DNA from: Haloplanus salinarum
Lineage (GTDB): Archaea > Halobacteriota > Halobacteria > Halobacteriales > Haloferacaceae
Direction of reading: 5' to 3'
NCBI RefSeq assembly: GCF_024498175.1
Contig: NZ_CP101823.1
Coordinates: forward strand, 3,106,987-3,170,986
DNA: 64,000 nucleotides
Shown: positions 1-64,000 of the stretch, in pieces
How positions within the stretch are numbered: position 1 is the first letter of the stretch
Layout: the number at the start of each line of letters is the position of its first letter
Position numbers and translations under genes: made by a program
Notes under the pieces: model-generated
Seen by the model: the letters and a program-made list of their open reading frames with translations, nothing else
Told to the model about the DNA's origin: nothing
Databases searched by the model: none

Positions 1-204
1 GTGGCCCTTCGATTTCTGGTTCGTATCGCCGACCAGGACGCGCTGCTCTTCGGGGATGTATTCGGGCTTCGCGAGGTCCGTTCGGGCGGTGTTGATGGCA
101 TGGACGTGGCGACAGAGGTTCCGGTTGGTCTCGGATTCGAACTCGACCATCCGATCCACGACCTTGCTTCCGGCGTTGCCGACACCGATTGTAGCGAGTT
201 TCAT
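1..204 (-). CDS. CetZ-type tubulin/FtsZ-family GTPase, N-terminal fragment
   Basis: Only the first 68 residues lie in the window; the rest runs off the left edge. The protein opens MKLATIGVGNAGSKVVDRM, the glycine-rich first nucleotide-binding loop of the tubulin/FtsZ superfamily, followed by CRHVHAINTARTDLAKPEYIP, in which a short strand leads to an N-T/S-A-x-x-DL segment typical of CetZ. Known CetZ proteins are haloarchaeal cytoskeletal GTPases affecting cell shape and motility rather than division. The ATG at 204 is the natural start because the nucleotide-binding strand begins at residue 2. The paralogue type (CetZ1 or other) cannot be decided from this fragment. Confidence 0.85.
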   Translation of the reverse strand, partial: MKLATIGVGNAGSKVVDRMVEFESETNRNLCRHVHAINTARTDLAKPEYIPEEQRVLVGDTNQKSKGH

Positions 205-336
205 AACCGTCGGTCGTGTTGACTGTACGGAGGGGTATAGTTAATTTGGTTCGACAGCCGCTGCGCTCGGCGTTTCCGTTCGATCCACCGCACCGTCCGT
301 GGGGAGACGGCTCCGGACGCGGTACGGACTCCGGTT

Positions 337-654
337 TCAGGCCCGGTTCTCGGTGAGGGCGCGTTCGATACCCCGTTCGATCGCTGCGTCCTCGTCGGTA
401 CCGTCCTCGACGGCGGCCTCGTAGCCCGCGGTGAAGGAGTCCATCACGTCTTTCGCCAGTTCGCGGACGTCGGTTTCGGAGGGCTGGACGTTGTCGACGG
501 CGGTCGAGTCGTCCCGTTCCTCGTCGACGATCCACACCTCGAAGGTGCCGTTCCGGTCCGGCGTGGGCTGGAACTTTACCTCGACTTCGACGGTCCGGTT
601 CTCGTACTCCCGTCGGCCGGTCTTCAGCCAGCCTTCGGGTACTGCTCGGCTCAT
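337..654 (-). CDS. Conserved haloarchaeal hypothetical protein, 105 aa
   Basis: I do not recognise a function. The product is small, soluble and acidic, with no membrane segment, signal peptide or cysteine pair. The N-terminal half looks beta-rich (a stretch around residues 20-45 resembling paired strands, including FEVWIVDEERDD), and the C-terminal half looks helical and ends in an Asp/Glu-rich tail. The ATG at 654 begins MSRAVPEGWLKTGRREYENR. It stands alone between cetZ and the exporter gene. Codon usage matches its neighbours. Confidence 0.6.
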   Translation of the reverse strand: MSRAVPEGWLKTGRREYENRTVEVEVKFQPTPDRNGTFEVWIVDEERDDSTAVDNVQPSETDVRELAKDVMDSFTAGYEAAVEDGTDEDAAIERGIERALTENRA

Positions 655-746
655 GGTCGCTACTGGGACCGTAACCGGGATAAGCGTATCCGTGCCACAG
701 GGATCGATCGTCTCGATCTACCGGTGGCCGTAGGCGACCGACGACG

Positions 747-2639
747 TCAGTCGTCGGCGGGTGTCCGGGCGTCGGCCTGTGCGTGCCAGAGGGCGGCGTA
801 GTCCCCCTCGTCCGCCAGGAGGTCCGCGTGGCTCCCCGACTCGACGATCTCGCCGTCCTCGAGGACGACGATCCGATCGGCGTCGCGGATCGTCGAGAGG
901 CGGTGGGCGATGACGAAGGCGGTGCGGTCCTCGACGAGGCGGTCGAGGCTCTCCTGGATGCGCTCCTCGGTTTCGGTGTCGACGTCGCTGGTCGCCTCGT
1001 CGAAGACGATGATGGCGGGGTCGTTGACCAGGGCCCGCGCGATGGCGAGGCGCTGGCGCTGCCCGCCGGAGAGTTTGACGCCGCGTTCCCCGACGAGCGT
1101 GTCGTAGCCCGCGGGGAGGTCGGTGACGAAGTCGTGGGCTTCGGCGGCTTTCGCGGCCTCGATCACCCGATCCCGGGCGGCGTCGTCGGCGTCCCGTTCG
1201 GCGGCCAGCGCCGCACGGTCCCCGTAGGCGATGTTCTCGGCGACGGTGCCCGAGAAGAGGTAGGGGTTCTGTTCGACGAGCGCGATCTCGTCCCGCAGGG
1301 CGTCGAGGTCGTACTCGCGGACGTCGACGCCGTCGATCCGGACGGCACCCGAGTCGACGTCGTGGAACCGCGGCAGGAGCTTCACCAGCGTCGACTTGCC
1401 CGCGCCGGTGGTGCCCGCCAGCCCGACGGTCGCGCCCGCGGGGACGGAAAGCGAGACGTCCCGGAGCACCGGCGCCCGGTCGCCGTAGCCGAAGGTCACG
1501 TCCTCGAAGGTCACGTCGCCGTCCACGTCGTCGGGGCGGTACGGATCGGGGGGCGAGGTGACCGTCGGCTCCCGCCCGAGGAGGCCGAACACCCGTTCGG
1601 CGCTCGATTTCGCGAGCTGGTACTTGTTCGCGGACTTCCCGACGCGACGCATCGGCGAGTAGAGCCGCCGGAGGTAGAGAAAGAAGAGGGCGAAGCTCCC
1701 GGCGGTGAGCGCCCCCTCGGCCCCGTTGATGTTGTCGAGGCCGCCGACGTAGAGCACGAGGACGAACACGACGCCGGTGAGCAGGCGGAGGCCGGCGAAG
1801 AAGGCCCGCCTGATCCGCAGGGCGCCGACCTTCTCGTCGTGGTAGTCCTGGCTCCGCTCGGCGACCCGGTCGCGCTCGAACCCGTAGCGGTTGAAGCTCT
1901 TGATCACCGCGGCGCCGCCGAGGTTGTTCTCCAGGCGGGTGTTGAGGCGGGCGACCGACTCCCGGATGGACTTGTAGCGTGGCTCGATCCAGGTGAGGAA
2001 GCGACCGCTCGCGAGGCCGATGATGGGGACGGGCGCGAGCGCGATGGCGGCGAGTTTCGGCGAGTAGTGCCAGAGGACGACCGCGATGCCGCCGACGGTG
2101 GCCACGACGCGGATCACCTGCCGGAACTCGGTGTTGAGGAACTTCTCCAGTCGGTTGACGTCGCTGTTGAGCACCGACATCATCGCGCCGGTCTGGTGGT
2201 CGACGAAGAAGTCCATCGAGAGGCGCTGGAGGTGGTCGTAGGTGTCGTTGCGGAGGTCGCGTTGGATCTTCTGGGCCGAGGACTGGAGGAGGTACCGGGA
2301 GGCAAAGCGGGTGACCGACCGGAGAAGGTAGGCGAGCGCCGCGATGAGCACCAGCCGTTCGAGGAGCGCGACCCGGGCCGCACGCCCCACGATGGGCTCG
2401 GCCGGAAGCAGGCCGACCGTGGCCAGCAGCCCGGGGTCCGCAGGGCCGTTGATGACCCGATCGATGGCGGTGGCGACGAGGATCGGCGGGACCAGACGGG
2501 CGAAACGGGTACAGAAGGCGGCGAGGACGCCGAGGGTCAGACGCGGCCAGTAGGCTCGGGCGTAGGCCAGCAGGTTCACCATCGGGTGTCCGTCGAGCGT
2601 CTCGCTGACGTCCTCGAACCCCCCGTGTTCGTCGGCCAT
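747..2639 (-). CDS. ABC transporter, fused permease and ATPase (MsbA/multidrug-exporter type)
   Basis: This 630-aa half transporter has six predicted membrane helices (about residues 25-340) followed by one nucleotide-binding domain. The Walker A GTTGAGKST is near residue 409, the ABC signature LSGGQRQRLAIARAL near 523, and Walker B reads IIVFDEATSDVD followed by the switch histidine in FVIAHRLSTI. Such proteins homodimerise and export lipids, peptides or drugs; the substrate here is unknown. The gene starts 24 nt after the stop of the LOV histidine kinase on the same strand, so the two are probably co-transcribed. The C-terminus is a normal end, not a truncation. Confidence 0.93.
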   Translation of the reverse strand: MADEHGGFEDVSETLDGHPMVNLLAYARAYWPRLTLGVLAAFCTRFARLVPPILVATAIDRVINGPADPGLLATVGLLPAEPIVGRAARVALLERLVLIAALAYLLRSVTRFASRYLLQSSAQKIQRDLRNDTYDHLQRLSMDFFVDHQTGAMMSVLNSDVNRLEKFLNTEFRQVIRVVATVGGIAVVLWHYSPKLAAIALAPVPIIGLASGRFLTWIEPRYKSIRESVARLNTRLENNLGGAAVIKSFNRYGFERDRVAERSQDYHDEKVGALRIRRAFFAGLRLLTGVVFVLVLYVGGLDNINGAEGALTAGSFALFFLYLRRLYSPMRRVGKSANKYQLAKSSAERVFGLLGREPTVTSPPDPYRPDDVDGDVTFEDVTFGYGDRAPVLRDVSLSVPAGATVGLAGTTGAGKSTLVKLLPRFHDVDSGAVRIDGVDVREYDLDALRDEIALVEQNPYLFSGTVAENIAYGDRAALAAERDADDAARDRVIEAAKAAEAHDFVTDLPAGYDTLVGERGVKLSGGQRQRLAIARALVNDPAIIVFDEATSDVDTETEERIQESLDRLVEDRTAFVIAHRLSTIRDADRIVVLEDGEIVESGSHADLLADEGDYAALWHAQADARTPADD

Positions 2640-2663
2640 CGACGCGCGATACTCGACGGACGG

Positions 2664-4139
2664 TCAAGTACTGTGGGATTCCGGGTCGGCTCGCCGCAGT
2701 TCGACACGGAAGACGGCCCCCTCGGGGTCGTTGTCCTCGATCCGGACCGACCCGCCGTACGTGTCGACGAGGTTGTCGACGAGATAGAGGCCGAGGCCGC
2801 TTCCCGGGCTCTCCAGTCCCTTCTCGCCGCGGCCGAAGACCTCCCGCTTGCGCTCGTCGGGCACCCCGGGGCCGTTGTCGGCGATGCGGACGACGGCCGT
2901 CTCCGCGGTCACCTCGGCGCCGACCTCGATCTCGATCGTCGCCTTGTCGTTGTGGAAGACGGCGTTGTCGAGGAGGTTGCCGAAGACCGACGCGAGGATC
3001 GGGGTGGCCCACACGTCCACCGTGGGCAGGTCGTCGTCGCCGCGGATCGTGACCGACTGCGACCGGTAGTCGAAGTTCGAGCGCACGCGGTCGACCTCCG
3101 TCCGGAGCACCGGCGCCAGGGGGATGGCTTCGAGCTCCGGGTCGGCCGTCCCCAGGATGTCGACGAGGTCCCCCACTGCCTCGGTGAGTTCCTTGGTGTG
3201 GGTGGCGGCGGTCATGATCCGCTCGAAGGCGTCCTCGTCCGCCGGGTCGATCCGCTTGGCGAGTTCACCGCCCCACCCCAGCGCGACCGACATGTCGTTT
3301 CGGATGTCGTGGCGGACGATCTGGTTGAGGAGCGCGAGTCGGTCGCGCTCGGTTTCGAGGTCCCGCTCGGCCCGCTTGCGGTCGGTCACGTCCTGCTGGA
3401 AGCCGACGTAGTGTGCGAGTTCGCCCGCGTGGTCGTACAGGGGTGCGATGGTGACCTGGTTCCAGAACTCCTCGTCGTTCCGACGGTAGTTGCGCACTTC
3501 GACGGTGACGGGGTCCTGGTCCTCGACCGCCTGTCGCATCCGTGCGACCGTCTCCGGATCGGTGTCTGGGCCCTGGAGGAACCGACAGTTTCGCCCGAGG
3601 ACCTCCTCGACGGGGTAGCCCGTGATCCGTTCGAAGGCGGCGTTGGCGTAGATGACCGGGTTGTCGGGGTCTTCGGGATCGGAGATGGTGATGCCGACGG
3701 GGGCCTCGTCCATCGCCCGCTCCTTGAGCTGGGAACTGATCCGCTCGCCCGTTCCCCCCTCCGTCCCCTCCCGTTCCCGGTCCGCGTGGTGCAGGACGAC
3801 GAACCGGTCGCCGTCGTGAGTCACCGGCGCGAGGGTGATCCGGAGCGCGTCGCCGTCGGCGTCCGCCCGGTACGCGAGTTCGGTCCCGGCGTGGTCGTCG
3901 TCGTCGAGGAGCGACCGGACCCGCGTCGCGACCGTCGAGGCCTGATCGTTCCCCGAACGGGCGAGCGTTTCGAGGTACGTCCGTCCCTCGTCCCCGTCGC
4001 GGGGGACCAGCGGGTGGTCGCGCTCCGCGGCGAACGCGCGCCACGCGGCGTTGGTCTCGACGATCCGTCCCGTCCCGTCCAGCACCGCGATCCGAGCGGG
4101 GAGCGCGTCGAGCACCTCGCGGGTCAATCCCGAATCCAT
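2664..4139 (-). CDS. PAS/LOV-domain sensor histidine kinase
   Basis: A 491-aa cytosolic kinase without membrane helices. Order: an N-terminal PAS-like domain (about 10-120), a second PAS domain (about 140-255) carrying the LOV hallmark GRNCRFLQGPDTDPE at 182-196, an HisKA-type dimerisation helix with the phospho-acceptor in IVRHDIRNDM (His277), and a C-terminal HATPase with an N-box in FGNLLDNAVFHND and glycine boxes DNGPGV and GSGLGLYLV. In LOV proteins the motif Cys (here Cys185) forms a blue-light adduct with flavin, and the conserved NYRR..EFWNQ segment that follows is also present. This is therefore a candidate blue-light receptor kinase. No response regulator gene is adjacent; the ABC exporter follows it. 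Confidence 0.92.
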   Translation of the reverse strand: MDSGLTREVLDALPARIAVLDGTGRIVETNAAWRAFAAERDHPLVPRDGDEGRTYLETLARSGNDQASTVATRVRSLLDDDDHAGTELAYRADADGDALRITLAPVTHDGDRFVVLHHADREREGTEGGTGERISSQLKERAMDEAPVGITISDPEDPDNPVIYANAAFERITGYPVEEVLGRNCRFLQGPDTDPETVARMRQAVEDQDPVTVEVRNYRRNDEEFWNQVTIAPLYDHAGELAHYVGFQQDVTDRKRAERDLETERDRLALLNQIVRHDIRNDMSVALGWGGELAKRIDPADEDAFERIMTAATHTKELTEAVGDLVDILGTADPELEAIPLAPVLRTEVDRVRSNFDYRSQSVTIRGDDDLPTVDVWATPILASVFGNLLDNAVFHNDKATIEIEVGAEVTAETAVVRIADNGPGVPDERKREVFGRGEKGLESPGSGLGLYLVDNLVDTYGGSVRIEDNDPEGAVFRVELRRADPESHST

Positions 4140-4263
4140 GCTATCGACGTCACGTTCCCCCCCTCTGAGGCCACCGTATTAGAACTGTTCGCTCCGACCG
4201 CCGGTTGCGGGCCGCCTTGCCCCGAACGTGCGGGTTTTCCCGCGCCGTCCCGTCCTGACGGAC

Positions 4264-5280
4264 ATGACAGAGACGATGCGAGCGGCCGTCGTCCCCGAGG
4301 CCGGTGCCGACTTCGAAGTGGTCGACCGAGCGGTGCCGGAACCGGCGCCGACGGAGGTCCGTATCGCCGTCGACGCCTGTGGGATCTGCCACAGCGACGC
4401 CTTCGTCGTCGAGGGGACGTTCCCCGGCGTGAGCTACCCGCGGGTCCCGGGCCACGAGGTGGTCGGCCACGTCGACGCCGTCGGCGAGGAGGTTACCGCC
4501 TGGAGCGAGGGCGACCGCGTCGGCGCCGGGTGGCACGGCGGCCACTGTTTCACCTGCGATCCCTGCCGTCGCGGCGACTTCCTCCAGTGTGAGAACGCCG
4601 AGATCACGGGTCTGACCTTCGACGGCGGCTACGCGGAGTACGCGACCGTCCCGGGGGAGGCGCTGGCGGCCGTCCCCGAGGACCTGTCGGCCGTCGACGC
4701 CGCGCCGCTCCTGTGTGCGGGCGTCACCACGTACAACGCGCTCCGGAACAGCGACGCCCGCCCCGGCGACGTCGTCGCCGTCGTCGGCGTCGGCGGCCTC
4801 GGTCACCTCGGCGTCCAGTACGCCCACGCCGCCGGCTTCGAGACGGTCGCGATCTCCCGTAGTCCCGAGAAACGCGACCTGGCGCTCGACCTCGGCGCGG
4901 ACCACTTCGTGAACGCGGCCGACCGCGACCCCGCCGAGGCGCTCCAGGAACTCGGCGGCGCCCGGGTCGTCCTCTCGACGGCCCCCTCCGCGGACGCCAT
5001 CGAGTCGGTGCTCGGCGGCATCGGCACCGACGGCGAGGTCGTGGTCGTCGGCATCCCCGGCGAACCCGTCCCGACCGACGTCCAGCATCTGGTCGCGACC
5101 CGCGGTGCCGTCTCCGGGTGGGGCTCCGGACACGCCCGCGACTCCCAGGACACCCTCGAGTTCAGTTCCCTCCGGGAGATCACGCCCGTCGTCGAGACGT
5201 TCGCCCTCGAGGACGTGACCGACGCCTACGACCGGATGATGGAGAACGACGCCCGGTTCCGCGCGGTGCTCGACCTCTAA
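4264..5280 (+). CDS. Zinc-dependent medium-chain alcohol dehydrogenase
   Basis: This 338-aa MDR-superfamily oxidoreductase has catalytic-zinc ligands Cys39 (DACGICHSD) and His64-Glu65 (VPGHEVVG). Structural-zinc cysteines are Cys95, 98, 101 and 109 in CFTCDPCRRGDFLQC. The nucleotide-binding Rossmann loop is VVGVGGLGHLGVQYA. It oxidises alcohols or reduces aldehydes with NAD(P); the substrate cannot be read from sequence, though the close spacing of motifs resembles AdhP/AdhA alcohol dehydrogenases. I use the ATG at 4264 (MTETMRAAVV), not an in-frame GTG at 4228 whose extension is Arg/Pro-rich and unlike the family. It is divergently oriented from the kinase gene. Confidence 0.92.
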   Translation: MTETMRAAVVPEAGADFEVVDRAVPEPAPTEVRIAVDACGICHSDAFVVEGTFPGVSYPRVPGHEVVGHVDAVGEEVTAWSEGDRVGAGWHGGHCFTCDPCRRGDFLQCENAEITGLTFDGGYAEYATVPGEALAAVPEDLSAVDAAPLLCAGVTTYNALRNSDARPGDVVAVVGVGGLGHLGVQYAHAAGFETVAISRSPEKRDLALDLGADHFVNAADRDPAEALQELGGARVVLSTAPSADAIESVLGGIGTDGEVVVVGIPGEPVPTDVQHLVATRGAVSGWGSGHARDSQDTLEFSSLREITPVVETFALEDVTDAYDRMMENDARFRAVLDL

Positions 5281-5328
5281 CCGGCGCCGGCCGGGGGCAC
5301 GCCAGTATCATTCTGGATAATCGATCCC

Positions 5329-5340
5329 CCAATTATATGC
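5329..5340 (+). promoter_or_regulatory. Likely TATA box for the chemoreceptor gene
   Basis: The A/T-rich element CCAATTATATGC stands out from the G+C-rich surroundings. Its centre lies about 44 nt before the ATG at 5380, which would give a leader of roughly 18 nt. This is position-based inference. Confidence 0.45.
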
Positions 5341-5379
5341 GACCGAACGTCCCTCTGGACGCTAGCGACGGCGAGACCC

Positions 5380-6843
5380 ATGAGCACACCCAAACAATCG
5401 GAGCGACACGTGGCTGAGTTCCCCCTGTCGTTCGACGCGATAATCGGCCGGATCGGCGCACCTATCTTCATTCTCGACGCCGATCACGAGGTCGTTCTCT
5501 GGAATCGGGGGATGGTGGAGTTGACGGGGAGTACCGAGGCCGACGCGCGGGCGGCGGACTCGGTCGGCGAGGCGTGGTACCAGGACGGCCGTCGGGCCAA
5601 GACCCTCGCGGACAAGGTACTGGATGCCCCCCGCGACGCCCACCGGGAGTTCGACGTCGAGCGGATCGACGACGGCGACCACCCCGAATATCAGGACCGG
5701 AGCACGTTCACCGACACGCGCGGCGACACCCGACACATCACGTTCAGCGCGTCGCCGCTGTACGACGATGGCGAACTCGTGGGCGTGGTCGAACTCGTCA
5801 AGGACCGCACCGAGGAGGTACGCCGCCGGCAGCGAATCGAGGACCTCGTCGAAGAGGTCACCTCGGCCATGCACGCGATCCAGGACGGCGACCTGAGCGC
5901 CCGCGCCGAGTTCACCGCCGACGAGTACATCGACGAGGAACTGTTGACGGTCGTCGACTCGCTGAACGAGATGGGTGCGACCCTCGACGGCCTCGTGGCG
6001 GACGTGGACGACCAGACGCGGGAACTGCGGGAGATCACCCAGGAGGTCGCCGACAGCGCCACCCGGATGGAAGGGATCGCCGAGGAACAGGCCGACCGCA
6101 CCGAGGAGGTCGCCGACGAGGTGTCGAACCTCAGCGCCACCGTCGAGGAGGTGGCCTCGACGGCCGACTCCGTCGCCGACACCAGTCGACAGGCCCGGGA
6201 CCACGCCGAGTCGGGCCGGGAAGTCAGCCGGGAGGTCCGCGACGTGATGTCGTCGGTCCGGTCGTCGAGTCGGGAGGTTCGCACCGACGTCGACGAACTC
6301 AGCGGCACCGTCGACGAGATCGACGAGGTGATCGAAGTGATCAACGACATCGCGGATCAGACGAACCTGTTGGCACTCAACGCCAACATCGAGGCGGCCC
6401 GCGCCGACCACGACAGCGACGGGTTCGCGGTCGTCGCCAACGAGATCAAGTCGCTCGCCCAGGAGGCCCAGGACCAGGCGGGGGAGATCGAGTCGATGAT
6501 CGTCGAGGTCCAGCGACGGACCGAGGGGACCGTCGACAGCCTCGAAGCGACCGAGTCGGAGATCGACGACGGGGTCGCGGAGGTCGAGTCGAGCATGGCG
6601 AAACTCGACGAGATCGTCGAGGCGGTCGGCGAGGCCGTCGCCGGTATCCAGGAGGTGTCGACGGCAACGGACGAGCAGGCCGCCAGCGCCGAGGAGATCG
6701 CCGCCATGGTGGACGAGGCCCGCGACCGCGCCGATCAGGTCGCCGAGGAGGTCGCCGAGGTGGCTCGCGCCGCCGAGCGCCAGACCGAGAAGGTCGCCGA
6801 AATCGAACGCAGCGTCGGCCAGTTGCGCGGCGACGACCACTAG
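5380..6843 (+). CDS. Soluble PAS-domain methyl-accepting chemotaxis transducer
   Basis: A 487-aa cytoplasmic transducer. A PAS domain occupies about residues 15-130 (FDAIIGRIGAPIFILDADHE). A short HAMP-like linker follows, then a long helical signalling domain from about 205 to the end. The conserved hairpin tip INDIADQTNLLALNANIEAA near residues 318-337 contacts CheA/CheW. Flanking Glu/Gln-rich heptads such as EEQADRTEEV are candidate methylation sites. There are no transmembrane segments, so it probably senses an internal signal (redox, light or metabolite) through the PAS domain. It stands alone, without che genes nearby, as is usual for haloarchaeal Htr proteins. Confidence 0.93.
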   Translation: MSTPKQSERHVAEFPLSFDAIIGRIGAPIFILDADHEVVLWNRGMVELTGSTEADARAADSVGEAWYQDGRRAKTLADKVLDAPRDAHREFDVERIDDGDHPEYQDRSTFTDTRGDTRHITFSASPLYDDGELVGVVELVKDRTEEVRRRQRIEDLVEEVTSAMHAIQDGDLSARAEFTADEYIDEELLTVVDSLNEMGATLDGLVADVDDQTRELREITQEVADSATRMEGIAEEQADRTEEVADEVSNLSATVEEVASTADSVADTSRQARDHAESGREVSREVRDVMSSVRSSSREVRTDVDELSGTVDEIDEVIEVINDIADQTNLLALNANIEAARADHDSDGFAVVANEIKSLAQEAQDQAGEIESMIVEVQRRTEGTVDSLEATESEIDDGVAEVESSMAKLDEIVEAVGEAVAGIQEVSTATDEQAASAEEIAAMVDEARDRADQVAEEVAEVARAAERQTEKVAEIERSVGQLRGDDH

Positions 6844-6919
6844 CCTGCGGCCGATCTCCGACAAAATCCGCCGTCACCGAAACGCCGTAGTGACCACCGT
6901 TCCTACCGGCGCGGCGACT

Positions 6920-7117
6920 ATGGACCGACGTGCAACACTCGGTATGTCGTTCGCCGAACTGGTCATGGCACGGGTCGGGCAGGGAGTCGGCGCGCTGTGT
7001 TTCCTCTTTCTCCTGCCGATCCTACCGTTCCTCGCCGTCGCGGCTCTCGCCTCGTCGCTGGTCCGGTCCGACCCCGACCACCCCGAGCCCTCCTACCGCC
7101 CCGACTGGGCGGAGTGA
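6920..7117 (+). CDS. Small membrane protein, 65 aa
   Basis: Unknown function. There is one hydrophobic segment of about 23 residues (GALCFLFLLPILPFLAVAAL) followed by a short acidic/proline tail ending SYRPDWAE. Candidate starts are a GTG at 6890, an ATG at 6920 (MDRRATLGMSF) and an ATG at 6944 (MSFAELVMARV); the amphipathic stretch before the membrane helix starts at MSFAEL, so the true start may be 6944. The 3' end overlaps the convergent dUTPase-like gene by 25 nt. Confidence 0.55.
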   Translation: MDRRATLGMSFAELVMARVGQGVGALCFLFLLPILPFLAVAALASSLVRSDPDHPEPSYRPDWAE

Positions 7118-7530
7118 GGCCGGAGCGTCGACACCCGCGCGTTCTCCTTCAGGTAGAGGCCGCCGTCGCTCACCGAGAGCGGCATCCGCGGGAGCGACGT
7201 GACGACCCGCGTCGGGTGGGAAGCGCCGCGTTCGAGCACCGCCTCGCGGGTCTGGAGTAGTGCGGGACCCGCCGTCAGGGACTCGTTGTATTCGATCAGG
7301 TACTGGCCGCCGTCGAGGTGCCACCAGCCGTAGTCGTCGTCCGGGCGACGCGTGCGGGTCTCGTGGGGGCGGGTTCGCGCCGGTTCGAGTTCGCCGCCGC
7401 CGAAGTCGATCCGGCCCGCGTCGTCGACCACGTACACCGCGCCGGCGGTGAGGTCGATACCGTCCTCGTGGATCTGCGTCTCCTCGTGGAGGAGGCCGTC
7501 GACGGCCGTTCGGAGGTCGGGCGCCGTCAT
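7093..7530 (-). CDS. dUTPase/dCTP-deaminase-like protein
   Basis: A 145-aa protein resembling the trimeric dUTPase/dCTP deaminase fold. It has an N-terminal strand region with EDGIDLTAGAVYVV, a central WWHLDGGQYLIEYNE strand pair and a C-terminal ENARVSTLRPHSAQSGR motif. In the family this kind of R-x-S-x-x-R motif interacts with the triphosphate. The family role is keeping dUTP low or making dUMP. I prefer the ATG at 7530 (MTAPDLRTAVDGLL) over an upstream TTG. It lies 45 nt downstream of the AAA ATPase gene on the same strand. Substrate specificity is not established. Confidence 0.75.
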   Translation of the reverse strand: MTAPDLRTAVDGLLHEETQIHEDGIDLTAGAVYVVDDAGRIDFGGGELEPARTRPHETRTRRPDDDYGWWHLDGGQYLIEYNESLTAGPALLQTREAVLERGASHPTRVVTSLPRMPLSVSDGGLYLKENARVSTLRPHSAQSGR

Positions 7531-7575
7531 GTCCGAGTCGTGGGCCGCGGTCGACAAAAGTTCCGGGCCGGGTCG

Positions 7576-8940
7576 TCAGTGGTCGTGGTCCGCGTGGCCG
7601 CCGTCGCCGGCGACGAGCGTGTCGGCGTCCCCGTCGATCATGTCCATGTTCTTGAGGTTGTCCCGCTCCTCGAAGTCCTCGACCGCGTCGAGGATGTCCT
7701 CCTGGGTGAGGGTCGTGCGCTCCTCGGTGAGCGCCTCCAGCACCGCCTCCCGGAGGACCATCCGGAGGTCGCTCCCGGTGAGTCCCTCGGTGCGCTCGGC
7801 GACCGAGTCCGGGTCGAACTCGGCGATGTCCATCCGTCGTGTGATCACGTCGAGGATGTCGGCCCGCATCCCGCGGTCGGGCTTGGGGAAGTTGACGATC
7901 TCGTCGAACCGGCGCCAGGCCGCGGCGTCGAGCTGATCCGGGTGGTTGGTCGCGCCGATCAGGAGCACCTCGTCGCGGATGAGGCTGATGTCGTCGATGC
8001 TCTTGAGCAGGGTGTTGACGGCTCGCTTGAGCGCGGCGTGTTCGTCCGAGCGTCGGGTCTTGGCGACCGAGTCGAACTCGTCGATGAAGAGGATACACGG
8101 CGAGAGCCGCTTGGCGACCTCGAAGGTCTTCTCGACGTTCTTGGCCGTCTCGCCGAGGTACTGGCTGGTGATCATCGACAGCTTCACCTCGACGAAGGGC
8201 AGGCCGAGTTCGTGTGCGAGCGCCCGCGAGGCGGTCGTCTTCCCCGTCCCCGGCGGGCCGACGAAGAGGAGCTTGCCGATCTCGCGGAGGCCGATCTCGG
8301 CCAGGTACTCCCGGTGTTCGATCGCCTTGACGAGCTTCTGGATCTCGCCTTCCTGATCCTCCGTGAGCACGAGGTCGTCGAGGGTCATCTCGATCTCCTC
8401 GGGGGCGCGGACCTGCACGAGATCCAGCATCTCGCCGTCCTCGTCCTCGTCGAAGTAGGCCTCGAGCAGGCTGTCGATCCACACCCGGTCGGCGTGGATC
8501 GGCCGGGTCTGCTCGCGCGCCTCGGCGAGTGTCACGTCGACGTCGTCGCGGTCGGCGACCACCGACGCGAGCGTCGGGTTGGTCGCGACGCGCTCGCGGT
8601 CGGCGCGTTCGACAAGCCAGTCGATCGCCATGTCCTCCTGGGTGAGCGAGATGCGCCCCGAGAAGTTCTCCTGCTCGGTGAACAGGAGGTCCGAGACGGC
8701 GTCCCAGGGGTGTTCGACCCCCGTCGCCTGTCGCGCGGTCGTCTCGGTGACGACCAGCGGCCGCTCGATCCCGCCGTTCGGCGTCGGGTCGTCGTCGTCC
8801 GCGTCGTCCTCGGCGTCCTCGTCCGCCCAGAACACGCGTCGGTACCGCGGCGGCAGGTCGTTCTCGTCCAGGCTCCGGTCGTTGGTGTAGACGTGGGCCG
8901 TCAGGAGAAACTCTACGACTTCGAGAGCCGGGTCGGTCAT
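7576..8940 (-). CDS. AAA+ ATPase (single AAA domain, 454 aa)
   Basis: Residues 1-190 are an acidic N-terminal region with an Asp/Glu-rich linker near residue 50. One AAA module follows: Walker A GPPGTGKTTASRAL from about 227, Walker B CILFIDEFDS from about 281, sensor 1 in LIGATNHPDQLD, and an arginine-finger segment AAWRRFDEIV. The C-terminus ends in a His-rich tail (GGHADHDH). The core resembles Cdc48/FtsH/PAN-type AAA domains, but there is no peptidase domain or proteasome-docking HbYX end, so it is not a proteasomal ATPase. The client is unknown. A possible operon with the downstream dUTPase-like gene is suggested by spacing only. Confidence 0.88.
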   Translation of the reverse strand: MTDPALEVVEFLLTAHVYTNDRSLDENDLPPRYRRVFWADEDAEDDADDDDPTPNGGIERPLVVTETTARQATGVEHPWDAVSDLLFTEQENFSGRISLTQEDMAIDWLVERADRERVATNPTLASVVADRDDVDVTLAEAREQTRPIHADRVWIDSLLEAYFDEDEDGEMLDLVQVRAPEEIEMTLDDLVLTEDQEGEIQKLVKAIEHREYLAEIGLREIGKLLFVGPPGTGKTTASRALAHELGLPFVEVKLSMITSQYLGETAKNVEKTFEVAKRLSPCILFIDEFDSVAKTRRSDEHAALKRAVNTLLKSIDDISLIRDEVLLIGATNHPDQLDAAAWRRFDEIVNFPKPDRGMRADILDVITRRMDIAEFDPDSVAERTEGLTGSDLRMVLREAVLEALTEERTTLTQEDILDAVEDFEERDNLKNMDMIDGDADTLVAGDGGHADHDH

Positions 8941-9024
8941 CCCTATCCTGTTCTCGTGGGAGCCGTTTAAGGCCGTCGGATCGGGCGACGGCAGTACTAC
9001 GGCGTGTGAGGCGCTCCCGTGGGC

Positions 9025-10890
9025 TTACTGCCCGTCGGGGTGGACGACGGAGAGCGCCTCGGAGACGGCGTCGTCGTCGCCGATCAGGGTGATCTGGTCG
9101 CCGTGTTCGAGCCGACAGTCGCCGTCGGGGACGATGCTCTTCCCGTCGCGGGTGATCAGCGCGATCAGACACCGGGCGGGGAGCTTCGGTCCGATCTCCG
9201 AGATGGTCTTGCCGACGATGTCCTCGGAGGTGACGTCGATCTCCTGGACTTCGCCCTCGTGACCGATCTCGCTCGTCCAGTTGACGAGCGACGGGCGCTC
9301 GATGTAGTCGTCGAAGGCCATCGCCGTCGCGTCGACGGAGGAGATGGCCCGCACCCCCAGATCCTCGAACGCGTCGACGTTGTCGGGGTTGTTCACGCGC
9401 GCCAGGATGGTGCCGGGCGAGAACTTCGAGTCGGCCAACTGGGCGACCAGCAGGTTCACGTCGTCGTCGCCGGTGGTCGTGGCGACGATCTTGGCGTTCT
9501 CGGCGCCGGCCGACCGCAACACCTCGGTGTCGGTGCCGTCGCCGTGGTGAACGGTCAGCCCCTCGTTGCGCGCCCGTTCGACGCTGTTCACGTCCTGGTC
9601 GACCAGGACGACGTTCTCTCCGCGGTCTTCGAGGCGCAGGGCGAGGGTTCGACCCACGCTCCCGGCGCCGATGATGATCACACGCATTGGTATCACGTCG
9701 AGGAATTCGGCGATCTGTCTGGCGAGTCCGGCCTCCAGTGCGACCGTGAGGAAGATGACGAGAAAGACGGTGCCGACGAGGACGTTCGCTTCGGCCCCCA
9801 TCCCTTCGGCGCGGAACTCGACGGCAAAGAGCGTCGCGACCGACGCGGGGATGATCCCGCGGGGGCCGACGAAGCTCATGAAGAGGCGCTCCCCGCGGGT
9901 GAAGCGGTCGCCGGCGGTGCTGATGAACACCAGCAACGGCCGAACCACGACCGCGACGACAGCGGCGACGAGCAGGCCACCCACCCCCAGCGCGAGCAGA
10001 TACTCGAACCGAAGCAACGCCGCGAGCGTGATGAAGACGAAAGAGAGCACGATCAGCGTCACGTCGCCTTTGAACGCCGTGATCTCCTTCTCGTAGGGAA
10101 CGTCCGCGTTCCCGAGAACGATGCCCGCGGTGGCGACGGCGGCGATGCCGGCTTCGGTGGCCACCGCTTCCGCGGCCCCGTACGCGACCAGTGCCCCACC
10201 GAGTACCAGGAGCCGGGCGTTCTGTGGCGCGTTCCCGGGCGAGAGGTCGATATATCGGAGCGCGTAGAAGACGACGGCCGCGACGGTGAGGCCGACGACG
10301 ATACCGCTCCCGAGTCGCTGCGTGAACAGTACGAACAGTTCGCTCGGTGCCCGGACGTCCTGGATGATCGCCTCGAAGATGACGACCGCCAGGATCGCCG
10401 CCGTCACGTCGTTCACGATCCCCTCGGTCTCGAGGGCGGTCCCGACTCGGTTCCGCACCGGCACCACCTCCAAGATGGGAGCGATGACGGTCGGCCCGGT
10501 GGCGACGAGCAACGCGCCGATCAGCGCGGCGACCATCCAGCTCGTCCCGAGGGCGTAGTGGACGACGACGGTGGTCCCGACGAGCGCGATGGCCGCCCCG
10601 AGGGTCACCAGTTTGAACGCCGCGGCCGGGGCCTCGCGCAGGCGGCCGACCCGCAGGTGGAAGGCCCCCTCGAAGACGATGATCGCCACCGAGAGGCCGA
10701 CGATGGCCGAGAGCGCGTTGCCGAAGGATTCGGGCCCGACGACGCCGAGCACTTCGGGGCCGAGGATGACGCCCGACGCCAGCAGGAAGACGACGCTCGG
10801 GATGCGGAAGCGATCCGAGAGGATCTGTGCGACGACCCCGACCCCGATCAGCGCCGCGACCAGCGTGATGAGGTTCCCCCCGCCGGCCAT
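9025..10890 (-). CDS. Cation:proton antiporter with C-terminal RCK (TrkA-N/TrkA-C) domains
   Basis: A 621-aa protein. About residues 1-395 form 11-13 hydrophobic segments of the CPA family. The conserved stretches LLVATGPTVIAPIL and SFVGPRGIIPASVATLFA are typical of NhaP/KefB-like exchangers. From about 402 an NAD-binding RCK domain starts with MRVIIIGAGSVGRTLALRL; a TrkA-C domain follows (about 530-621). Such proteins exchange Na+ or K+ for protons and are gated by nucleotide binding at RCK. In a salt-in halophile it fits ion and pH homeostasis. It stands alone. Confidence 0.92.
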   Translation of the reverse strand: MAGGGNLITLVAALIGVGVVAQILSDRFRIPSVVFLLASGVILGPEVLGVVGPESFGNALSAIVGLSVAIIVFEGAFHLRVGRLREAPAAAFKLVTLGAAIALVGTTVVVHYALGTSWMVAALIGALLVATGPTVIAPILEVVPVRNRVGTALETEGIVNDVTAAILAVVIFEAIIQDVRAPSELFVLFTQRLGSGIVVGLTVAAVVFYALRYIDLSPGNAPQNARLLVLGGALVAYGAAEAVATEAGIAAVATAGIVLGNADVPYEKEITAFKGDVTLIVLSFVFITLAALLRFEYLLALGVGGLLVAAVVAVVVRPLLVFISTAGDRFTRGERLFMSFVGPRGIIPASVATLFAVEFRAEGMGAEANVLVGTVFLVIFLTVALEAGLARQIAEFLDVIPMRVIIIGAGSVGRTLALRLEDRGENVVLVDQDVNSVERARNEGLTVHHGDGTDTEVLRSAGAENAKIVATTTGDDDVNLLVAQLADSKFSPGTILARVNNPDNVDAFEDLGVRAISSVDATAMAFDDYIERPSLVNWTSEIGHEGEVQEIDVTSEDIVGKTISEIGPKLPARCLIALITRDGKSIVPDGDCRLEHGDQITLIGDDDAVSEALSVVHPDGQ

Positions 10891-11007
10891 TCAGTACACC
10901 TCCATGTGTCCCTCCGGTGGGGGGGCGACACCGATAAAACCCGCCGTTTCCCCCGGACGAACCGGCAAAAACCGGGGCGATCCGGCCCCGCGACGCGCGC
11001 CGAACGG

Positions 11008-11907
11008 TCAGTCCCCGTCGGCGTCGAGGTAGCCGAGGGCACCGCGCGCGTTGAGCCGGTATTCGGCCCGCGTCTTGCGTGCCCCCCACGGCTCCACCGG
11101 GGTGGCCGTCTCGGCGAAGTGCTCGATCACGGCCTCGTCCGTATCGAGGTCGGCCCGCACCTCGCGCACCCGATCGATCCACGCCGAGAGGATCTCGGCG
11201 TACTCGTCCATCAGGTCCGGGGTGAAGGCGGCGTCGCCGAAGTGGCCGAAACAGATCCGCTCGGGGTTCCGTTCGGCGATGGTCGCCGCGTCGTCGAGGC
11301 AGGTCTCCAGGTCGAAGTTGACGGGTGGCGAGGTGGGGAAGAGTTCGTCGGCGCCGGGCGGGCGGATCCCGCCCGCGTCGCCGGAGAAGAGGACGTCGTC
11401 GCCCCGGTCGTGGAAGACGACCTGGTGGGGGGCGTGGCCGGGGGCGTGGACCACGTCGAGGACCCGGTCGCCCAGGTCGACCGTGTCGCCGTCAGCGAGC
11501 GACTCGATGCGGTCCTCGGGCACCGGTTTCGGGTCGACGTAATACTGCCACTGGTCGCCCACGGCGGCTTTCGTCCCCGCGACCAGCCGCGAGGGGTCCA
11601 TCAGGTGTGGCACGCCGATCTCGTGGGTCAACACGGTCGCTTCGGGGTGGGCGTCGAGCAGGTGCCCGGCCCCGCCCGCGTGATCCAGGTGGACGTGTGT
11701 CGTCAGCACGTATTCGAGGTCGTCGATCCCGCGGTCGTCGAGGGCGTCGATCACCAGGTCGACGTTCGTCCCGAGTCCGGGGTCGACGACCGCCGGGTGC
11801 TCGGCGTCGACGAGGTAGACGGAGCCGTAGCCGGGGACGTCGAAGGCGCCGACGTCGACGTAGTGGATGTCGGTACCGGGAACGGACGCGAGATCGCCGA
11901 TGGCCAT
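11008..11907 (-). CDS. Metallo-beta-lactamase-fold hydrolase
   Basis: A 299-aa MBL-fold protein with the dimetal motif THVHLDHAGG (His71, His73, Asp75, His76). Further ligands lie in GHAPHQVVF and in the Asp of LFSGDAGG, with a later His in FGHFG. The architecture resembles glyoxalase-II-like or quorum-quenching-type hydrolases; the substrate is unknown. The ATG at 11907 (MAIGDLASVPGTDIHYVDVG) is chosen over an upstream in-frame start that would add an Arg-rich leader. It is divergent from serS, 89 nt away. Confidence 0.87.
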   Translation of the reverse strand: MAIGDLASVPGTDIHYVDVGAFDVPGYGSVYLVDAEHPAVVDPGLGTNVDLVIDALDDRGIDDLEYVLTTHVHLDHAGGAGHLLDAHPEATVLTHEIGVPHLMDPSRLVAGTKAAVGDQWQYYVDPKPVPEDRIESLADGDTVDLGDRVLDVVHAPGHAPHQVVFHDRGDDVLFSGDAGGIRPPGADELFPTSPPVNFDLETCLDDAATIAERNPERICFGHFGDAAFTPDLMDEYAEILSAWIDRVREVRADLDTDEAVIEHFAETATPVEPWGARKTRAEYRLNARGALGYLDADGD

Positions 11908-11996
11908 GGACGAACCCCGGCGGCGGCGGTGAAAAGCGTTCTGTCGCCCGTCACGTCCCGACACGGTTTTGTCTCGGCCCCGAGAAGTGCGCCCAA

Positions 11997-13382
11997 ATGC
12001 TCAGCAGGCAGTATCTCCGGGAGAACCCGGACGTGGTGCGTCGAACCCTCGAGGACCGAGGGATGGCCGACGACGTGGACCTCGATCGGCTCCTGGAGAT
12101 CGACGAGGAGTGGCGGTCGCTCAAAAGCGAGGGCGACGACCTGCGACACGAGCGCAACGAGGTCAGCGACCGGATCGGTCGGCTGAAAGCCGAGGGGAAA
12201 GAGGAGGAAGCCCAGGCGGCCATCGAGCGCTCCCAGGAACTCAAGGATCGGCTGGAGGAGGTCGAGTCCCGCGCCGACGAGCTCGAAGCCGACCTGGAGG
12301 CGGGACTGATGGAGCTCCCGAACGTCCCCCACGAGGACGTGCCCGTCGGCGAGGACGAGAGCGACAACGTCGAGGAGCGTCGCCACGGCTTCGACGACCT
12401 GCGGGACCTGCCCGAGACGGTCACCCCCCACTACGACCTGGGTGAGGACCTCGACGTCATCGACGAGGCCCGCGGGGCCAAGACCACCGGCGCCGGCTTC
12501 TACTTCCTGAAGGGCGACGGCGCCCGCCTCGAACACGCCCTGATCCAGTTCATGCTCGACGTCCACCGCGAGCAGGGGTACGTCGACCTGTTCCCGCCCG
12601 TCCCCGTCAAATCGACGTCGATGGAGGGGACCGGCCAGCTGCCGAAGTTCGCGGAGGACGCCTACCGCGTCGGCGGTGCCGAGACCGACGACTACGACGA
12701 CGACGACCTCTGGCTCTGCCCCACCGCGGAGGTTCCCGTCACCAACATGTACGCCGACGACATCCTCCTCAGCGACGACCTCCCGCTGAAACACCAGGCG
12801 TACACGCCAAACTTCCGGCGCGAGGCGGGCGAACACGGCACCGAGACCCGTGGCATCGTCCGCGTCCACCAGTTCAACAAGGTGGAACTGGTCAACTTCG
12901 TCGACCCCGCCGAGAGCTACGACCGGCTGGAGGGACTCGTCGACGAGGCCGAGGAAGTCCTCCGGCGCCTCGGCCTCCCCTACCGGATCCTCACGCTCTG
13001 TACCGGCGACCTGACCTTCGCCTCGGCGAAGACCTACGACATCGAGGTGTGGGCGCCCGGCACCGACGCCGACGACGGCCCGGACCGCGGCGGCCGCTGG
13101 CTCGAAGTCTCCAGCGCCTCGAACTTCGAGGACTTCCAGGCTCGCCGGGCCGGTCTGCGCTACCGGCCGGAGCGCCACGAGTCGGCGGAGTACCTCCACA
13201 CGCTCAACGCCTCGGGAACGGCCGTGGGCCGCGTGATGGTCGCCATCCTCGAGTACTACCAGAACGACGACGGCACGGTCACCGTCCCCGAGGCGCTCCG
13301 CCCCTACATGGGCGGCCAGGAGATGATCGAGGGGCACGAGAAGGTCGGCGAGAGCGCCGTCGGCGCGGGCGAGCGGGAGTGA
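11997..13382 (+). CDS. serS: Seryl-tRNA synthetase
   Basis: A 461-aa class II synthetase of the bacterial/eukaryotic-like type. Residues 1-110 are the long antiparallel coiled-coil arm (Lys/Glu-rich, HERNEVSDRIGRLK) that grips the tRNA-Ser variable arm. The catalytic core follows, with motif 2 FRREAGEHGTETRG and VHQFNKVELV, and motif 3 near the C-terminus in NASGTAVGRVMVAILE. It charges tRNA-Ser with serine. The start is the ATG at 11997 (MLSRQYLRENP), which matches the family N-terminus; the longer upstream frame is Arg-rich shadow. A perfect 21-bp tandem duplication ends at its stop codon. Confidence 0.96.
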   Translation: MLSRQYLRENPDVVRRTLEDRGMADDVDLDRLLEIDEEWRSLKSEGDDLRHERNEVSDRIGRLKAEGKEEEAQAAIERSQELKDRLEEVESRADELEADLEAGLMELPNVPHEDVPVGEDESDNVEERRHGFDDLRDLPETVTPHYDLGEDLDVIDEARGAKTTGAGFYFLKGDGARLEHALIQFMLDVHREQGYVDLFPPVPVKSTSMEGTGQLPKFAEDAYRVGGAETDDYDDDDLWLCPTAEVPVTNMYADDILLSDDLPLKHQAYTPNFRREAGEHGTETRGIVRVHQFNKVELVNFVDPAESYDRLEGLVDEAEEVLRRLGLPYRILTLCTGDLTFASAKTYDIEVWAPGTDADDGPDRGGRWLEVSSASNFEDFQARRAGLRYRPERHESAEYLHTLNASGTAVGRVMVAILEYYQNDDGTVTVPEALRPYMGGQEMIEGHEKVGESAVGAGERE

Positions 13383-13403
13383 GGCGCGGGCGAGCGGGAG
13401 TGA
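13362..13403 (+). repeat. Perfect 21-bp tandem duplication across the serS stop
   Basis: Positions 13362-13382 and 13383-13403 are identical (21 bp each, starting GGCGCGGGCGAGC and ending GAGTGA). The first copy encodes the last residues and stop of serS; the second repeats them including a second TGA, so the reading frame is unaffected. Confidence 0.95.
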
Positions 13404-13420
13404 AGCGCGCCGGGCGCGAA

Positions 13421-13427
13421 TTTAAAT
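13421..13427 (+). promoter_or_regulatory. TATA box for the amphi-Trp gene
   Basis: TTTAAAT sits in G+C-rich DNA. Its centre is about 26 nt before the ATG at 13450 but only 17 nt before the ATG at 13441, so it favours leaderless transcription from the second ATG. Confidence 0.6.
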
Positions 13428-13449
13428 CCTCTCCCGACGTATGTCAACC

Positions 13450-13746
13450 ATGGCGAACGTTCCCGACGACGACGCGACCGGCAGCACCGAACTCGGCGAC
13501 TACTTCGAGGAGGAGTACGACGTGACCGCGGCCGTGGCCGGCGAGTTCCTCGTCGACCTGGGCGAACAGCTTCAGTCGGGCGAGGGTGGCGTGACACTCT
13601 CCGGTGGCGATTGGGAACTCGACTTCGCGTACAGCGACGCCGTCGAACTCGAAGTCGAGTACGTCGACGGTCCCGACGGCGAACTGGAGATCGAGGTCGA
13701 GCTGTCGCCCGCGGGCGACGACGAGTCGCCCCCATCGCTCGGCTAG
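13450..13746 (+). CDS. Amphi-Trp domain-containing protein
   Basis: A small acidic soluble protein of 98 aa. Residues about 15-85 contain a helix followed by amphipathic strands with [20 protein letters not shown], resembling the amphi-Trp domain (Trp-containing amphipathic strands). Its biochemical role is unknown. Two in-frame ATGs exist; the TATA box at 13421-13427 is correctly spaced for the second (13450, [11 protein letters not shown]). It follows serS with its own promoter and is convergent with the NTF2-like gene, whose stop codon lies within its 3' end. Confidence 0.7.
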
Positions 13747-14087
13747 TCGGTGTACGTCGACAGCGACGCGATCCGGTCGCCGTCGATCCGGTGGACGTCG
13801 ACGAACCCGAACAGGTCGCCGTCGCCCTCGGCCCGCAGGCGGCCACGGGCGAACGTCTCCCCGTGCCCGACACACACCGAGTCGAGGACGTGTTCGGTGT
13901 CGGTTCGTGGCCGTTCCTCCCGCATGAACCGGACGAACCGCTCCCGTCCGTCGAGGGTCCGGTCCGGGCGGTGGTGGACGAACTCGGGGGCGAGCAACCC
14001 CCGGAGGCGGTCGTACTCGCCGGCGTCGATGGCGGCGTAGAACGCCCGAACCGTCGCCTCGGCCCCACCGCCGTCGCTCCCGTCCAT
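13743..14087 (-). CDS. SnoaL/NTF2-like protein
   Basis: A 114-aa protein with the cone-shaped NTF2/SnoaL pattern: an N-terminal helix [31 protein letters not shown], then alternating strands ending [19 protein letters not shown]. Members include small isomerases, cyclases and unassigned dimeric proteins, so the reaction is unknown. The ATG at 14087 ([13 protein letters not shown]) is preferred because the family N-terminal helix follows immediately. It is divergent from tsr3. Confidence 0.75.
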
Positions 14088-14171
14088 ACCGTCCGGTGCA
14101 CCGCGACGGGCAAAACCGTTGTCGTCGCCCCCGCCCGAGCCGTTTTTGTCCGTCGGCCGTCTGCGTCCGCC

Positions 14172-14666
14172 GTGGACCTGCACGTCCGCTACGAGGGCGA
14201 CGACGACCCCGAGAAGTGTACGGCCCGGAAACTCGCGCGGTTCGACCTGGTCGACCTGCACCGCTCGGACCGGGCGACGCCGTACGGCGTGGTGCTCAAC
14301 CCCCACGCCGAGCGGGCGCTCTCGCCCGCCGACGCGACGGGGACGCTGGTCGCCCTCGACTGTTCGTGGGAGTCGGCCGGGCAGGCGCGCTTCTCGATTC
14401 CGGGCGAGCACCGCGCGCTCCCCTACCTCGTCGCCGCCAACCCCGTCAACTTCGGCAAGCCGTTCCGGCTGACCACGGTCGAGGCCCTCGCCGCGGGGCT
14501 GGTCATCCTCGGCGACCGACCCCACGCCGAGCGACTCCTGGCGAAGTTCACGTGGGGCGAGACGTTCCTCGAACTCAACGACGAACCCCTGCGGCGGTAC
14601 GCCGACTGCGCGGACTCGGCCGAGGTGGTGGCCGTCCAGGGGGAGTATCTGGACCGACAAGCTTGA
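14172..14666 (+). CDS. tsr3: Ribosome biogenesis aminocarboxypropyltransferase Tsr3 (DUF367)
   Basis: A 164-aa SPOUT-like enzyme. The family motif [20 protein letters not shown] is near residues 95-115, and the N-terminal [14 protein letters not shown] and the [13 protein letters not shown] segment also match. Tsr3 transfers the aminocarboxypropyl group of SAM to a hypermodified uridine of small-subunit rRNA during 30S maturation. The start is a GTG at 14172 ([16 protein letters not shown]); no ATG is available at a sensible place. The stop TGA overlaps by one base an ATG that could begin the next gene. Confidence 0.9.
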
Positions 14667-14692
14667 TGTCCGTTCGCCCCCGAGTCGACGGT

Positions 14693-15169
14693 ATGCGGTC
14701 ACGACGACTGGTCCCCGTCGCCGTCGCGGCCGCCGGCTTCGCGGCGGTCGTGATCGGCATCCACCAGGGGCTCGTTCACGTCGCACCGGGCTACGAAGGC
14801 ACAGTCACGACCGGCTGGGACGGCGGCCTCAACCACGAGGAGCGGCTGCTCGCTCGGCTCGCCCTCATCGGTGTCGTCGGGGCGGCCGCCGCCCACCGGT
14901 GGCGACGCCTCGCCGTCGTCCCCGTCGCGGCGGGCGGCGTCGTCCTGTTCTACGCCGCCCGGGCCGTCCTGCACTACGCCCTCGATCCCGGTCTCTACGT
15001 GACGGTGTCGACGTACGGCGGGGGGTCGACCCGGTTCGTCCTCGGCGCCGAGCCGTTCCTGCTCGCGGCGGGCGGACTGCTCCTCGTCGCCGCCGGCGTC
15101 GAGGGCTGGCGCGCACGTCCCCGCCGACCGGACGACGACCAGTCCGCCGTCGCGCCGTCGGCCCGGTGA
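14693..15169 (+). CDS. Four-helix membrane protein, unknown function
   Basis: A 158-aa membrane protein with about four hydrophobic segments: VAVAAAGFAAVVIGIHQGL, RLALIGVVGAAAA, VVPVAAGGVVLFYAARAVL and AEPFLLAAGGLLLVAAGV. It ends in a basic and charged tail. No catalytic motif is seen. Starts at 14666 (overlapping the tsr3 stop) and 14693 are both possible; I chose 14693 because the positively charged MRSRR just before the first helix is a good topogenic start. Likely co-transcribed with tsr3. Confidence 0.6.
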   Translation: MRSRRLVPVAVAAAGFAAVVIGIHQGLVHVAPGYEGTVTTGWDGGLNHEERLLARLALIGVVGAAAAHRWRRLAVVPVAAGGVVLFYAARAVLHYALDPGLYVTVSTYGGGSTRFVLGAEPFLLAAGGLLLVAAGVEGWRARPRRPDDDQSAVAPSAR

Positions 15170-15196
15170 GACGGCGAGGCGGCCCCGAACGGACGA

Positions 15197-15204
15197 CCTT
15201 TTAT
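15197..15204 (+). promoter_or_regulatory. TATA box for the Nog1-type GTPase gene
   Basis: CCTTTTAT is centred about 27 nt before the ATG at 15228, the spacing expected for a leaderless archaeal transcript. Confidence 0.5.
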
Positions 15205-15227
15205 CCGCCCGTGTCGAAACGTCGACA

Positions 15228-16238
15228 ATGATTTTCGAAGGCCTGCCGACCACGCCCCGGTCGGAGGAGCTCATCGACAAGGCGTTCTCGCGGGCGGCCC
15301 GCTCCGGGCGTGCGAAGTCGGGCCTGGAGGCCCAGCAGTCGATGCTGCAGACGGCGGGAAACATCCTCTCGGACAACTTGGAGAACGTGGTGACCGAGTG
15401 GCCCGACTTCGGCGTCGTCGATCCGTTCTACCGGGAGCTCGCGGACGCGGTGTTGCGACGGGAGTTGGACGCCAGAACCGGCGAGGATGGCGCCGAACAG
15501 GTCGGGCTGGACGCCCTCCGGGCCAGCCTCTCGGAGGTGACGTGGGCGAGCCGTCAGGTCGAGACGATCCAGCGGGAGTACAACACGAAGCTCCGGAAGA
15601 CCGACCCCGAGACGGCACGCAAACACCGCAAACAGGCGTTCGCGCGGATGGCCGACGTGGTCGAGGAGGTCGAGGCGGACCTCCTGCGGGTCGGCGAGGC
15701 GCGCAACGCGCTCCGTGACCTGCCCGACATCCGCCCCGACGAGCCGACCATCGTCGTCGCCGGCTACCCCAACGTCGGCAAGTCGTCGTTCGTGAACGGC
15801 GTCACGCGCGCCGACAACGAGATCGCGAGCTACCCCTTCACCACCCGGGGGATCCAGATCGGTCACTTCGAGCGGAACCACATCCGCTATCAGATCATCG
15901 ACACCCCGGGGTTGCTCGACCGTCCCGCCGACGAGCGCAACGACATCGAGAACCAGGCCGTGAGCGCGCTGACCCACCTCGCCGACGCCGTCGTGTTCGT
16001 CGTCGACGCCAGCGGATCGTGTGGCTACCCCCTCGACGCCCAGATCGCCCTCCGGGACGCCGCTGTCGACCGCTTCGACGCGCCCGTCCTCACCGTCTGT
16101 AACAAGAGCGACCGCTCGCGCGACGTCGAGGCCGACGCCTACATGAGCGTCACCGAGGACGAGAACGTCGACGCCGTCCTCGATCTGGCCGTCGAGACGG
16201 TCGACTGGGAGCCCGACCTGCCCTCCCGCTCGGGGTAG
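15228..16238 (+). CDS. Nog1-family GTPase
   Basis: A 336-aa GTPase. The N-terminal 170 residues form a helical domain typical of Nog1. The G domain follows: G1 GYPNVGKSSF (near residue 179), G2/G3 with IDTPGLLDRP, and G4 CNKSD. Nog1 proteins act in large-subunit ribosome assembly; the archaeal homologues are thought to do the same. The ATG at 15228 begins MIFEGLPTTPRSEELIDKAF, the expected family start. It is convergent with the DUF389 gene and ends about 80 nt from it. Confidence 0.9.
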   Translation: MIFEGLPTTPRSEELIDKAFSRAARSGRAKSGLEAQQSMLQTAGNILSDNLENVVTEWPDFGVVDPFYRELADAVLRRELDARTGEDGAEQVGLDALRASLSEVTWASRQVETIQREYNTKLRKTDPETARKHRKQAFARMADVVEEVEADLLRVGEARNALRDLPDIRPDEPTIVVAGYPNVGKSSFVNGVTRADNEIASYPFTTRGIQIGHFERNHIRYQIIDTPGLLDRPADERNDIENQAVSALTHLADAVVFVVDASGSCGYPLDAQIALRDAAVDRFDAPVLTVCNKSDRSRDVEADAYMSVTEDENVDAVLDLAVETVDWEPDLPSRSG

Positions 16239-16320
16239 TACGCGTCCGCCCGCGGCGGCTCTTCTCCGTCGCGACGAGTCGCGCCCTACGCGGCCCCGTA
16301 CGTCACGTCGACGCTCGCGG

Positions 16321-17733
16321 TCACCGCCACGCGGTCGCTCGGTTCGCGCCGGGCGACGCGCGCTCGGCAGCGGCGCGGGGCGGGTCGTCGGAGAGACGCG
16401 CCGTCGCGTCGGTCCCCTCTGCCGCGGTCGACCGTTCGACGACGACGTATCGCACCTCGACGGCGACGGGTCGGTCGGTCCGGAAGGGCGTGTCGGTGAC
16501 CGCGTCGATCTGTCCGGCGAAGCGGCCCGCCAGCGTCGGCGGGTCGACCCCGGGTGGGTGGCCGACGACGACGGTCACCTGCTCGGGTCGGGTGAACGGA
16601 AACGTCTCCTCGTAGGTGACGCTGAGCGAGACGCGTTCGAGGGACGCGTGCTCGCCGAGGACGTCGTCGACGACGACACGAGTCTCCTCCTCGAAGGTGG
16701 CGGTGCGGTAGGTGCTGTACGTGATGCCCGCGAGCAGCGTCGAGAGGACGAGTAGCACGGCGCCGAGCGCGGCGATGCGTTTCAGCGTCGCGACCCGCGC
16801 CTCCTCGTGGCGGAGCCACCCCTTCGGGCGGTAGCCCGTCGCCCACAGCACCGCGAGCGCCGCGAAGTTGATCGACAGGAAGTTGACGAGCACGAGGACG
16901 AGCGCCCCGGTGACGGTGCGGGGCGACCCCCACGCGAGGCCGATGCCGACGACGGCGGTTGGCGGGACGAGCGCCGCGGCGATCATGACGCCGACGAGGG
17001 CTGTCGAGACGCCGGTCGAGAGGCTCAGCGCGCCCGCCACGCCGGCCCCCAGCGCGATGACCAGCGAGAGGACGTCCGGGACGAGCCGTTCCCGCACCTC
17101 GTTGATGGCGAACACGTCCGCCGCCTCCAGCGGGACGACGTGGGTTGCTCGCAACACGACCGCGAACGCCGCGGCCGCGAGGACGGCCAGGACGCCGCCG
17201 GCGACCTGCTGTTTCACGCCTCGGAGGAGGAGTTCGCGGTCGTCGACGACCGAGCCCGTACTCGTCGCCATCGCCGGGCCGATCAGCGGCGCGATGACCA
17301 TCGACCCGACGACGACCGCCGCGGAGTCGAGCAACAGGCCGGCGGTGGCGACCACCGAACTCACGACGGTCATGACGACGAACGTGCGCCAGTTGGGCGC
17401 CAGCGACCGCGCCCGTGCCGCGAGCTCCTCGCGGGCGATCCGGTCGCCGTTCTCGTCGCCCTCCTCGTAGCGATCGACGAGGTCGTCGAACCGCCGAGAG
17501 ATGACCGTCTCGGCGTTCAAAACGACGGTGTAGGCCTCGCGATCAAGCCCCGCCTCGTGGAGGCGTTCGAGGACGGGTTCGACCGCCGCCTGGGGGAGCG
17601 GGAACGTGACGGACGCGGTGTACTCCCGGTGGCTGGTCTCGTCGGCGACGACGTAGTCGATACCCTCGTCGTCGAGGGTTCGCAGGACCGCGTCGCGTTT
17701 CCCCGGCGGAACCATGACCTGGACGAGTCGCAC
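16321..17733 (-). CDS. DUF389/TIGR00341 family membrane protein
   Basis: A 470-aa protein. The first 150 residues are soluble, beginning RLVQVMVPPGKRDAVL. About eight hydrophobic segments follow (about 150-340), with the family motif DSAAVVVGSMVIAPLIGPAMA and RPKGWLRHEEA. A C-terminal soluble domain ends in an Arg/Ala-rich tail. The family is widespread but functionally undefined; transport is only suspected. I choose the GTG at 17733 because a TATA-like element (17758-17765) overlaps an in-frame ATG at 17760 and is 27 nt upstream of this GTG, so the longer version would translate the promoter. Confidence 0.85.
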   Translation of the reverse strand: MRLVQVMVPPGKRDAVLRTLDDEGIDYVVADETSHREYTASVTFPLPQAAVEPVLERLHEAGLDREAYTVVLNAETVISRRFDDLVDRYEEGDENGDRIAREELAARARSLAPNWRTFVVMTVVSSVVATAGLLLDSAAVVVGSMVIAPLIGPAMATSTGSVVDDRELLLRGVKQQVAGGVLAVLAAAAFAVVLRATHVVPLEAADVFAINEVRERLVPDVLSLVIALGAGVAGALSLSTGVSTALVGVMIAAALVPPTAVVGIGLAWGSPRTVTGALVLVLVNFLSINFAALAVLWATGYRPKGWLRHEEARVATLKRIAALGAVLLVLSTLLAGITYSTYRTATFEEETRVVVDDVLGEHASLERVSLSVTYEETFPFTRPEQVTVVVGHPPGVDPPTLAGRFAGQIDAVTDTPFRTDRPVAVEVRYVVVERSTAAEGTDATARLSDDPPRAAAERASPGANRATAWR

Positions 17734-17757
17734 GGACCCACGTCCGTCCGCCGCCGG

Positions 17758-17765
17758 CATATAGC
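17758..17765 (-). promoter_or_regulatory. TATA box deciding the DUF389 gene start
   Basis: Read on the minus strand the element is GCTATATG. It overlaps the upstream in-frame ATG and is centred about 28 nt before the GTG at 17733. Confidence 0.55.
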
Positions 17766-17781
17766 CTGTCGTCGCCCCGGT

Positions 17782-18762
17782 TCAGTCGGCCGTCGCGGCG
17801 TCGACGTTCGCCGCCGCGTCCTCGCGCCAGGTGAAGTAACTCGCCAGCGCCGGGCCGGTGACGTTGTGCCAGACGCTGAACAGGGCGGGGATCAGGGCCG
17901 CCGCCGGCGAGAACAACGACGTGGCGAGCGCCACCGCCAGTCCGCTGTTCTGGAGGCCCACCTCGAACGTGCAGGTGCGCACGCGGTCCTCGGACATACC
18001 CGCGGCGCGGCCGACACCGAAGCCGGCACCGAGGCCGATCCCGTTGTGTGCGACCACGGCGAGGACGACCAACGCCCCGGCCGTGCGGATGTTCTCGACG
18101 TTGGCCCCGACGACGCCCGCGACGATGGCGACGATGGCGGCCACGCTGATCACCGGGAACACGTCGACGCCAACCTCGGCGGCCCGGGGCGCCTTCCGGT
18201 CGAGGACGTAGCGGATCGCGAACCCGAGGACGACCGGGATGATGACGATCTGGACGATGCTCGTGAACATCTCCATGAAGGTCACGTCGACGCTCTCGCC
18301 GAGGATGAACAGCGTCCACGCGGGCATGACGACCGGCGCGGCGAGCGTCGTCAGCGTCGTGATCGCGACCGACAGGGCCACGTCGCCGCGGCCGAGGTAG
18401 GTCATCACGTTCGAGGCGGTGCCGCCCGGCGCCGCGCCGACGAGGACGAGGCCGAGCCCGACGGCGTCGGGCAGATCGAGGACGAGATACAGCGCGTAGG
18501 CCGCGAGCGGCATCACCAGCCACTGTGTCACGGCACCCACGCCCACGTCCACCGGACGGGCGATCAACCGCTCGAAGTCCGCCGGTTGGAGAGTCAGCCC
18601 CATCCCCAGCATGATCAGGCCGAGCAGCGGGGTGACGTAGTCCAGCACGGGGACGAACGGCGCCGGGTTCGCGAGCGCCGCGCCCGAGGCCAGCACGACC
18701 CAGACGACGAAGTACTTGCTTGCCAGTCGGCTGATACGAGAGAGTCGGTCGGTGAAGCTCAC
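17782..18762 (-). CDS. Bile acid:sodium symporter (BASS) family transporter
   Basis: A 326-aa protein with nine to ten hydrophobic segments and BASS signatures GAAPGGTASNVMTYLGRGD (crossover region) and FEVGLQNSGLAVALA. Members couple Na+ to uptake of organic anions such as bile acids, pantoate or pyruvate; no haloarchaeal substrate can be read here. I use the GTG at 18762 (MSFTDRLSRISRL), which has an A/T-containing CTATCC element about 28 nt upstream; a GTG at 18822 would add 20 polar residues. It faces divergently no gene closely and follows the 5-formyl-THF cyclo-ligase gene by about 95 nt. Confidence 0.85.
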   Translation of the reverse strand: MSFTDRLSRISRLASKYFVVWVVLASGAALANPAPFVPVLDYVTPLLGLIMLGMGLTLQPADFERLIARPVDVGVGAVTQWLVMPLAAYALYLVLDLPDAVGLGLVLVGAAPGGTASNVMTYLGRGDVALSVAITTLTTLAAPVVMPAWTLFILGESVDVTFMEMFTSIVQIVIIPVVLGFAIRYVLDRKAPRAAEVGVDVFPVISVAAIVAIVAGVVGANVENIRTAGALVVLAVVAHNGIGLGAGFGVGRAAGMSEDRVRTCTFEVGLQNSGLAVALATSLFSPAAALIPALFSVWHNVTGPALASYFTWREDAAANVDAATAD

Positions 18763-18855
18763 GTCGGAAGTGTCGGTGTAGTGGCCCGGATAGCTCTGAC
18801 TATTTCCGCCTCCGACGGCCACACACTCCCGACATACAGCTGTCAGGTCCCCGCC

Positions 18856-19557
18856 TCACTCCGGCCGCAGTCGCTCCAGCAGCGGCATCTCCGCGACCCG
18901 TTCGGACGGGAGCGCGTCCCAGTCGACCCCGGTCGGCTTCGCACCAGTGTCCGTTCGGACCGTCCGCGACGGCGTGACCACGAGGTCCATCGGTACGTCG
19001 TGGGCCGCGGTCGGGAGGTCGCCCTCGATCACCTGGCGGTCGTGGACCGTCGTGACCGTCGTCGTCCCGTCGTCGACCAGGTCGAACGCCCGGAGGACGG
19101 CGAACTCCAGGTCGCTGTACCCCTCGCCCTTGCCGATCCGTACACCGGCCCCGTTCACGGCGACGCTCCCGCTGACGATCAGGTCGACCGACGACATCCC
19201 CGCGGGCCCGACCGGCGTTCCGTACTCCTCGATGCCGCCGACGGTGGTCGCGTCGTCGTAGTCGTCGATAGCGGGGTCCAGCCGGCGGAACGCCCGCTCG
19301 TCGCGCAGCCGGGGCACGGCCACGTAGCAGGTCTTCCCGTCACGGAGCGCCGCCCGCCGCACCGGCAACTGGGGCGCGTCGGGGTTCGCCTTGACGACGT
19401 CCGCCGCCGCCCACTCGTCGGTCGCCCGCAGTCGCGCCGCCGCGTCGTCGGCGCCCGCGAAGTTGGGGATGCGGCCGTGGGGCGGGAACGGGAACCGTGC
19501 CTCGCCGCTCTCCTCCAGGTCGTCCCAGACGCGCTCCCTGATCCGGTCCTTGTCCAT
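18856..19557 (-). CDS. 5-formyltetrahydrofolate cyclo-ligase
   Basis: A 233-aa protein of the MTHFS family. It has an N-terminal KDRIRERVWDDLEESG helix and the segment ADVVKANPDAPQLPVRRAALRDGKT, where ATP and folate are bound. The conserved C-terminal glycine-rich region VNGAGVRIGKGEGYSDLEFAVL is characteristic. The enzyme converts 5-formyl-THF to 5,10-methenyl-THF using ATP, feeding C1 metabolism, which fits the F420-dependent Mer homologue encoded elsewhere in the window. Divergent from engB. Confidence 0.88.
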   Translation of the reverse strand: MDKDRIRERVWDDLEESGEARFPFPPHGRIPNFAGADDAAARLRATDEWAAADVVKANPDAPQLPVRRAALRDGKTCYVAVPRLRDERAFRRLDPAIDDYDDATTVGGIEEYGTPVGPAGMSSVDLIVSGSVAVNGAGVRIGKGEGYSDLEFAVLRAFDLVDDGTTTVTTVHDRQVIEGDLPTAAHDVPMDLVVTPSRTVRTDTGAKPTGVDWDALPSERVAEMPLLERLRPE

Positions 19558-19611
19558 GGTCGGTCACGGCGGCGAGCGCCCATACGTCTACCCGTGCGCC
19601 CCGATACGCCG

Positions 19612-19619
19612 AGTTTAAC
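19612..19619 (+). promoter_or_regulatory. TATA box for engB
   Basis: AGTTTAAC is centred 27 nt before the ATG at 19643, consistent with a leaderless transcript. Confidence 0.5.
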
Positions 19620-19642
19620 CGCGCGACCCACCAATCGGGGGT

Positions 19643-20257
19643 ATGTTCGAGGACCGCCCGGACCGCGACGAGGTCGTCCTCGTCGGCCGGTCGAACGTCG
19701 GCAAGTCGACGCTGATGCGCGAGTTGACCGGGCACGACGTCCCCACGGGCCGCAAGCCGGGGGTGACACGCCAGCCCAACCACTTCGACTGGGCGTCCGA
19801 GGGGTTCATGTTCACCGACCTCCCGGGCTTCGGCTTCATGTCCGGCGTCCCGGAGGAGCAACGCGAGCAGATAAAGACCGATGTCGTGCGGTACGTCGAG
19901 GACAACGCCGACGACATCCTGGCCGGCGTCCTCGTCGTCGACGGCAAGAGCGTCGTCGACATCATCGACCGCCACAGCGGCGAGGGCGAGGTGCCCCACG
20001 ACGTGGAACTGTTCCACTTCCTCCGGGACGTGGAGGTGCCGACCGTCGTCGCCGTCAACAAGATGGACAAGGTCGACGACCGGGACGAGCGACTCGACGA
20101 CCTCTGTGACCGCCTCGGCATCCTCCCGCCGTGGCAACAGTGGCGCGACACGGTCGCCCCCATCTGTGCGAAACGCGGCGACATCGACGCCCTGACCGAC
20201 GCCCTCGAAACCCACTTCCACGAGGCGAAACGCGACGACCTGCTGAAGTTCCTGTAG
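19643..20257 (+). CDS. engB: GTP-binding protein EngB
   Basis: A 204-aa TRAFAC GTPase. G1 is [17 protein letters not shown] at residues 13-29, the G3 region is [10 protein letters not shown], and G4 is [11 protein letters not shown]. The length and the lack of extra domains match EngB/YsxC, which in bacteria helps 50S subunit assembly; archaeal members are annotated by homology. It begins leaderless downstream of its own TATA box and is convergent with the FAD monooxygenase gene, 3 nt apart. Confidence 0.92.
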
Positions 20258-20260
20258 CCC

Positions 20261-21409
20261 TCACCCGCCGAGGCCGAGACGGTCGTCGCCCATCCGCTTG
20301 CCGCGTTCGACGAGGCGGCTCCCCGCGTCGGTCCGCTCCCGGTCCCACGCCGCGAGCGCGGCGTCGAGCGCGTCGTGGTCGTCGAGCGCCGCCGCCAGTT
20401 CGACCGCGTCGTCGGCCGCCTTCGCGGTGCCGGCGGCGGTATGCGGGCGGGCGACGAACGCCGCGTCCCCGAGCAGACACGCCCGGTCGACGACCATCGA
20501 GGGGACCGCCAGATCGTAGATGGCCTGCACGAACGGCTCGTCGGTCGCCGCCACCGTCGCCGCGAACGTCGGCGGGAGGGTCGTCGACGCCCGGTCGCGC
20601 CGCCGGCGCTCGACCGGGTCGCGCAGTCCGCCCGGTGGGACGCCGAACCGTCGTTCGGCCCCGCTCGCGTCCGTGAAGATCCGCCCGCGGTCCCGCTCTC
20701 CGAGCGTGTCGTACCAGACCCAGTTGAGGCGGCGGTCGCCGGGCTCGACCCCGCCGTCGGCGCCGGGGATGAAATACGACAGGAAGAGCAGTCCGTCACC
20801 CTGATAGAAGGTGAACCGGTCGGCGGCGGCGTCGACGACGGCCGCGGGGAGGTCGCTCTCGGGGACGACGCCCCGCCAGGCGACGTAGTCGGCGAACGCG
20901 GGGGAGACGTCGGGATACAACCCCGCACGGGTCGACGACCGGCCGCCCTCGGCGGCGACGACCAGGTCGGCCGCTCGCTCGATTCCGTCGGCGAAGGTCA
21001 CGGTTCCCGTCGCCGGCGCCACGTCGTCGACACGCCTCCCGGTGTGGTAACGGCCGTCGGGGAAGGCGTCGCGCAGTCGGCGGTAGACGGCGTCCCACGA
21101 GGTGAACGCCATCGAATCGGGCGTCGCCGTCCGCACGTCGCCGTCGGCGGTCAGAAAGCGACGCTCGCTCGTCGTCGTCGTCAGCCCGGACGGGTCGGCG
21201 ACGTCGTGGTCGGCGAGAAAGCGGCGGACGGATCGCTGGGCGACGATGCCGCCGCCGCGGCTCCGGAGTTCGCCGGTCGACTGCTCGAAGACGACCACGT
21301 CGTGGCCCGCCCGGTCGAGCGCGATACCGGTGAACAGCCCGCCCATCGACCCGCCCGACACCGTGACCGTGAGGTCGTCCGTCGACCGAGCCGTATCGTC
21401 GGGGGACAC
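20261..21409 (-). CDS. FAD-dependent monooxygenase (aromatic hydroxylase type)
   Basis: A 382-aa flavoprotein. The N-terminal dinucleotide motif is VTVSGGSMGGLFTGIALDRAG; the usual GxGxxG is varied to SGGSMGG, as in 2,6-dihydroxypyridine-hydroxylase-like enzymes. The second FAD/NADPH motif is in ADLVVAAEGGRSSTR, and the third is CLLGDAAFVARPHTAAGTAKAADDA. The family hydroxylates aromatic or heterocyclic rings with O2 and NAD(P)H. No ATG fits, so I take the GTG at 21409 (VSPDDTARSTDDLTVTV). The substrate is unknown; no degradative operon surrounds it. Confidence 0.85.
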   Translation of the reverse strand: MSPDDTARSTDDLTVTVSGGSMGGLFTGIALDRAGHDVVVFEQSTGELRSRGGGIVAQRSVRRFLADHDVADPSGLTTTTSERRFLTADGDVRTATPDSMAFTSWDAVYRRLRDAFPDGRYHTGRRVDDVAPATGTVTFADGIERAADLVVAAEGGRSSTRAGLYPDVSPAFADYVAWRGVVPESDLPAAVVDAAADRFTFYQGDGLLFLSYFIPGADGGVEPGDRRLNWVWYDTLGERDRGRIFTDASGAERRFGVPPGGLRDPVERRRRDRASTTLPPTFAATVAATDEPFVQAIYDLAVPSMVVDRACLLGDAAFVARPHTAAGTAKAADDAVELAAALDDHDALDAALAAWDRERTDAGSRLVERGKRMGDDRLGLGG

Positions 21410-21474
21410 GCCTTTGACTCGGTGCCCGCGGACCGAAAGGGCGTCGCCTCCGGAACCCCGGCCGCGCCGCGGGG

Positions 21475-22407
21475 CTACACGACCCGGTTGGTGAGCGACT
21501 CGCCCGCCGAGAGCCGGCGTAGGTTCTCGCGGACGATGGTCGCCACCCGCTCGTAGTACTCGTCGTTGATCCCCGCGGCGTGGGGCGTGACGATCACCTC
21601 CTCGCGGTCCCAGAGCGGCGAGTCCGCCGGGAGGGGTTCGGCCTCGAAGACGTCGAGGCCGGCGCCGGCGATGGCTCCCGATTCGAGGGCGTCGACGAGG
21701 GCGGCCTGGTCGACGACCGGGCCGCGGGCGACGTTGATCAGGTACGCGTCCTCGCGCATGGCCGCCAGCTCCGCCGCCGAGATCATGCCCTCGGTGTCGT
21801 CGTTCAGGGGGACCGCGAGTGCGACGAACCCGGCGTCGGCGACGGCCTCGTGCAGGTCGGCAGGCGGGTGGACCCGGTCGACGCCGTCCACGGGCGTCGG
21901 CGTCCGCTTGACGCCGGTCACGTCCATGCCGAGCGCCGACGCGCGGGTGGCGATCCCCCGGCCGAGCGTGCCGAGGCCGACCACGCAGGCGGACTCCCGG
22001 CGCAGGGGGAAGGCGTCGTCCCACGCGGGCTTGCGCCACTCGCCGCGCTCCTGGTTCGACCGGTGGACGTGCAGGCGGCGGGCGAACGCGAGCATCATCC
22101 CCACCGTCGTCTCGCCGACCACGTCGCCGTGGATGCCGGTACTGTTGGTAAGCGCGATTTCCCGATCGGACAGTTCGTCGAACGGGAAGCGGTCCACGCC
22201 CGCCTGAATCGAGTGGATCCAGTCGAGACCGGCATCGAGGAACCGCTCCTCGTAGGCGAAGGTCACGAGGGCGTCACACGGGGTCAGGTCGTCCCCGTCG
22301 CTCACGACCCGGACCGACGGACCGGCGTCAGCGAGGGCGTCGCGGAACACCGCCGTGGGAAACACTTCGCCGACCGACCCGTGTACGCCGAGCGTCGAGA
22401 CGGACAT
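21475..22407 (-). CDS. D-isomer 2-hydroxyacid dehydrogenase
   Basis: A 310-aa NAD-dependent dehydrogenase. The catalytic-domain fragments flank a Rossmann domain with VVGLGTLGRGIATRASALG. The active-site triad fits an Arg in NVARGPVVDQ, a Glu in DVFEAEPLP and a His in VTPHAAGIND. It interconverts D-2-hydroxy acids and 2-oxo acids; phosphoglycerate, glyoxylate or lactate cannot be distinguished. The ATG at 22407 (MSVSTLGVHG) fits the first strand. It is divergent from the secreted acidic protein across a 348-nt gap. Confidence 0.9.
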   Translation of the reverse strand: MSVSTLGVHGSVGEVFPTAVFRDALADAGPSVRVVSDGDDLTPCDALVTFAYEERFLDAGLDWIHSIQAGVDRFPFDELSDREIALTNSTGIHGDVVGETTVGMMLAFARRLHVHRSNQERGEWRKPAWDDAFPLRRESACVVGLGTLGRGIATRASALGMDVTGVKRTPTPVDGVDRVHPPADLHEAVADAGFVALAVPLNDDTEGMISAAELAAMREDAYLINVARGPVVDQAALVDALESGAIAGAGLDVFEAEPLPADSPLWDREEVIVTPHAAGINDEYYERVATIVRENLRRLSAGESLTNRVV

Positions 22408-22755
22408 GCGGGCCGCTACCGAGGCCGGGAGCAAAAGCCTGACTGCGAACCGACGGTGGCTCAGGGGATGGGTATCATCACACGGGGCTGAGTGGGGGTA
22501 ACCGTCATCATCGCCACCGGCCGACCGTTGGGTCGGCGGCGTAAAGAACCCACGGCCTCGGGCCGATGGCCGGTGTGGACCGTGCCGCGCGTGCGCCGAC
22601 CGACACCCCCGGCCTCCGGCTACCGCCCACGCGACCCGCGTTCACTACACTTTATCGGGATTAAATCCGGCTTAATGTGGGTTCAAAACGCCGAAAATCC
22701 GGGTTCAGTGCGTCGGGGGTTCAATACCCCCTGGACACAGTGTCCGAGCGCAACG
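22408..22755. other. Divergent intergenic region with hairpins and palindromes, no gene seen
   Basis: The region separates the minus-strand dehydrogenase from the plus-strand secreted protein. It contains an inverted repeat GCCGACC/GGTCGGC at 22520-22537, a shift to A/T-rich DNA from about 22640, GGATTAAATCC (22658-22668, palindrome with one central base), a 6-bp hairpin GGGGGT/ACCCCC at 22715-22731, and GGACACAGTGTCC (22733-22745). The last two lie within 45 nt of the start codon and look like an operator area. I see no tRNA or protein-coding frame with haloarchaeal character. Confidence 0.6.
22733..22745. promoter_or_regulatory. Palindrome upstream of the secreted acidic protein
   Basis: GGACACAGTGTCC is a perfect inverted repeat (6 bp arms, one central base), ending 10 nt before the ATG at 22756. 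The position suits a repressor site, but no regulator is known. Confidence 0.4.
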
Positions 22756-23166
22756 ATGACCCGAACGAAACTCGTCGCCGTCGCGTTCGCGGCGCTCGTG
22801 GTGACCGTCGGTACGGTCGCCGCGGCGCCCGGGAACGCGCCCGTCGACGTCGGCGCGGACGACCAGCACGGTGACCAGGCTGCGGCCGGCGAGGACGCCG
22901 ATGCGGACAACGAATCCGCGGACGGCGGCCCGCCCGCCGACGTGCCGCCGAGCGACGCCGAGGACACCGAGTCGGCCGACCGCGGCCCGCCCGCGGACCT
23001 GCCCGCACAGGTGCCCGATCACGTCTCGGAGATCCACGACCTGATCGGGTCGTTCCTGGGCGGTGACCTCGACGGGTCGCTCGGCGACGCCGTGAGCGAC
23101 GCGACGCCCGACGACTCGACTTCCGACGACTCGGCGAACGACTCGGCCGCCGACGACTCGGCCTGA
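22756..23166 (+). CDS. Secreted acidic, low-complexity protein
   Basis: A 136-aa protein with a Sec-type signal peptide: a basic MTRTK start, then VAVAFAALVVTVGTVAAA with a cleavage site after AAA near residue 23. The mature part is extremely acidic and disordered, with repeated Asp/Ala/Ser segments (GGPPADVPPSD, then a near-repeat RGPPADLP) and a Ser-Asp-rich C-terminal tail (DDSTSDDSANDSAADDSA). A short hydrophobic stretch, IHDLIGSFLGGDLDGSLG, lies near residue 95. Function unknown; probably exported. The next gene starts 3 nt after its stop, so they are likely one operon. Confidence 0.65.
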   Translation: MTRTKLVAVAFAALVVTVGTVAAAPGNAPVDVGADDQHGDQAAAGEDADADNESADGGPPADVPPSDAEDTESADRGPPADLPAQVPDHVSEIHDLIGSFLGGDLDGSLGDAVSDATPDDSTSDDSANDSAADDSA

Positions 23167-23169
23167 CGG

Positions 23170-23535
23170 ATGCCCCCGCTCACTGCCCCCGTGATCGAGG
23201 ATCGCCTGCTCACGTTCCTCGTGAGCGCGCTGATCGGCGGCGTGGCCATCCACGCCGGCGCCCGGATCGTCTCCGAGGGCCGGGGGTACGCCCACGCCGT
23301 CCTGACGGCGCTGCTCGGGGCGGTCGTCTGGGCGCTGCTCGAACCGGTGCCGGTGCTCGGCGGCCTGCTGGCTCTGCTCGCGTGGGTCGGCGTCGTCCGG
23401 TGGCGGTATCCGGGCGGCTGGCTCCGCGCGGCCGGCATCGGCGTCGCCGCGTGGGCGGCCGCCGTCGTCGTCCTCGCGGCCCTCGACCTGCTCGGCGTCG
23501 GCGCCGTGTCGGCGCTCGGCGTCCCCGGCGCCTGA
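23170..23535 (+). CDS. Small polytopic membrane protein
   Basis: A 121-aa protein with about four hydrophobic segments: LLTFLVSALIGGVAIHAGA, AVLTALLGAVVWALL, VLGGLLALLAWVGVV and AGIGVAAWAAAVVVLAAL. No catalytic motif is visible. It starts at the ATG at 23170, 3 nt after the stop of the secreted acidic protein, implying co-transcription and possibly an envelope-related pair. Function unknown. Confidence 0.65.
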   Translation: MPPLTAPVIEDRLLTFLVSALIGGVAIHAGARIVSEGRGYAHAVLTALLGAVVWALLEPVPVLGGLLALLAWVGVVRWRYPGGWLRAAGIGVAAWAAAVVVLAALDLLGVGAVSALGVPGA

Positions 23536-23554
23536 CCGCTCCTCGCTTCGGCCC

Positions 23555-24778
23555 TCACCCTTCGTCCCACGCGGCGTTCGCCCGGTGTTCGGCCGCGACC
23601 GCCCGGACGTCGTCGCCGTCGAGGACACCCCGCTCCGTGACCACGCCGGTCACCAGGTCCGCGGGCGTCCGATCGAAGACAGGGTTCGCGACCGACACCG
23701 GCGCCGGCCCGTCGTAGAGGTCGACGGCCTCGCCCGCCTCGGCGTGGACGCGTTCGTCCGGGCGCACCTTGGCCGCGGCGGCGACGACGTACACCGGCAC
23801 GTTCTCGCGGGCCGCCGCGAGCGCCAGTCCCCGGGTGCCGACCTTGTTGACGACGCTTCCGTCCGCCAGCACCGCGTCCGCGCCGACGAGGACGGCGTCG
23901 GGGTCCCGGGCCCCGAGTTCGGCCGGGAGCGCGGCGTCGGTCGTGAGCGTCACGTCCAGTCCGGCGTCGGCCAGCGCCGCAGCCACGTCGGCCCCCTCCC
24001 GGGCGGGTCGTGACTCGCCGATCAGGACCGCGGGCCGCGCCCGTTCCAGCGCCGCCCGGACCGTCCCGGACCGCGAGAGGGTCGCCACCGACGCGCCACA
24101 CCGCTCGGCGGCGCGCGTGGCGGCCTCGCGGCCGGCGTCGAGCGCCGCGTCGGCGACCCGTTCGGCCCGTGTCCGGACCGCCGCCGGCGTCCGGTCGGCC
24201 GCGCTCATCGCCCGGTTCACGCGGTTCGCGACGGCGGCCATGCTCGGCCTGGCGTCCCGGAGGTCGCGGGCCACGCTCGCGACGGCGGCGTGGTCATCGG
24301 CGACGGCCGCCCGGTCCCGGAGGACCTCGAGTGCGCGGAGCGAGAGCCACGCGGACCCGTGGACGGTGTCGGTGGCCACCGTCGTCACCGTCGGCGCCAC
24401 GGCCTCGTAGGCCGCCCACAGTCCCGGCACCGTCTCGCGCTCGCGGATCGCCGGCGGCGACACCCACTCGTAGGTCGCTATCTCCTCGTTGGGCGTCACC
24501 GTCCGCGAGTCCACTTCGAACAGGAAGGGGTGGACGGTCCAGGTCCGATCCCCGTCCTCGACGTCGACGGAGTCGCCGGCGCGGACGAGCGTCGCGTCCC
24601 CCCATCCCGTCTCCTCGCGGACCTCGCGTCGGGCGTCGCGTTCGGCGTCGCCGGGATCGCCCTCGACGTAGCCCGAGACGCCGGCCCACCGGCCGATGTA
24701 GGTGCCGACGGCGTCGCTGCGACGGCCGAGCAGGACGTCGGTCCCGTGGCGCAGGAAGCAGGTGACGACGTGGGTCAT
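23555..24778 (-). CDS. NUDIX hydrolase fused to an eIF2B-alpha-like domain
   Basis: A 407-aa fusion. Residues 1-150 are a NUDIX domain: MTHVVTCFLRHGTDVLLGRR, a Nudix helix ending REVREETGWG, and a loop with a small insertion relative to the usual spacing. Residues about 160-407 are an IF2B/M1Pi/R15Pi-like domain with LVGADAVLADGSVVNKVGT (catalytic Asp environment) and PVYVVAAAAKVRP. Ribose-1,5-bisphosphate isomerase and eIF2B subunits share this fold. The joint product may handle a phosphorylated sugar or nucleotide; that is inference. The ATG at 24778 (MTHVVT) is chosen over an upstream Arg-rich extension. Confidence 0.85.
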   Translation of the reverse strand: MTHVVTCFLRHGTDVLLGRRSDAVGTYIGRWAGVSGYVEGDPGDAERDARREVREETGWGDATLVRAGDSVDVEDGDRTWTVHPFLFEVDSRTVTPNEEIATYEWVSPPAIRERETVPGLWAAYEAVAPTVTTVATDTVHGSAWLSLRALEVLRDRAAVADDHAAVASVARDLRDARPSMAAVANRVNRAMSAADRTPAAVRTRAERVADAALDAGREAATRAAERCGASVATLSRSGTVRAALERARPAVLIGESRPAREGADVAAALADAGLDVTLTTDAALPAELGARDPDAVLVGADAVLADGSVVNKVGTRGLALAAARENVPVYVVAAAAKVRPDERVHAEAGEAVDLYDGPAPVSVANPVFDRTPADLVTGVVTERGVLDGDDVRAVAAEHRANAAWDEG

Positions 24779-24860
24779 GGACGGCCTTGGGCCGCCCGCG
24801 ATACGGATCTTGCGGCGTCGGTGGGACAACGATTTGACGTTCCGCCGTCAACCCGTACCC

Positions 24861-25355
24861 ATGCGACTCGCGATCATCGGCGACACGCACATCCCCGACC
24901 GCGCGACGGGGATCCCCGACTGGGTCCGCGAACGCGTCGAGGCCGCGGATCACGTCGTCCACGTCGGCGACTTCGAGGGTCCGGCGGTCGTCGAGGGAGT
25001 CCGCTCGCTCGCCGACGGGAACCTCACCGCGGTCCGGGGGAACGTCGACCCGCCGAGCGTCGAACTCCCTTCGGTGGCGACCGTCGAACTCGGCGGCGTC
25101 GCGTTCGTCGTCACCCACGGGACGGGTAACCGGATCGGCTACGAGGACCGCGTCGCCGCGGCGGTCCGGGACCACGGGGGCGACGTGGGCGTCGCCGGTC
25201 ACACTCACCAGCACCTCGACACCGAACACGACGGCGTCCGCCTCCTGAACCCCGGGTCGGCGACCGGGGCCGATCCGGCCACCGAGACGACGATGCTCTC
25301 GGCGACCGTCGCCGGCGGCGACCTGGACGTGACCCTGCACCGCGGCGGCGAGTGA
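24861..25355 (+). CDS. YfcE/MJ0936-type metallophosphodiesterase
   Basis: A 164-aa calcineurin-like phosphoesterase. Metal-binding motifs are GDTHIPDR (residues 7-14), VHVGDFEG, AVRGNVDPP, VTHGTGN and VAGHTHQH. Family members hydrolyse phosphodiesters in vitro and often need Mn2+ or Ni2+; the natural substrate is unresolved. The ATG at 24861 begins MRLAIIGDTHIP, the family start. It is divergent from the NUDIX-IF2B gene and about 95 nt before cofE. Confidence 0.9.
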   Translation: MRLAIIGDTHIPDRATGIPDWVRERVEAADHVVHVGDFEGPAVVEGVRSLADGNLTAVRGNVDPPSVELPSVATVELGGVAFVVTHGTGNRIGYEDRVAAAVRDHGGDVGVAGHTHQHLDTEHDGVRLLNPGSATGADPATETTMLSATVAGGDLDVTLHRGGE

Positions 25356-25450
25356 GGCGGGCGCGCGGGGACCGCGGGAACACCCCCGCCGGTACCGGCC
25401 GCCCTCGCCACTGGCGCGGCGCTTTTTACGGCGCCCGGCCCAGACCCCCC

Positions 25451-26209
25451 ATGGACGTCTTTCCCGTCCCCGACCTCCCGGAGATCCGTCCGGGCGACTC
25501 GCTCGCGGCGCTGATCGACGAGCGGGTCGACCTCCGCCCCGACGACGTGGTCTGTGTCGCCAGCACCGTCGTCTCGAAGGCCGAGGACCGGATCGCCGAC
25601 CTCGATGCCTTCCCCGCCGGTCCGCGGGCGCACGACCTCGCCGCGGGCCTCGAACGCGCCACCGGCGAGGAGAAGGACCCCCGGTTCGCGCAGGCGGTGT
25701 TGGCGGAGAGCGCCGACCTCCTGATGGAGGCACCCTTCCTCCTGACCGAGACGAACTTCGGCCACGTGACCGTCAACGCGGGCATCGACCGCTCGAACGT
25801 GCGCGGCGGGGATCTCCTGCTCCTGCCCGAGGCGCCGACGGAGAGCGCCGCCCGGATCGAAACGGGGCTCGATGTCGATCGGGTGGTCGTCACCGACACC
25901 TGCGGTCGCCCCTTCCGGCACGGCCAGCGGGGCGTCGCCATCGGCTGGGCGGGGATCCCGGCCGCCCGCGACTGGCGCGGCGAGCGCGACCGGGAGGGAC
26001 GCGAACTCGGCGTGACCGTCCAGGCGGTCGTCGACGAACTCGCCGCCGCCGCCAACCTCGTCGCCGGCGAGGGCGCGGGCGGAACGCCGGCCGTCGTCGT
26101 CCGAGGGTTCGAGTTCGGCGACCACGCCGGCAGCGACGCGCTCTTTCGCGACGTCGAGGGCGACTTCGTCCGCCAGGCGCTCCACGAGTGGTCCTTCGAG
26201 GCCGAGTAG
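25451..26209 (+). CDS. cofE: Coenzyme F420-0:L-glutamate ligase
   Basis: A 252-aa protein matching CofE: VVCVASTVVSKAEDRI near residue 35, FGHVTVNAGIDRSNV, VVVTDTCGRPFRHGQRGVAIGWAG, and the C-terminal FEFGDHAGSDALFRDVEGDFVRQA. CofE adds one or two glutamates to F420-0 with GTP, completing the F420 tail. It precedes a gene for an F420-dependent enzyme, which makes functional sense. The ATG at 25451 (MDVFPVPDLPEIRPGD) matches the family start. A separate FbiB-type C-terminal domain is not present. Confidence 0.93.
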   Translation: MDVFPVPDLPEIRPGDSLAALIDERVDLRPDDVVCVASTVVSKAEDRIADLDAFPAGPRAHDLAAGLERATGEEKDPRFAQAVLAESADLLMEAPFLLTETNFGHVTVNAGIDRSNVRGGDLLLLPEAPTESAARIETGLDVDRVVVTDTCGRPFRHGQRGVAIGWAGIPAARDWRGERDREGRELGVTVQAVVDELAAAANLVAGEGAGGTPAVVVRGFEFGDHAGSDALFRDVEGDFVRQALHEWSFEAE

Positions 26210-26330
26210 CGCGTCTTCGACACCGGCAGGTCCCGCGACCGACGAACGGTTTTTCCGCCTCCGCACCAATCGGCGGACGGATGCTCTCGACGCGTTCGCC
26301 ACCGACGACTGCGAGGTGCCGATATCGCTG

Positions 26331-27308
26331 ATGCTCGGGATCGAACTCACCCCCGAACATCCGATCGACCGACTGGTCGAACTCGGCACCGTGGCCGAAC
26401 GCGCCGGCTACGACACCGTCTTCGTCTCCAGTCACTACAACAACCGGTCGCCCTTCGCCGCCCTCTCGCGGCTCGCGGCCGCGACCGACGAGGTCCGAAT
26501 CGGCCCCGGCGTCGTCAACCCGCTCGAACGCCACCCGGTCACCCTCGCGGGCGAGGTGGCGACCGTCGCGGAGGCGAGCGACGGCCGCGCCGTCTTCGGG
26601 GTCGGCCCCGGAGATCCCTCGACGCTCGCCAACCTCGGCCTCGCCGACGACCGCGGCCTCCGCCCAGTCCTGGAGGCGTTCAAAGTCGCCCAACGCCTCT
26701 GGGACGGCGAGCGCGTCACCCACGACGGTACCTTCGAGGCCGAGGACGCGGGGCTCAATTTCGACGTGCCGACCCCCATCCCCACCTACGTCGGCGGCGA
26801 GGGACCCCACATGTGCAAGATGGCCGCCAAACACGCCGACGGTCTCCTCTTCAACGGCTCCCATCCCGCGGACCTGCGCTGGGCGCGCGAACAGGTCGAC
26901 GACGGCCTCGACGACCGCCTCGACGGCCTCGGCGCGTTCGACCTCGCGGCCTACGCCAGCGTCAGCGTCGCCGACGACGCCGCGGCCGCCCGGGAAGCCG
27001 CCCGTCCCCCCGTCGCCTTCATCGCCGCCGGCGCCGCCCCGCCCGTCCTCGACCGCCACAGCCTCGACCACGGCCGCGCCGACGACATCGGGGCCGCGCT
27101 GAGCGCCGGCGACTTCGAGGCCGCCTTCGACCGCGTCTCCCCCGCCATGATCGACGCCTTCTGCATCGCGGGCACGGTCGACACCGTCGCCGACCGGATG
27201 GCCGCCGTGCTGGACCACGCCGACAGCCTCGTCGTCGGATCGCCGCTCGGCCCGGACCTGGACACCGCCATCGACCTCGCGGCGACGGCCCACGACCGCG
27301 CGACGTAA
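26331..27308 (+). CDS. mer: F420-dependent 5,10-methylenetetrahydromethanopterin/THF reductase homologue
   Basis: A 325-aa LLM-superfamily TIM barrel. The start MLGIELTPEHPIDRL matches the N-terminus of Mer, followed by VSSHYNNRSPFAALSRLA, the nonprolyl cis-peptide region ERHPVTLAGEVATVAEASDGRAVFGVGPGD and a late C-terminal IAGTVDTVADRM. Mer of methanogens reduces methylene-H4MPT with F420H2; the haloarchaeal homologue is thought to serve folate C1 metabolism. An in-frame GTG at 26316 is possible but 26331 aligns better with known Mer starts. Its stop overlaps the next ATG (TAATG). Confidence 0.88.
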   Translation: MLGIELTPEHPIDRLVELGTVAERAGYDTVFVSSHYNNRSPFAALSRLAAATDEVRIGPGVVNPLERHPVTLAGEVATVAEASDGRAVFGVGPGDPSTLANLGLADDRGLRPVLEAFKVAQRLWDGERVTHDGTFEAEDAGLNFDVPTPIPTYVGGEGPHMCKMAAKHADGLLFNGSHPADLRWAREQVDDGLDDRLDGLGAFDLAAYASVSVADDAAAAREAARPPVAFIAAGAAPPVLDRHSLDHGRADDIGAALSAGDFEAAFDRVSPAMIDAFCIAGTVDTVADRMAAVLDHADSLVVGSPLGPDLDTAIDLAATAHDRAT

Positions 27309-27547
27309 TGGCTAAACCCGTGGCGGCCGACTTCGCTCGCGTGTCCGACCGCTCGCTCGACGAGTTCGCGCGCGCCGGAAACGACGGGGACGGCGACGCC
27401 GCCACCGCCGAGAGCGATCCAGCCGTGCCGACGATGCGGTGGTCGCCCGAGGGCGACGCCTGCGCCGACTGCGGCGCGACCGCTCCGCGCCTGTGGCACG
27501 CGGGCGACGACGATGTCTTCGTCTGTGCCGACTGCAAGGAGTGGTAG
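27308..27547 (+). CDS. Small zinc-ribbon protein (DUF7573-like)
   Basis: A 79-aa protein. The N-terminal part is RVSDRSLDEFARAG, then an acidic linker, then a treble-Cys ribbon with DACADCGATAPRLWHA and VFVCADCKEW (two CxxC pairs). It resembles a haloarchaeal family I know as DUF7573, without assigned function. The start ATG overlaps the mer stop (27306-27310 reads TAATG), implying translational coupling. It ends 8 nt before the mutL stop, convergently. Confidence 0.75.
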   Translation: MAKPVAADFARVSDRSLDEFARAGNDGDGDAATAESDPAVPTMRWSPEGDACADCGATAPRLWHAGDDDVFVCADCKEW

Positions 27548-27555
27548 CCGATCCG

Positions 27556-29202
27556 TCATCCCCGTCGCGGGTGTCGCTCGAACCCGCGGGCGAGGTGGGC
27601 CTCGTCGACGGCGAGGACGGTCGGCCGCCCGTGTGGGCAGGCGAAGGGCTGCTCGCAGGCGCCGAGGCGGTCGACCAGCCCCGCCGCCTCCGCGTCGGTG
27701 AGGTCGTCCCCAGCCTTCAGCGACGGGTGACAGGCCAGGTCCGCGAGGAGGGCGTCCCGGCCGTCCGGATCCTCGCCCGCCCGCAGCGCCGCGAGGGCGT
27801 CCCGGAGCGATTCGGGGTCGGCGACCCGCCCCACCGGCGCCGGCACGGCCCGCACTCTGACGGTCCCCCCGCCGAAGGGGTCGGCGTCGAAGCCGAGCGT
27901 GGCGAGTTCGTCGGCGTACCGCTCGACGGCCGCCGCCGCCTCGGGCGCGAGCGACAGCGTCGCCGGCGGGTCGAGGGACGCCGAGGGGACGTCCGCCGAC
28001 GCCACCGCCTCGCGCAACCGCTCGTAGTTGATCCGCTCGTGGGCGGCGTGCTGGTCGATCACGAGCAGGTCGTCGCCGGCCGCACAGAGCACGTAACAGC
28101 CGCTGAACTGACCGATCACGTCGGCCTCGCCGAGCGCCGATGGCGCCGACTCGACCGGATCGAGCGCCGCCTCCAGGTCCATCGCCACGTCCGCCGACCG
28201 CCGCAGGTCGGCCGTCGAGAGCGCGTCGGCGACGGCGTCCTCGACGGCGCCCTCGACGGCGTCGGCCGCCCTGATCGCCACCCGCTCTTTCGTCGGGTGG
28301 ACGTTCGGATCCACTGCCCGCGCCGGTAGCGACACCGACAGCGCGGCGACCGGGTGGCGGTCGCCCGGCAGGAGCGAGCCGTAGCCCCGTGCTATCGCTC
28401 GGCGGAGCCCCGGCATCGCGACCGGCCGCCCGTTGACCGCGACGCGGACGTGATCGGCCGACGCGCGGGTGATCGACGGGTAGGCGAGCAGGCCCCGGAT
28501 CCCGACCGACGCCTCCCCGTCGCCCATCGGAACGCTCGCCCCGGCGTCGAGGGTCGTACTCTCGCGGGCCACCTCCCGGTCGTAGACCGCCAGCGCGGCG
28601 TCCGCGAACGACCCCGACCCCGGGGTGGCGAAGGTCCGCCTGCCGTCGTGCGTGAGGGTGACGGCTACCTCGGGGCGGAGGAGCGCGTACGCGGCGACGC
28701 GGTCGCTGATCCGCTCGAACTCCGTCGCCGGCGCGGCCATCGATGCCCGTCGCGCCGGCCGGTTGTGGAACAGGTCGGTCACCTCGACGGTCGTCCCCTG
28801 CCCCCGTCCCGTGGCCTCGACGGTCACGTCGCCGTCGGCGGCGCGGACCCGCGTCGCTCGCGGCCCGCCGTCGTTCGTCGTCAGCGTCAGCGTCGCCACG
28901 TCGGCGATGCTGGCGAGCGCCTCGCCGCGGAACCCGAGCGTCTCGACCGCCCGTAGGTCGCCGTCCGGGAGTTTGGTCGTCGTGTGACGCTCCACGGCGC
29001 GTTCGGCGTCCGCCCGGCGCATCCCCCGGCCGTCGTCGACGACGCGGATCCGCTCGGTGCCGCCCGCCGTCACCTCGACTTCGATCCGCTCGGCGCCGGC
29101 GTCGAGGGCGTTCTCCACGAGTTCGACGACGACGCGTGCCGGCCGCGTCACCACCTCGCCGGCGGCGATGCGGTCGACCGTCTCCCGATCCAGTCGCCTC
29201 AT
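27556..29202 (-). CDS. mutL: DNA mismatch repair protein MutL
   Basis: A 548-aa GHKL ATPase of the MutL family. The N-terminal motifs are present: VVELVENALDAGA (motif I), DDGRGM (II) and ETLGFRGEALASIADV (III). The C-terminal domain carries the endonuclease motif VIDQHAAHERINYE and the metal-site segments ACHPSLKAG and CEQPFACPHGRPT, so it is the nicking, strand-discrimination-independent type. It binds MutS to direct excision. It overlaps mutS by 4 nt (ATGA), so the two are translationally coupled. Confidence 0.96.
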   Translation of the reverse strand: MRRLDRETVDRIAAGEVVTRPARVVVELVENALDAGAERIEVEVTAGGTERIRVVDDGRGMRRADAERAVERHTTTKLPDGDLRAVETLGFRGEALASIADVATLTLTTNDGGPRATRVRAADGDVTVEATGRGQGTTVEVTDLFHNRPARRASMAAPATEFERISDRVAAYALLRPEVAVTLTHDGRRTFATPGSGSFADAALAVYDREVARESTTLDAGASVPMGDGEASVGIRGLLAYPSITRASADHVRVAVNGRPVAMPGLRRAIARGYGSLLPGDRHPVAALSVSLPARAVDPNVHPTKERVAIRAADAVEGAVEDAVADALSTADLRRSADVAMDLEAALDPVESAPSALGEADVIGQFSGCYVLCAAGDDLLVIDQHAAHERINYERLREAVASADVPSASLDPPATLSLAPEAAAAVERYADELATLGFDADPFGGGTVRVRAVPAPVGRVADPESLRDALAALRAGEDPDGRDALLADLACHPSLKAGDDLTDAEAAGLVDRLGACEQPFACPHGRPTVLAVDEAHLARGFERHPRRG

Positions 29203-31901
29203 GGCTCCTCGACCCGGTCTTTCAGGTCCGCCAGCAGGTTCAGCGCCTCGATGGGCGTCGTCGTCGCGAGGTCGGCCTCGCGGAGGGCGGTGACGACGTC
29301 GGGGTCGACCGTCGCCGTCCCCGTCCCCGTCCCCGGTTCACTCCCGTCACCGTCCGTGCCGCCGGCGGCGCCCTCGGCCTCGCGGGCCGCCGTTCCGTTC
29401 GTGGCGTCCCCCGCCCCGACCGCTCCGGTCAGCGTCATCTGGGTCCCCGTCCCCTCGTCGTCGACGAGCGTCCGCGCCCGCTCGACCACCGGATCGGGAA
29501 CGCCCGCCATCCGCGCCACCTCGACGCCGTACGACGACGAGGCCGGCCCCTCGGCGACACGGTGGAGGAAGGTCACGTCGCCGCCGGATCGGGGGTCGTC
29601 CGGCGCGTCCTCGCGCTCCGCGGCGAAGTGGAGGTTCCGGACGCGTTCGCGCTCGTCGGCCAGCCCCGTCAAGTCGTGGTAGTGAGTGGCAAAGAGCGTC
29701 GTCGCCCCCACCTCGTCGTGGACGAACTCGACGGTGGCCCGGGCGATGGCGCGGCCGTCGGCGGTGCTCGTGCCGCGACCCACCTCGTCGAGCAGGATCA
29801 GGGACTCGCCCGTCGCCTCGTGGAGGATCTCGGTGAGTTCGGTCATCTCGCGCATGAACGTCGACTGCCCGCCCGCGATGTCGTCGCTCGCGCCGACGCG
29901 GGTGAACACGCGGTCGACGGTCGGGAGGCGGGCGTCGTCGGCCGGGACGAAACTCCCCGCCTGTGCCAGCACGACGATCAGCGCCACCTGGCGCATGTAC
30001 GTCGACTTGCCGCTCATGTTGGGGCCGGTGACGAGCGTCACGCTCCCCGGCGGCAGGGCTGCGTCGTTCGGGACGAAGCGCTCCTGTGCCGCCTCGACGA
30101 CCGGGTGGCGACCGGCCTGAATCTCGATTTCGCCCCCCGCCTCGCGGACGCTCGGACGGACGTAGTCCCGGTCGACGGCGACCGTCGCCAGCGCCACGAG
30201 CGCGTCCAGTTCCGCGAGCGCGTCCGCGAGCGCCTGGATCCGGTCGGTCTCCGCGGCGACCGACGACCGCACCTCGCGGAAGCGCTCGTACTCCAGTGCG
30301 TCGGCGCGCTCGGCGGCGCCGATGATCTCCTCCTCCCGCTCTTTCAGCTCCGGCGTGTAGAACCGCTCGGCGTTCTTCAGCGTCTGCCGGCGCCGGTAGT
30401 CGTCCGGCACCCGGTCCAGGTTGGGGTCGGTCACCTCGATGTAGTACCCGTGGACCTGGTTGTGCCCGACCGACAGGGAGTCGATGCCCGTCCGCTCTCG
30501 CTCCCGGGCTTCGAGGTCGGCCACCCACTCCCGGCCCTCGCGCTCGGTCGCCCGCAACGCGTCGAGTTCGTCGTCGAACCCCTCGCGAACGACGCCACCC
30601 TCGGTCACCTCGACGGGCGGGTCGGAGCGGATCGATCGCTCGATCAGGTCCCGGACGTCGGGCAGCGGGTCGATCCGCTCCCCGAGGGTTCGCAGGCGTG
30701 ACGCCTCGCACCCGTCGAGCGCGTCGACGACGGTCGGCACGGCGCCGAGCGTCGTCGCGAGCGACCGGAGGTCGCGGGCGTCCGCCCGCTCCCGGGAGAT
30801 CCGGCCGGCCAGGCGTTCGAGGTCGTACACCTCGCGGAGCGCCTCGCGGACCGTCTCCCGGGTCAGCGCGTCGGCGGCGAGTTCGCCGACCGCGTCGTGG
30901 CGCGCCTCGATCCGGTCGCGGTCGATCAGCGGCCGCCGGAGCCAGCCGTCGAGTTTCCGCCGGCCGAGCGCACAGGTCGTCTCGTCGAGGACCGAAAACA
31001 GCGTCGCGCCGGCGCCGGCGCCGGCGCCGCGGTTCTCGAACAGTTCGAGGCTCCGGATGGCCGTCGCGTCGAGCGCGAGGGCGTCCCGTGGATCGTACCG
31101 CCGAATGCGGGTGACGTACTCCAAAGGCCCGTCGTCGCCCTGCGTCCACTCCGCGTAGGCGAGGGCCGCGCCGCAGGCCCGGCGCTCGGCGGCGGACTCG
31201 ACCACCGCGGTCGGGGACGCGACGTAGGCTTCGAGGCGCTCGGTCGCCGCGTCGTCGTCGAGTCGGGCCGCCTCGTGGTCGGTCACCATGGGGTCGACCG
31301 ACAGCGCCTCGCGGTCGACCGTCGCGTCCGGCCCGACGAGCAACTCGGCGGGGGCGAGGCGGTCGAGTTCCGCGATCAGTCCGGGATCGTCCGAGGGGCT
31401 GGTGACCCGACACTCGCCGGTCGAGGCGTCGACGGCGGCGACGGCCCGTGTCGCCCCCTCCCGGGTCACCGCGGCGACGTAGTTGGTCGTGCCAGTCCCC
31501 AGGAGTTCGTCGTCGAGGACCGTCCCCGGGGTCACCACCTGCGTCACCGCGCGGTCGACGAGCCCCGTCGCCTCCGCGGGCGACTCCACCTGCTCCGCGA
31601 TGGCGACCCGATACCCCGCGTCGAGCAGTCGCTCGACGTACGCCGCGGCGTCGTCGACGGGGATGCCCGCCATCGGGTAGGTGCCCGTGCTGTCCTCGCG
31701 TTGCGTGAGCGTGAGCTCGCAGATCCGCGCCGTCTCCTCGGCGGCCTCGCAGTAGGTCTGATAGAAGTCGCCGTTCTGGAAGAGCAGGAGGGCGTCCTCG
31801 TAGTCGGCACAGCACTCGAAGTACTGCCGCAACATCGGCGTCAGGTCCGCCTCGGCGTCGACCATGCCGTCGGGGGGACCGGTCACGGCGTCCGCGTCCA
31901 T
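29199..31901 (-). CDS. mutS: DNA mismatch repair protein MutS (Phe-Tyr-Gln variant)
   Basis: A 900-aa MutS1-type protein. An N-terminal mismatch-binding domain, connector, core/lever/clamp and ATPase are all present. The mismatch-recognition motif here reads NGDFYQTYCEAAEE (Phe46-Tyr47-Gln48), where E. coli MutS has Phe36-x-Glu38. Walker A is TGPNMSGKSTYMRQ, followed by DIAGGQSTFMREMTE and LILLDEVGRGTSTADGRAIA. It recognises mispairs and recruits MutL. The first ATG at 31901 gives MDADAVTGPPDGM; an internal ATG at residue 13 is also possible. A Gly/Ala/Asp-rich linker lies near the C-terminus. Confidence 0.94.
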   Translation of the reverse strand: MDADAVTGPPDGMVDAEADLTPMLRQYFECCADYEDALLLFQNGDFYQTYCEAAEETARICELTLTQREDSTGTYPMAGIPVDDAAAYVERLLDAGYRVAIAEQVESPAEATGLVDRAVTQVVTPGTVLDDELLGTGTTNYVAAVTREGATRAVAAVDASTGECRVTSPSDDPGLIAELDRLAPAELLVGPDATVDREALSVDPMVTDHEAARLDDDAATERLEAYVASPTAVVESAAERRACGAALAYAEWTQGDDGPLEYVTRIRRYDPRDALALDATAIRSLELFENRGAGAGAGATLFSVLDETTCALGRRKLDGWLRRPLIDRDRIEARHDAVGELAADALTRETVREALREVYDLERLAGRISRERADARDLRSLATTLGAVPTVVDALDGCEASRLRTLGERIDPLPDVRDLIERSIRSDPPVEVTEGGVVREGFDDELDALRATEREGREWVADLEARERERTGIDSLSVGHNQVHGYYIEVTDPNLDRVPDDYRRRQTLKNAERFYTPELKEREEEIIGAAERADALEYERFREVRSSVAAETDRIQALADALAELDALVALATVAVDRDYVRPSVREAGGEIEIQAGRHPVVEAAQERFVPNDAALPPGSVTLVTGPNMSGKSTYMRQVALIVVLAQAGSFVPADDARLPTVDRVFTRVGASDDIAGGQSTFMREMTELTEILHEATGESLILLDEVGRGTSTADGRAIARATVEFVHDEVGATTLFATHYHDLTGLADERERVRNLHFAAEREDAPDDPRSGGDVTFLHRVAEGPASSSYGVEVARMAGVPDPVVERARTLVDDEGTGTQMTLTGAVGAGDATNGTAAREAEGAAGGTDGDGSEPGTGTGTATVDPDVVTALREADLATTTPIEALNLLADLKDRVEEP

Positions 31902-32034
31902 ATCCCCAGTCCGGCGGTCGAGGGATAAAAACCGTCAGGGTCGCCGGCGGCTCGGACGGAGTATCGTAACCGTGTACCGGTGGGTCGTCAGGACAGCCCG
32001 GCGACCTACCGGTACTGACTTCGGATAAACGGTC

Positions 32035-32460
32035 TCACAGCTCCGTCACCCACGCCCGGTAGTCGTCGTCGAGGTCGTAGGTGACCTGGAGGGCGCGGTC
32101 GAGGAACTGCCCGAGGCGGCTGGCGTCCGAGCGGGCGGTGACCCGGACGTTCGCCCCCTCGGCCTCCTCGGGGCGGTCGATCCGCTCGATGCGGAACTCG
32201 GGGAACTCGTCGAGCAGGCGCTTCAGGCGGTCGAGCTCCGCGTCAGTGCAGTCGAGGTTGAACGTCTTCTCGGCGAACTGGATCCAGGGGACCGGCGTCC
32301 CTTCGCCGTCGTCGTCCTCGCCGCCGGGGTCCACCCCCGGCACGTCGGCCGGGTCGACCTCGACGGTGAGGAACGGACTGCCGCGGTTCCGGTGGGCGAG
32401 GACCGCCTCCGCGAACAGTTTTCGTCGGTCGGCGGCGTCGGCGGCGTCGAACCGTGTCAT
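32035..32460 (-). CDS. Conserved haloarchaeal hypothetical protein, 141 aa
   Basis: An acidic soluble protein with no recognised domain. The N-terminus is helical (AADAADRRKLFAEAVLAHRNRGSPFLTVEVDP). The middle has an Asp/Glu-rich loop, then WIQFAEKTFNLDCTDAELDRLKRLLDEFPEF and strand-like segments (VRVTARSDASRLGQFLD). The ATG at 32460 (MTRFDAADAAD) is the last sensible start; the much longer open frame upstream is shadow of the protease gene. It is divergent from the site-2 protease gene. Confidence 0.65.
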   Translation of the reverse strand: MTRFDAADAADRRKLFAEAVLAHRNRGSPFLTVEVDPADVPGVDPGGEDDDGEGTPVPWIQFAEKTFNLDCTDAELDRLKRLLDEFPEFRIERIDRPEEAEGANVRVTARSDASRLGQFLDRALQVTYDLDDDYRAWVTEL

Positions 32461-32550
32461 GCGTCCCCCTTGGCTCCCCCCGACAAAAAGCGGGGCGTTC
32501 CCGCCCCCGTATCCGAACGCCTTTTGCCGTCGCGGCCCTCCCTCGGATCG

Positions 32551-34344
32551 ATGAACACGCTGCTGTGGGTGCTCGTCGGCGTTCTCGTCTACTCCCTCGT
32601 CGCGAAGGCGCTCCAGATCCGGGGGTATCTCCCCGATTCGGTCCGGCTGCAGGGCCCCATCGCGACGATCCACACCCGCCGCGGTCGTGCCCTCCTCACC
32701 CGCCTCGCCCGACCCAAACGCTTCTGGCGGGCCTACAGCAACGTCGGCGTCGGCGTCGCCCTCGTGATCATGGCCGGGATGTTCGTCCTCCTGCTCTTCC
32801 AGGCGGTGACCATCCTCCGGAACCCGCCGGCGCCGTCGGCGGTCAACCAGCCACAGAACTTCCTGGTCGTCCCCGGCGTCAACGACTTCCTCCCGCTCGC
32901 GGTGGCGCCCGAAATCGTCTTCGGCCTCCTGGTCGGCCTCGTCGTCCACGAGGGGGGGCACGGCCTCCTCTGTCGGGTCGAGGATATCGACATCGACTCG
33001 ATGGGGCTCGTCCTCCTGGCGATCATCCCGCTCGGGGCGTTCGTCGAACCCGACGAGGAGAGCCAGCGGACGGCCGACCGCGGCGGCCGCACCCGGATGT
33101 TCGCGGCCGGCGTGACCAACAACTTCGTGCTGACGGCCGTCGCGTTCGCCCTCCTCTTCGGACCCGTCATCGGCGCCGTCGGCGTCGCCCCGGGCGTCGC
33201 CGTCGACGGCGCCTACGAGGGCTCGCCCGCCGCGACGGCGGGCGTCGCGAACGGCGACCGCATCACCGCCGTCGGCGACACCGCCGTCGGGAGCGAGAGC
33301 GACCTCGACGCCGCCCTCCTCGCGGCCGAGAACCGCACTGTCGAGGTCGAGGTCGACGGCGACCGCACCGTCCGCGTCGAACGCTCGCTCGTGATCGTCG
33401 GGAGCGTCGCGGGCAACCCCGCGAACCTCTCCGTCGAGAGCGGCGAGGACCCCATCCGGGTGACGGCCGTCAACGGCACGCCCGTCGACACCCGCGGGGA
33501 GTTCCGCGATGCGACGGCCGACCGGGAGGTCGCCCGTATCGAGACGACCGCCGGCGACGCCGTCGTCCCCGTCGGCGCCTACGTCACCCGCGCCGCGCCG
33601 GACGGGCCGCTGGCGAACGCCAGCGCCCCCACCAACGCCAGCATGATCGTCACCGAAATCGACGGAAAGCGGGTCACCTCCTCCGGCGACCTGGCACGCG
33701 TCCTCGACGAGTACGAGGCGGGCGACCGGGTGCCCGTCCGCGCCCACGTCGACGGCGAGTTCGAGACCTACGACGTGCGCCTCGGCGAGAACCCGCGCGA
33801 CGGGCGGGGCTTCCTCGGCGTCGACATCTTCCCCGGGACGAGCGGGCTGCTCGTCACCGACTTCGGCGTCCGGGACTACCCCGCCGGCACCTACCTCGAA
33901 CTCCTCGGGGGCGACGGCGGCTCGGGCTCGGCCACACCCTTCCCCGGGCTGACCGACTCGCCCCTGAGCCTCGTCTACGTCGCCCTGATCCTTCCCCTCG
34001 CCTCCTTCGTCCTCGGGATTCCGAACTTCCCGGGCTTTACCCCCGCCGTGACGAACTTCTACGTCGTCGAGGGGCCGCTCGCCCCGCTCGGTGACGGGGT
34101 GTTCATCCTCGCGAACGTCCTCTTCTGGGCCGCGTGGGTCAACCTCCAGCTCGGCCTGTTCAACTGCATTCCCGGCTACCCGCTCGACGGCGGCCGCATC
34201 CTGCGGATGGGCACCGAAGCGGTGGTGTCGCGGCTCCCCGTCGGCGACCCCGAACGCTTCGTCCGCACCGTCACCACCGGCATCGGGTTGACGATGCTCG
34301 CGTCGCTCCTCCTGATGATCTTCGGGCCGCAGTTGCTGTCCTAG
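32551..34344 (+). CDS. Site-2 protease-family metallopeptidase with PDZ-like domains
   Basis: A 597-aa M50 intramembrane protease. Zinc ligands are HEGGH (His133, Glu134, His137) in membrane segment VFGLLVGLVVHEGGHGLLC, and the third ligand region is YPLDGGRI near residue 544 in the last membrane bundle. Between them are two PDZ-like domains (about 210-300 and 360-410), with GSPAATAGVANGDRITAVGD. Family members cut membrane-bound proteins such as anti-sigma factors. No adjacent substrate is visible. The ATG at 32551 (MNTLLWVLVGVLVYSLVAKA) starts in a membrane helix. Confidence 0.9.
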   Translation: MNTLLWVLVGVLVYSLVAKALQIRGYLPDSVRLQGPIATIHTRRGRALLTRLARPKRFWRAYSNVGVGVALVIMAGMFVLLLFQAVTILRNPPAPSAVNQPQNFLVVPGVNDFLPLAVAPEIVFGLLVGLVVHEGGHGLLCRVEDIDIDSMGLVLLAIIPLGAFVEPDEESQRTADRGGRTRMFAAGVTNNFVLTAVAFALLFGPVIGAVGVAPGVAVDGAYEGSPAATAGVANGDRITAVGDTAVGSESDLDAALLAAENRTVEVEVDGDRTVRVERSLVIVGSVAGNPANLSVESGEDPIRVTAVNGTPVDTRGEFRDATADREVARIETTAGDAVVPVGAYVTRAAPDGPLANASAPTNASMIVTEIDGKRVTSSGDLARVLDEYEAGDRVPVRAHVDGEFETYDVRLGENPRDGRGFLGVDIFPGTSGLLVTDFGVRDYPAGTYLELLGGDGGSGSATPFPGLTDSPLSLVYVALILPLASFVLGIPNFPGFTPAVTNFYVVEGPLAPLGDGVFILANVLFWAAWVNLQLGLFNCIPGYPLDGGRILRMGTEAVVSRLPVGDPERFVRTVTTGIGLTMLASLLLMIFGPQLLS

Positions 34345-34599
34345 CCCCCGACACTTCGACCTTTCACTGCGCTCGGAGCCTGCGGCTCCTCGCTCACAAA
34401 AGCTCGATCAAAAACCTCGGGCCTCCCTTCGGTCAGCTCTCGGCCCGTGAGCGAGCGCCGCTCGCGGTGGGTGAGTCCCTCAGCCTCAGCAACCGTCCCG
34501 TCACCGCAGCGCCCCGCCTCCGCCACCACATCACTCCGCAACCGCACCGCGCGGCGCGGACACGCAACTCCCATACCTCCCCGGTCCCAACGGACGCCC
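34345..34599. repeat. Intergenic element with haloarchaeal dispersed repeat and a hairpin
   Basis: Between the site-2 protease and the Cld fusion gene. A GGAGCC/GGCTCC hairpin (34375-34389) is followed by the motif CTCGCTCACAAAAGCTCGA (34389-34407), whose reverse complement resembles the element at 40451-40481. Short stretches such as CGAGCGCCGCTCGC follow. I see no gene in it. This looks like a degenerate dispersed repeat; comparison with other copies is needed to call its ends. Confidence 0.5.
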
Positions 34600-36132
34600 A
34601 TGCGCGAACCACCCCAGACTGACGAAGGCTGGTACGCACTCCACGACTTCCGTCGGATCGACTGGGCGGCGTGGCGCGACGCCCCGCAGCGAGAACAGGA
34701 CCGGGCCATCGAGGAGGGAATCGACTACTTCGAGCGCCACGAGGCGGTTGCCGACGCCGACGACGGCGTCTCGGCCGTCTTCTCCGCCCTCGGCCACAAG
34801 GCCGATCTGATGATCGTCCACCTGCGGCCGACGCTCGATGCCCTCTCGACGGCCGAACGGCGGTTCGATCGGACGGCCCTCGGCGCCTTCACCGAGCAGT
34901 CAACCTCCTACGTCTCAGTCACCGAGGTGAGCGGCTACGTCTCCGACGACTACTTCGCCGAGGACGAGGAGGAGGTCGACGCCGGCCTCCGTCGGTACAT
35001 CGAAGGGAAACTCGAACCCGACGTGCCGGACGACACGTACGCGAGTTTCTATCCCATGAGCCGCAAGCGCGGCGAGCAGGACAACTGGTACGACCTGCCC
35101 TTCGAGCGCCGCCGCGAGATGATGGAGGAACACGGCGAACACGGCCGTGAGTTCGGCGGTCGGGTGAAACAGATCGTCGCCTCGTCGGTCGGCCTCGACG
35201 ACTGGGAGTGGGGGGTCACTCTCTTCGCCGACGATCCGACCGACCTGAAGGATATCGTCTACGAGATGCGCTACGACGAGGCCAGCGCCCGCTACAGCGA
35301 GTTCGGCCCGTTCTACGTCGGCCGTCGGTTCCCACCCGAGGACCTGCCCGCGTTCCTCGCGGGCGAGGCGGTACCCACCGACGACGCCGGGGAGGGTCAC
35401 GACGAACACGCTCATGGCGACGCCGATGGGCACGCTCACGGCGACGACGAACACGCACACGACGGCCACGCTCACGGCGACGACGAACACGCCCACGACG
35501 GCCACGCTCACGGCGACGACGAACACGCACACGACGGCGACGCGGACGAGGACGACATCCGCGGCGAACTCGCCGATCTGGACATCTACGCCGGCAAGCC
35601 CCACGGCGAGGACGTGTACGCGACGGTGCTCTACTCCGAGGCCGACGCCGACGAGCTGTTCGAGGAGGTCGACGGCCTCCGGTCGAACTTCGACCACTAC
35701 GACACGCACGTCAAGACGGCGGTGTACGACGCCCTCGAACGCGACCGGCGGGCGGTCGTGAGCATCTGGGACACCGCGAGCGCGGCCGACACGGCCGCTG
35801 GCTTCCTGTCGGAACTGCCGGACGTCGTCAGCCGCGCCGGCGAGGAGTCCGGCTTCGGCACCATGGGAATGTTCTACACGGTCAAGCCGGAACACCGGAC
35901 GGACTTCGTCGAGAAGTTCGAGACGGTCGGCGACCTGCTGAACGAGATGGCTGGACACGGCGAGACGGATCTGATGATCAACCGCGAGGACGAGAACGAC
36001 ATGTTCATCGCCAGCCAGTGGCGCTCGAAGGACGACGCCATGGACTTCTTCCGCTCCGACGAGTTCGCCGACACCGTCTCCTGGGGGCGTGACGTGCTCG
36101 CCGACCGGCCGCGACACGTCTTCCTGGCCTGA
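34600..36132 (+). CDS. pitA: PitA-type fusion: chlorite dismutase-like/ABM domains joined by a His-rich linker
   Basis: A 510-aa protein. Residues about 1-265 are a Cld/coproheme-decarboxylase domain with FYPMSRKRGEQDNWYDLPF (Tyr151), EEHGEHGREFGGRVKQ (proximal His178), and VTLFADDPTDLKDIVYEMRYDEASARYSEFGPFYVG. In Staphylococcus HemQ these correspond to Tyr145 and His172 with identical 27-residue spacing. Residues about 265-325 are a linker of tandem HAHGDDEHAHDG repeats. Residues about 325-510 form an ABM-like ferredoxin fold. Haloferax PitA has this architecture. A role in the coproheme route to heme is a fair inference. The ATG at 34600 is the first in frame. Confidence 0.93.
   Translation: MREPPQTDEGWYALHDFRRIDWAAWRDAPQREQDRAIEEGIDYFERHEAVADADDGVSAVFSALGHKADLMIVHLRPTLDALSTAERRFDRTALGAFTEQSTSYVSVTEVSGYVSDDYFAEDEEEVDAGLRRYIEGKLEPDVPDDTYASFYPMSRKRGEQDNWYDLPFERRREMMEEHGEHGREFGGRVKQIVASSVGLDDWEWGVTLFADDPTDLKDIVYEMRYDEASARYSEFGPFYVGRRFPPEDLPAFLAGEAVPTDDAGEGHDEHAHGDADGHAHGDDEHAHDGHAHGDDEHAHDGHAHGDDEHAHDGDADEDDIRGELADLDIYAGKPHGEDVYATVLYSEADADELFEEVDGLRSNFDHYDTHVKTAVYDALERDRRAVVSIWDTASAADTAAGFLSELPDVVSRAGEESGFGTMGMFYTVKPEHRTDFVEKFETVGDLLNEMAGHGETDLMINREDENDMFIASQWRSKDDAMDFFRSDEFADTVSWGRDVLADRPRHVFLA
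35431..35538 (+). repeat. Three tandem 36-bp units encoding the His-rich linker of PitA
   Basis: Units are 35431-35466, 35467-35502 and 35503-35538. Each encodes 12 residues (HAHGDDEHAHDG, residues 278-313). Copies differ by only a few bases, so copy number may vary between strains. Confidence 0.9.
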
Positions 36133-36225
36133 TCCCGTCGGCTGTCGTCCGCCCGTCGCCCGCCGGTTCCCGCCCGGCGTGCACACCCGAACCCCTTTGG
36201 GTACCCCCGACTTATCGGGCCTGCA

Positions 36226-37125
36226 ATGACGAAGCGACACGTCTCGCTGCCCGTGGAGGCCGACGCCGGGGTCGCGGAGTTCATCGACCACGTGGACGAG
36301 CGACTCGCCTCCGACGAGGACACGTGCAACGTCGTACAGGACGTGTTGATCGACCTCTTCGGGGACCGCGAGGCGTACGAGCGGTGGAACGATGGCGGCG
36401 ACGTCTCGCCCGCCGAGCGCGTCCGCCTGCAGGGGTACGATCCCTGTAACGCCACGCTCGAAAGCGAGTACTACGCCGAGAAAGACGAGGATCGGTTCCA
36501 GGAGTCGAAGTACCTCCAGTGGCTCTGGCGGCAGTTCGACGCCACGCCGATGGCCGACAACGTGGAGTTTGCCCTCCGCTTTCGGGCGATGCTGGCCGAT
36601 CACCTCTTCGAGGAGTGTGGCGACGACTGCCGCTTTTTCAAGGGTATCTCCTTCACCTACGGGCACAACATCTCCGTCGGCGACAACGTGGTCGTCCACG
36701 ACGACGTCCACCTCGACGACCGGGGGCAGTTGACGGTCGGCGACCGCGTCTCCATCTCGGACGGCGTCCACGTCTACAGCCACGACCACGATATCGTCGA
36801 CCAGACCGAGGTCCGGAACTACCACACGATCATCGAGGACGACGCCCGCGTCACCTACGACGCCATGGTCAGCGCCGGCTCCCGCGTCGGCGAGAACGCC
36901 GTCGTCGGCGCCCGCGCGGTGGTCCAGGGCGACGTGCCCGACCACCACATCGCGGTCGGTATGCCGGCAAAGAGCGTCCGCATCAAGCCCGGCTGGGAGG
37001 ACAGTGCGGACCCGCTCGAAGCCGGCGGCGAGAACCGACAGGAGTCCCGTCGCATCGAGTACGACCTCCCCGACGACCTCGACGTCTTCGACGAGTTCCA
37101 GCGGAACCTCGACCCCTCGACGTAG
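36226..37125 (+). CDS. Left-handed beta-helix acyltransferase
   Basis: A 299-aa protein. The first 110 residues are helical and unassigned (MTKRHVSLPVEADAGVAEFI). From about residue 140 it shows hexapeptide-repeat turns: GISFTYGHNISVGDNVVVHDDVHLDD, GDRVSISDGVHVYSHDHD and a C-terminal GARAVVQGDVPDHHIAVGMPAKSVR, as in maltose/xenobiotic acetyltransferases. The HDHD segment in VYSHDHDI is the probable catalytic region. Substrate unknown. It precedes the sugar dehydrogenase gene by 30 nt. Confidence 0.87.
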   Translation: MTKRHVSLPVEADAGVAEFIDHVDERLASDEDTCNVVQDVLIDLFGDREAYERWNDGGDVSPAERVRLQGYDPCNATLESEYYAEKDEDRFQESKYLQWLWRQFDATPMADNVEFALRFRAMLADHLFEECGDDCRFFKGISFTYGHNISVGDNVVVHDDVHLDDRGQLTVGDRVSISDGVHVYSHDHDIVDQTEVRNYHTIIEDDARVTYDAMVSAGSRVGENAVVGARAVVQGDVPDHHIAVGMPAKSVRIKPGWEDSADPLEAGGENRQESRRIEYDLPDDLDVFDEFQRNLDPST

Positions 37126-37135
37126 GCTTTTACGG
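37126..37135 (+). promoter_or_regulatory. TATA-like element before the sugar dehydrogenase gene
   Basis: GCTTTTACGG is centred about 25 nt before the ATG at 37156, so that gene may have its own leaderless transcript besides read-through from the acyltransferase gene. Confidence 0.4.
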
Positions 37136-37155
37136 ATCGAGCCCTCAGAGCCGGT

Positions 37156-38280
37156 ATGCACCGACGACGCTACCTGGCGGCCCTCGGGGCCGCGGCAGCG
37201 GTCGGCGGGTGTGCCGGCCGCCCGCGGTCGGACGGGACGGCCGCGGACACCGCGTCCCCCGACCCCGACCCCGACGGCGGCGGGACCGTCGACGGCGGTG
37301 ACGACCCCGACGTCGCCGTCGAGACGCTCGCGACGGACCTCGAAGTCCCGTGGGGCGCCGCCTACCGCGACGGCGACCTCTATCTCACCGAGCGCCCCGG
37401 TCGGATCGTCCGCCTCGCCGACGGCGTGGAGCCGGTCGTCGCGGACGTCCCGGTGAAGGCCGTCGGCGAGGGCGGCCTACTCGGCCTCGCCTTCCACCCC
37501 GACGAGCCGTACGCCTACACCCACCAGACCTACGAACCCACGGGGGGCGGGACGGCCAACCGACTGGTGCGACACGACCTGACCGACGGCTGGGCGTCCG
37601 AGCCACTGCTCACGGGGATCCCCGGCGCGCACATCCACGACGGCGGCCGGCTCCTCGTCCACGACGACGCGCTGTACGTGACCTGTGGCGACGCCGCGAG
37701 CGAGGATCGGGGCCAGGACCCCGACGTCCTCGCGGGCTCGGTCCTCCGGGTCACGCTCGACGGCGACCCCCACCCCGACAACCCCTCCGGCTCCCCGGTG
37801 TTCAGTTACGGCCACCGTAACCCCCAGGGGCTCGTCGTCCGCGACGGCGCGGTGTACAGCACCGAACACGGCCCGCAGGTCGGCGACGAGATCAACGTCC
37901 TGACTGCGGGCGAGAACTACGGCTGGCCCGAGGTGACGGGGCCGAGCGACGACGACCGCTTTACCGATCCGGTCACGAGTTACACGCCGACCATCGCGCC
38001 GGCCAGCGCGGCGGTCTACGACGGCCCCATCGAGGCCTGGCGGGGCGATTTCTTCTTCGGGACGCTCGTGGCCGAACACCTCCACCGCGTCCGGTTCGAC
38101 GGGGGCGGCACCGACCCCGGCGTCGCCGCCGAGGAGCGCCTTTTCGAGGGCGAGTTCGGGCGTATCCGGACGGTGTTCACCGGCCCCGAGGGCCACCTCC
38201 ACGCCGTGACGAGCAACCGCGACGGACGGGGGTCGCCCGCCGCGACCGACGACCGGGTCCTCCGTTTCGTCCCCGCCTGA
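37156..38280 (+). CDS. PQQ-dependent aldose sugar dehydrogenase, Tat lipoprotein
   Basis: A 374-aa exported enzyme. The N-terminus MHRRRYLAALGAAAAVGGC has the twin arginines RRRY and a lipobox ending at Cys19, so it is a Tat-exported lipoprotein. A Gly/Asp-rich spacer follows, then a six-bladed beta propeller: GLLGLAFHPDEPYAYTHQTY, LVHDDALYVTCGDA, FSYGHRNPQGLVVRDGAVYSTEHGPQVGDEINV and YGWPEVTG. These match the soluble aldose (glucose) dehydrogenase family, which oxidises aldoses outside the membrane. The stop codon is directly followed by the ATG of the next gene. Confidence 0.92.
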   Translation: MHRRRYLAALGAAAAVGGCAGRPRSDGTAADTASPDPDPDGGGTVDGGDDPDVAVETLATDLEVPWGAAYRDGDLYLTERPGRIVRLADGVEPVVADVPVKAVGEGGLLGLAFHPDEPYAYTHQTYEPTGGGTANRLVRHDLTDGWASEPLLTGIPGAHIHDGGRLLVHDDALYVTCGDAASEDRGQDPDVLAGSVLRVTLDGDPHPDNPSGSPVFSYGHRNPQGLVVRDGAVYSTEHGPQVGDEINVLTAGENYGWPEVTGPSDDDRFTDPVTSYTPTIAPASAAVYDGPIEAWRGDFFFGTLVAEHLHRVRFDGGGTDPGVAAEERLFEGEFGRIRTVFTGPEGHLHAVTSNRDGRGSPAATDDRVLRFVPA

Positions 38281-39000
38281 ATGCCCCGGGCCGTCGCCAT
38301 CAACGTCGGCGCCAACACCACGCTCCCGGGGTTCCGGGGGCCGATCCGCCCCGACCGCCGGTTCGCGTACGTCCCCATCCCGGAGCGGGAGCCGACGGCC
38401 GACCCCGTGCCGACGTACGGCGACCTCGCGTTCCCCCTCGACGTGGACGTCTCGGCCGTCGCCGATCGCCGGGTCCACCTCGATCCGGAGTTCGCGGGCC
38501 TGTACGGGTCGACCGCGTACACCTACGGCGACGAACACGGCGTGAAGGCCGGTCCGCTCTCCGCGCTCGAACCCGGCGATTCGCTGCTGTTCTACGCGAC
38601 GCTCTCCCTGCGCGGCGACCCGGACGCGGCGCCGGACCTGCCCCCGGAGTGGGGCGCCTACCTGATCGGCGAGTTTCGCGTCGCCCGCGCGGTGACCGGC
38701 GAGACGTATCGGACCCTCGATCCCGCCGAGCGCGAGCGGTTCGCCAGCAACGCCCACTGCAAGCGCGCCGACTTCGACGCGAAGGTGCTCGTCGCCGGCG
38801 GCGAGGGCTCCCGCCTGTTCGACCGCGCGGTGCCGCTGAGCGCGTCCGAGGGCGGCGCGACGGCCGGCCCCCTCGTCACCGACCTCTCGGCGGATTCGGG
38901 GAAGGGTCCGTGGTGGCGGCGCGTCCTCCGGTACGACGCCGACGCGACCGAGCGCCTGCGGGCCGCCGTCGACGACGCGCAGCCGTATCGTAGCGTTTGA
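38281..39000 (+). CDS. Nmad3-like putative nucleotide-modification protein
   Basis: A 239-aa protein resembling Nmad3 (nucleotide modification associated domain 3), a family found by comparative genomics near DNA-modification genes. The N-terminal signature AINVGANTTLPGFRGPI is followed by FAYVPIPE and a middle segment SLLFYATLSLRGD. The C-terminal half includes NAHCKRADFDAKVLVAGG and LSADSGKGPWWRRVLR. Catalytic function is unproven. It starts at the base after the stop of the sugar dehydrogenase gene, so the two are co-transcribed, but no functional link is evident. Confidence 0.6.
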   Translation: MPRAVAINVGANTTLPGFRGPIRPDRRFAYVPIPEREPTADPVPTYGDLAFPLDVDVSAVADRRVHLDPEFAGLYGSTAYTYGDEHGVKAGPLSALEPGDSLLFYATLSLRGDPDAAPDLPPEWGAYLIGEFRVARAVTGETYRTLDPAERERFASNAHCKRADFDAKVLVAGGEGSRLFDRAVPLSASEGGATAGPLVTDLSADSGKGPWWRRVLRYDADATERLRAAVDDAQPYRSV

Positions 39001-39065
39001 AACTGTTTGCATATCCGATCGCCGGACTGCGTACGATCGGGTGTGCGATGATTTTCAAACTATAG

Positions 39066-40172
39066 CTACCGCCCGCGCAGGCGGTCGATCCGGTCGCCGA
39101 GGGCGACGGTGGCCGACAGCGGGTTGGGGACGCGACGCCGCGTCGGCTCCATCCCGTGGACCGCGGCGTAACGGTCGAGCGCGTCGGCGACGGCGTCGGC
39201 CCCGACCCGCGCCGCGGCGTGGTCGTCGGCCGCCCGCACGGCCCGGCGGCAGGCCCAGAACCCGGCGACGAGGGCGAGGACCGCGACGCCGAGGAGGGCC
39301 CACCGCGGCCCCCACCCGGCCACCGACGCCACGAGGGGAGCCCCGGCGGCGACGACGCTCGCCACCCGGAGGGGCTGGACCCGGGTCCCTATCTGCCCCG
39401 CCTGCACCGCCAGCAGCGCCGCGGCCGTCCCGTCGTCGAACCGATCCAGGAACGTGCTCGTGACGAACAGCCGCCGGTAGCCCGGCGGCCCCCGGACGTG
39501 AACCGTCGCCGTCTCCTCGTCGTCGGTGTCGAGCACCAGCGTGTCCCGGACGTCGAGGGCCGCCCGCTCGCGGAGGGTTTCGAGACGGTCGCGGGTCGCC
39601 CCCGTCGGCGGCGTGGTCGAACGGACCGCGGCGACGATCCAGGGTGCCCCGCCGAACAGCCCCGCGACGAGGAGGGCGAGCACGCCCGTCAGTCCGAGCG
39701 GCGACGCGGTGCCCGTGAGGTGAAGCGGCGCGAGAGCGATGGCGACGACGACGCTCACGCCGCCGACGTAGCGGGCCATCCGGACGAGCGCCCGCCCGGT
39801 CGACAGGTCGATGTCCCGGACCGCCCGGACACCCCGGATCGTCGGCGCGTACGCCGCCAGGCCGACGACGCCGGCCCCGAGGAGTCCCGCGAGGTCGGCG
39901 AGAACGGCCGCCGCGACGCCCCCGGTGTCGCCGAGGACCGTCGTCGCCACGGCGTCCCCCAGACTCAGCAGCGACAGGAGGCCGTACGCGAGCAGCGCGA
40001 ACGGGAGCAGGACGCCGACGTAGAGGAGTCGGTACTTGCCGACCGGGTTCGAGAGGCGCCGGGCGACGGCGCTACCGACGGCGCCGACGACGATTCCGAG
40101 GACGATCAGGACGGCGAGGATAGCCAGTGGCGGCGCGAGCGAGGGCGTGGACTGGAGGGCGACGGCGAACAC
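39066..40172 (-). CDS. M48 peptidase-like membrane protein lacking the HExxH motif
   Basis: A 368-aa membrane protein with about five N-terminal hydrophobic segments (about 10-165) and a soluble domain. The segment YRRLFVTSTFLDRFDDGTAAALLAVQAGQIGTRV aligns in pattern with the core of M48 peptidases (…DEL.AVLAHEIGH…), but the two histidines and glutamate are replaced: AVQAGQI stands where HExxH should be. It is therefore probably a pseudoprotease. A GTG at 40172 (MFAVALQSTPSLAPPLAI) is the best start; the upstream extension is Pro/Arg-rich. Two hydrophobic helices near residue 300 follow. Confidence 0.7.
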   Translation of the reverse strand: MFAVALQSTPSLAPPLAILAVLIVLGIVVGAVGSAVARRLSNPVGKYRLLYVGVLLPFALLAYGLLSLLSLGDAVATTVLGDTGGVAAAVLADLAGLLGAGVVGLAAYAPTIRGVRAVRDIDLSTGRALVRMARYVGGVSVVVAIALAPLHLTGTASPLGLTGVLALLVAGLFGGAPWIVAAVRSTTPPTGATRDRLETLRERAALDVRDTLVLDTDDEETATVHVRGPPGYRRLFVTSTFLDRFDDGTAAALLAVQAGQIGTRVQPLRVASVVAAGAPLVASVAGWGPRWALLGVAVLALVAGFWACRRAVRAADDHAAARVGADAVADALDRYAAVHGMEPTRRRVPNPLSATVALGDRIDRLRGR

Positions 40173-40396
40173 GGACGGTGGTGGGTAATGACGACACAAA
40201 AATCGTGGCGCCGGGGTTCCGGGGCCGCGACGGGTCGGCGTCGTTCGTGGGTACCGTTCGAGCGGAAAAGTGTCCGGAACGAGGCTTGCGGGCTTTCGGG
40301 TAGGCGTCGAACCGGAGCGATGATCTTGGTGATGATTCGACAAGCGGTGGCACGAGGGCCGAGAGCCGACCGGGGGAAGGCTCGACGGCTTTCGTC

Positions 40397-40419
40397 GCCA
40401 GAATCCACCGGATTCTGGC
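40397..40419. repeat. Ten-bp-arm palindrome with a 3-nt loop
   Basis: Arms GCCAGAATCC and GGATTCTGGC flank ACC. It is a perfect inverted repeat located in gene-free DNA; a terminator, protein site or repeat fragment are all possible. Confidence 0.6.
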
Positions 40420-40450
40420 TGGACGGCAGAAACCCCCGATCTCTGGCGGT

Positions 40451-40481
40451 GGTCGAGCTTTTAGAAGCGAGCGAAGCGAGC
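40451..40481 (+). repeat. Dispersed haloarchaeal repeat (TCGAGCTTTT type)
   Basis: The element contains GGTCGAGCTTTTAGAAGCGA followed by GCGAAGCGAGC. The motif at 34389-34407 on the opposite strand has the same TCGAGCTTTTGTGAGCGAG core, so these are two members of one family. Confidence 0.5.
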
Positions 40482-40495
40482 CAGTACAGGGTCGT

Positions 40496-40511
40496 AGTGC
40501 GCCGTCCGGGA
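40496..40511 (-). repeat. Sixteen-bp copy of the tRNA-Gly 3' end
   Basis: This 16-bp segment (AGTGCGCCGTCCGGGA) is identical to 40562-40577, the 3' acceptor and T-arm end of the tRNA-Gly gene, 66 nt away. It resembles an attachment-site copy or a local duplication. Confidence 0.7.
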
Positions 40512-40546
40512 GTGCCGTGAGCGGAGCGAACGGCACGTCGGACGGC
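40501..40546. terminator. Two-part stem-loop downstream of tRNA-Gly
   Basis: Outer arms GCCGTCCG (40501-40508) and CGGACGGC (40539-40546) enclose inner arms GTGCCGT (40512-40518) and ACGGCAC (40530-40536). The loop is GAGCGGAGCGA. It lies just past the 3' end of the tRNA, so it could end its transcript, or be a mobile repeat. The call as terminator is tentative. Confidence 0.45.
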
Positions 40547-40563
40547 AAGCGACCGCGAGGGAG

Positions 40564-40634
40564 TGCGCCGTCCGGGAATTGAACCCGGGCTAGTGGCTTG
40601 GGAAGCCACTGTCCTACCACTGGACCAACGGCGC
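40564..40634 (-). tRNA. tRNA-Gly (anticodon CCC)
   Basis: A 71-nt cloverleaf on the minus strand. The acceptor stem pairs GCGCCGT with ACGGCGC. The D arm is GTCC..GGAC. The anticodon arm GTGGC-TTCCCAA-GCCAC gives anticodon CCC (reads GGG). The T arm is CCGGG-TTCAATT-CCCGG. CCA is not encoded and there is no intron. A 16-bp copy of its 3' end lies downstream. Confidence 0.95.
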
Positions 40635-40700
40635 TTGCCTTCGACAACTCTCGGCGCGCTATCACGCCGCGCCTCGCGGGTTGTCCTAAGACCTGACGCT

Positions 40701-40710
40701 GACTTAAACC
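40701..40710 (-). promoter_or_regulatory. Possible TATA box for tRNA-Gly
   Basis: GGTTTAAGTC (minus strand) is the only A/T-rich block upstream of the tRNA, 67-76 nt from its 5' end. That would give a 5' leader of about 40 nt removed by RNase P. Confidence 0.3.
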
Positions 40711-40779
40711 CCACGCAACCGTCACCCTCGCGGTCGGGGACCGCTCGGATTGCCGGCTGATCGGCGGCCGTGCCCGTCG

Positions 40780-42063
40780 CTACGGTGAGGCGGAAGTCAC
40801 GGCTCCGCACGTCTCACTCCGTGCCGCGATGTCGGGGGCCTCCCCGACGGGGTGAGCGGAGGCCGAGCGTGATCGTTGCTCGCCGTTCTCCCGTCCCGTT
40901 CCCCAGTACGATTTCGGCGGCGCAAATCCGTCATCGAGGTCCTGCTTCGTCCCGCTTCCGAGATATTCCCCACCCGTGCCGAGCCAGCCCGTGCCGGGAT
41001 GTGCGTTCCCGTTCACCCGCCCCGCGGTGTTGTGCAACAACTCGTGGGTCGTCACCGCGACACGGAAGGTCACGGAACCGTTGTACGACGGGTTCCGCGT
41101 CGAATCGACGACGGAAACGAACCCCGGCGTGTCTCCGTACCCCGCGACCGACTCGCTGGTGACCGTTCCGACCGCAACGAGGTGATATCGGCAGTGGCCT
41201 CCTCCCATCCCCTCGTGGGTGTAGTATTCCTCTCTCACGGACCGGATGTTTCGGTCGGCCGTGATCGGGTTCTCGACGCGTCCTTGGTTCGGCCATCGGT
41301 CGACGAAGTGCAGTTCGATCCCCGTCTCGCCGCTGGGGTTCGTGACGGGCATCTCGTCCCACACGCGCCGTAGTTGCGCCTTCTCCTCGTCGGTGAACCG
41401 TTCGGCGCCCGGTTCGTAGATCGGTTGGATATAGAGATCCTTGCGGTCGGGATCGGCATCGGGGAGCGGTGTCCCATCCGGTGTCGACCCCCGCCGTTCC
41501 CAGGCATCCGGGAGGCGGTCGCCGTCGTTGTCGGTGCCGGACGGCCGCGAACACTGTCCGTCCACGCTCCGCATGCTCGCCGGCCCGAGCGTATCTCCTT
41601 CCACGGCGGCGTCGAGCGACGAGGACATCCCGGCTTCCTGTAAGTCGCTTGCGGTCCCCGCAGCCCCCGAATCGCTCTCCCACATCGACGTGGTCCCCCC
41701 GAGAACGGCCAACGACGTCCCGAACGCGACCGCCAGCATGCACACGCCCGCGACGACGCCCACGATCAGCAGTGACGACGACCCGCTTTTCGAGTTCAGT
41801 CGGCTCCCCCATTTGAGTGATAGATAGCCGAGTTTCGCAACGAGCCACAGACCGCCGAGGAGCCCCAGGACGACGAACAGGACGACGAAGACGGGTCGGC
41901 TCCCCCGTGGGAGGCCTTCGAACGCCGTGACGACCCCGTTCCGTAGCTCCGGGACTGGACCGACCAGACCGAACCGTCGAGCGACGACGTAGCCACCGCT
42001 CACGAGAACCAGTAGCAACGAGCCCCCCGACGAATCATATCTCGATTTGGATATGTTCGCCAC
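40780..42063 (-). CDS. Membrane-anchored putative zinc metalloprotease
   Basis: A 427-aa protein. Three N-terminal hydrophobic segments (about 13-30, 55-80 and 100-125) anchor it, with the rest outside or inside the membrane. A calcium-type loop DNDGDRLPDAWERRG lies near residue 178. The candidate zinc motif is VAVTTHELLHNTAGRV (HELLH near 337-341), followed by His-rich and Gly-rich segments (NAHPGTGWLG). It looks like an uncharacterised metalloprotease. Codon use is less G/C-biased (Ser/Asn/Lys-rich, AT-richer) than its neighbours. It sits next to tRNA-Gly with an att-like duplication, consistent with acquired DNA. Confidence 0.75.
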   Translation of the reverse strand: MANISKSRYDSSGGSLLLVLVSGGYVVARRFGLVGPVPELRNGVVTAFEGLPRGSRPVFVVLFVVLGLLGGLWLVAKLGYLSLKWGSRLNSKSGSSSLLIVGVVAGVCMLAVAFGTSLAVLGGTTSMWESDSGAAGTASDLQEAGMSSSLDAAVEGDTLGPASMRSVDGQCSRPSGTDNDGDRLPDAWERRGSTPDGTPLPDADPDRKDLYIQPIYEPGAERFTDEEKAQLRRVWDEMPVTNPSGETGIELHFVDRWPNQGRVENPITADRNIRSVREEYYTHEGMGGGHCRYHLVAVGTVTSESVAGYGDTPGFVSVVDSTRNPSYNGSVTFRVAVTTHELLHNTAGRVNGNAHPGTGWLGTGGEYLGSGTKQDLDDGFAPPKSYWGTGRENGEQRSRSASAHPVGEAPDIAARSETCGAVTSASP

Positions 42064-42242
42064 ATAACTGTTGTGTGGCCGCTATCAATGCTGACTCTCG
42101 GACCGGTTCGGACGCACAACCACTGGGTTTTCGAACGCGCTACATTTTGACAACGTCACACACGTTTGATATGGGGCCGCCGCCGCGTCGGGTTTCGCCG
42201 AACGAACCCTTTTGCCACCGCGTGCCGTAGGTTAGGGTCGCC

Positions 42243-42500
42243 ATGACGGGGTCACAGTCCTACGAGGTGTTCCTGACAGCGGCGGCGAGCGAGGACTTCG
42301 GCGACGCGTCGGTCCGGGCGGAGTCGGTCCAGTTCTACGACTCGGGCGTCTGGGTCGACCACGCCGGCGGCCGGGATTTCTTCCCGTACCGCCGGGTCCT
42401 CCGGGTCAGCGAGCGGGACGCGTCCACGACGGGCGAGCGCCGGGACGCCGCGGGCGGATCCGCCGGCGCCGTCGACGACACCGAACTCGACGTGGAGTGA
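42243..42500 (+). CDS. Small acidic haloarchaeal protein, 85 aa
   Basis: Function unknown. The N-terminal half is strand-rich (SYEVFLTAAASEDFGD, VQFYDSGVWVDHAGG, FFPYRRVLRV), and the C-terminal tail is Asp/Gly-rich and disordered. The start ATG at 42243 begins MTGSQSYEVFLTAAA. It precedes nadE by about 100 nt on the same strand. Whether the two are co-transcribed is uncertain. Confidence 0.6.
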   Translation: MTGSQSYEVFLTAAASEDFGDASVRAESVQFYDSGVWVDHAGGRDFFPYRRVLRVSERDASTTGERRDAAGGSAGAVDDTELDVE

Positions 42501-42605
42501 GTCGAACTGCCGATCCAGTCGATTCGACCGCGCTGACGCGGACGAACGTCCACTACCTCCACGGCATGGGAGAGTATTTCAAACCGGAAGCCGTACGGAG
42601 ACGTG

Positions 42606-43463
42606 ATGAGCGAGGAATCCGTCATTCTGGAACCGTCGGCGCCGCTCGACCTCCGCCTCTCCGAGTCGGAACTGGCGGCGACCCGGGAACACGTCGTGTC
42701 GTTCGTCCAGCGGACGGTCGACCGCGCCGGCGCGGACGGCGCGGTGCTCGGCCTCTCCGGCGGGATCGACAGCACGCTCACCGCCCATCTGGCGGTCGAG
42801 GCGCTGGGTCCCGACGCCGTCCACGGGCTCGTGATGCCGAGCGAGGTGAACACCGCGGACAACATGAGCGACGCCGAACGCGTCGCCCGTGACCTCGACA
42901 TCGAGTACGACGTGATCGACATCGGGCCCATCTTCGACGCCTTCGTGGCGGCGTTCCCCGGCGACACGAGCGACGACCGACTCGAAACCGACCCGCTCCG
43001 GACCGCCGCCGGCAACGTCCGGGTCCGCATCCGCGCCGTTCTCGATTACTTCGTCGCCAACGCGGAGAACCGGATCGTCCTCGGCACCGGCAACCGGAGC
43101 GAGGCGCTCACCGGCTACTTCACGAAGTACGGCGACGGCGCCGTCGACTGTCACCCGATCGGCAACCTCTACAAACAGCAGGTGCGCCAACTCGCCACCC
43201 ACGTCGGCGTCGACGACGACCTCGTGACCAAGACGCCCTCCGCGGAGATGTGGCTGGGACAGACCGACGAGGAGGAGATGGGACTGGGGTACGACACCCT
43301 CGACGCCATCCTCGCCCTCCACGTCGACGGCCCCCTCTCGCGGGACGCGACGGTCCGTGCCCTCGACGTGACCGCCGAGCAGGTCGACCACGTGGTCGAC
43401 CTCTACGAGACCAGCGCACACAAGCGTGCGATGCCACCCTCTCCCGACCCGCTCCACCTGTAG
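42606..43463 (+). CDS. nadE: NAD+ synthase
   Basis: A 285-aa N-type ATP pyrophosphatase. The P-loop is GLSGGIDSTL near residue 55, the central segment is VRIRAVLDYFVANAENRIVLGTGNRSEALTGYFTKYGDGA, and the C-terminal part includes NLYKQQVRQLATHVGV and KTPSAEMWLGQTDEEEMGLGYDTLD. The length fits the ammonia-dependent type without a glutaminase domain. It makes NAD+ from nicotinic acid adenine dinucleotide. The ATG at 42606 is used; a GTG lies one codon upstream. A CCCCTC/GAGGGG hairpin (43477-43493) follows the stop. Confidence 0.95.
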   Translation: MSEESVILEPSAPLDLRLSESELAATREHVVSFVQRTVDRAGADGAVLGLSGGIDSTLTAHLAVEALGPDAVHGLVMPSEVNTADNMSDAERVARDLDIEYDVIDIGPIFDAFVAAFPGDTSDDRLETDPLRTAAGNVRVRIRAVLDYFVANAENRIVLGTGNRSEALTGYFTKYGDGAVDCHPIGNLYKQQVRQLATHVGVDDDLVTKTPSAEMWLGQTDEEEMGLGYDTLDAILALHVDGPLSRDATVRALDVTAEQVDHVVDLYETSAHKRAMPPSPDPLHL

Positions 43464-43476
43464 TGCCCGTCACCAG

Positions 43477-43493
43477 CCCCTCCGGACGAGGGG
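43477..43493 (+). terminator. Possible hairpin after nadE
   Basis: CCCCTC (43477-43482) pairs with GAGGGG (43488-43493) around CGGAC. It begins 14 nt after the nadE stop. No clear T-run follows, so a terminator role is uncertain. Confidence 0.3.
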
Positions 43494-43567
43494 TCCACAC
43501 CGTCCCCGCCCGCCCGTGGCCGGGCGTTTCCAAAGGTCTTTGACTTTCGCCCCGCAACCGCATAGCA

Positions 43568-44221
43568 ATGGACGACGCCGTACGGGCCCGGCGTGCCGCC
43601 CGCGACGCGCTCGCCGACATCGAGCCCGAACGGCTCGGCGAGGCGATCCGCGACCGCCTCTCGGACGCCTCGATGGCTCCTAGCGTCCTGACGCTGGTGA
43701 GCGCTCGTGCCCTCGACGCCGCCGTCGACCCCGACACCGTCGCGGAGCGTGCCGCCGGCGTCCAACTCATCTACGAGGGGCTTCGCCTCACCCGGACCCT
43801 CACCCACACCGAACCCTGGCTCGGCGACGACGAGGCCGCCCGCCGGGCCGACCTCGACATCCTCGCCGCCGACGTACTCGTCTCCCGGGGGTTCTACCTG
43901 CTCGCACGGACCGAAACCGCCGAACGCGCCGTCGAGGTGGTCCGGGCGTTCGGCCGGGATCAGACCCGCCGGCGCGACCCCGAGGCCGACGCCCGGGCGC
44001 TGGACCGGAACCTCGAAGCCGACGTCTTCGCCCTCGCCGTCGCCGCGGGAACCACCGCCGCCGGCGTCACTCCCGGCGCCGAACTCCTCGAGTACGCCGC
44101 GGGGCTCGCCAGCGAACTCGACGGCGACCTCCCCCCGCCCGATACGGCGCTCCCCGACGCTGTCGCCGACCGGGTTCTCGCACTCGCAGACGGCGACGCC
44201 GCCCCGCCTGCGGACCCATAA
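43568..44221 (+). CDS. Conserved haloarchaeal helical protein (DUF7114-like)
   Basis: A 217-aa, almost wholly helical acidic protein that I believe corresponds to DUF7114. Features are VQLIYEGLRLTRTLTHTEPWLGDD, LDILAADVLVSRGFYLLARTETA, and FALAVAAGTTAAG. The pattern weakly recalls an all-alpha isoprenoid-synthase fold, but no DDxxD motif is present, so I do not assign such a function. It ends 43 nt before tRNA-Thr. Confidence 0.6.
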   Translation: MDDAVRARRAARDALADIEPERLGEAIRDRLSDASMAPSVLTLVSARALDAAVDPDTVAERAAGVQLIYEGLRLTRTLTHTEPWLGDDEAARRADLDILAADVLVSRGFYLLARTETAERAVEVVRAFGRDQTRRRDPEADARALDRNLEADVFALAVAAGTTAAGVTPGAELLEYAAGLASELDGDLPPPDTALPDAVADRVLALADGDAAPPADP

Positions 44222-44230
44222 ATCGAAACG

Positions 44231-44240
44231 CCTAAAAACG
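44231..44240 (+). promoter_or_regulatory. TATA box for tRNA-Thr
   Basis: CCTAAAAACG is centred about 29 nt before the tRNA 5' end at 44265. Confidence 0.5.
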
Positions 44241-44264
44241 ACTCCGGATAAGCGATGTACGCGT

Positions 44265-44336
44265 GCCTGGGTAGCTTAGCGGTAAAGCGCGTCCTTGGTA
44301 AGGACGAGACCCCGGATTCAAATTCCGGCCTAGGCT
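44265..44336 (+). tRNA. tRNA-Thr (anticodon GGT)
   Basis: A 72-nt cloverleaf. The acceptor stem pairs GCCTGGG with CCTAGGC (one G-T pair). The anticodon arm CGTCC-TTGGTAA-GGACG gives anticodon GGT (Thr, ACC codons). The T arm is CCGGA-TTCAAAT-TCCGG. CCA is not encoded and there is no intron. A short T-run (CTCTTT) follows. Confidence 0.95.
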
Positions 44337-44690
44337 CTTTCTGCCGTACACTCCTTGTGCGCACACTTTTATGGCTACACTCATCTGAATAAAACCCGTT
44401 CGGGAGTCGTATCTCTCGCCAAACAGGCCATCCCTCGCCGTAATGCGATTCGGTGATGTATCAGGACACACGGATCGATTCACAGACGGCGGCGGGAGAG
44501 CCCCCAAATCGACCGGGGACGCGTCCCTCAAAGTACTCCACAGATATCGCCAATCAACGCTCACAGAGGGGTGACGGAAACTCGACCAGGATCGTGATAG
44601 GATACTCTTGATGCGGTTATCCGCGACGAGTACGCGGCGAGTGGGGTTCCGGCGAAACGGCTGTTGGTAAGACCAGCGTATTACGTCTAT
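44337..44690. other. Gene-free interval between tRNA-Thr and the antitoxin gene
   Basis: A 354-nt stretch, A/T-richer than the core chromosome. I translated it on both strands and found no convincing protein; a minus-strand open frame crossing it lacks haloarchaeal character. No second copy of the tRNA-Thr 3' end was seen downstream within this window, so an att site is not shown. A promoter for the antitoxin (A/T-rich GCGTATTACG near 44668) is possible. Confidence 0.5.
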
Positions 44691-44969
44691 ATGTCTGAAG
44701 CAACTACAAACGACGACGAAGACGACATCGCCACGGTCAACTTCAAACTCACCGAGTCGTTCCTCGAACAGATAGATGACACGTGGCAGGGGCGCGGGTT
44801 CAACAGTCGGAGCGAGTTCATCCGGTACACGCTTCGGGACGCCGTCGAGTTCCCGACGTTCGACCGCGACGAACTCGTCGCCCTGCTCGAAGCCGAGGAG
44901 GACATCCGCGAGGGACGAACGACGAGCGCCGAGGAAGCCCGCGAGCGGTTCGGCACGAGCGATGAGTGA
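44691..44969 (+). CDS. Ribbon-helix-helix antitoxin-like protein
   Basis: A 92-aa CopG/MetJ-type protein. The strand-helix-helix core is IATVNFKLTESFLEQIDD, then GFNSRSEFIRYTLRDAVEF (SRSEFIR is the typical second helix). The C-terminal EEDIREGRTTSAEEARERFG is the toxin-neutralising tail, of the kind seen in antitoxins paired with RelE/ParE. It starts at the ATG at 44691. The adjacent toxin overlaps it by 8 nt but is frameshifted. Confidence 0.85.
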   Translation: MSEATTNDDEDDIATVNFKLTESFLEQIDDTWQGRGFNSRSEFIRYTLRDAVEFPTFDRDELVALLEAEEDIREGRTTSAEEARERFGTSDE

Positions 44970-45247
44970 CGACGGGTGGACGTGGGAACTCTCCTCGACG
45001 GCTGAAGACGACCTCGGCGGACTGTCCCCCTGCCGCCCAAGACCGGATACTCGACAAGCTCGATGAAATCGTCTCCTCGCCGTGGCGCGACCCACCCGAC
45101 TACGGTGAACCGCTCCAGAACAGTCCGTACAAGAAGGTACGCATCGGGGAGTTCCGGCTCTCCGTGAGCTTCCGGCAGGACGACGGGCAGCTCGTCGTCG
45201 CACGTATCAAGCGTCGAGGCGGCGCGTACACTGCTGACGACGACTAA
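44962..45247 (+). pseudogene. RelE/ParE-type toxin, frameshifted
   Basis: The reading frame opens at the ATG at 44962 as MSDDGWTWELSSTAEDDLGG, overlapping the antitoxin by 8 nt, but ends in a premature stop at about 45066. The downstream frame continues the family sequence: AAQDRILDKLDEIVSSPWRDP, YKKVRIGEFRLSVSFRQDD and a C-terminal VARIKRRGG. Removing one C from the run CCCCC at 45026-45030 joins them exactly as LSPAAQDRI. The full product would be about 94 aa, a typical RelE-like size. So it is probably inactive, unless the extra C is a sequencing error or programmed. Confidence 0.85.
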
Positions 45248-45675
45248 GTGACGAAAGGCCCTCGATGCGGCGAGATACGGGTGAAGAATTCGGTGGATTT
45301 GGCCCCGCTCGTCGTCGAGTGACGTTTTCATCTCGACCGGCGCGTAGTACCCTCGGTGTTCTCGCCATCCATCGAGCCAGTCGTCAGCCGTTCCGCTACG
45401 TCCCGCGTTCGACATCCAGTACGAACAGTCCGACCGAACACCGACCGGATCCACGGAACCCGATGCCCGGCCCCGTGAGCGTGTTACGGACTCCGCTCCG
45501 GGCGCGGCCGAAGACGGCGCCGTGGGGGAACGGCGCCGAGCACCGAGGTGCCAGTGGGGTGTGCCGGGCGCGCGGGTGGGGAGGATGGGAACTGAAGCCG
45601 GTAGTGCGCGCCCGGTCCAACAGTTGCCATCCCCCGACTTAAATATACGTCAGACGTTGATGGCGTCGTCGTGCG
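45248..45675. other. Gene-poor interval with a strong hairpin
   Basis: About 430 nt without a gene I can support. A hairpin at 45515-45538 has 9-bp arms CGGCGCCGT and ACGGCGCCG around GGGGGA. An open frame on the minus strand beginning near 45408 (MSNAGRSGTADDWLDG) may be a remnant, but I cannot place it in a family. The interval closes with the promoter at 45639-45648. Confidence 0.5.
45639..45648 (+). promoter_or_regulatory. TATA box of the small ORF/PIN-like pair
   Basis: TTAAATATAC is the strongest TATA match in this part. Its centre is about 32 nt before the ATG at 45676 and 77 nt before the alternative GTG at 45721. Confidence 0.55.
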
Positions 45676-45822
45676 ATGAACGGGAGGAAGGCTTTTGCTC
45701 GCCGCGACGGAGGGTTCGGCGTGACCTGGGACGACCTCTTCGCCCGTGCCGAACGGTACGACCGGACCGAGGCGGACGTACTCGACGCGCTCCGCCGGAC
45801 GCGGGACGATGCCGACGATTGA
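45676..45822 (+). CDS. Small protein (48 aa), putative partner of the PIN-like protein
   Basis: The product reads MNGRKAFARRDGGFGVTWDD and continues LFARAERYDRTEADVLDALR, ending in an acidic DDADD. It looks like a small two-helix protein. A GTG at 45721 (VTWDDLFARAERYD) is an alternative start matching what I recall of related short haloarchaeal proteins, but the promoter spacing favours the ATG at 45676. It overlaps the PIN-like gene by 14 nt, as in toxin-antitoxin pairs. Antitoxin function is only suggested by this layout. Confidence 0.5.
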   Translation: MNGRKAFARRDGGFGVTWDDLFARAERYDRTEADVLDALRRTRDDADD

Positions 45823-46285
45823 CCCCGAACCGACGCGGGTCGTCGCCGACGCGGGCGTCCTCGCGGCCGACCTGTTCGTCGGCGACCCCGCGCGGGCGGC
45901 GCTGGACCGTGTCCGTGAGCACTCGTGGATGACCCTCGTCGCCAGCGACCCGCTCCTCGACGACGCCGCGGCCGTCGTCGCGGCCCTCGGGAACGACTCG
46001 CTGGCCAGCGACTGGCGCGCCCGCGCCGAGCGGGCCTGCGAACGCGTCGACCACCCCGCGGAGGACAACCCGGCGCTCGCGTCGGCCTACCGGGGGGGTG
46101 CGATGCACCTGCTGACCCTCGACGAGTCGCTCCTGTCGGCCGCCGCCGGGGCGGCCGTCCGCGGCCGAGTCGAGACGAGCGTCAGGCACCCGCGGGCCTT
46201 CGCGACGCTGTTCGACGCCGAGAGCCTCTATCGCGAGGCCGTCGGCGGCGACTATCCGGGGCCGGATCGTGATCCGCGGGCCTAG
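45809..46285 (+). CDS. PIN-like domain protein (DUF7384-like)
   Basis: A 158-aa protein with PIN-like features: an early acidic residue in RVVADAGVLAADLFVGD, further acids around DPLLDDAAAVVAAL, and a late HLLTLDESLLSAAAG strand-helix. The full set of PIN acidic residues is not clearly conserved, so nuclease activity is uncertain; it matches a haloarchaeal family I believe is DUF7384. It overlaps the 48-aa ORF by 14 nt. Its 3' end is 4 nt into the convergent rdgB region. Confidence 0.65.
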   Translation: MPTIDPEPTRVVADAGVLAADLFVGDPARAALDRVREHSWMTLVASDPLLDDAAAVVAALGNDSLASDWRARAERACERVDHPAEDNPALASAYRGGAMHLLTLDESLLSAAAGAAVRGRVETSVRHPRAFATLFDAESLYREAVGGDYPGPDRDPRA

Positions 46286-46917
46286 CGGCTCGGATACCAC
46301 TCGGCGAACTTCTCCAGGGCCCGTCCGCGGTGGGAGACGGCGTTTTTTTTCTCGGGGCCCATCTCCGCGAAGGTGGTCCCCTCGTGTTCGAACACGGGGT
46401 CGTAGCCGAACCCCTCGTCGCCGCGGGGGTCGACGAGGCGGCCGCGCACGGCGCCCTCGAAGAGTTTGACGGGAAGGTCGTCCTCGGCGCCGGCGTCCGC
46501 GTCCTCCCCCGCGGCCGCGGCGGCGGCCCGGTCCCCACGGTCGACGGGGTCGGGGCTGGCCTCGAAGTCGTCGCCGTCGCAGTAGGCGAGGACACAGCGG
46601 AAGGCGGCGCGTGCCGGCCCCTCCGCGGCCTCGCGGGCGAGGCGGCTCACCCGCTCGATGCCGAGTTTCTCCTCGGCGTACGCGGTGTAGGGGCCGGGGA
46701 AGCCGTCGAGGGCGTCGACGAACAGGCCGGCGTCGTCGACGAGGATCGGTTCGCCGGCGTGGCGGTACGCCTCGCGGGCGCCGCGAACGGCGATGGGTTC
46801 GAGGGTCGGCGCCTGAATCTCGGCGTAGTCGAAATCGAGCTGCGTGACCGCACCGTCGTCGAGATATTCGCGGACCTCGCGGACCTTGCCCGCGTTGGTC
46901 GTGACGTAGTTGAGCAC
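46282..46917 (-). CDS. Non-canonical purine NTP pyrophosphatase (RdgB/HAM1)
   Basis: A 211-aa Ham1-fold enzyme. It starts MLNYVTTNAGKVREVREYL, the substrate-binding (T/S)xNxxK loop. Next come VDDAGLFVDALDGFPGPYTAYA (catalytic Asp region) and GFGYDPVFEHEGTTFAEMGPEKKNAVSHRGRAL. It hydrolyses dITP/XTP to monophosphates to sanitise nucleotide pools. A low-complexity insertion (Asp/Ala-rich near residue 130) is unusual relative to bacterial RdgB. It faces divergently the aIF2-gamma gene. Confidence 0.9.
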   Translation of the reverse strand: MLNYVTTNAGKVREVREYLDDGAVTQLDFDYAEIQAPTLEPIAVRGAREAYRHAGEPILVDDAGLFVDALDGFPGPYTAYAEEKLGIERVSRLAREAAEGPARAAFRCVLAYCDGDDFEASPDPVDRGDRAAAAAAGEDADAGAEDDLPVKLFEGAVRGRLVDPRGDEGFGYDPVFEHEGTTFAEMGPEKKNAVSHRGRALEKFAEWYPSR

Positions 46918-47076
46918 GGCGACCCTGGGAGCGGTCGGGGCAAAGAGGCGTCGGTCCCGGTTTCGGCCGCGTCCCGGGCGCGCGGTTCAGCCCCTGCAGC
47001 CCCCAGATCGTGTCCCGACGAACGCCGTCGTGACGGCGGGAGCGGCACGCGACCGCTCTCGCCCGGAGAACAGCAA

Positions 47077-47084
47077 CTTTATCA
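47077..47084 (+). promoter_or_regulatory. TATA-like element before the aIF2-gamma gene
   Basis: CTTTATCA is about 40 nt before the ATG at 47121 and would give a leader of roughly 15 nt. Confidence 0.35.
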
Positions 47085-47120
47085 CCGCCAGGGAGCGAAA
47101 TTCCTCCAAGATTACTCTCA

Positions 47121-48353
47121 ATGGCGACGGAAACACACCAGCAACCGGAGGTGAACATCGGTCTCGTAGGCCACGTCGATCACGGGAAGACGACGTTGGT
47201 TCAGGCCCTCAGCGGGTCCTGGACGGACCAACACTCCGAGGAGATGAAACGCGGCATCTCCATCAGACTCGGGTACGCGGACGCGACGTTCCGCAAGTGT
47301 CCCGGGGTCGACGAACCGGAGGCGTTCACCGTCGAGGAGACCTGTCCCGACGGCTCGGAGAGCGACGTGTTGCGGACGGTCTCCTTCGTCGACGCGCCCG
47401 GTCACGAGACGCTCATGGCGACGATGCTCTCGGGGGCCGCACTCATGGACGGCGCGGTGCTGGTCGTGAGCGCGACCGAGGAGGTGCCCCAGGCCCAGAC
47501 CGAGGAGCACCTGATGGCACTCGACATCATCGGCGTCGAGAACATCGTCATCGCACAGAACAAGATCGATCTCGTCGACCGGGAGCAGGCGGTCCGGAAC
47601 CACGAACAGATCCAGGAGTTCGTCGCGGGCACCGTCGCCGAGGACGCCCCCATCGTTCCCGTCAGCGCCCAGCAGGAGGTCAACATGGACCTCCTCATCG
47701 ACGCCATCGAGCGGGAGGTCCCCACCCCCGACCGCGAGGCGAGCGACGCCGCGCGGATGTTCGTCGCCCGGAGCTTCGACATCAACCGCCCGGGAACGAC
47801 CTGGGAAGACCTCAAGGGCGGCGTCGTCGGCGGCAGCCTGGTCGACGGCACCCTGGAAGCGGACGAGGAGATCGAACTCCGCCCCGGTCGCGAGGTCGAG
47901 GAGGGCGGCCAGACCGAGTGGCGACCCATCACGACCGAGGTTCGCTCGCTGCAGGCGGGGAGCCAGTCGGTCGATGTCGCCACGCCCGGCGGCCTCCTCG
48001 GGGTCGGCACGGGACTCGACCCGTCGCTGACGAAGGGTGACGCGCTGGCCGGGCAGGTCGCGGGCGAACCCGGGACGCTTCCGCCGACCCACGAGGCCTT
48101 CGAGATGGACGTGGAGTTGCTCGATCGGGTCGTCGGCGAGGACGGCGACGAGATCGAGGAGATCTCGACGGGCGAACCGCTGATGCTCACCGTCGGCACC
48201 GCGACGACCGTCGGTGCGGTGACGAGCGCGCGCTCCGGCGAGTGCGAGGTATCGCTGAAACGCCCCGTCTGTGCGGAGCCGGGGTCGAAGATCGCCATCA
48301 ACCGTCGCGTCGGCGCGCGCTGGCGGCTCATCGGTATCGGCACGCTCAAGTGA
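47121..48353 (+). CDS. Translation initiation factor aIF2 subunit gamma
   Basis: A 410-aa EF-Tu-like GTPase. G1 is [13 protein letters not shown] at residues 16-28, switch region [21 protein letters not shown]3 [11 protein letters not shown], and G4 [10 protein letters not shown]. Domains 2 and 3 follow. The zinc-knuckle region keeps only two isolated cysteines (KCPG and ETCPDG) instead of two CxxC pairs, as in other haloarchaea I recall. It carries initiator Met-tRNA to the ribosome. Its stop overlaps the start of the next gene. Confidence 0.95.
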
Positions 48354-48736
48354 CAGGGTCCCGCGTCGCCATGGACACCAGCGCGCTCATGATGCCGGTC
48401 GAATGCGACGTGCGGGTGTTCGACGAGCTCGACCGCCTCCTCGGCGACGTCGAGTTCGTGACGCCGGCCGCGGTGATCGCGGAACTGGACCGGCTGTCGT
48501 CGGGCGCCGGCGAGGAGGCCACTGCCGCGAGCGTCGGCCGGGACCTGGCGGACCGCTGTCGCGTGGTGGAGACGGACGAATCGCACGCAGACGACGCCCT
48601 CGTCGAACTCGCCGCCCGTGGCGAGTGCGAGTACGTCGTGACGAACGACGGCCCCCTGCAGGACCGCCTGCTCGAACGCGCGGTTCGGGTAATCGGTTTA
48701 AGGGGTCGGAACACACTGAACATAACACAACCTTAG
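48350..48736 (+). CDS. PIN-domain protein in the translation cluster
   Basis: A 128-aa PIN domain. An early acid lies in [16 protein letters not shown], followed by [45 protein letters not shown] (acidic pair near the C-terminus). It resembles archaeal Fcf1/Utp24-like nucleases, which act in rRNA processing. The start is likely the GTG at 48350 overlapping the stop of aIF2-gamma; an ATG at 48371 would omit seven residues. It lies between aIF2-gamma and rpo7, as I recall from other haloarchaea. Confidence 0.85.
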
Positions 48737-48737
48737 C

Positions 48738-49310
48738 ATGTACAAACGGGTACGACTCAAGGACACGGTCGAGGTGCCCCCGCGGCACCTCGCCGACGTG
48801 ACGCCCGAGCGGGTCAAGCGCCTGCTCCAAGACAAACTCGAAGGCCGGATGGACGAGGAGGTGGGAAGCGTCGTGAGCGTCGTCGAGGTCCACGATATCG
48901 GCGACGGCGCGGTGCTGCCCAATCGCCCCGGCGTCTACTACGAAGCCGACTTCGACGCCATCACCTTCGATCCACAGATGCAGGAGGTCGTCGACGGCAC
49001 CGTCGTCGAAGTCGTGGAGTTCGGCGCCTTCGTCGGGATCGGTCCCGTCGACGGCCTGCTCCACGTCTCACAGATCTCCGACGAATATCTCGCCTACGAC
49101 GGCGAGAACCAGCAGCTCGCCTCGACGGAGACGAACCGCACCCTCGGCGTCGGCGACGAGGTCCGGGTCCGGATCGTCACCAAGAGCGTCGACGAGCGCA
49201 ACCCGCGGGACAGCAAGATCGGGTTGACGGCCAAACAGCCGGGACTTGGCAAGCACGGCTGGCTCGAAGAGGAACGACAGCAACGCGAGGCACAGATGGA
49301 GGGTAACTGA
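48738..49310 (+). CDS. rpoE1: RNA polymerase subunit Rpo7 (E')
   Basis: A 190-aa protein. The N-terminal RNP-like half starts MYKRVRLKDTVEVPPRHL, and an S1-type OB domain follows, with VVEVVEFGAFVGIGPVDGLLHVSQIS. Rpo7 pairs with Rpo4 to form the stalk of archaeal RNA polymerase, which contacts emerging RNA. The Spt4 start codon overlaps its stop (TGATG), so the two are coupled. ATG at 48738, one nucleotide after the stop of the PIN gene. Confidence 0.96.
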   Translation: MYKRVRLKDTVEVPPRHLADVTPERVKRLLQDKLEGRMDEEVGSVVSVVEVHDIGDGAVLPNRPGVYYEADFDAITFDPQMQEVVDGTVVEVVEFGAFVGIGPVDGLLHVSQISDEYLAYDGENQQLASTETNRTLGVGDEVRVRIVTKSVDERNPRDSKIGLTAKQPGLGKHGWLEEERQQREAQMEGN

Positions 49311-49507
49311 TGGCCGAGGACCGCCTCGCCTGCCGTGAGTGTCATTTCATCAACGACCCCGACACGCAGACCTGCGCGAGCTGTGGGTCGTCGAGCCTCA
49401 CGGAGGACTGGGCGGGCTACGTCATCATCACCCACCCCGAGCGCTCCGAGGTCGCCGAGGAGATGAACGTCTCCGAACCCGGCGGCTACGCGCTGAAGGT
49501 CCGCTGA
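49310..49507 (+). CDS. spt4: Transcription elongation factor Spt4 (RpoE'')
   Basis: A 65-aa zinc-ribbon protein: CRECHFI with Cys8/Cys11 and CASCGSS with Cys22/Cys25. The C-terminal half is WAGYVIITHPERSEVAEEMN, typical of Spt4. It binds the NGN domain of Spt5 and aids processive elongation. Encoded directly after rpo7 with a one-base overlap. Confidence 0.95.
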   Translation: MAEDRLACRECHFINDPDTQTCASCGSSSLTEDWAGYVIITHPERSEVAEEMNVSEPGGYALKVR

Positions 49508-49509
49508 CC

Positions 49510-50031
49510 GTGCTCGAACTCCCCGACGACCTCCGGGGAGCGTTCAAGGAGCCGCTGGGCCCGGTGTTCACCGACCCCGCGACCCTGCTCGCCGCCGACG
49601 GCGCCGGCCGCCCCCTCGTCGCCGTCGGCGACGTCGTCACCGCGCACCTCCTCGACGCCGGCCGCCGGCCGGACGTGGCGGTGATCGACGGCCACACCGA
49701 GCGCGAACCCGTCGCCGCCGACGTTGCCGCGACCCTCCCCGAGCCGGACGTGACGGTGGCGAACCCGCCGGCGACGCTCTCCCGGGAGCTACTGGACGCG
49801 CTCGTGACCGCGCTGGCGGACGCCCCGGCCGTCGTCGGCGTCGACGGCGAGGAGGATCTGGCGACGTTACCGGCCGTCCTCGCGACCCCACTCGGCGGCG
49901 CCGTCGTCTACGGCCAACCCGGCGAGGGGATGGTGCTCGTACCCGTCACCGACGCGTCGCGGGCGACCGCCCGCGACCTCCTCTCGCGGATGGACGGCGA
50001 CGTCGACGCCGCGCTCGACGTCGTCGAGTAG
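49510..50031 (+). CDS. GTP-dependent dephospho-CoA kinase (DUF359)
   Basis: A 173-aa protein of the archaeal GTP-dependent dephospho-CoA kinase family. Motifs are VAVGDVVTAHLLDAGRRPDVAVIDGHTERE in the first half and VVGVDGEEDLATLPAVLATP and VYGQPGEGMVLV in the second. The family completes CoA biosynthesis with GTP. The GTG at 49510, 2 nt after the spt4 stop, is the fitting start (VLELPDDLRGAFKEPLGPV). Confidence 0.9.
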   Translation: MLELPDDLRGAFKEPLGPVFTDPATLLAADGAGRPLVAVGDVVTAHLLDAGRRPDVAVIDGHTEREPVAADVAATLPEPDVTVANPPATLSRELLDALVTALADAPAVVGVDGEEDLATLPAVLATPLGGAVVYGQPGEGMVLVPVTDASRATARDLLSRMDGDVDAALDVVE

Positions 50032-50103
50032 CGTCGCTCGACGCGCTTCGGCCGCTTCGTAATCCTTTTGTCCGGTTCGAGACCACGTATAGGTAACTGA
50101 ACG

Positions 50104-50430
50104 ATGGATATCGATATCATCGAGGAAGACGAGAACCCCATGTTGCACCGCACGGACGTGCGTTTCCGGATCACCCACGAGGACGCCACCCCCTCCCGAC
50201 TCTCCGTTCGAGACAGTCTCGCGGCCAAACTCAACAAGGACTCCGCCGAAGTCGTCGTCCACGAACTCGACACGAAGTTCGGGATGCGCAAGACCATCGG
50301 CTACGCCAAGGTGTACGAGAGTCCGGACCACGCCCGCGACGTGGAGCAAGAGCACATGCTCGACCGGAACAAGATCAGCGCCGACGCCGAGGACGCCGAG
50401 GACGGAGACGCCGAAGCCGAAGAGGCGTAA
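50104..50430 (+). CDS. rps24e: 30S ribosomal protein S24e
   Basis: A 108-aa protein starting MDIDIIEEDENPMLHRTDVR. It has the S24e core RFRITHEDATPSRLSVRDSL and VVVHELDTKFGMRKTIGYAKVYES, with a highly acidic C-terminal tail. It sits 12 nt before kae1-bud32. The gene rps27ae, which I would expect between these two in many haloarchaea, is not in this interval. Confidence 0.96.
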   Translation: MDIDIIEEDENPMLHRTDVRFRITHEDATPSRLSVRDSLAAKLNKDSAEVVVHELDTKFGMRKTIGYAKVYESPDHARDVEQEHMLDRNKISADAEDAEDGDAEAEEA

Positions 50431-50442
50431 CGCCCCGAACCG

Positions 50443-52038
50443 ATGCGGATTCTCGGCATCGAGGGGACGGCGTGGGCCGCCAGCGCGGCGGTCTACCGGT
50501 TCGATCCGGCCGCCCCCGATGCCGACGCGGACCCTTTCATCGAGACCGACGCCTACCAGCCCGAGAGCGGCGGCATTCACCCGCGCGAGGCCGCCGAACA
50601 CATGGGCGAGGCCATCCCCGCCGTGATCGAGGCGGCACTGGACGCCGCCGACGGTCCGATCGACGCCGTCGCCTTCTCGCGGGGCCCGGGGCTCGGCCCC
50701 TGCCTGCGGATCGTCGGCACCGCCGCCCGCGCGCTCGCCGGGACCCTCGACGTGCCGTTGATCGGCGTCAACCACATGGTCGCCCATCTCGAAATCGGTC
50801 GGCACGGGTCGGGATTCGACTCGCCGGTCTGTCTGAACGCCAGCGGCGCCAACGCCCACCTGCTGGGCTACCACGACGGCCGGTATCGCGTCCTCGGGGA
50901 GACGATGGACACCGGCGTGGGCAACGCCCTGGATAAGTTCACTCGGCACGTCGGCTGGTCACACCCCGGCGGTCCCAAGGTCGAGGCCGCCGCCGCGGAC
51001 GGCGAGTACGTCGACCTCCCCTACGTCGTCAAGGGGATGGACTTCTCCTTCTCGGGGCTCATGAGCGCCGCGAAGGACGCCTACGACGAGGGTACGCCCG
51101 TCGAGGACGTCTGTTTCTCCCTGCAGGAGACGATATTCGCCATGCTGACCGAGGTGGCCGAGCGCGCCCTGTCGCTGACCGGGGCGGACGAGCTCGTCCT
51201 CGGCGGCGGCGTCGGGCAGAACGCGCGCCTACGGGAGATGCTGTCGACGATGTGCGCGGACCGCGACGCCGAGTTCTACGCGCCCGAGCCCCGCTTCCTC
51301 CGGGACAACGCCGGCATGATCGCGGTCCTCGGCGCGAAGATGTACGCGGCCGGCGCGACGGTCGACATCGAGGACTCGGCGGTCGACCCCAACTTCCGCC
51401 CCGACGAGGTGGCGGTGACCTGGCGGGACGGCGAGTCGGTCGCCATCGACCCCGTGGAGCGGCCGGAACGGCAGGGCGCCGAGGCCGTCGTCACGGTCGG
51501 CGACGAACGCGTGACCAAGCGCCGCCTGCCGAAGGCCTATCGCCATCCGGCCCTCGACGAACGACTCCGCCGGGAGCGGACGGTCGCGGAGGCCCGCCTG
51601 ACGAGCGAGGCGCGACGCCGGGGTGTCCCGACGCCCGTCGTCCGCGACGTGGACGTGCCCGCGGCGACGCTCACGTTCGACCGGGTGGGCGACCGGGACC
51701 TGGCCGCCGCCCTCACGCCCGCGCGAGCCCGGGTGGTCGGCGACCACCTCGCGACGCTCCACGATGCCGGCATCGTCCACGGCGATCCGACGGTACGGAA
51801 CGTCCGCCTCGACGGCGACCGGGTCTTTCTCATCGACTTCGGCCTCGGCTACCACAGCGGCCACGTCGAGGATCACGCCATGGACTGTCACGTCTTCGAG
51901 GGGAGCGTCCGGGGGACGGCCACCGAGTCCGCCGCCGACGCGGCGCTCGCGGCCTTCGAGGAGGGGTACGCGGGACGCGGTGCCGACGCTGTGCTCTCGC
52001 GGCTCCGGGACGTGGAGGGACGTGGGCGGTATCGCTAG
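50443..52038 (+). CDS. Kae1-Bud32 fusion (t6A synthase and KEOPS kinase)
   Basis: A 531-aa fusion. Residues 1-325 are Kae1: iron/metal histidines in LIGVNHMVAHLEIGRH (about 110-117), GPGLGPCLRIVGTAARAL, and GGGVGQNARLREML. Residues about 340-531 are the Bud32 kinase: lysine in ERVTKRRLPKAYRHPALDE, catalytic HGDPTVRNVRL and VFLIDFGLGYHSGHVEDHAMD. Together they belong to KEOPS, which adds threonylcarbamoyl to tRNA A37. The fused form is common in haloarchaea and other euryarchaea. The stop TAG overlaps the stop of the convergent zinc-ribbon gene by 4 nt (CTAG). Confidence 0.96.
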   Translation: MRILGIEGTAWAASAAVYRFDPAAPDADADPFIETDAYQPESGGIHPREAAEHMGEAIPAVIEAALDAADGPIDAVAFSRGPGLGPCLRIVGTAARALAGTLDVPLIGVNHMVAHLEIGRHGSGFDSPVCLNASGANAHLLGYHDGRYRVLGETMDTGVGNALDKFTRHVGWSHPGGPKVEAAAADGEYVDLPYVVKGMDFSFSGLMSAAKDAYDEGTPVEDVCFSLQETIFAMLTEVAERALSLTGADELVLGGGVGQNARLREMLSTMCADRDAEFYAPEPRFLRDNAGMIAVLGAKMYAAGATVDIEDSAVDPNFRPDEVAVTWRDGESVAIDPVERPERQGAEAVVTVGDERVTKRRLPKAYRHPALDERLRRERTVAEARLTSEARRRGVPTPVVRDVDVPAATLTFDRVGDRDLAAALTPARARVVGDHLATLHDAGIVHGDPTVRNVRLDGDRVFLIDFGLGYHSGHVEDHAMDCHVFEGSVRGTATESAADAALAAFEEGYAGRGADAVLSRLRDVEGRGRYR

Positions 52039-52256
52039 TCGGCGTGGATCGGCTGGTGACCCGTGACGCGTCGCTCGTCGACGATCGACCGACACTCCGG
52101 GCAGCGAACGCGTCGGTGGCCGGCGACGGTTCGAACGACCCAGTCGCCGTCGATCGGACTCGTGTGTCCACAGTCGGGGCAGAAAAGCGTCGCCTTGCGG
52201 TCGTCGCCCTCGTCGGTGGACGGCCGCGAGGGCGTGAAGGCGGGGGTGTGTTCCAT
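52035..52256 (-). CDS. Small zinc-ribbon protein, 73 aa
   Basis: The protein starts MEHTPAFTPSRPSTDEGD. It has CPDCGHTSPIDGDWVVRTV and VRCPECRSIVDERRVTGHQ, i.e. two CxxC pairs of a zinc ribbon. It may bind nucleic acid or protein; no function is known. Its start ATG at 52256 follows acidic-linker DNA. The gene ends inside the stop of kae1-bud32, convergent and sharing the tetranucleotide CTAG. Confidence 0.75.
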   Translation of the reverse strand: MEHTPAFTPSRPSTDEGDDRKATLFCPDCGHTSPIDGDWVVRTVAGHRRVRCPECRSIVDERRVTGHQPIHAD

Positions 52257-52335
52257 CGAGTCATTCTTGGTGCCCGAGCCGGATAATCCTGGCGGCTCAG
52301 CGTCTGATACGGACGATAATGAACGATTCGGGCGT

Positions 52336-52353
52336 GTCTGATCGGCGTCAGAC
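52336..52353. promoter_or_regulatory. Inverted repeat upstream of the MoxR gene
   Basis: GTCTGA (52336-52341) and TCAGAC (52348-52353) flank TCGGCG, ending 30 nt before the MoxR start. A further GTCTGA half-site lies at 52302-52307. The position suggests an operator. Confidence 0.35.
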
Positions 52354-52383
52354 CTTTGTCGGCCGCTCCCGTCGCCGGTACCT

Positions 52384-53349
52384 GTGACGGAGATGGACAT
52401 CGGCCAGGCGGCCGCGGTCTGTAGCGACATCGTCGACCGGGTCGGCGAGGCCGTCGTCGCCGACCGGCGGTTCCTCGAGACGGTGCTGACCGGCCTGCTC
52501 GCCCGCGGCCACGTCCTCGTCGAGGACGTTCCGGGGACCGGGAAGACGCTCACGGCCATCGCGTTCGCGGACGCCCTCGGCCTCGAGTTCACGCGCATCC
52601 AGTTCACGCCCGACCTCCTCCCGGGCGACATCACGGGGACGAACGTCTACGACGAACACGAGGGCACGTTTCGGTTCCAGCGTGGCCCCGTGTTCGCGAA
52701 CGTCGTCCTCGCGGACGAGATCAACCGCGCGCCGCCCAAGACCCAGTCCGCGCTGCTGGAGGCGATGGACGAGGGGCAGGTGTCGGTCGACGGCGACACG
52801 TACGCCCTCCCGTCGCCCTTCTTCGTCGTCGCTACCCAGAACCCCGTCGAACAGGAGGGCACCTTCTCGCTGCCCGAGGCACAGCGCGACCGCTTCCTCG
52901 TCAAGGCGTCGATGGGTTACCCCGACCGCGCGGGCGAACTCGAACTCCTCGACCGCCGGAGCAACCGGCGGACGACGAAACCGAGCGTCGGCGCCGCCGT
53001 CGACGCCGACCGGGTGCCCACGCTACGACAGGTGCCCGAGACCGTCCGCGTCGACGACGAACTCCGGGGGTATCTCGTTGACCTGGCCCGGGCGACCCGG
53101 GAGGACGACCGGGTGGCCGTCGGCGTCTCGCCCCGCGGCGTCCAGCGGTTCTTCGAAGCCGCGCGCGCCCGGGCCGTGATCGCCGGCCGTACGTACGTCG
53201 CCCCGGACGACGTGAAGGCCGTCGCCCCGGCCGTGCTGGCTCACCGACTGGTGTTGACCTCCGAGGCGGCCATCCGCGACGTCGACCCGCGGACGGTCGC
53301 CGCCGACGTCCTCGATGCCGTCGAGGTGCCGGCGGCGACGCCCGACTAA
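52384..53349 (+). CDS. MoxR-type AAA+ ATPase
   Basis: A 321-aa MoxR ATPase. Walker A VEDVPGTGKTLTAIAFADAL is near residues 46-65. The segments TPDLLPGDITGTNVY, LADEINRAPPKTQSALLEAMDEGQ and VATQNPVEQEGTFSLPEAQ (sensor 1) are all MoxR hallmarks. MoxR proteins are chaperones that assemble or activate partner complexes, often with DUF58 proteins. The GTG at 52384 and the ATG at 52393 are both possible. Its stop overlaps that of the convergent membrane-protein gene by 4 nt. Confidence 0.93.
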   Translation: MTEMDIGQAAAVCSDIVDRVGEAVVADRRFLETVLTGLLARGHVLVEDVPGTGKTLTAIAFADALGLEFTRIQFTPDLLPGDITGTNVYDEHEGTFRFQRGPVFANVVLADEINRAPPKTQSALLEAMDEGQVSVDGDTYALPSPFFVVATQNPVEQEGTFSLPEAQRDRFLVKASMGYPDRAGELELLDRRSNRRTTKPSVGAAVDADRVPTLRQVPETVRVDDELRGYLVDLARATREDDRVAVGVSPRGVQRFFEAARARAVIAGRTYVAPDDVKAVAPAVLAHRLVLTSEAAIRDVDPRTVAADVLDAVEVPAATPD

Positions 53350-54857
53350 CCGCGGAGGACGCCGAGCAGGACGACCGCTGCCGCGACGGCGGTCACCGCG
53401 CCGAGCAGGGCGCCCTCGGGGAGCGCGACGGCGTCGACCACCCTCGATACCCCCCACGCGGCCCCGACGCCGACGGCGGCGACGCCGACGCTCCCGACGG
53501 TGTGGACGGCCTCGACCCCCGCGTCCGACCGGGGGCCGAGCGCCGCCCGCGCCCCCACGCCGCGGTCGCTCACGTCCCACGCGACGGCCGCGAGGCCGAC
53601 GAGCGCGAAGACGACGGGCGCCGACGCGCCCCCGGCGCCGAGCAACACGGCGACGCTCCCGAGCCCCACCCCCGCGAGCACGCCCCCGCTTCCCCGTGCC
53701 GGCAGGAGGCCGACCCCGCCGGCGACGACGAGGGCGGTCGACAGCCCCGTCACCGCGACCAGCGCGACCAGTGCGACCCCGAGGACGAGTCCCGTCGGCG
53801 ACAGCGCCGTCGCCAGGGCCGACGCCGGCGCCCGGCCGCCCGTGGGGAGGGCGGCGATCAGCGAGCGGACGGTCCCGCCGTCCACCACGGTCGCCGCGAG
53901 GACGGCGCCGACCCCGCCCGCGACCGCCGGCAGGAGGCGCCCGAGCGCCGCCGCCGTCTCGCCCGCGGCCGCTCGAAGGAGGGCGCCGCCGAGGGCGACC
54001 CCGCCGGCGACGACGGCGGCCCAGAGGAGCGCGCCCCGGAGCGCGGGCGACGCGACGAGCCCCGCGAGGGCGGCGACCGGGAGCGTCTCGCGGACCGGGG
54101 GCAGGACCGTCGCCACGCTCCCGGCCGCCGCCAGCGCGCCGTACGTGGCCGCTTCGAGCAGGGCGGCGTCGGCCCGCTCGACCGCCGCCCGCACCGCCTC
54201 CCGGCGCCGGCGGTGTGCCAGTTCCACGACCGGGAGCGTCGACAGCGCCGCCCGCCCGGTGAACGCCGCGGCGGCGACGAGCGCCGCGAACGACACTAGA
54301 CCGACCGTCGGATCGGCCGGCGCCAGCACGGGGTCGATCCCGCCGACGCCGACGCCCGGCGCCGGGAGCGAGTCGAGGACGCCGCGCCGGTCGGCGAGGG
54401 TCGCCCCGAACGCGAGCGTCACCACGGTCGACGACGCCGTCGCGGCGCGCCAGACGCCCGAGACGGCGCCCTCCCCGATTCCGTCGCCCAGCGTTCCGAC
54501 GGCGCCGAGGGCCGCGAGGACCGCCCCGAGCGCGAGGCCGACCGCCGGGAGGAGCGCGAGCGGATCGGACGGCGCGAGCGCCCCCCGGGCGGCGGCGAGG
54601 TGGGCGACCCCGGCGAGACCGGTCACCCCGACGAGCGGCGCCGACAGCGACGCCACGGCGGTCCACACCGGCCGCTCGCGGGCCCGACACAGGACGGCGC
54701 CGCCCAGCGAGCCGCCGGCGACCGCCGCCAGGCCGACGCCGACCGCGGTGGCGTCCCCCGTCCCCGCCGTCAGCGCCAGTCCCCCGACGACGGCCGCGGC
54801 GACGACGGCGCTCGCGGGGCGGGCGGTGCCGGCGCCCGACGACTCCGCGGCGCTCAT
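53346..54857 (-). CDS. Large polytopic membrane protein (DUF7519-like)
   Basis: A 503-aa, Ala/Gly/Val-rich protein with at least twelve hydrophobic segments and no catalytic motif. I believe it is a haloarchaeal family called DUF7519, found beside DUF58 genes, but have not verified this. The first helix is ASAVVAAAVVGGLALTAG. The ATG at 54857 overlaps the DUF58 stop. It is last in a four-gene operon with transglutaminase and DUF58 genes. Confidence 0.7.
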   Translation of the reverse strand: MSAAESSGAGTARPASAVVAAAVVGGLALTAGTGDATAVGVGLAAVAGGSLGGAVLCRARERPVWTAVASLSAPLVGVTGLAGVAHLAAARGALAPSDPLALLPAVGLALGAVLAALGAVGTLGDGIGEGAVSGVWRAATASSTVVTLAFGATLADRRGVLDSLPAPGVGVGGIDPVLAPADPTVGLVSFAALVAAAAFTGRAALSTLPVVELAHRRRREAVRAAVERADAALLEAATYGALAAAGSVATVLPPVRETLPVAALAGLVASPALRGALLWAAVVAGGVALGGALLRAAAGETAAALGRLLPAVAGGVGAVLAATVVDGGTVRSLIAALPTGGRAPASALATALSPTGLVLGVALVALVAVTGLSTALVVAGGVGLLPARGSGGVLAGVGLGSVAVLLGAGGASAPVVFALVGLAAVAWDVSDRGVGARAALGPRSDAGVEAVHTVGSVGVAAVGVGAAWGVSRVVDAVALPEGALLGAVTAVAAAVVLLGVLRG

Positions 54858-56161
54858 CGCCGGCCCCCCGTTCCCGCCCGCAGCGTCCGGGCCAGGGCGG
54901 TCGGCAACTCCTCCTCGCGGTCCCAGTCGACGACGGCCGCCCCGAGGCGTCGCAGCCGGTCGAGACGCAGGCTGCGTTCGAGCGCGACGACCCGCCCGCC
55001 GACCGACGTCCCCGTCACGTCCGGGGCGAGGACGGTCACCTCGTGGCCGCCGGTCCGGGCCGACTCGACGACGTCGGGCACCGCGTCGTCGACGGCCGGG
55101 GTACAGAGGATCACCTGCGCCGACGGGTCGAGGCCGCCGAGGAGTCGGTCGACGTCGCCACCCCCCCGGCCGTCGGCGAGGGCTTCCGTCGCCGGCACCG
55201 CGTCGTCCGGGCCGGTGGCGGCCGCGTTGCAGACGGCCGCGGCGTGGGCCGGGAACCCATCGGCGTCGGAGGGTACCCAGGCGGGGCGGCGTCCGGTGAT
55301 CGGGTCCCGCGTCCCCAGTGCGCCGACGCCGACGTGGTGCCCGTCGTCGCGCAGGACCCCGACCGCGAGCGTGGCCGCGTAGGCCGACAGCGTCGCCCCC
55401 GTGGGGAGCGCCTCCCCCGCTGCGACGTGTGCCGGGTCGCGCGCGTCGATCACTACCGCCACTCTCGCGGCCCGCTGCTCGCGGTACTCGACCGTCGAGA
55501 GCGCCCCCGTCTTCGCGTAGCGACGCCAGTCGATGCGGCCCGCCGGGTCGCCCGGCCGGTAGTCGCGGGTCGCGTGGAACTCGACGCCGGCGCCCCCGGT
55601 GTCGGTCGCCCGCGACCCCGCGAACGCCGTGGCCCGTCGCCGGAGCGGGACGTCGTCGACCTCGACCCGGCAGTCGAACCCCTCGGCGCCCTCGGCCTCG
55701 ACCGACCCCTCGGCCACGACGGTCCCGCCGACCGACTCCGCTCGGAGGTCGACCGGCCCGAACGCGTAGCTCCCGCGGTCCGCGGTCAGCGTGTACTCGA
55801 CGGTCAGCGTCTCGCCACGCCGCAGCGCCGCCCCGCCCCGGGCGTCGCCGTCGCGCACCGCGAGTTCCTCCGGCACCCCGTCGACCACCCGGAGGTCGGG
55901 GATCGCCGACTCGCCGACGTTTTCGACCCGCAGTCGCACCGCGACCGGCTGTCCCGGGAGCGGTCCCTCCGGCCGCACCTCGCGTTCCGCCCGCACCCGT
56001 CCATCGAGGGGGTCGAGCGACGACAGCGCTCCCTGCACCACGAACGCGAGGGGGACGACCCCCGCGAGCATCAGCGTCCGCGTCCCCGTGGCGACGCCCG
56101 CGGCCACCAGCCCGACCGCCGCCGCCACGAGCCCCCGGTATCGGCGGACGCGACGGGTCAC
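54854..56161 (-). CDS. DUF58 domain-containing protein
   Basis: A 435-aa protein. Two N-terminal membrane helices (about 10-45) precede a beta-rich domain. The DUF58 signature RDYRPGDPAGRIDWRRYAKTG is near residue 190, and a VWA-like part follows (RVAVVIDARDPAHVAAGEAL). DUF58 proteins are paired with MoxR ATPases. The start is the GTG at 56161, sharing GTGA with the stop of the upstream gene. Encoded within the transglutaminase operon but opposite to moxR. Confidence 0.88.
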   Translation of the reverse strand: MTRRVRRYRGLVAAAVGLVAAGVATGTRTLMLAGVVPLAFVVQGALSSLDPLDGRVRAEREVRPEGPLPGQPVAVRLRVENVGESAIPDLRVVDGVPEELAVRDGDARGGAALRRGETLTVEYTLTADRGSYAFGPVDLRAESVGGTVVAEGSVEAEGAEGFDCRVEVDDVPLRRRATAFAGSRATDTGGAGVEFHATRDYRPGDPAGRIDWRRYAKTGALSTVEYREQRAARVAVVIDARDPAHVAAGEALPTGATLSAYAATLAVGVLRDDGHHVGVGALGTRDPITGRRPAWVPSDADGFPAHAAAVCNAAATGPDDAVPATEALADGRGGGDVDRLLGGLDPSAQVILCTPAVDDAVPDVVESARTGGHEVTVLAPDVTGTSVGGRVVALERSLRLDRLRRLGAAVVDWDREEELPTALARTLRAGTGGRR

Positions 56162-56835
56162 GACGACCCCTCCAGCGCCGCCCGGAGCCGCCGCCACGGC
56201 CCCTCGGAGTCCCGCGCCGGCGGCTCGTAGCCGGCCACCCGCTCGCCACACGACCGCTCCACGGCACGGAGCGTTCGCCGCACCCGCCGCTCGTAGGCCC
56301 GTTCGGGGTAGAGCCAGGCGTAGAGCCGGTGGTACCACGGGTAGTCGACCGCGGCGGTCGTCGTGAGGAAGGCGGCCGCGTACCGGTCGTCGGTCCACGT
56401 CCCCTCGTCGACGACGGTCGTCGTCCCCTCACCCCCCCGCTCGTCGTGGTGGGCCGCGACGACGACGCGTCGGAGGCGGTCGCGAAGCGGGTCGCCGCCC
56501 GCCCGCCCGTCGCCCGCCACCCGTCGGTCGTGGTGGGTCGTCAGGTCCGAGCCGGTCACCGACGCCCGCCGGTCGGCCGCTTCCCTCGTCCGGTCCGGCA
56601 CCGGGGACGTGTCGTCGCGGTCACCGGCGGCGACCCACGCGTAGAGCAGGCCGAGCACCCCCGTGGCCGCGCCGACGACGAGGAGGGTCAGGCCGGGGTC
56701 GAGTCGGGCGGCGAGCGCCGCCACCGTCCGTCGGAGCGTCGCGGGCACGACCCCGGGCGCGTAGCCGTAGCTCGCCGCGAAGCCGACGGCGACGAGGCCC
56801 GTCCCGACCGCGATCCGTCGGCGGCGCGACGTCAC
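56158..56835 (-). CDS. Membrane protein between transglutaminase and DUF58 genes (DUF7269-like)
   Basis: A 225-aa protein with two N-terminal hydrophobic segments (VGTGLVAVGFAASYGYAPGV and GLTLLVVGAATGVLGLLYAW) and a long charged C-terminal part including YHRLYAWLYPERAYERRVRRTLRAV. Function unknown; I believe it corresponds to DUF7269. The start is the GTG at 56835, sharing GTGA with the stop of the transglutaminase gene, so the operon is tightly coupled. Confidence 0.7.
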   Translation of the reverse strand: MTSRRRRIAVGTGLVAVGFAASYGYAPGVVPATLRRTVAALAARLDPGLTLLVVGAATGVLGLLYAWVAAGDRDDTSPVPDRTREAADRRASVTGSDLTTHHDRRVAGDGRAGGDPLRDRLRRVVVAAHHDERGGEGTTTVVDEGTWTDDRYAAAFLTTTAAVDYPWYHRLYAWLYPERAYERRVRRTLRAVERSCGERVAGYEPPARDSEGPWRRLRAALEGSS

Positions 56836-59615
56836 CGCTCGCCCCCCGATCCGGCCGCCTCGCGGAGCCGTCGGACTGCCTCTCGGACCCGCGCCAGTCG
56901 CCGCTCGTCCGGCGGGTCGCGGCCGTACTCGGCGTCCCGGTACGCCTCGGTCAGCGTCCGGACCGACTCGGCGGGTAGCCCCCGGTCGACGGCGTAGCGC
57001 GCGATTTCGCCGGGCGTTCGGGTGGTCGCCCGCGGCGGCGCGACGAGCGCGACGAACGACCGCCAGCACTCCCGGAGCGTCGGCCGCGTTCCGTCCCCGT
57101 CCGCCGGCGCCGTCCCCCCGCCCGCCCCGGCGGTCGTCCGGCGCTCGTCGTCCCCGGTCGCCGCCGACCGCCCGCGCGCGAGCAGGCCCGTGAGCCACCG
57201 CCACAGTCGCCGGGCGGGGCCGCGGAGCCGGCGCGGATCGAGGGCCGCGAGCGCGGCCAGCCCCTCGGCCGCCACCCGTGTGGGGACGCCGGCGAGCCAC
57301 CGCAGGCCCCGGGCCAGCGCGCGCTCGGCGGCGACGAGCAGTTCGGCGGCGCGGAGACACGCCGCCACCGCCCACGCCGCGAGCGTCGACAGCGCCGTCC
57401 GGATCCGCCCCGCGCCCCCGCGGACCGTGACGCCGCGCCGCCGGAGCCACCACCCGAGGGCGCCGAGGACGACGAGGCCGAGCGCGCCGACGACCGCGGC
57501 GTTGTGGTACAGCCCGTTCACGGTCGTCCGTGCCGTCCCGCCCGCCGGTCCCCGGGCGCGGACGACGGCCGACCCGGCGACCGGCAGCGTCGCGCCGAGC
57601 GTCCCGTTCGCGTCGGTCCGGCCGGCGCGCTCCCCGCCGACGGTCACCGTCGCGTTCGCCACGGGCGTCCCGTTCCGCGTCGTCGTCGCCGTCGCCGGCC
57701 CGCCCGGGAGCGGCAGTCCGAGGGGTGAGTCGACGGCGACGGCGAGCGGTTCGGGGTCGGAGTCGGTCGCCGACGGCGTCCCGTTCGCTCCCGGCGCCCG
57801 GACGCGGAGCGTGGCCGTCGCGTTCGCGTCGCCACGTCGAACCCCGAGGGTGTGGTTCCCGGGGGCCACGCCGGACAGCGAGACCCCGGCGGTCCCGTTC
57901 GCGTCGGTCCGCCCGACGCGCTCCCCGTCGACGGTCACCGCCGCGTCCCGGAGCGGGACGTCCCTGATCGACGCGGCGACGGTGACGCCGCCGCCGGCGA
58001 CGGCCCGCCCCCGCACCGACAGCGTGACGTTCGTGTCGCTCCGGTAGCGTCGCGAGGTGCCGTTCCCGGCCGTCCGCTGGAAGAGCGGGTCCGGCGGGCT
58101 GGCGGCGGCGAGGCGTCGCCGCGCCTCGGCGGTGCCGGCGGGGGGGACGCTCCCCGCCGTCCGTCGTGCCGCGTCGCTCCCCGCCTCGCGCTCGTCGTAC
58201 TTCGTCGCCGACCCGGGCGCCCGTGCCGTCACCGTGAACTCCGCGGCGTATGGGAGGGTCGTCTCCACCCGCCCGTTCGCGTCAGTCCAGCCGACGCGCT
58301 CCCCGTCGACGAACACCGGCGCACCGACCACCGGCGTGTCGTTCTTCTCGACGCCGACCGCGACGTGCGCGCCGGCGACCGCCGAACGGTTCAGCGAGAC
58401 GTCGTACGGTGGCTGTGGGGTCCGGACCGGGAGTCGCCCCGAGCCGGTCGGGTCGAAGCGGACCCACCCCACCTCGGGGAAGTAGGCCTCCACCCAGGCG
58501 TGCCCCCGGTCGGCGGTGACGAGATAGCGGTCCTCGCCGACCGCCTCGCCGGGGGCGTAGCCGACGACGTACCGCGCCGGAATCCCCTGTGTCCGCAGCA
58601 TGACGACCATCGACGTGGCGTAGTACTGGCAGTAGCCCGACTCCATCTCGAAGATGAACTGGTCGGCGATGGGCTCGCCAGCCTCGTGGCTCGCGTTCAG
58701 CGAGTAGGGCTTTCGCCGGAGCCAGTCGCGCACCCGCACCGCGGTGTCGTACGGCGTCTCGGCGTCGGCGGTCAGGTCGTCGGTGAGGGCACCGACCCGT
58801 TCGGGCGTCGCCGCGGGCACCTGCGTGTAGCGCCGCTCGAGCGCGGGCGGGTAGTCGGTGCCCGCGGCGCGCAACCGCTCGGGCGACCGGGGCGGCGCCG
58901 AACTCCGCACCCGGTAGGTCGTCCCCGCGGCCAGCGCCTCGGTCGTGCGGACGCCCCCGAGCGTCGACGCCTCGACGCCGACGCTCCGGTTCGGCACCGT
59001 GACCCGCTCCGGGCGCCACGCGGTCGGCAGCGACGACGAGCGCCGGAGCAGGGTGACGCGGGCGGTCAGCTCCGAGCCGTCCGCGACCGCTCCCGCGGTG
59101 GGCACGTCCCCCTCGGTGGCCCGCCACTCCGGCGAGCGCTCCCACGCCGACCCCGTATACCGGCCGTACGCCGCCTGCCGCCAGTAGGCGTTCCGCGGCG
59201 CCTCGACGACGAACTGCGGGGTCCGCGCCAGCGGCCCGCCCGACGGCCGCGTCGAGCCGATCCGCGCCCGCTCGGGTGGGGTCGAGAGGTCGACGCCGCT
59301 CGGCGATCCGCCGGCGAACGCGCCCGGCGACGGTCCCGGCGAGTCGCCGCCCGGTTCGCTCCCCGGCGTTCGCTTCGCGTCGGCGGTCCCCGTACCGGTC
59401 GTCGTTGCGGTCCGCGACCCGTCGCCCGGCGTTCCCGTGCTCGGACCGGCGTCGCCGTCGCCGCCCGCCCCGCCCAACCCGGCCGCGGGGAGGAGGGCGG
59501 CGGCGACGACGAGCGCCAGCACGGCCGCCAGCGTGACTGCGAGCTCCCCGTACTCGATCCCGCCGTGACCGCTCGACGGTGGGTCGTCCGCCTCGTCGCG
59601 CCCGGGGTCGCTCAT
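56832..59615 (-). CDS. Transglutaminase-like membrane protein with three Ig-like repeats
   Basis: A 927-aa protein. A membrane helix (about 24-46) is followed by a Thr/Gly-rich linker and a transglutaminase core with the triad Cys near 328 (GYCQYYATSMVVMLRTQGIP), His near 370 (RGHAWVEAYF) and Asp near 384 (RFDPTGSG). Three Ig/CarboxypepD-reg-like repeats follow (DGERVGWTDANGR, DGERVGRTDANGT, GGERAGRTDANGT). A second membrane helix lies near 710-730 and the C-terminus is DUF4129-like. Such proteins occur with MoxR/DUF58. The start ATG at 59615 is preferred to a long upstream frame. Confidence 0.9.
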   Translation of the reverse strand: MSDPGRDEADDPPSSGHGGIEYGELAVTLAAVLALVVAAALLPAAGLGGAGGDGDAGPSTGTPGDGSRTATTTGTGTADAKRTPGSEPGGDSPGPSPGAFAGGSPSGVDLSTPPERARIGSTRPSGGPLARTPQFVVEAPRNAYWRQAAYGRYTGSAWERSPEWRATEGDVPTAGAVADGSELTARVTLLRRSSSLPTAWRPERVTVPNRSVGVEASTLGGVRTTEALAAGTTYRVRSSAPPRSPERLRAAGTDYPPALERRYTQVPAATPERVGALTDDLTADAETPYDTAVRVRDWLRRKPYSLNASHEAGEPIADQFIFEMESGYCQYYATSMVVMLRTQGIPARYVVGYAPGEAVGEDRYLVTADRGHAWVEAYFPEVGWVRFDPTGSGRLPVRTPQPPYDVSLNRSAVAGAHVAVGVEKNDTPVVGAPVFVDGERVGWTDANGRVETTLPYAAEFTVTARAPGSATKYDEREAGSDAARRTAGSVPPAGTAEARRRLAAASPPDPLFQRTAGNGTSRRYRSDTNVTLSVRGRAVAGGGVTVAASIRDVPLRDAAVTVDGERVGRTDANGTAGVSLSGVAPGNHTLGVRRGDANATATLRVRAPGANGTPSATDSDPEPLAVAVDSPLGLPLPGGPATATTTRNGTPVANATVTVGGERAGRTDANGTLGATLPVAGSAVVRARGPAGGTARTTVNGLYHNAAVVGALGLVVLGALGWWLRRRGVTVRGGAGRIRTALSTLAAWAVAACLRAAELLVAAERALARGLRWLAGVPTRVAAEGLAALAALDPRRLRGPARRLWRWLTGLLARGRSAATGDDERRTTAGAGGGTAPADGDGTRPTLRECWRSFVALVAPPRATTRTPGEIARYAVDRGLPAESVRTLTEAYRDAEYGRDPPDERRLARVREAVRRLREAAGSGGER

Positions 59616-59670
59616 GCTCGATTCGTCCGAACCGTCGGCGGCGACGAGCAAAACCCTGTTCCCGAGCCGA

Positions 59671-59682
59671 AACGATTTATCC
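59671..59682 (+). promoter_or_regulatory. TATA box for the DUF5808 gene
   Basis: AACGATTTATCC is centred about 27 nt before the ATG at 59704, a leaderless arrangement. Confidence 0.5.
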
Positions 59683-59703
59683 CGGGGAGCCGTACCGCTC
59701 CCC

Positions 59704-59991
59704 ATGGCCGACAAACCGCAGTCCGGTTCGATCCTCGGCATCCCGTACAACTTCGAACGCCCGAGCCTCGGGCGCCTGCTCTCCGCCCACTGGAAGCCCG
59801 GCGAGGGGATGATCGTCGAGAAGCCCTTCGGCATCGGCTACACGCTGAACCTGGCGAACTGGCGGTCCTGGCTGGTCGTCCTCGTCGCCGGCGTCCTGCT
59901 CTGGCAGGAGAACGACGGCGGCCTGCGCTCCGACGCCGACGCCGCCGACGAGGACGGGGACGACCCCGTCGAAGTCGTCGTCGACGACTGA
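59704..59991 (+). CDS. DUF5808 domain-containing protein
   Basis: A 95-aa protein. The core is SILGIPYNFERPSLGRLLSAHWKPGEGMIVEKPFGIGYTLNLANWRSW, which matches DUF5808; then a single hydrophobic segment LVVLVAGVLLW and an acidic tail. Function unknown; probably a membrane-anchored small protein. The ATG at 59704 has a TATA box 27 nt upstream. It is 11 nt before the DUF5787 gene, so they may be one transcript. Confidence 0.8.
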   Translation: MADKPQSGSILGIPYNFERPSLGRLLSAHWKPGEGMIVEKPFGIGYTLNLANWRSWLVVLVAGVLLWQENDGGLRSDADAADEDGDDPVEVVVDD

Positions 59992-60002
59992 CGACCGTCA
60001 GC

Positions 60003-60959
60003 GTGGACTCGGAGTACGCCTTCGAACTGGCGTTGTGTTCACACCTCGAAGAGCGGCGCGACTGGGTGCTCGGCCGCCAACTCGGCGCCTCGGTCGCCGA
60101 CCCCGGCGCCCGCGTCGTCGACGTCTGTGCGGTGGAGCCCGGCCCCCAGTTCGACCGACGCGCCGCGATCACGAGCGAGACGATCCCACCCCGAGCCGTC
60201 GAGAGCGACGTGGGGCCCGGCCGCGCGGTCGATCCGGTCGACGCCTTCGACTGCTCGCCCGACGTCGCCCGCTGCGCCGCCGACCGTGCCGCCGAGGTGG
60301 GATTTTTCGAGTCCGAGCGCCGCGGGAGCCGACGACACGTCCGGGCGACGACCCGGTACCCGGACTGGATCGGCCGTCTGATCGGGGTCGAGAACAAACC
60401 CGACCTCGGCCGCCCCGGCGACCTGGAGCGACAACTGCGCCGCGACGTCGCCCTCGGTCTCTTCGACGCCGTCGTCCTCGCCACCGAGAGCTACGTCACC
60501 GGCGCACACCTGAACCGCATCCCCGACTCGGTCGGCGTCTGGCGCTTTTCCGGGGACGAACTGACGGTGATCCGGGAGCCGACGCCGCCCGCCCCCGGCG
60601 CACCGGGGATCGAACCGCTCGCCGACCGGCCGCTCCGGACGGACGTGGCCGTCGTGTCGGCGGCGGCGAAAGCGCGGAAGCGACGCGCCGTCGCCGAGCG
60701 CGCCTACGGCAAGGGCTGGCGGCCGGACGCCTACCCCGGCTGTGCGTCGATGTGTCCCACCGACGAGGGACTGCCATACTGCGCGGCGTTCGACCGGGTC
60801 GTCCACCCCGGACGCGACTGCGGCGAGTCGTGTTCGGCCTTCGAGGCCGCGGATCCGCCCGCGGTGGACCGCGCGGCGCTGCGGGACGGGCGGACGCCGT
60901 GGGTCGCCGACCCGGAGGGCGTCGCCCGGCGACAGACGGGGCTCGACCGGTTCTCCTGA
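60003..60959 (+). CDS. DUF5787 family protein with PD-(D/E)XK motif and Cys cluster
   Basis: A 318-aa protein. The segment RYPDWIGRLIGVENKPDL carries Pro120-Asp121 and Glu130-x-Lys132, the PD-(D/E)XK nuclease core spacing. An upstream acidic residue lies in VVDVCAVEPG (Asp40). The C-terminal half has a cysteine cluster, CASMCPTDEGLPYC followed by CGESC, which could bind zinc or an Fe-S cluster, as in Cas4/AddB-like nucleases. It may act on nucleic acids; activity is unproven. A GTG at 60003 begins VDSEYAFELALCSHLEE. It is 11 nt after the DUF5808 gene. Confidence 0.8.
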   Translation: MDSEYAFELALCSHLEERRDWVLGRQLGASVADPGARVVDVCAVEPGPQFDRRAAITSETIPPRAVESDVGPGRAVDPVDAFDCSPDVARCAADRAAEVGFFESERRGSRRHVRATTRYPDWIGRLIGVENKPDLGRPGDLERQLRRDVALGLFDAVVLATESYVTGAHLNRIPDSVGVWRFSGDELTVIREPTPPAPGAPGIEPLADRPLRTDVAVVSAAAKARKRRAVAERAYGKGWRPDAYPGCASMCPTDEGLPYCAAFDRVVHPGRDCGESCSAFEAADPPAVDRAALRDGRTPWVADPEGVARRQTGLDRFS

Positions 60960-60967
60960 CCCCGCCG

Positions 60968-61156
60968 TCAGCGGAGCCGCGCGAGGGCGGTGACGAGGGC
61001 GACGGCGAGCGCGAGGCCGACGCCGACGGCGGCCCCCGACCCGGCCGCAGCCCGTGGATCGGGCGTCCCGAGAAAGAGGACCGAGACGGCGACCCAGACG
61101 AGCGCGCCGGCCAGCCCGCTCGCGGCACCGCGGCCGAGCGTCGAGACGACGGTCAT
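60968..61156 (-). CDS. Small two-helix membrane protein
   Basis: A 62-aa protein with two hydrophobic segments (GLAGALVWVAVSVLFLG and VGVGLALAVALVTALA). It is convergent with the DUF5787 gene and downstream of the MBL gene on the same strand (31 nt away). Function unknown. Confidence 0.5.
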   Translation of the reverse strand: MTVVSTLGRGAASGLAGALVWVAVSVLFLGTPDPRAAAGSGAAVGVGLALAVALVTALARLR

Positions 61157-61187
61157 ACCGGGGACTGCGTCCCGCCGCCGGTTAAGT

Positions 61188-62012
61188 TCACAGGTCGTAG
61201 GTCTCCCCGTCGACGGCCAGCGGCTCCGCGAACGCCTCGTCGGCGGGGTAGAAGTGCGCGAGGTGGACGAGTCGCGTCCGGTCGGCGTCGAGTTCGGCCG
61301 CCAGGTCGAGCGCCCCCTCGCGGGTCATGTGTTTCGACCCGAAGGTTCGGGGGACGCCCGACTCGTCGTGGTGTTTCCCGCCCAGCGGGTGGTGTTCGCA
61401 CGACGACGCGGGGACGATGGCGTCGGCGAGGAGGAGGTCGGGGTCGGCGAGCGCCGCCCGGGTCTCCGCGGGCATCCCGAAGCTCGTGTCGCCGGTGAGC
61501 GAGCATTTCGCGCCCGTCTCGGGGTCCTCGACCACGACGCCGTAACACAGGAGCGGCGGGTGGTCGACGGGGACGAAACGCACGTCGAGGCCACAGACAC
61601 GGATGCGCTCGTGGGGGTCGTGGCCGTGGACGTGCACCCGGTCGAGGTAGTCGTACTTCCGGCGGATGGTGTCGGCGACGCTCTCCTCGGTGACCGGGTC
61701 GACGACGTCCGTCGCGTGGACGGGCAGGTCGTCGAACAGGCGGTAGGCGTTGCCGAGGCCGTCGAGGTGATCGAAGTGGATGTGCGTCACGAGGGCGGCG
61801 TCCGGGAGCGGGACGTCCTGCGTGAGAAACTGGTGGCGGAAGTCGGGGCTGAAATCGATCAACAGCGCCTCGCCGGTCCGGTCGTTCTCGACGTGGACCG
61901 AGAACCGCGAGCGCTCGACGCCGCGCTCCCGCGCCCGCTCGCAGGTGGCACAGTCACAGCCGACCGTCGGGGTCCCCGTCGTGTCGCCGGTTCCGAGTAG
62001 CGTCACCCGCAT
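61188..62012 (-). CDS. PhnP-like MBL-fold phosphodiesterase
   Basis: A 274-aa MBL protein. The N-terminal MRVTLLGTGDTTGTPTVGCD is followed by CDCATCERARERGVERSRFS, which is typical of PhnP/PQQ-type enzymes and provides structural zinc cysteines. The dimetal motif is THIHFDHLDG (His77, His79, Asp81, His82), with later ligands in SLTGDTSFG and HLAHFYP. Family members cleave cyclic phosphodiesters such as phosphoribosyl 1,2-cyclic phosphate. Substrate here is unknown. Confidence 0.88.
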   Translation of the reverse strand: MRVTLLGTGDTTGTPTVGCDCATCERARERGVERSRFSVHVENDRTGEALLIDFSPDFRHQFLTQDVPLPDAALVTHIHFDHLDGLGNAYRLFDDLPVHATDVVDPVTEESVADTIRRKYDYLDRVHVHGHDPHERIRVCGLDVRFVPVDHPPLLCYGVVVEDPETGAKCSLTGDTSFGMPAETRAALADPDLLLADAIVPASSCEHHPLGGKHHDESGVPRTFGSKHMTREGALDLAAELDADRTRLVHLAHFYPADEAFAEPLAVDGETYDL

Positions 62013-62071
62013 TCGGCGAGAGGTTGCCGGCCGGGTGCCTTATACTGTCGGCTGTGGGTTCGAGACAGTCG

Positions 62072-62296
62072 TCACCGCTCACGGTTCGGGTTCGTCCGGT
62101 AGTCGTGGCTGACGACGAACGCCGCGGCGTTGCCGAGGATCAGGAGGCCGATCCAGGAGAGGGGCGCACCGAGGGCGAGGAGGACGACGGCGACGAACGG
62201 AAGGACGACGGCGCTCCAGAAGGCCGCGGCGCGGACGGCCGACCCGGTGCGCGCGGCGGCGGACCGAGCGTGGCTGGTGACGATGGAGGGGACCAT
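62072..62296 (-). CDS. Small membrane protein, 74 aa
   Basis: A 74-aa protein with two hydrophobic segments: VRAAAFWSAVVLPFVAVVLLALG and LSWIGLLILGNAAAFVV, ending in a basic tail YRTNPNRER. The ATG at 62296 gives MVPSIVTSHARS; an A/T-containing GATAAC block is about 20 nt upstream. Function unknown. Confidence 0.55.
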   Translation of the reverse strand: MVPSIVTSHARSAAARTGSAVRAAAFWSAVVLPFVAVVLLALGAPLSWIGLLILGNAAAFVVSHDYRTNPNRER

Positions 62297-62373
62297 ATCC
62301 AGGTTATCGATCCCCACGTCAAAAGGTGGTTCGATCGCGCAAACGCGTGTTTGAGTCACGGCCGCCGTCGACC

Positions 62374-64000
62374 TCAGTCTGCCGGCGACGGCACGAGGTC
62401 GGGATCCGAGTCTGGATTCGCCATCCCCTCACCGTCGTTTCCCTCCCCGTCCACTCCCAGTCCTCGCGCCGAGTTCCCCACCACCAACAGGCTACTCACC
62501 GCCATCGCGACGGCGGCGACCAGGGGGTTGAGGACGCCCAACGCGGCCGCCGGAACGGCGAGGGCGTTGTAGAGGAACGCCCACGCGAGGTTTCCCCGGA
62601 GGCGGCGCTTCGTCGCTGCGGTCAGGGCGAACACCCGTGGCACGGTCGTCAGATCGTCCGTCGTGACGACGGCGTCGGCGGCGTCCGCGGCGAGACGGGT
62701 GCCGCTCTCGAGCGAGATACCCAAGTCCGCGGCCGCGAGCGCCGGCGCGTCGTTGCTCCCGTCGCCGACCATCACCGTCGTCCCCTCCGTCCGGAGGCGC
62801 TCGATCACCTCGGCCTTCGCTTCGGGGGGCACGCCCGCGAACACGTCGTCTACGTCGGGATGCTCGCGGAAGCGGGCGGCCGCCGACTCGCCGTCGCCGG
62901 TAATGACGACCACGCGCGCCACGTCCTCCGCGACGGCCGAGACGACCGACTCCCACTCGGGTCGGGGTTCGTCGCCGGCGACGAGGACGCCCCGGACGCG
63001 GTCGTCCCCCCCGACGTAGGCGGCGACGCGCCCGCCGTCGACGGCGCGGTCGTAGCGCTCGCGGTAGCGGTCCGGGATCGTACAGCCCTCGAACAGGTCG
63101 GCGCGGCCGACGGTCACGCGGTCGCCCTGCACGACGCCACTGACCCCCCGTCCCGGATGACGCTCGAAGTCGTCGACGGCGAGGTCGGGAACGTCGACTG
63201 CGTCGGTCACCGCCCGCCCCATCGGGTGGTCGGCGAACGTCTCGACGGCGGCGGCGCGGACGATGGCGTCGTCGTCACCGACCGCATCGTACAGTCGCAT
63301 CTCGCCCGTCGTCAGCGTCCCCGTCTTGTCGAAGGCGACGATGTCCGCTTCGGTCGCGCGCTCGAACACGTCGCCGTCGGTGACGACGACCCCCGAATCG
63401 AGCGCCTCTCGGACGCCCGCGGCGACGGCGAGCGGCGTCGCCAGTCCCAGCGCACAGGGACAGGAGACGACGAGGACGGTCAGCCCGGTCAGGAAGGCGG
63501 CGGTCGGCCCCGCGCCGAGGGCGAGGTGGACGACGAACGCCGCGAGCGCCAGCAGGACGACGACAGGGACGAACACCGCCGCGATGCGGTCGGCGAGGCG
63601 CTGGACGCCCGAGCGCGAACTCCGGACGCGCCAGAGATGAGAGACGAGGCGGTCGAGCGTGCTCGTCGCCGCCTCGTCGGCCTCGATCACGACGCCGCCC
63701 TCGGTGACGAGGCCCCCGCCGATCACCTCGTCGTCGACCGCCCGACGGACGGGCACGGACTCACCGGTGACGAGCGACTCGTCGACGGCGGCAGTACCCT
63801 CCACCACGGTGCCGTCGACGGGGATGCGCTCCCCCGTGCCGACGACGAGTTCGTCCCCCGCCGTCACGTCCTCGACGGCGACCGTCTCCTCGCCCCCGCT
63901 CGTCCGCCGGCGAGCCTCGGACACCCGGCTCTCGGTGAGTTCGGTCAGCCGTCCCGCCGCGCGCTCCTTCAGGCGCGTCTCGTAGTACCCACCGAGGGTC
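62374..64000 (-). CDS. Heavy-metal P1B-type ATPase, C-terminal part
   Basis: The window contains about 541 residues; the N-terminus lies beyond the right edge. Present are the actuator motif SLVTGESVPV, the metal site VVSCPCALGLATP (CPC) in a membrane helix, phosphorylation loop FDKTGTLTTGEM, and the hinge GDGSNDAPALAAAD. Pairs of membrane helices flank the large cytoplasmic loop. CPC-type pumps export Cu+ (CopA-like) or Ag+, and the last membrane pair region contains NLAWAFLYNALAVPAAALG, favouring copper. The metal-binding N-terminal domains cannot be seen. Confidence 0.93.
   Translation of the reverse strand, partial: TLGGYYETRLKERAAGRLTELTESRVSEARRRTSGGEETVAVEDVTAGDELVVGTGERIPVDGTVVEGTAAVDESLVTGESVPVRRAVDDEVIGGGLVTEGGVVIEADEAATSTLDRLVSHLWRVRSSRSGVQRLADRIAAVFVPVVVLLALAAFVVHLALGAGPTAAFLTGLTVLVVSCPCALGLATPLAVAAGVREALDSGVVVTDGDVFERATEADIVAFDKTGTLTTGEMRLYDAVGDDDAIVRAAAVETFADHPMGRAVTDAVDVPDLAVDDFERHPGRGVSGVVQGDRVTVGRADLFEGCTIPDRYRERYDRAVDGGRVAAYVGGDDRVRGVLVAGDEPRPEWESVVSAVAEDVARVVVITGDGESAAARFREHPDVDDVFAGVPPEAKAEVIERLRTEGTTVMVGDGSNDAPALAAADLGISLESGTRLAADAADAVVTTDDLTTVPRVFALTAATKRRLRGNLAWAFLYNALAVPAAALGVLNPLVAAVAMAVSSLLVVGNSARGLGVDGEGNDGEGMANPDSDPDLVPSPAD

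Follow-up and report, generated by a model that had tools for sequence, protein, structure and literature searches.

DUF5787, a near-universal haloarchaeal protein family with a predicted MmcB-like PD-(D/E)XK core and, in one of its two paralogues, a candidate PCNA-binding motif

Introduction

Which function might be carried by a protein that nearly all haloarchaea encode and to which none has been assigned? A survey published in 2012 named 55 haloarchaeal signature proteins, a function being predicted for only one of them (PMC3287961), and the family DUF5787, near-universal in its class, fits this description. In the open-access papers searched, we found no mention of DUF5787 by name. The haloarchaea include Haloferax volcanii, one of the chief organisms in which archaeal replication and repair are studied. 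No such protein is described in the available parts of a review on archaeal PCNA (PMC4929162) and of a review on repair in Haloferax (PMC7776575).

Here, a DUF5787 gene of Haloplanus salinarum was analyzed, whose genome is a single contig of 3.45 Mb. The gene lies in a window of 64,000 nucleotides (NZ_CP101823.1, positions 3,106,987 to 3,170,986), to which all coordinates refer. An initial annotation of the window had attributed a PD-(D/E)XK core and a C-terminal cysteine cluster to the gene product, compared it with nucleases of the Cas4/AddB type and considered a DNA-processing role. We asked which of these features hold within the family and which function they suggest.

Results

The gene, its paralogue and the distribution of the family

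The ORF and the family assignment of the initial annotation were both borne out: re-reading of positions 60003..60959 (forward strand) gave an ORF of 318 aa with a GTG start, and the Pfam profile PF19100 (DUF5787) matched its product with an E-value of 5.8e-90. The GTG is located 11 nt past the stop codon of a DUF5808 gene (PF19124; 59704..59991, forward strand) and is consistent with the starts of the homologues. According to Pfam, alignments and a structure model, the protein combines a predicted MmcB-like PD-(D/E)XK core with a winged-helix insert, a C-terminal Cys4 region and a candidate PIP box. Haloplanus ruber is the closest relative among the matches listed, its protein being 88% identical.

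Of the 292 genomes of the haloarchaeal class searched with PF19100, 289 contain DUF5787, nearly always with two matches each. The three genomes without a match (G021, G218 and G285) are all small (1.9–2.3 Mb). In each of 15 genomes inspected closely, one copy of type A and one of type B were present; third matches in two of these genomes were split hits. In the tree, the two types are separated by a branch with 100/100 support, and the duplication that gave rise to types A and B is therefore ancient. The usual set per genome thus comprises type B, to which the protein studied here belongs and which carries the PIP box, and type A, which lacks it and adjoins a NUDIX gene. In one type-B protein (that of genome G045), about 60 additional residues, some of them in Gly- and Ser-rich sequence, are inserted near the position of residue 185 of the H. 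salinarum protein.

DUF5787 is best read as specific to haloarchaea, with no credible match outside the class. The sole further PF19100 match across the phylum (genome G481, E 2.9e-4) is positioned inside a methionyl-tRNA synthetase, presumably in its zinc region, and was taken as chance. Many PD-(D/E)XK proteins belong to defence or mobile-element systems, and type B might likewise be part of an anti-phage defence or mobile-element system. However, PADLOC returned no match to the protein and PHROGs none of significance, scans of viral contigs found no relatives of DUF5787, and occurrence in almost every genome of the class, usually as two copies, is a housekeeping pattern, so that this explanation appears extremely unlikely.

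Predicted fold

An AlphaFold model of the type-B protein, built with 60 sequences, reached a pLDDT of 85.5 and a pTM of 0.79. It opens with a helix (residues 3-18) and two strands (22-28 and 38-46); helices and a beta hairpin then form an insert (50-115), after which a third strand (123-131), a helix (141-151) and a further strand (156-161) follow. The model thereby supports a PD-(D/E)XK core of alpha-beta-beta-beta-alpha-beta topology into which a predicted winged helix is inserted after strand 2 and before strand 3. This winged-helix domain (residues 58-118; 60174..60356, forward strand) resembles the corresponding domain of Hop2 (Z 6.6), CadC (Z 6.4) and Z-alpha (Z 6.4).

By far the best structural match of the model was MmcB (3DNX; Z 12.8, 131 of 146 residues, rmsd 2.7, VIA-align), a member of the MmcB-like Pfam family PF06319; the aligned region reaches up to model residue 238. 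It was followed by PaqCI (Z 9.3), NucS/EndoMS (8.2), Can2 (8.0) and Card1 (7.9), which have the same nuclease fold. In Foldseek, 3DNX was also the best match, with an E-value of only 5.6e-3. Independently of the comparison with 3DNX, the whole-core matches from a library of viral structures were MmcB-like proteins. Two of the phage MmcB-like proteins, from phage NCTB (L146) and Erwinia phage Yoloswag (H18), are labelled "transcription elongation factor", which is probably a misannotation. The PD-(D/E)XK core proposed initially is thus supported at the level of the predicted fold, with MmcB and not Cas4 as the top match.

On the sequence level, profile-profile comparison by hhalign aligned the DUF5787 core with MmcB at P 0.0014 and with the R-x-D and E-x-K motifs in register, at an hhalign probability of only 10-17%. 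As a control, 37 unrelated haloarchaeal families were compared, among which the best P was 0.046; Hjc gave P 0.11, out of register, and NucS P 0.27. In view of these controls and of the Z-score of the structural match, we regard the relation to MmcB as suggestive by sequence and good by structure. DUF5787 lies outside PF06319 as defined: the PF06319 profile matched neither paralogue and nothing else in 15 haloarchaeal genomes. The NucS_C profile (PF01939) did not match DUF5787; a NucS match is present elsewhere in the H. salinarum genome. A sequence search of the PDB with the DUF5787 protein returned nothing significant.

Active-site motifs

Conservation was analyzed in two alignments, one with 58 sequences from types A and B together and one with 60 type-B orthologues. 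Invariant in both were Glu8, Glu16, Asp40, Glu130, Asn131, Lys132, Gln144 and Asp148, together with Cys247, Cys260, Cys273 and Cys277. Glu8 (60024..60026, forward strand, as are all following codons), located in helix 1, is the candidate acid of motif I, and Glu16 (60048-60050) accompanies it. Asp40 (60120..60122) stands at the start of strand 2 as the predicted metal-binding Asp of motif II, and hhalign placed it in R-x(1-2)-D register with MmcB. Motif III (E-x-K) is formed by Glu130-Asn131-Lys132 (60390..60398) at the end of strand 3, and Gln144 and Asp148 (60432..60446) in the subsequent helix are a candidate motif IV. The protein thus has the arrangement that defines PD-(D/E)XK enzymes, an Asp in strand 2 and (D/E)xK in strand 3. 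With Asp40 as its Asp, this set of motifs is no chance pattern, as it is invariant throughout both alignments.

The initial annotation had read a motif Asp from the spacing Pro120-Asp121-x8-Glu130-Asn-Lys132. This spacing exists, and Glu130 and Lys132 are invariant; Asp121, however, is not the motif Asp. Among the 60 type-B orthologues, residue 121 is Asp in 50 and G, E, R, Q, N, A or T in the remainder, and the loop around it (Pro120-Asp121-Trp122; 60360..60368) alternates between YPxW and YPxxW, its Pro and Trp being conserved. Because about one in six homologues differs at residue 121, we rejected it as the catalytic Asp, and since the length of the loop also changes, Pro120-Asp121 is regarded as part of a loop beside strand 3. 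It is Asp40 that fits the motif Asp; this residue belongs to strand 2, some 90 residues ahead of Glu130, and the predicted winged helix is located between the two. Loss of Asp121 among homologues, which had been named at the outset as evidence against the nuclease reading, was thus observed, whereas Glu130 and Lys132 were never lost; as Asp121 is very unlikely to be catalytic, the nuclease conclusion survives.

C-terminal cysteine region

Instead of the six cysteines initially counted in the C-terminal half, five are present (residues 247, 251, 260, 273 and 277). Four of them (247, 260, 273 and 277) are invariant in both paralogues, and Cys251 is not conserved. In alignments and models, these four residues delimit a Cys4 region (C-x12-C-x12-C-x3-C; 60741..60833, forward strand), which is a candidate site for either Zn or an Fe-S cluster. 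When the C-terminal region was modelled alone, no useful structural match resulted, the best one being the small subunit of a glycyl-radical enzyme (Z 2.3).

An E-x-K motif together with a cysteine cluster, and this sole, very weak match of the cysteine region, would be in line with an Fe-S exonuclease of the Cas4/AddB type with Asp121 as the motif Asp. In Cas4 and AddB, which likewise combine a PD-(D/E)XK fold with a cysteine cluster, the Fe-S cysteines flank the nuclease domain, one of them being N-terminal to the motifs. In DUF5787, by contrast, all four invariant cysteines follow the nuclease core; in the alignments, Cys12 is near-invariant and can be Ser. Considering also that Asp121 varies and that MmcB is the nearest structure, the initial comparison with Cas4/AddB fails, and such an enzyme is very improbable here.

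A candidate PIP box at the C terminus

The type-B protein of H. salinarum ends with QTGLDRF-S. This stretch (QTGLDRF, residues 311-317; 60933..60953, forward strand), which had escaped the initial annotation, is probably a PCNA-binding (PIP) box, as predicted from the sequence. PCNA clients carry Q-x-x-h-x-x-a-a at a flexible terminus, according to the available part of PMC4929162, which also describes C-terminal PIP motifs in Pyrococcus NucS and archaeal NreA. The motif of type B, QxxLxxF, has one aromatic residue and not two, as is also the case for FEN1 and NreA of the same genome, whose tails read QTGLDRWT and QTTLDRF, respectively. As expected from the flexibility of PIP boxes, the tail is of low confidence in the AlphaFold model.

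The pattern Q-x-x-(L/I/M/V)-x-x-(F/Y/W) terminates 79 of 80 type-B orthologues, the lone exception (L105) showing an apparent frame shift near its end, and none of 44 type-A proteins. Within the last 12 residues of 1127 neighboring ORFs, which were called greedily and are in part spurious, it did not occur at all, and shuffled tails showed it at a rate of 0.13%. A DNA pattern encoding Q-(A/S/T)-G-L-D-R-(F/W) has exactly two sites in the 3.45 Mb genome, the fen1 locus and the type-B gene; the reversed pattern has none.

A PCNA-bound protein of this architecture might also merely bind DNA or act as a scaffold, retaining the nuclease fold without catalysis, since the predicted winged helix and the Cys4 region could bind DNA alone. 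We consider this improbable, as neither of the two ancient paralogues shows any variation in the candidate metal ligands or the Lys, a pattern difficult to account for if catalysis had been lost.

Gene neighborhood

Among 80 type-B loci, a DUF5808 gene is located closely upstream only in Haloplanus; at 19 other loci, DUF5808 homologues are found elsewhere in the neighborhood. Downstream, a convergent gene (61188..62012, reverse strand) encodes, according to Pfam, a hydrolase of the metallo-beta-lactamase fold, PhnP/RNase Z-like, and such a gene is near type B in 50 of the 80 loci. In most type-A loci, a NUDIX gene of the same orientation precedes type A, and DUF5797 is located downstream. Among those families of the class that were sampled, the NUDIX hydrolase ahead of type A (e.g., L002:679-2199) is about 82-92% identical. 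In two phages, Dickeya phage AD1 (L147) and Erwinia phage pEa_SNUABM_5 (L150), MmcB-like genes immediately follow a NUDIX gene and precede a dTMP kinase gene, an order of NUDIX and MmcB-like gene that resembles that of NUDIX and type A. The neighborhoods of types A and B revealed no repair partner for DUF5787 and point to no particular pathway.

Some type-B loci adjoin an oppositely transcribed cluster whose genes, judged by their sequences, belong to translation and transcription. The PD-(D/E)XK fold can serve RNA, and Card1 and Can2, which were among the structural matches, can act on RNA. Type B could accordingly be an RNA nuclease, e.g., in tRNA or rRNA processing, with its C-terminal motif serving another contact. 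However, the genes of this cluster run on the opposite strand and were not seen beside type A, the closest fold is that of a DNA repair protein, and the PIP box is the signature of the PCNA clients FEN1 and NreA of the same genome. An RNA nuclease is, on balance, a poor candidate.

Discussion

Proposed function

Type B of DUF5787 is probably a PCNA-bound DNA nuclease of haloarchaeal genome maintenance. The computations yielded the fold, the conserved motifs, the PIP box, the near-universal distribution and the ancient A/B duplication; catalysis, PCNA binding, a DNA substrate and the roles of the winged helix and the Cys4 region are what we infer for this paralogue. The DNA-processing role suggested initially is, in view of the fold and the match to MmcB, also the best reading of the present data. 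Location at PCNA together with a nuclease core would give a widespread blank gene a testable job in genome maintenance.

The PIP box would hook type B onto the sliding clamp PCNA and thereby keep it at newly synthesised or repaired DNA, where winged helix and Cys4 region may touch the DNA and recognise its structure. An MmcB-like metal site formed by Glu8/Glu16, Asp40, Glu130 and Lys132, with Gln144, could then cleave a strand where the DNA is damaged or branched, either at the fork or behind it; this would probably serve the repair of bulky or crosslinking lesions. Type A, lacking a PIP box, may act on the same lesions off the clamp. Crosslink repair in particular is suggested by likeness to MmcB, FAN1 and NreA; as an analogy drawn from the mitomycin C roles of MmcB and NreA, and not a result, we hold it to be possible and rather unlikely. 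More doubtful still is the wider idea that A and B form a haloarchaea-specific pair of repair nucleases, one of them tied to the clamp and the other free, in an unrecognised core pathway of crosslink or fork repair, possibly as the missing nuclease that deals with mitomycin C damage jointly with NreA and UvrABC.

Comparison with known systems

The alphaproteobacterial MmcB, which protects Caulobacter from mitomycin C and was described as a PD-(D/E)XK endonuclease (PMC9578287), has the core fold in common with type B over 131 of 146 residues (3DNX, SPO1766), with R-x-D and E-x-K in register. It differs by its size of about 160 aa and by lacking the winged helix, the Cys4 region and the PIP box, all three of which are present in type B. 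NucS/EndoMS is an archaeal nuclease of the PD-(D/E)XK fold predicted for type B and carries a C-terminal PIP motif in Pyrococcus (available part of PMC4929162), whereas it has an N-terminal OB-like domain and a core without a winged helix, and its profile shows no similarity to that of DUF5787. NreA (PF04895) is likewise archaeal with a C-terminal PIP motif, and in Haloferax it is required, together with this motif, for repair of mitomycin C damage; it belongs to another Pfam family and, as far as the accessible text of PMC4929162 states, has no known catalytic activity. Closest to the proposed way of working of type B is FAN1 (VRR-Nuc), a PCNA-linked nuclease that acts on crosslinks according to the available parts of PMC4103454, PMC5648898 and PMC10438374. 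FAN1 is eukaryotic, belongs to the VRR-Nuc family and has other domains.
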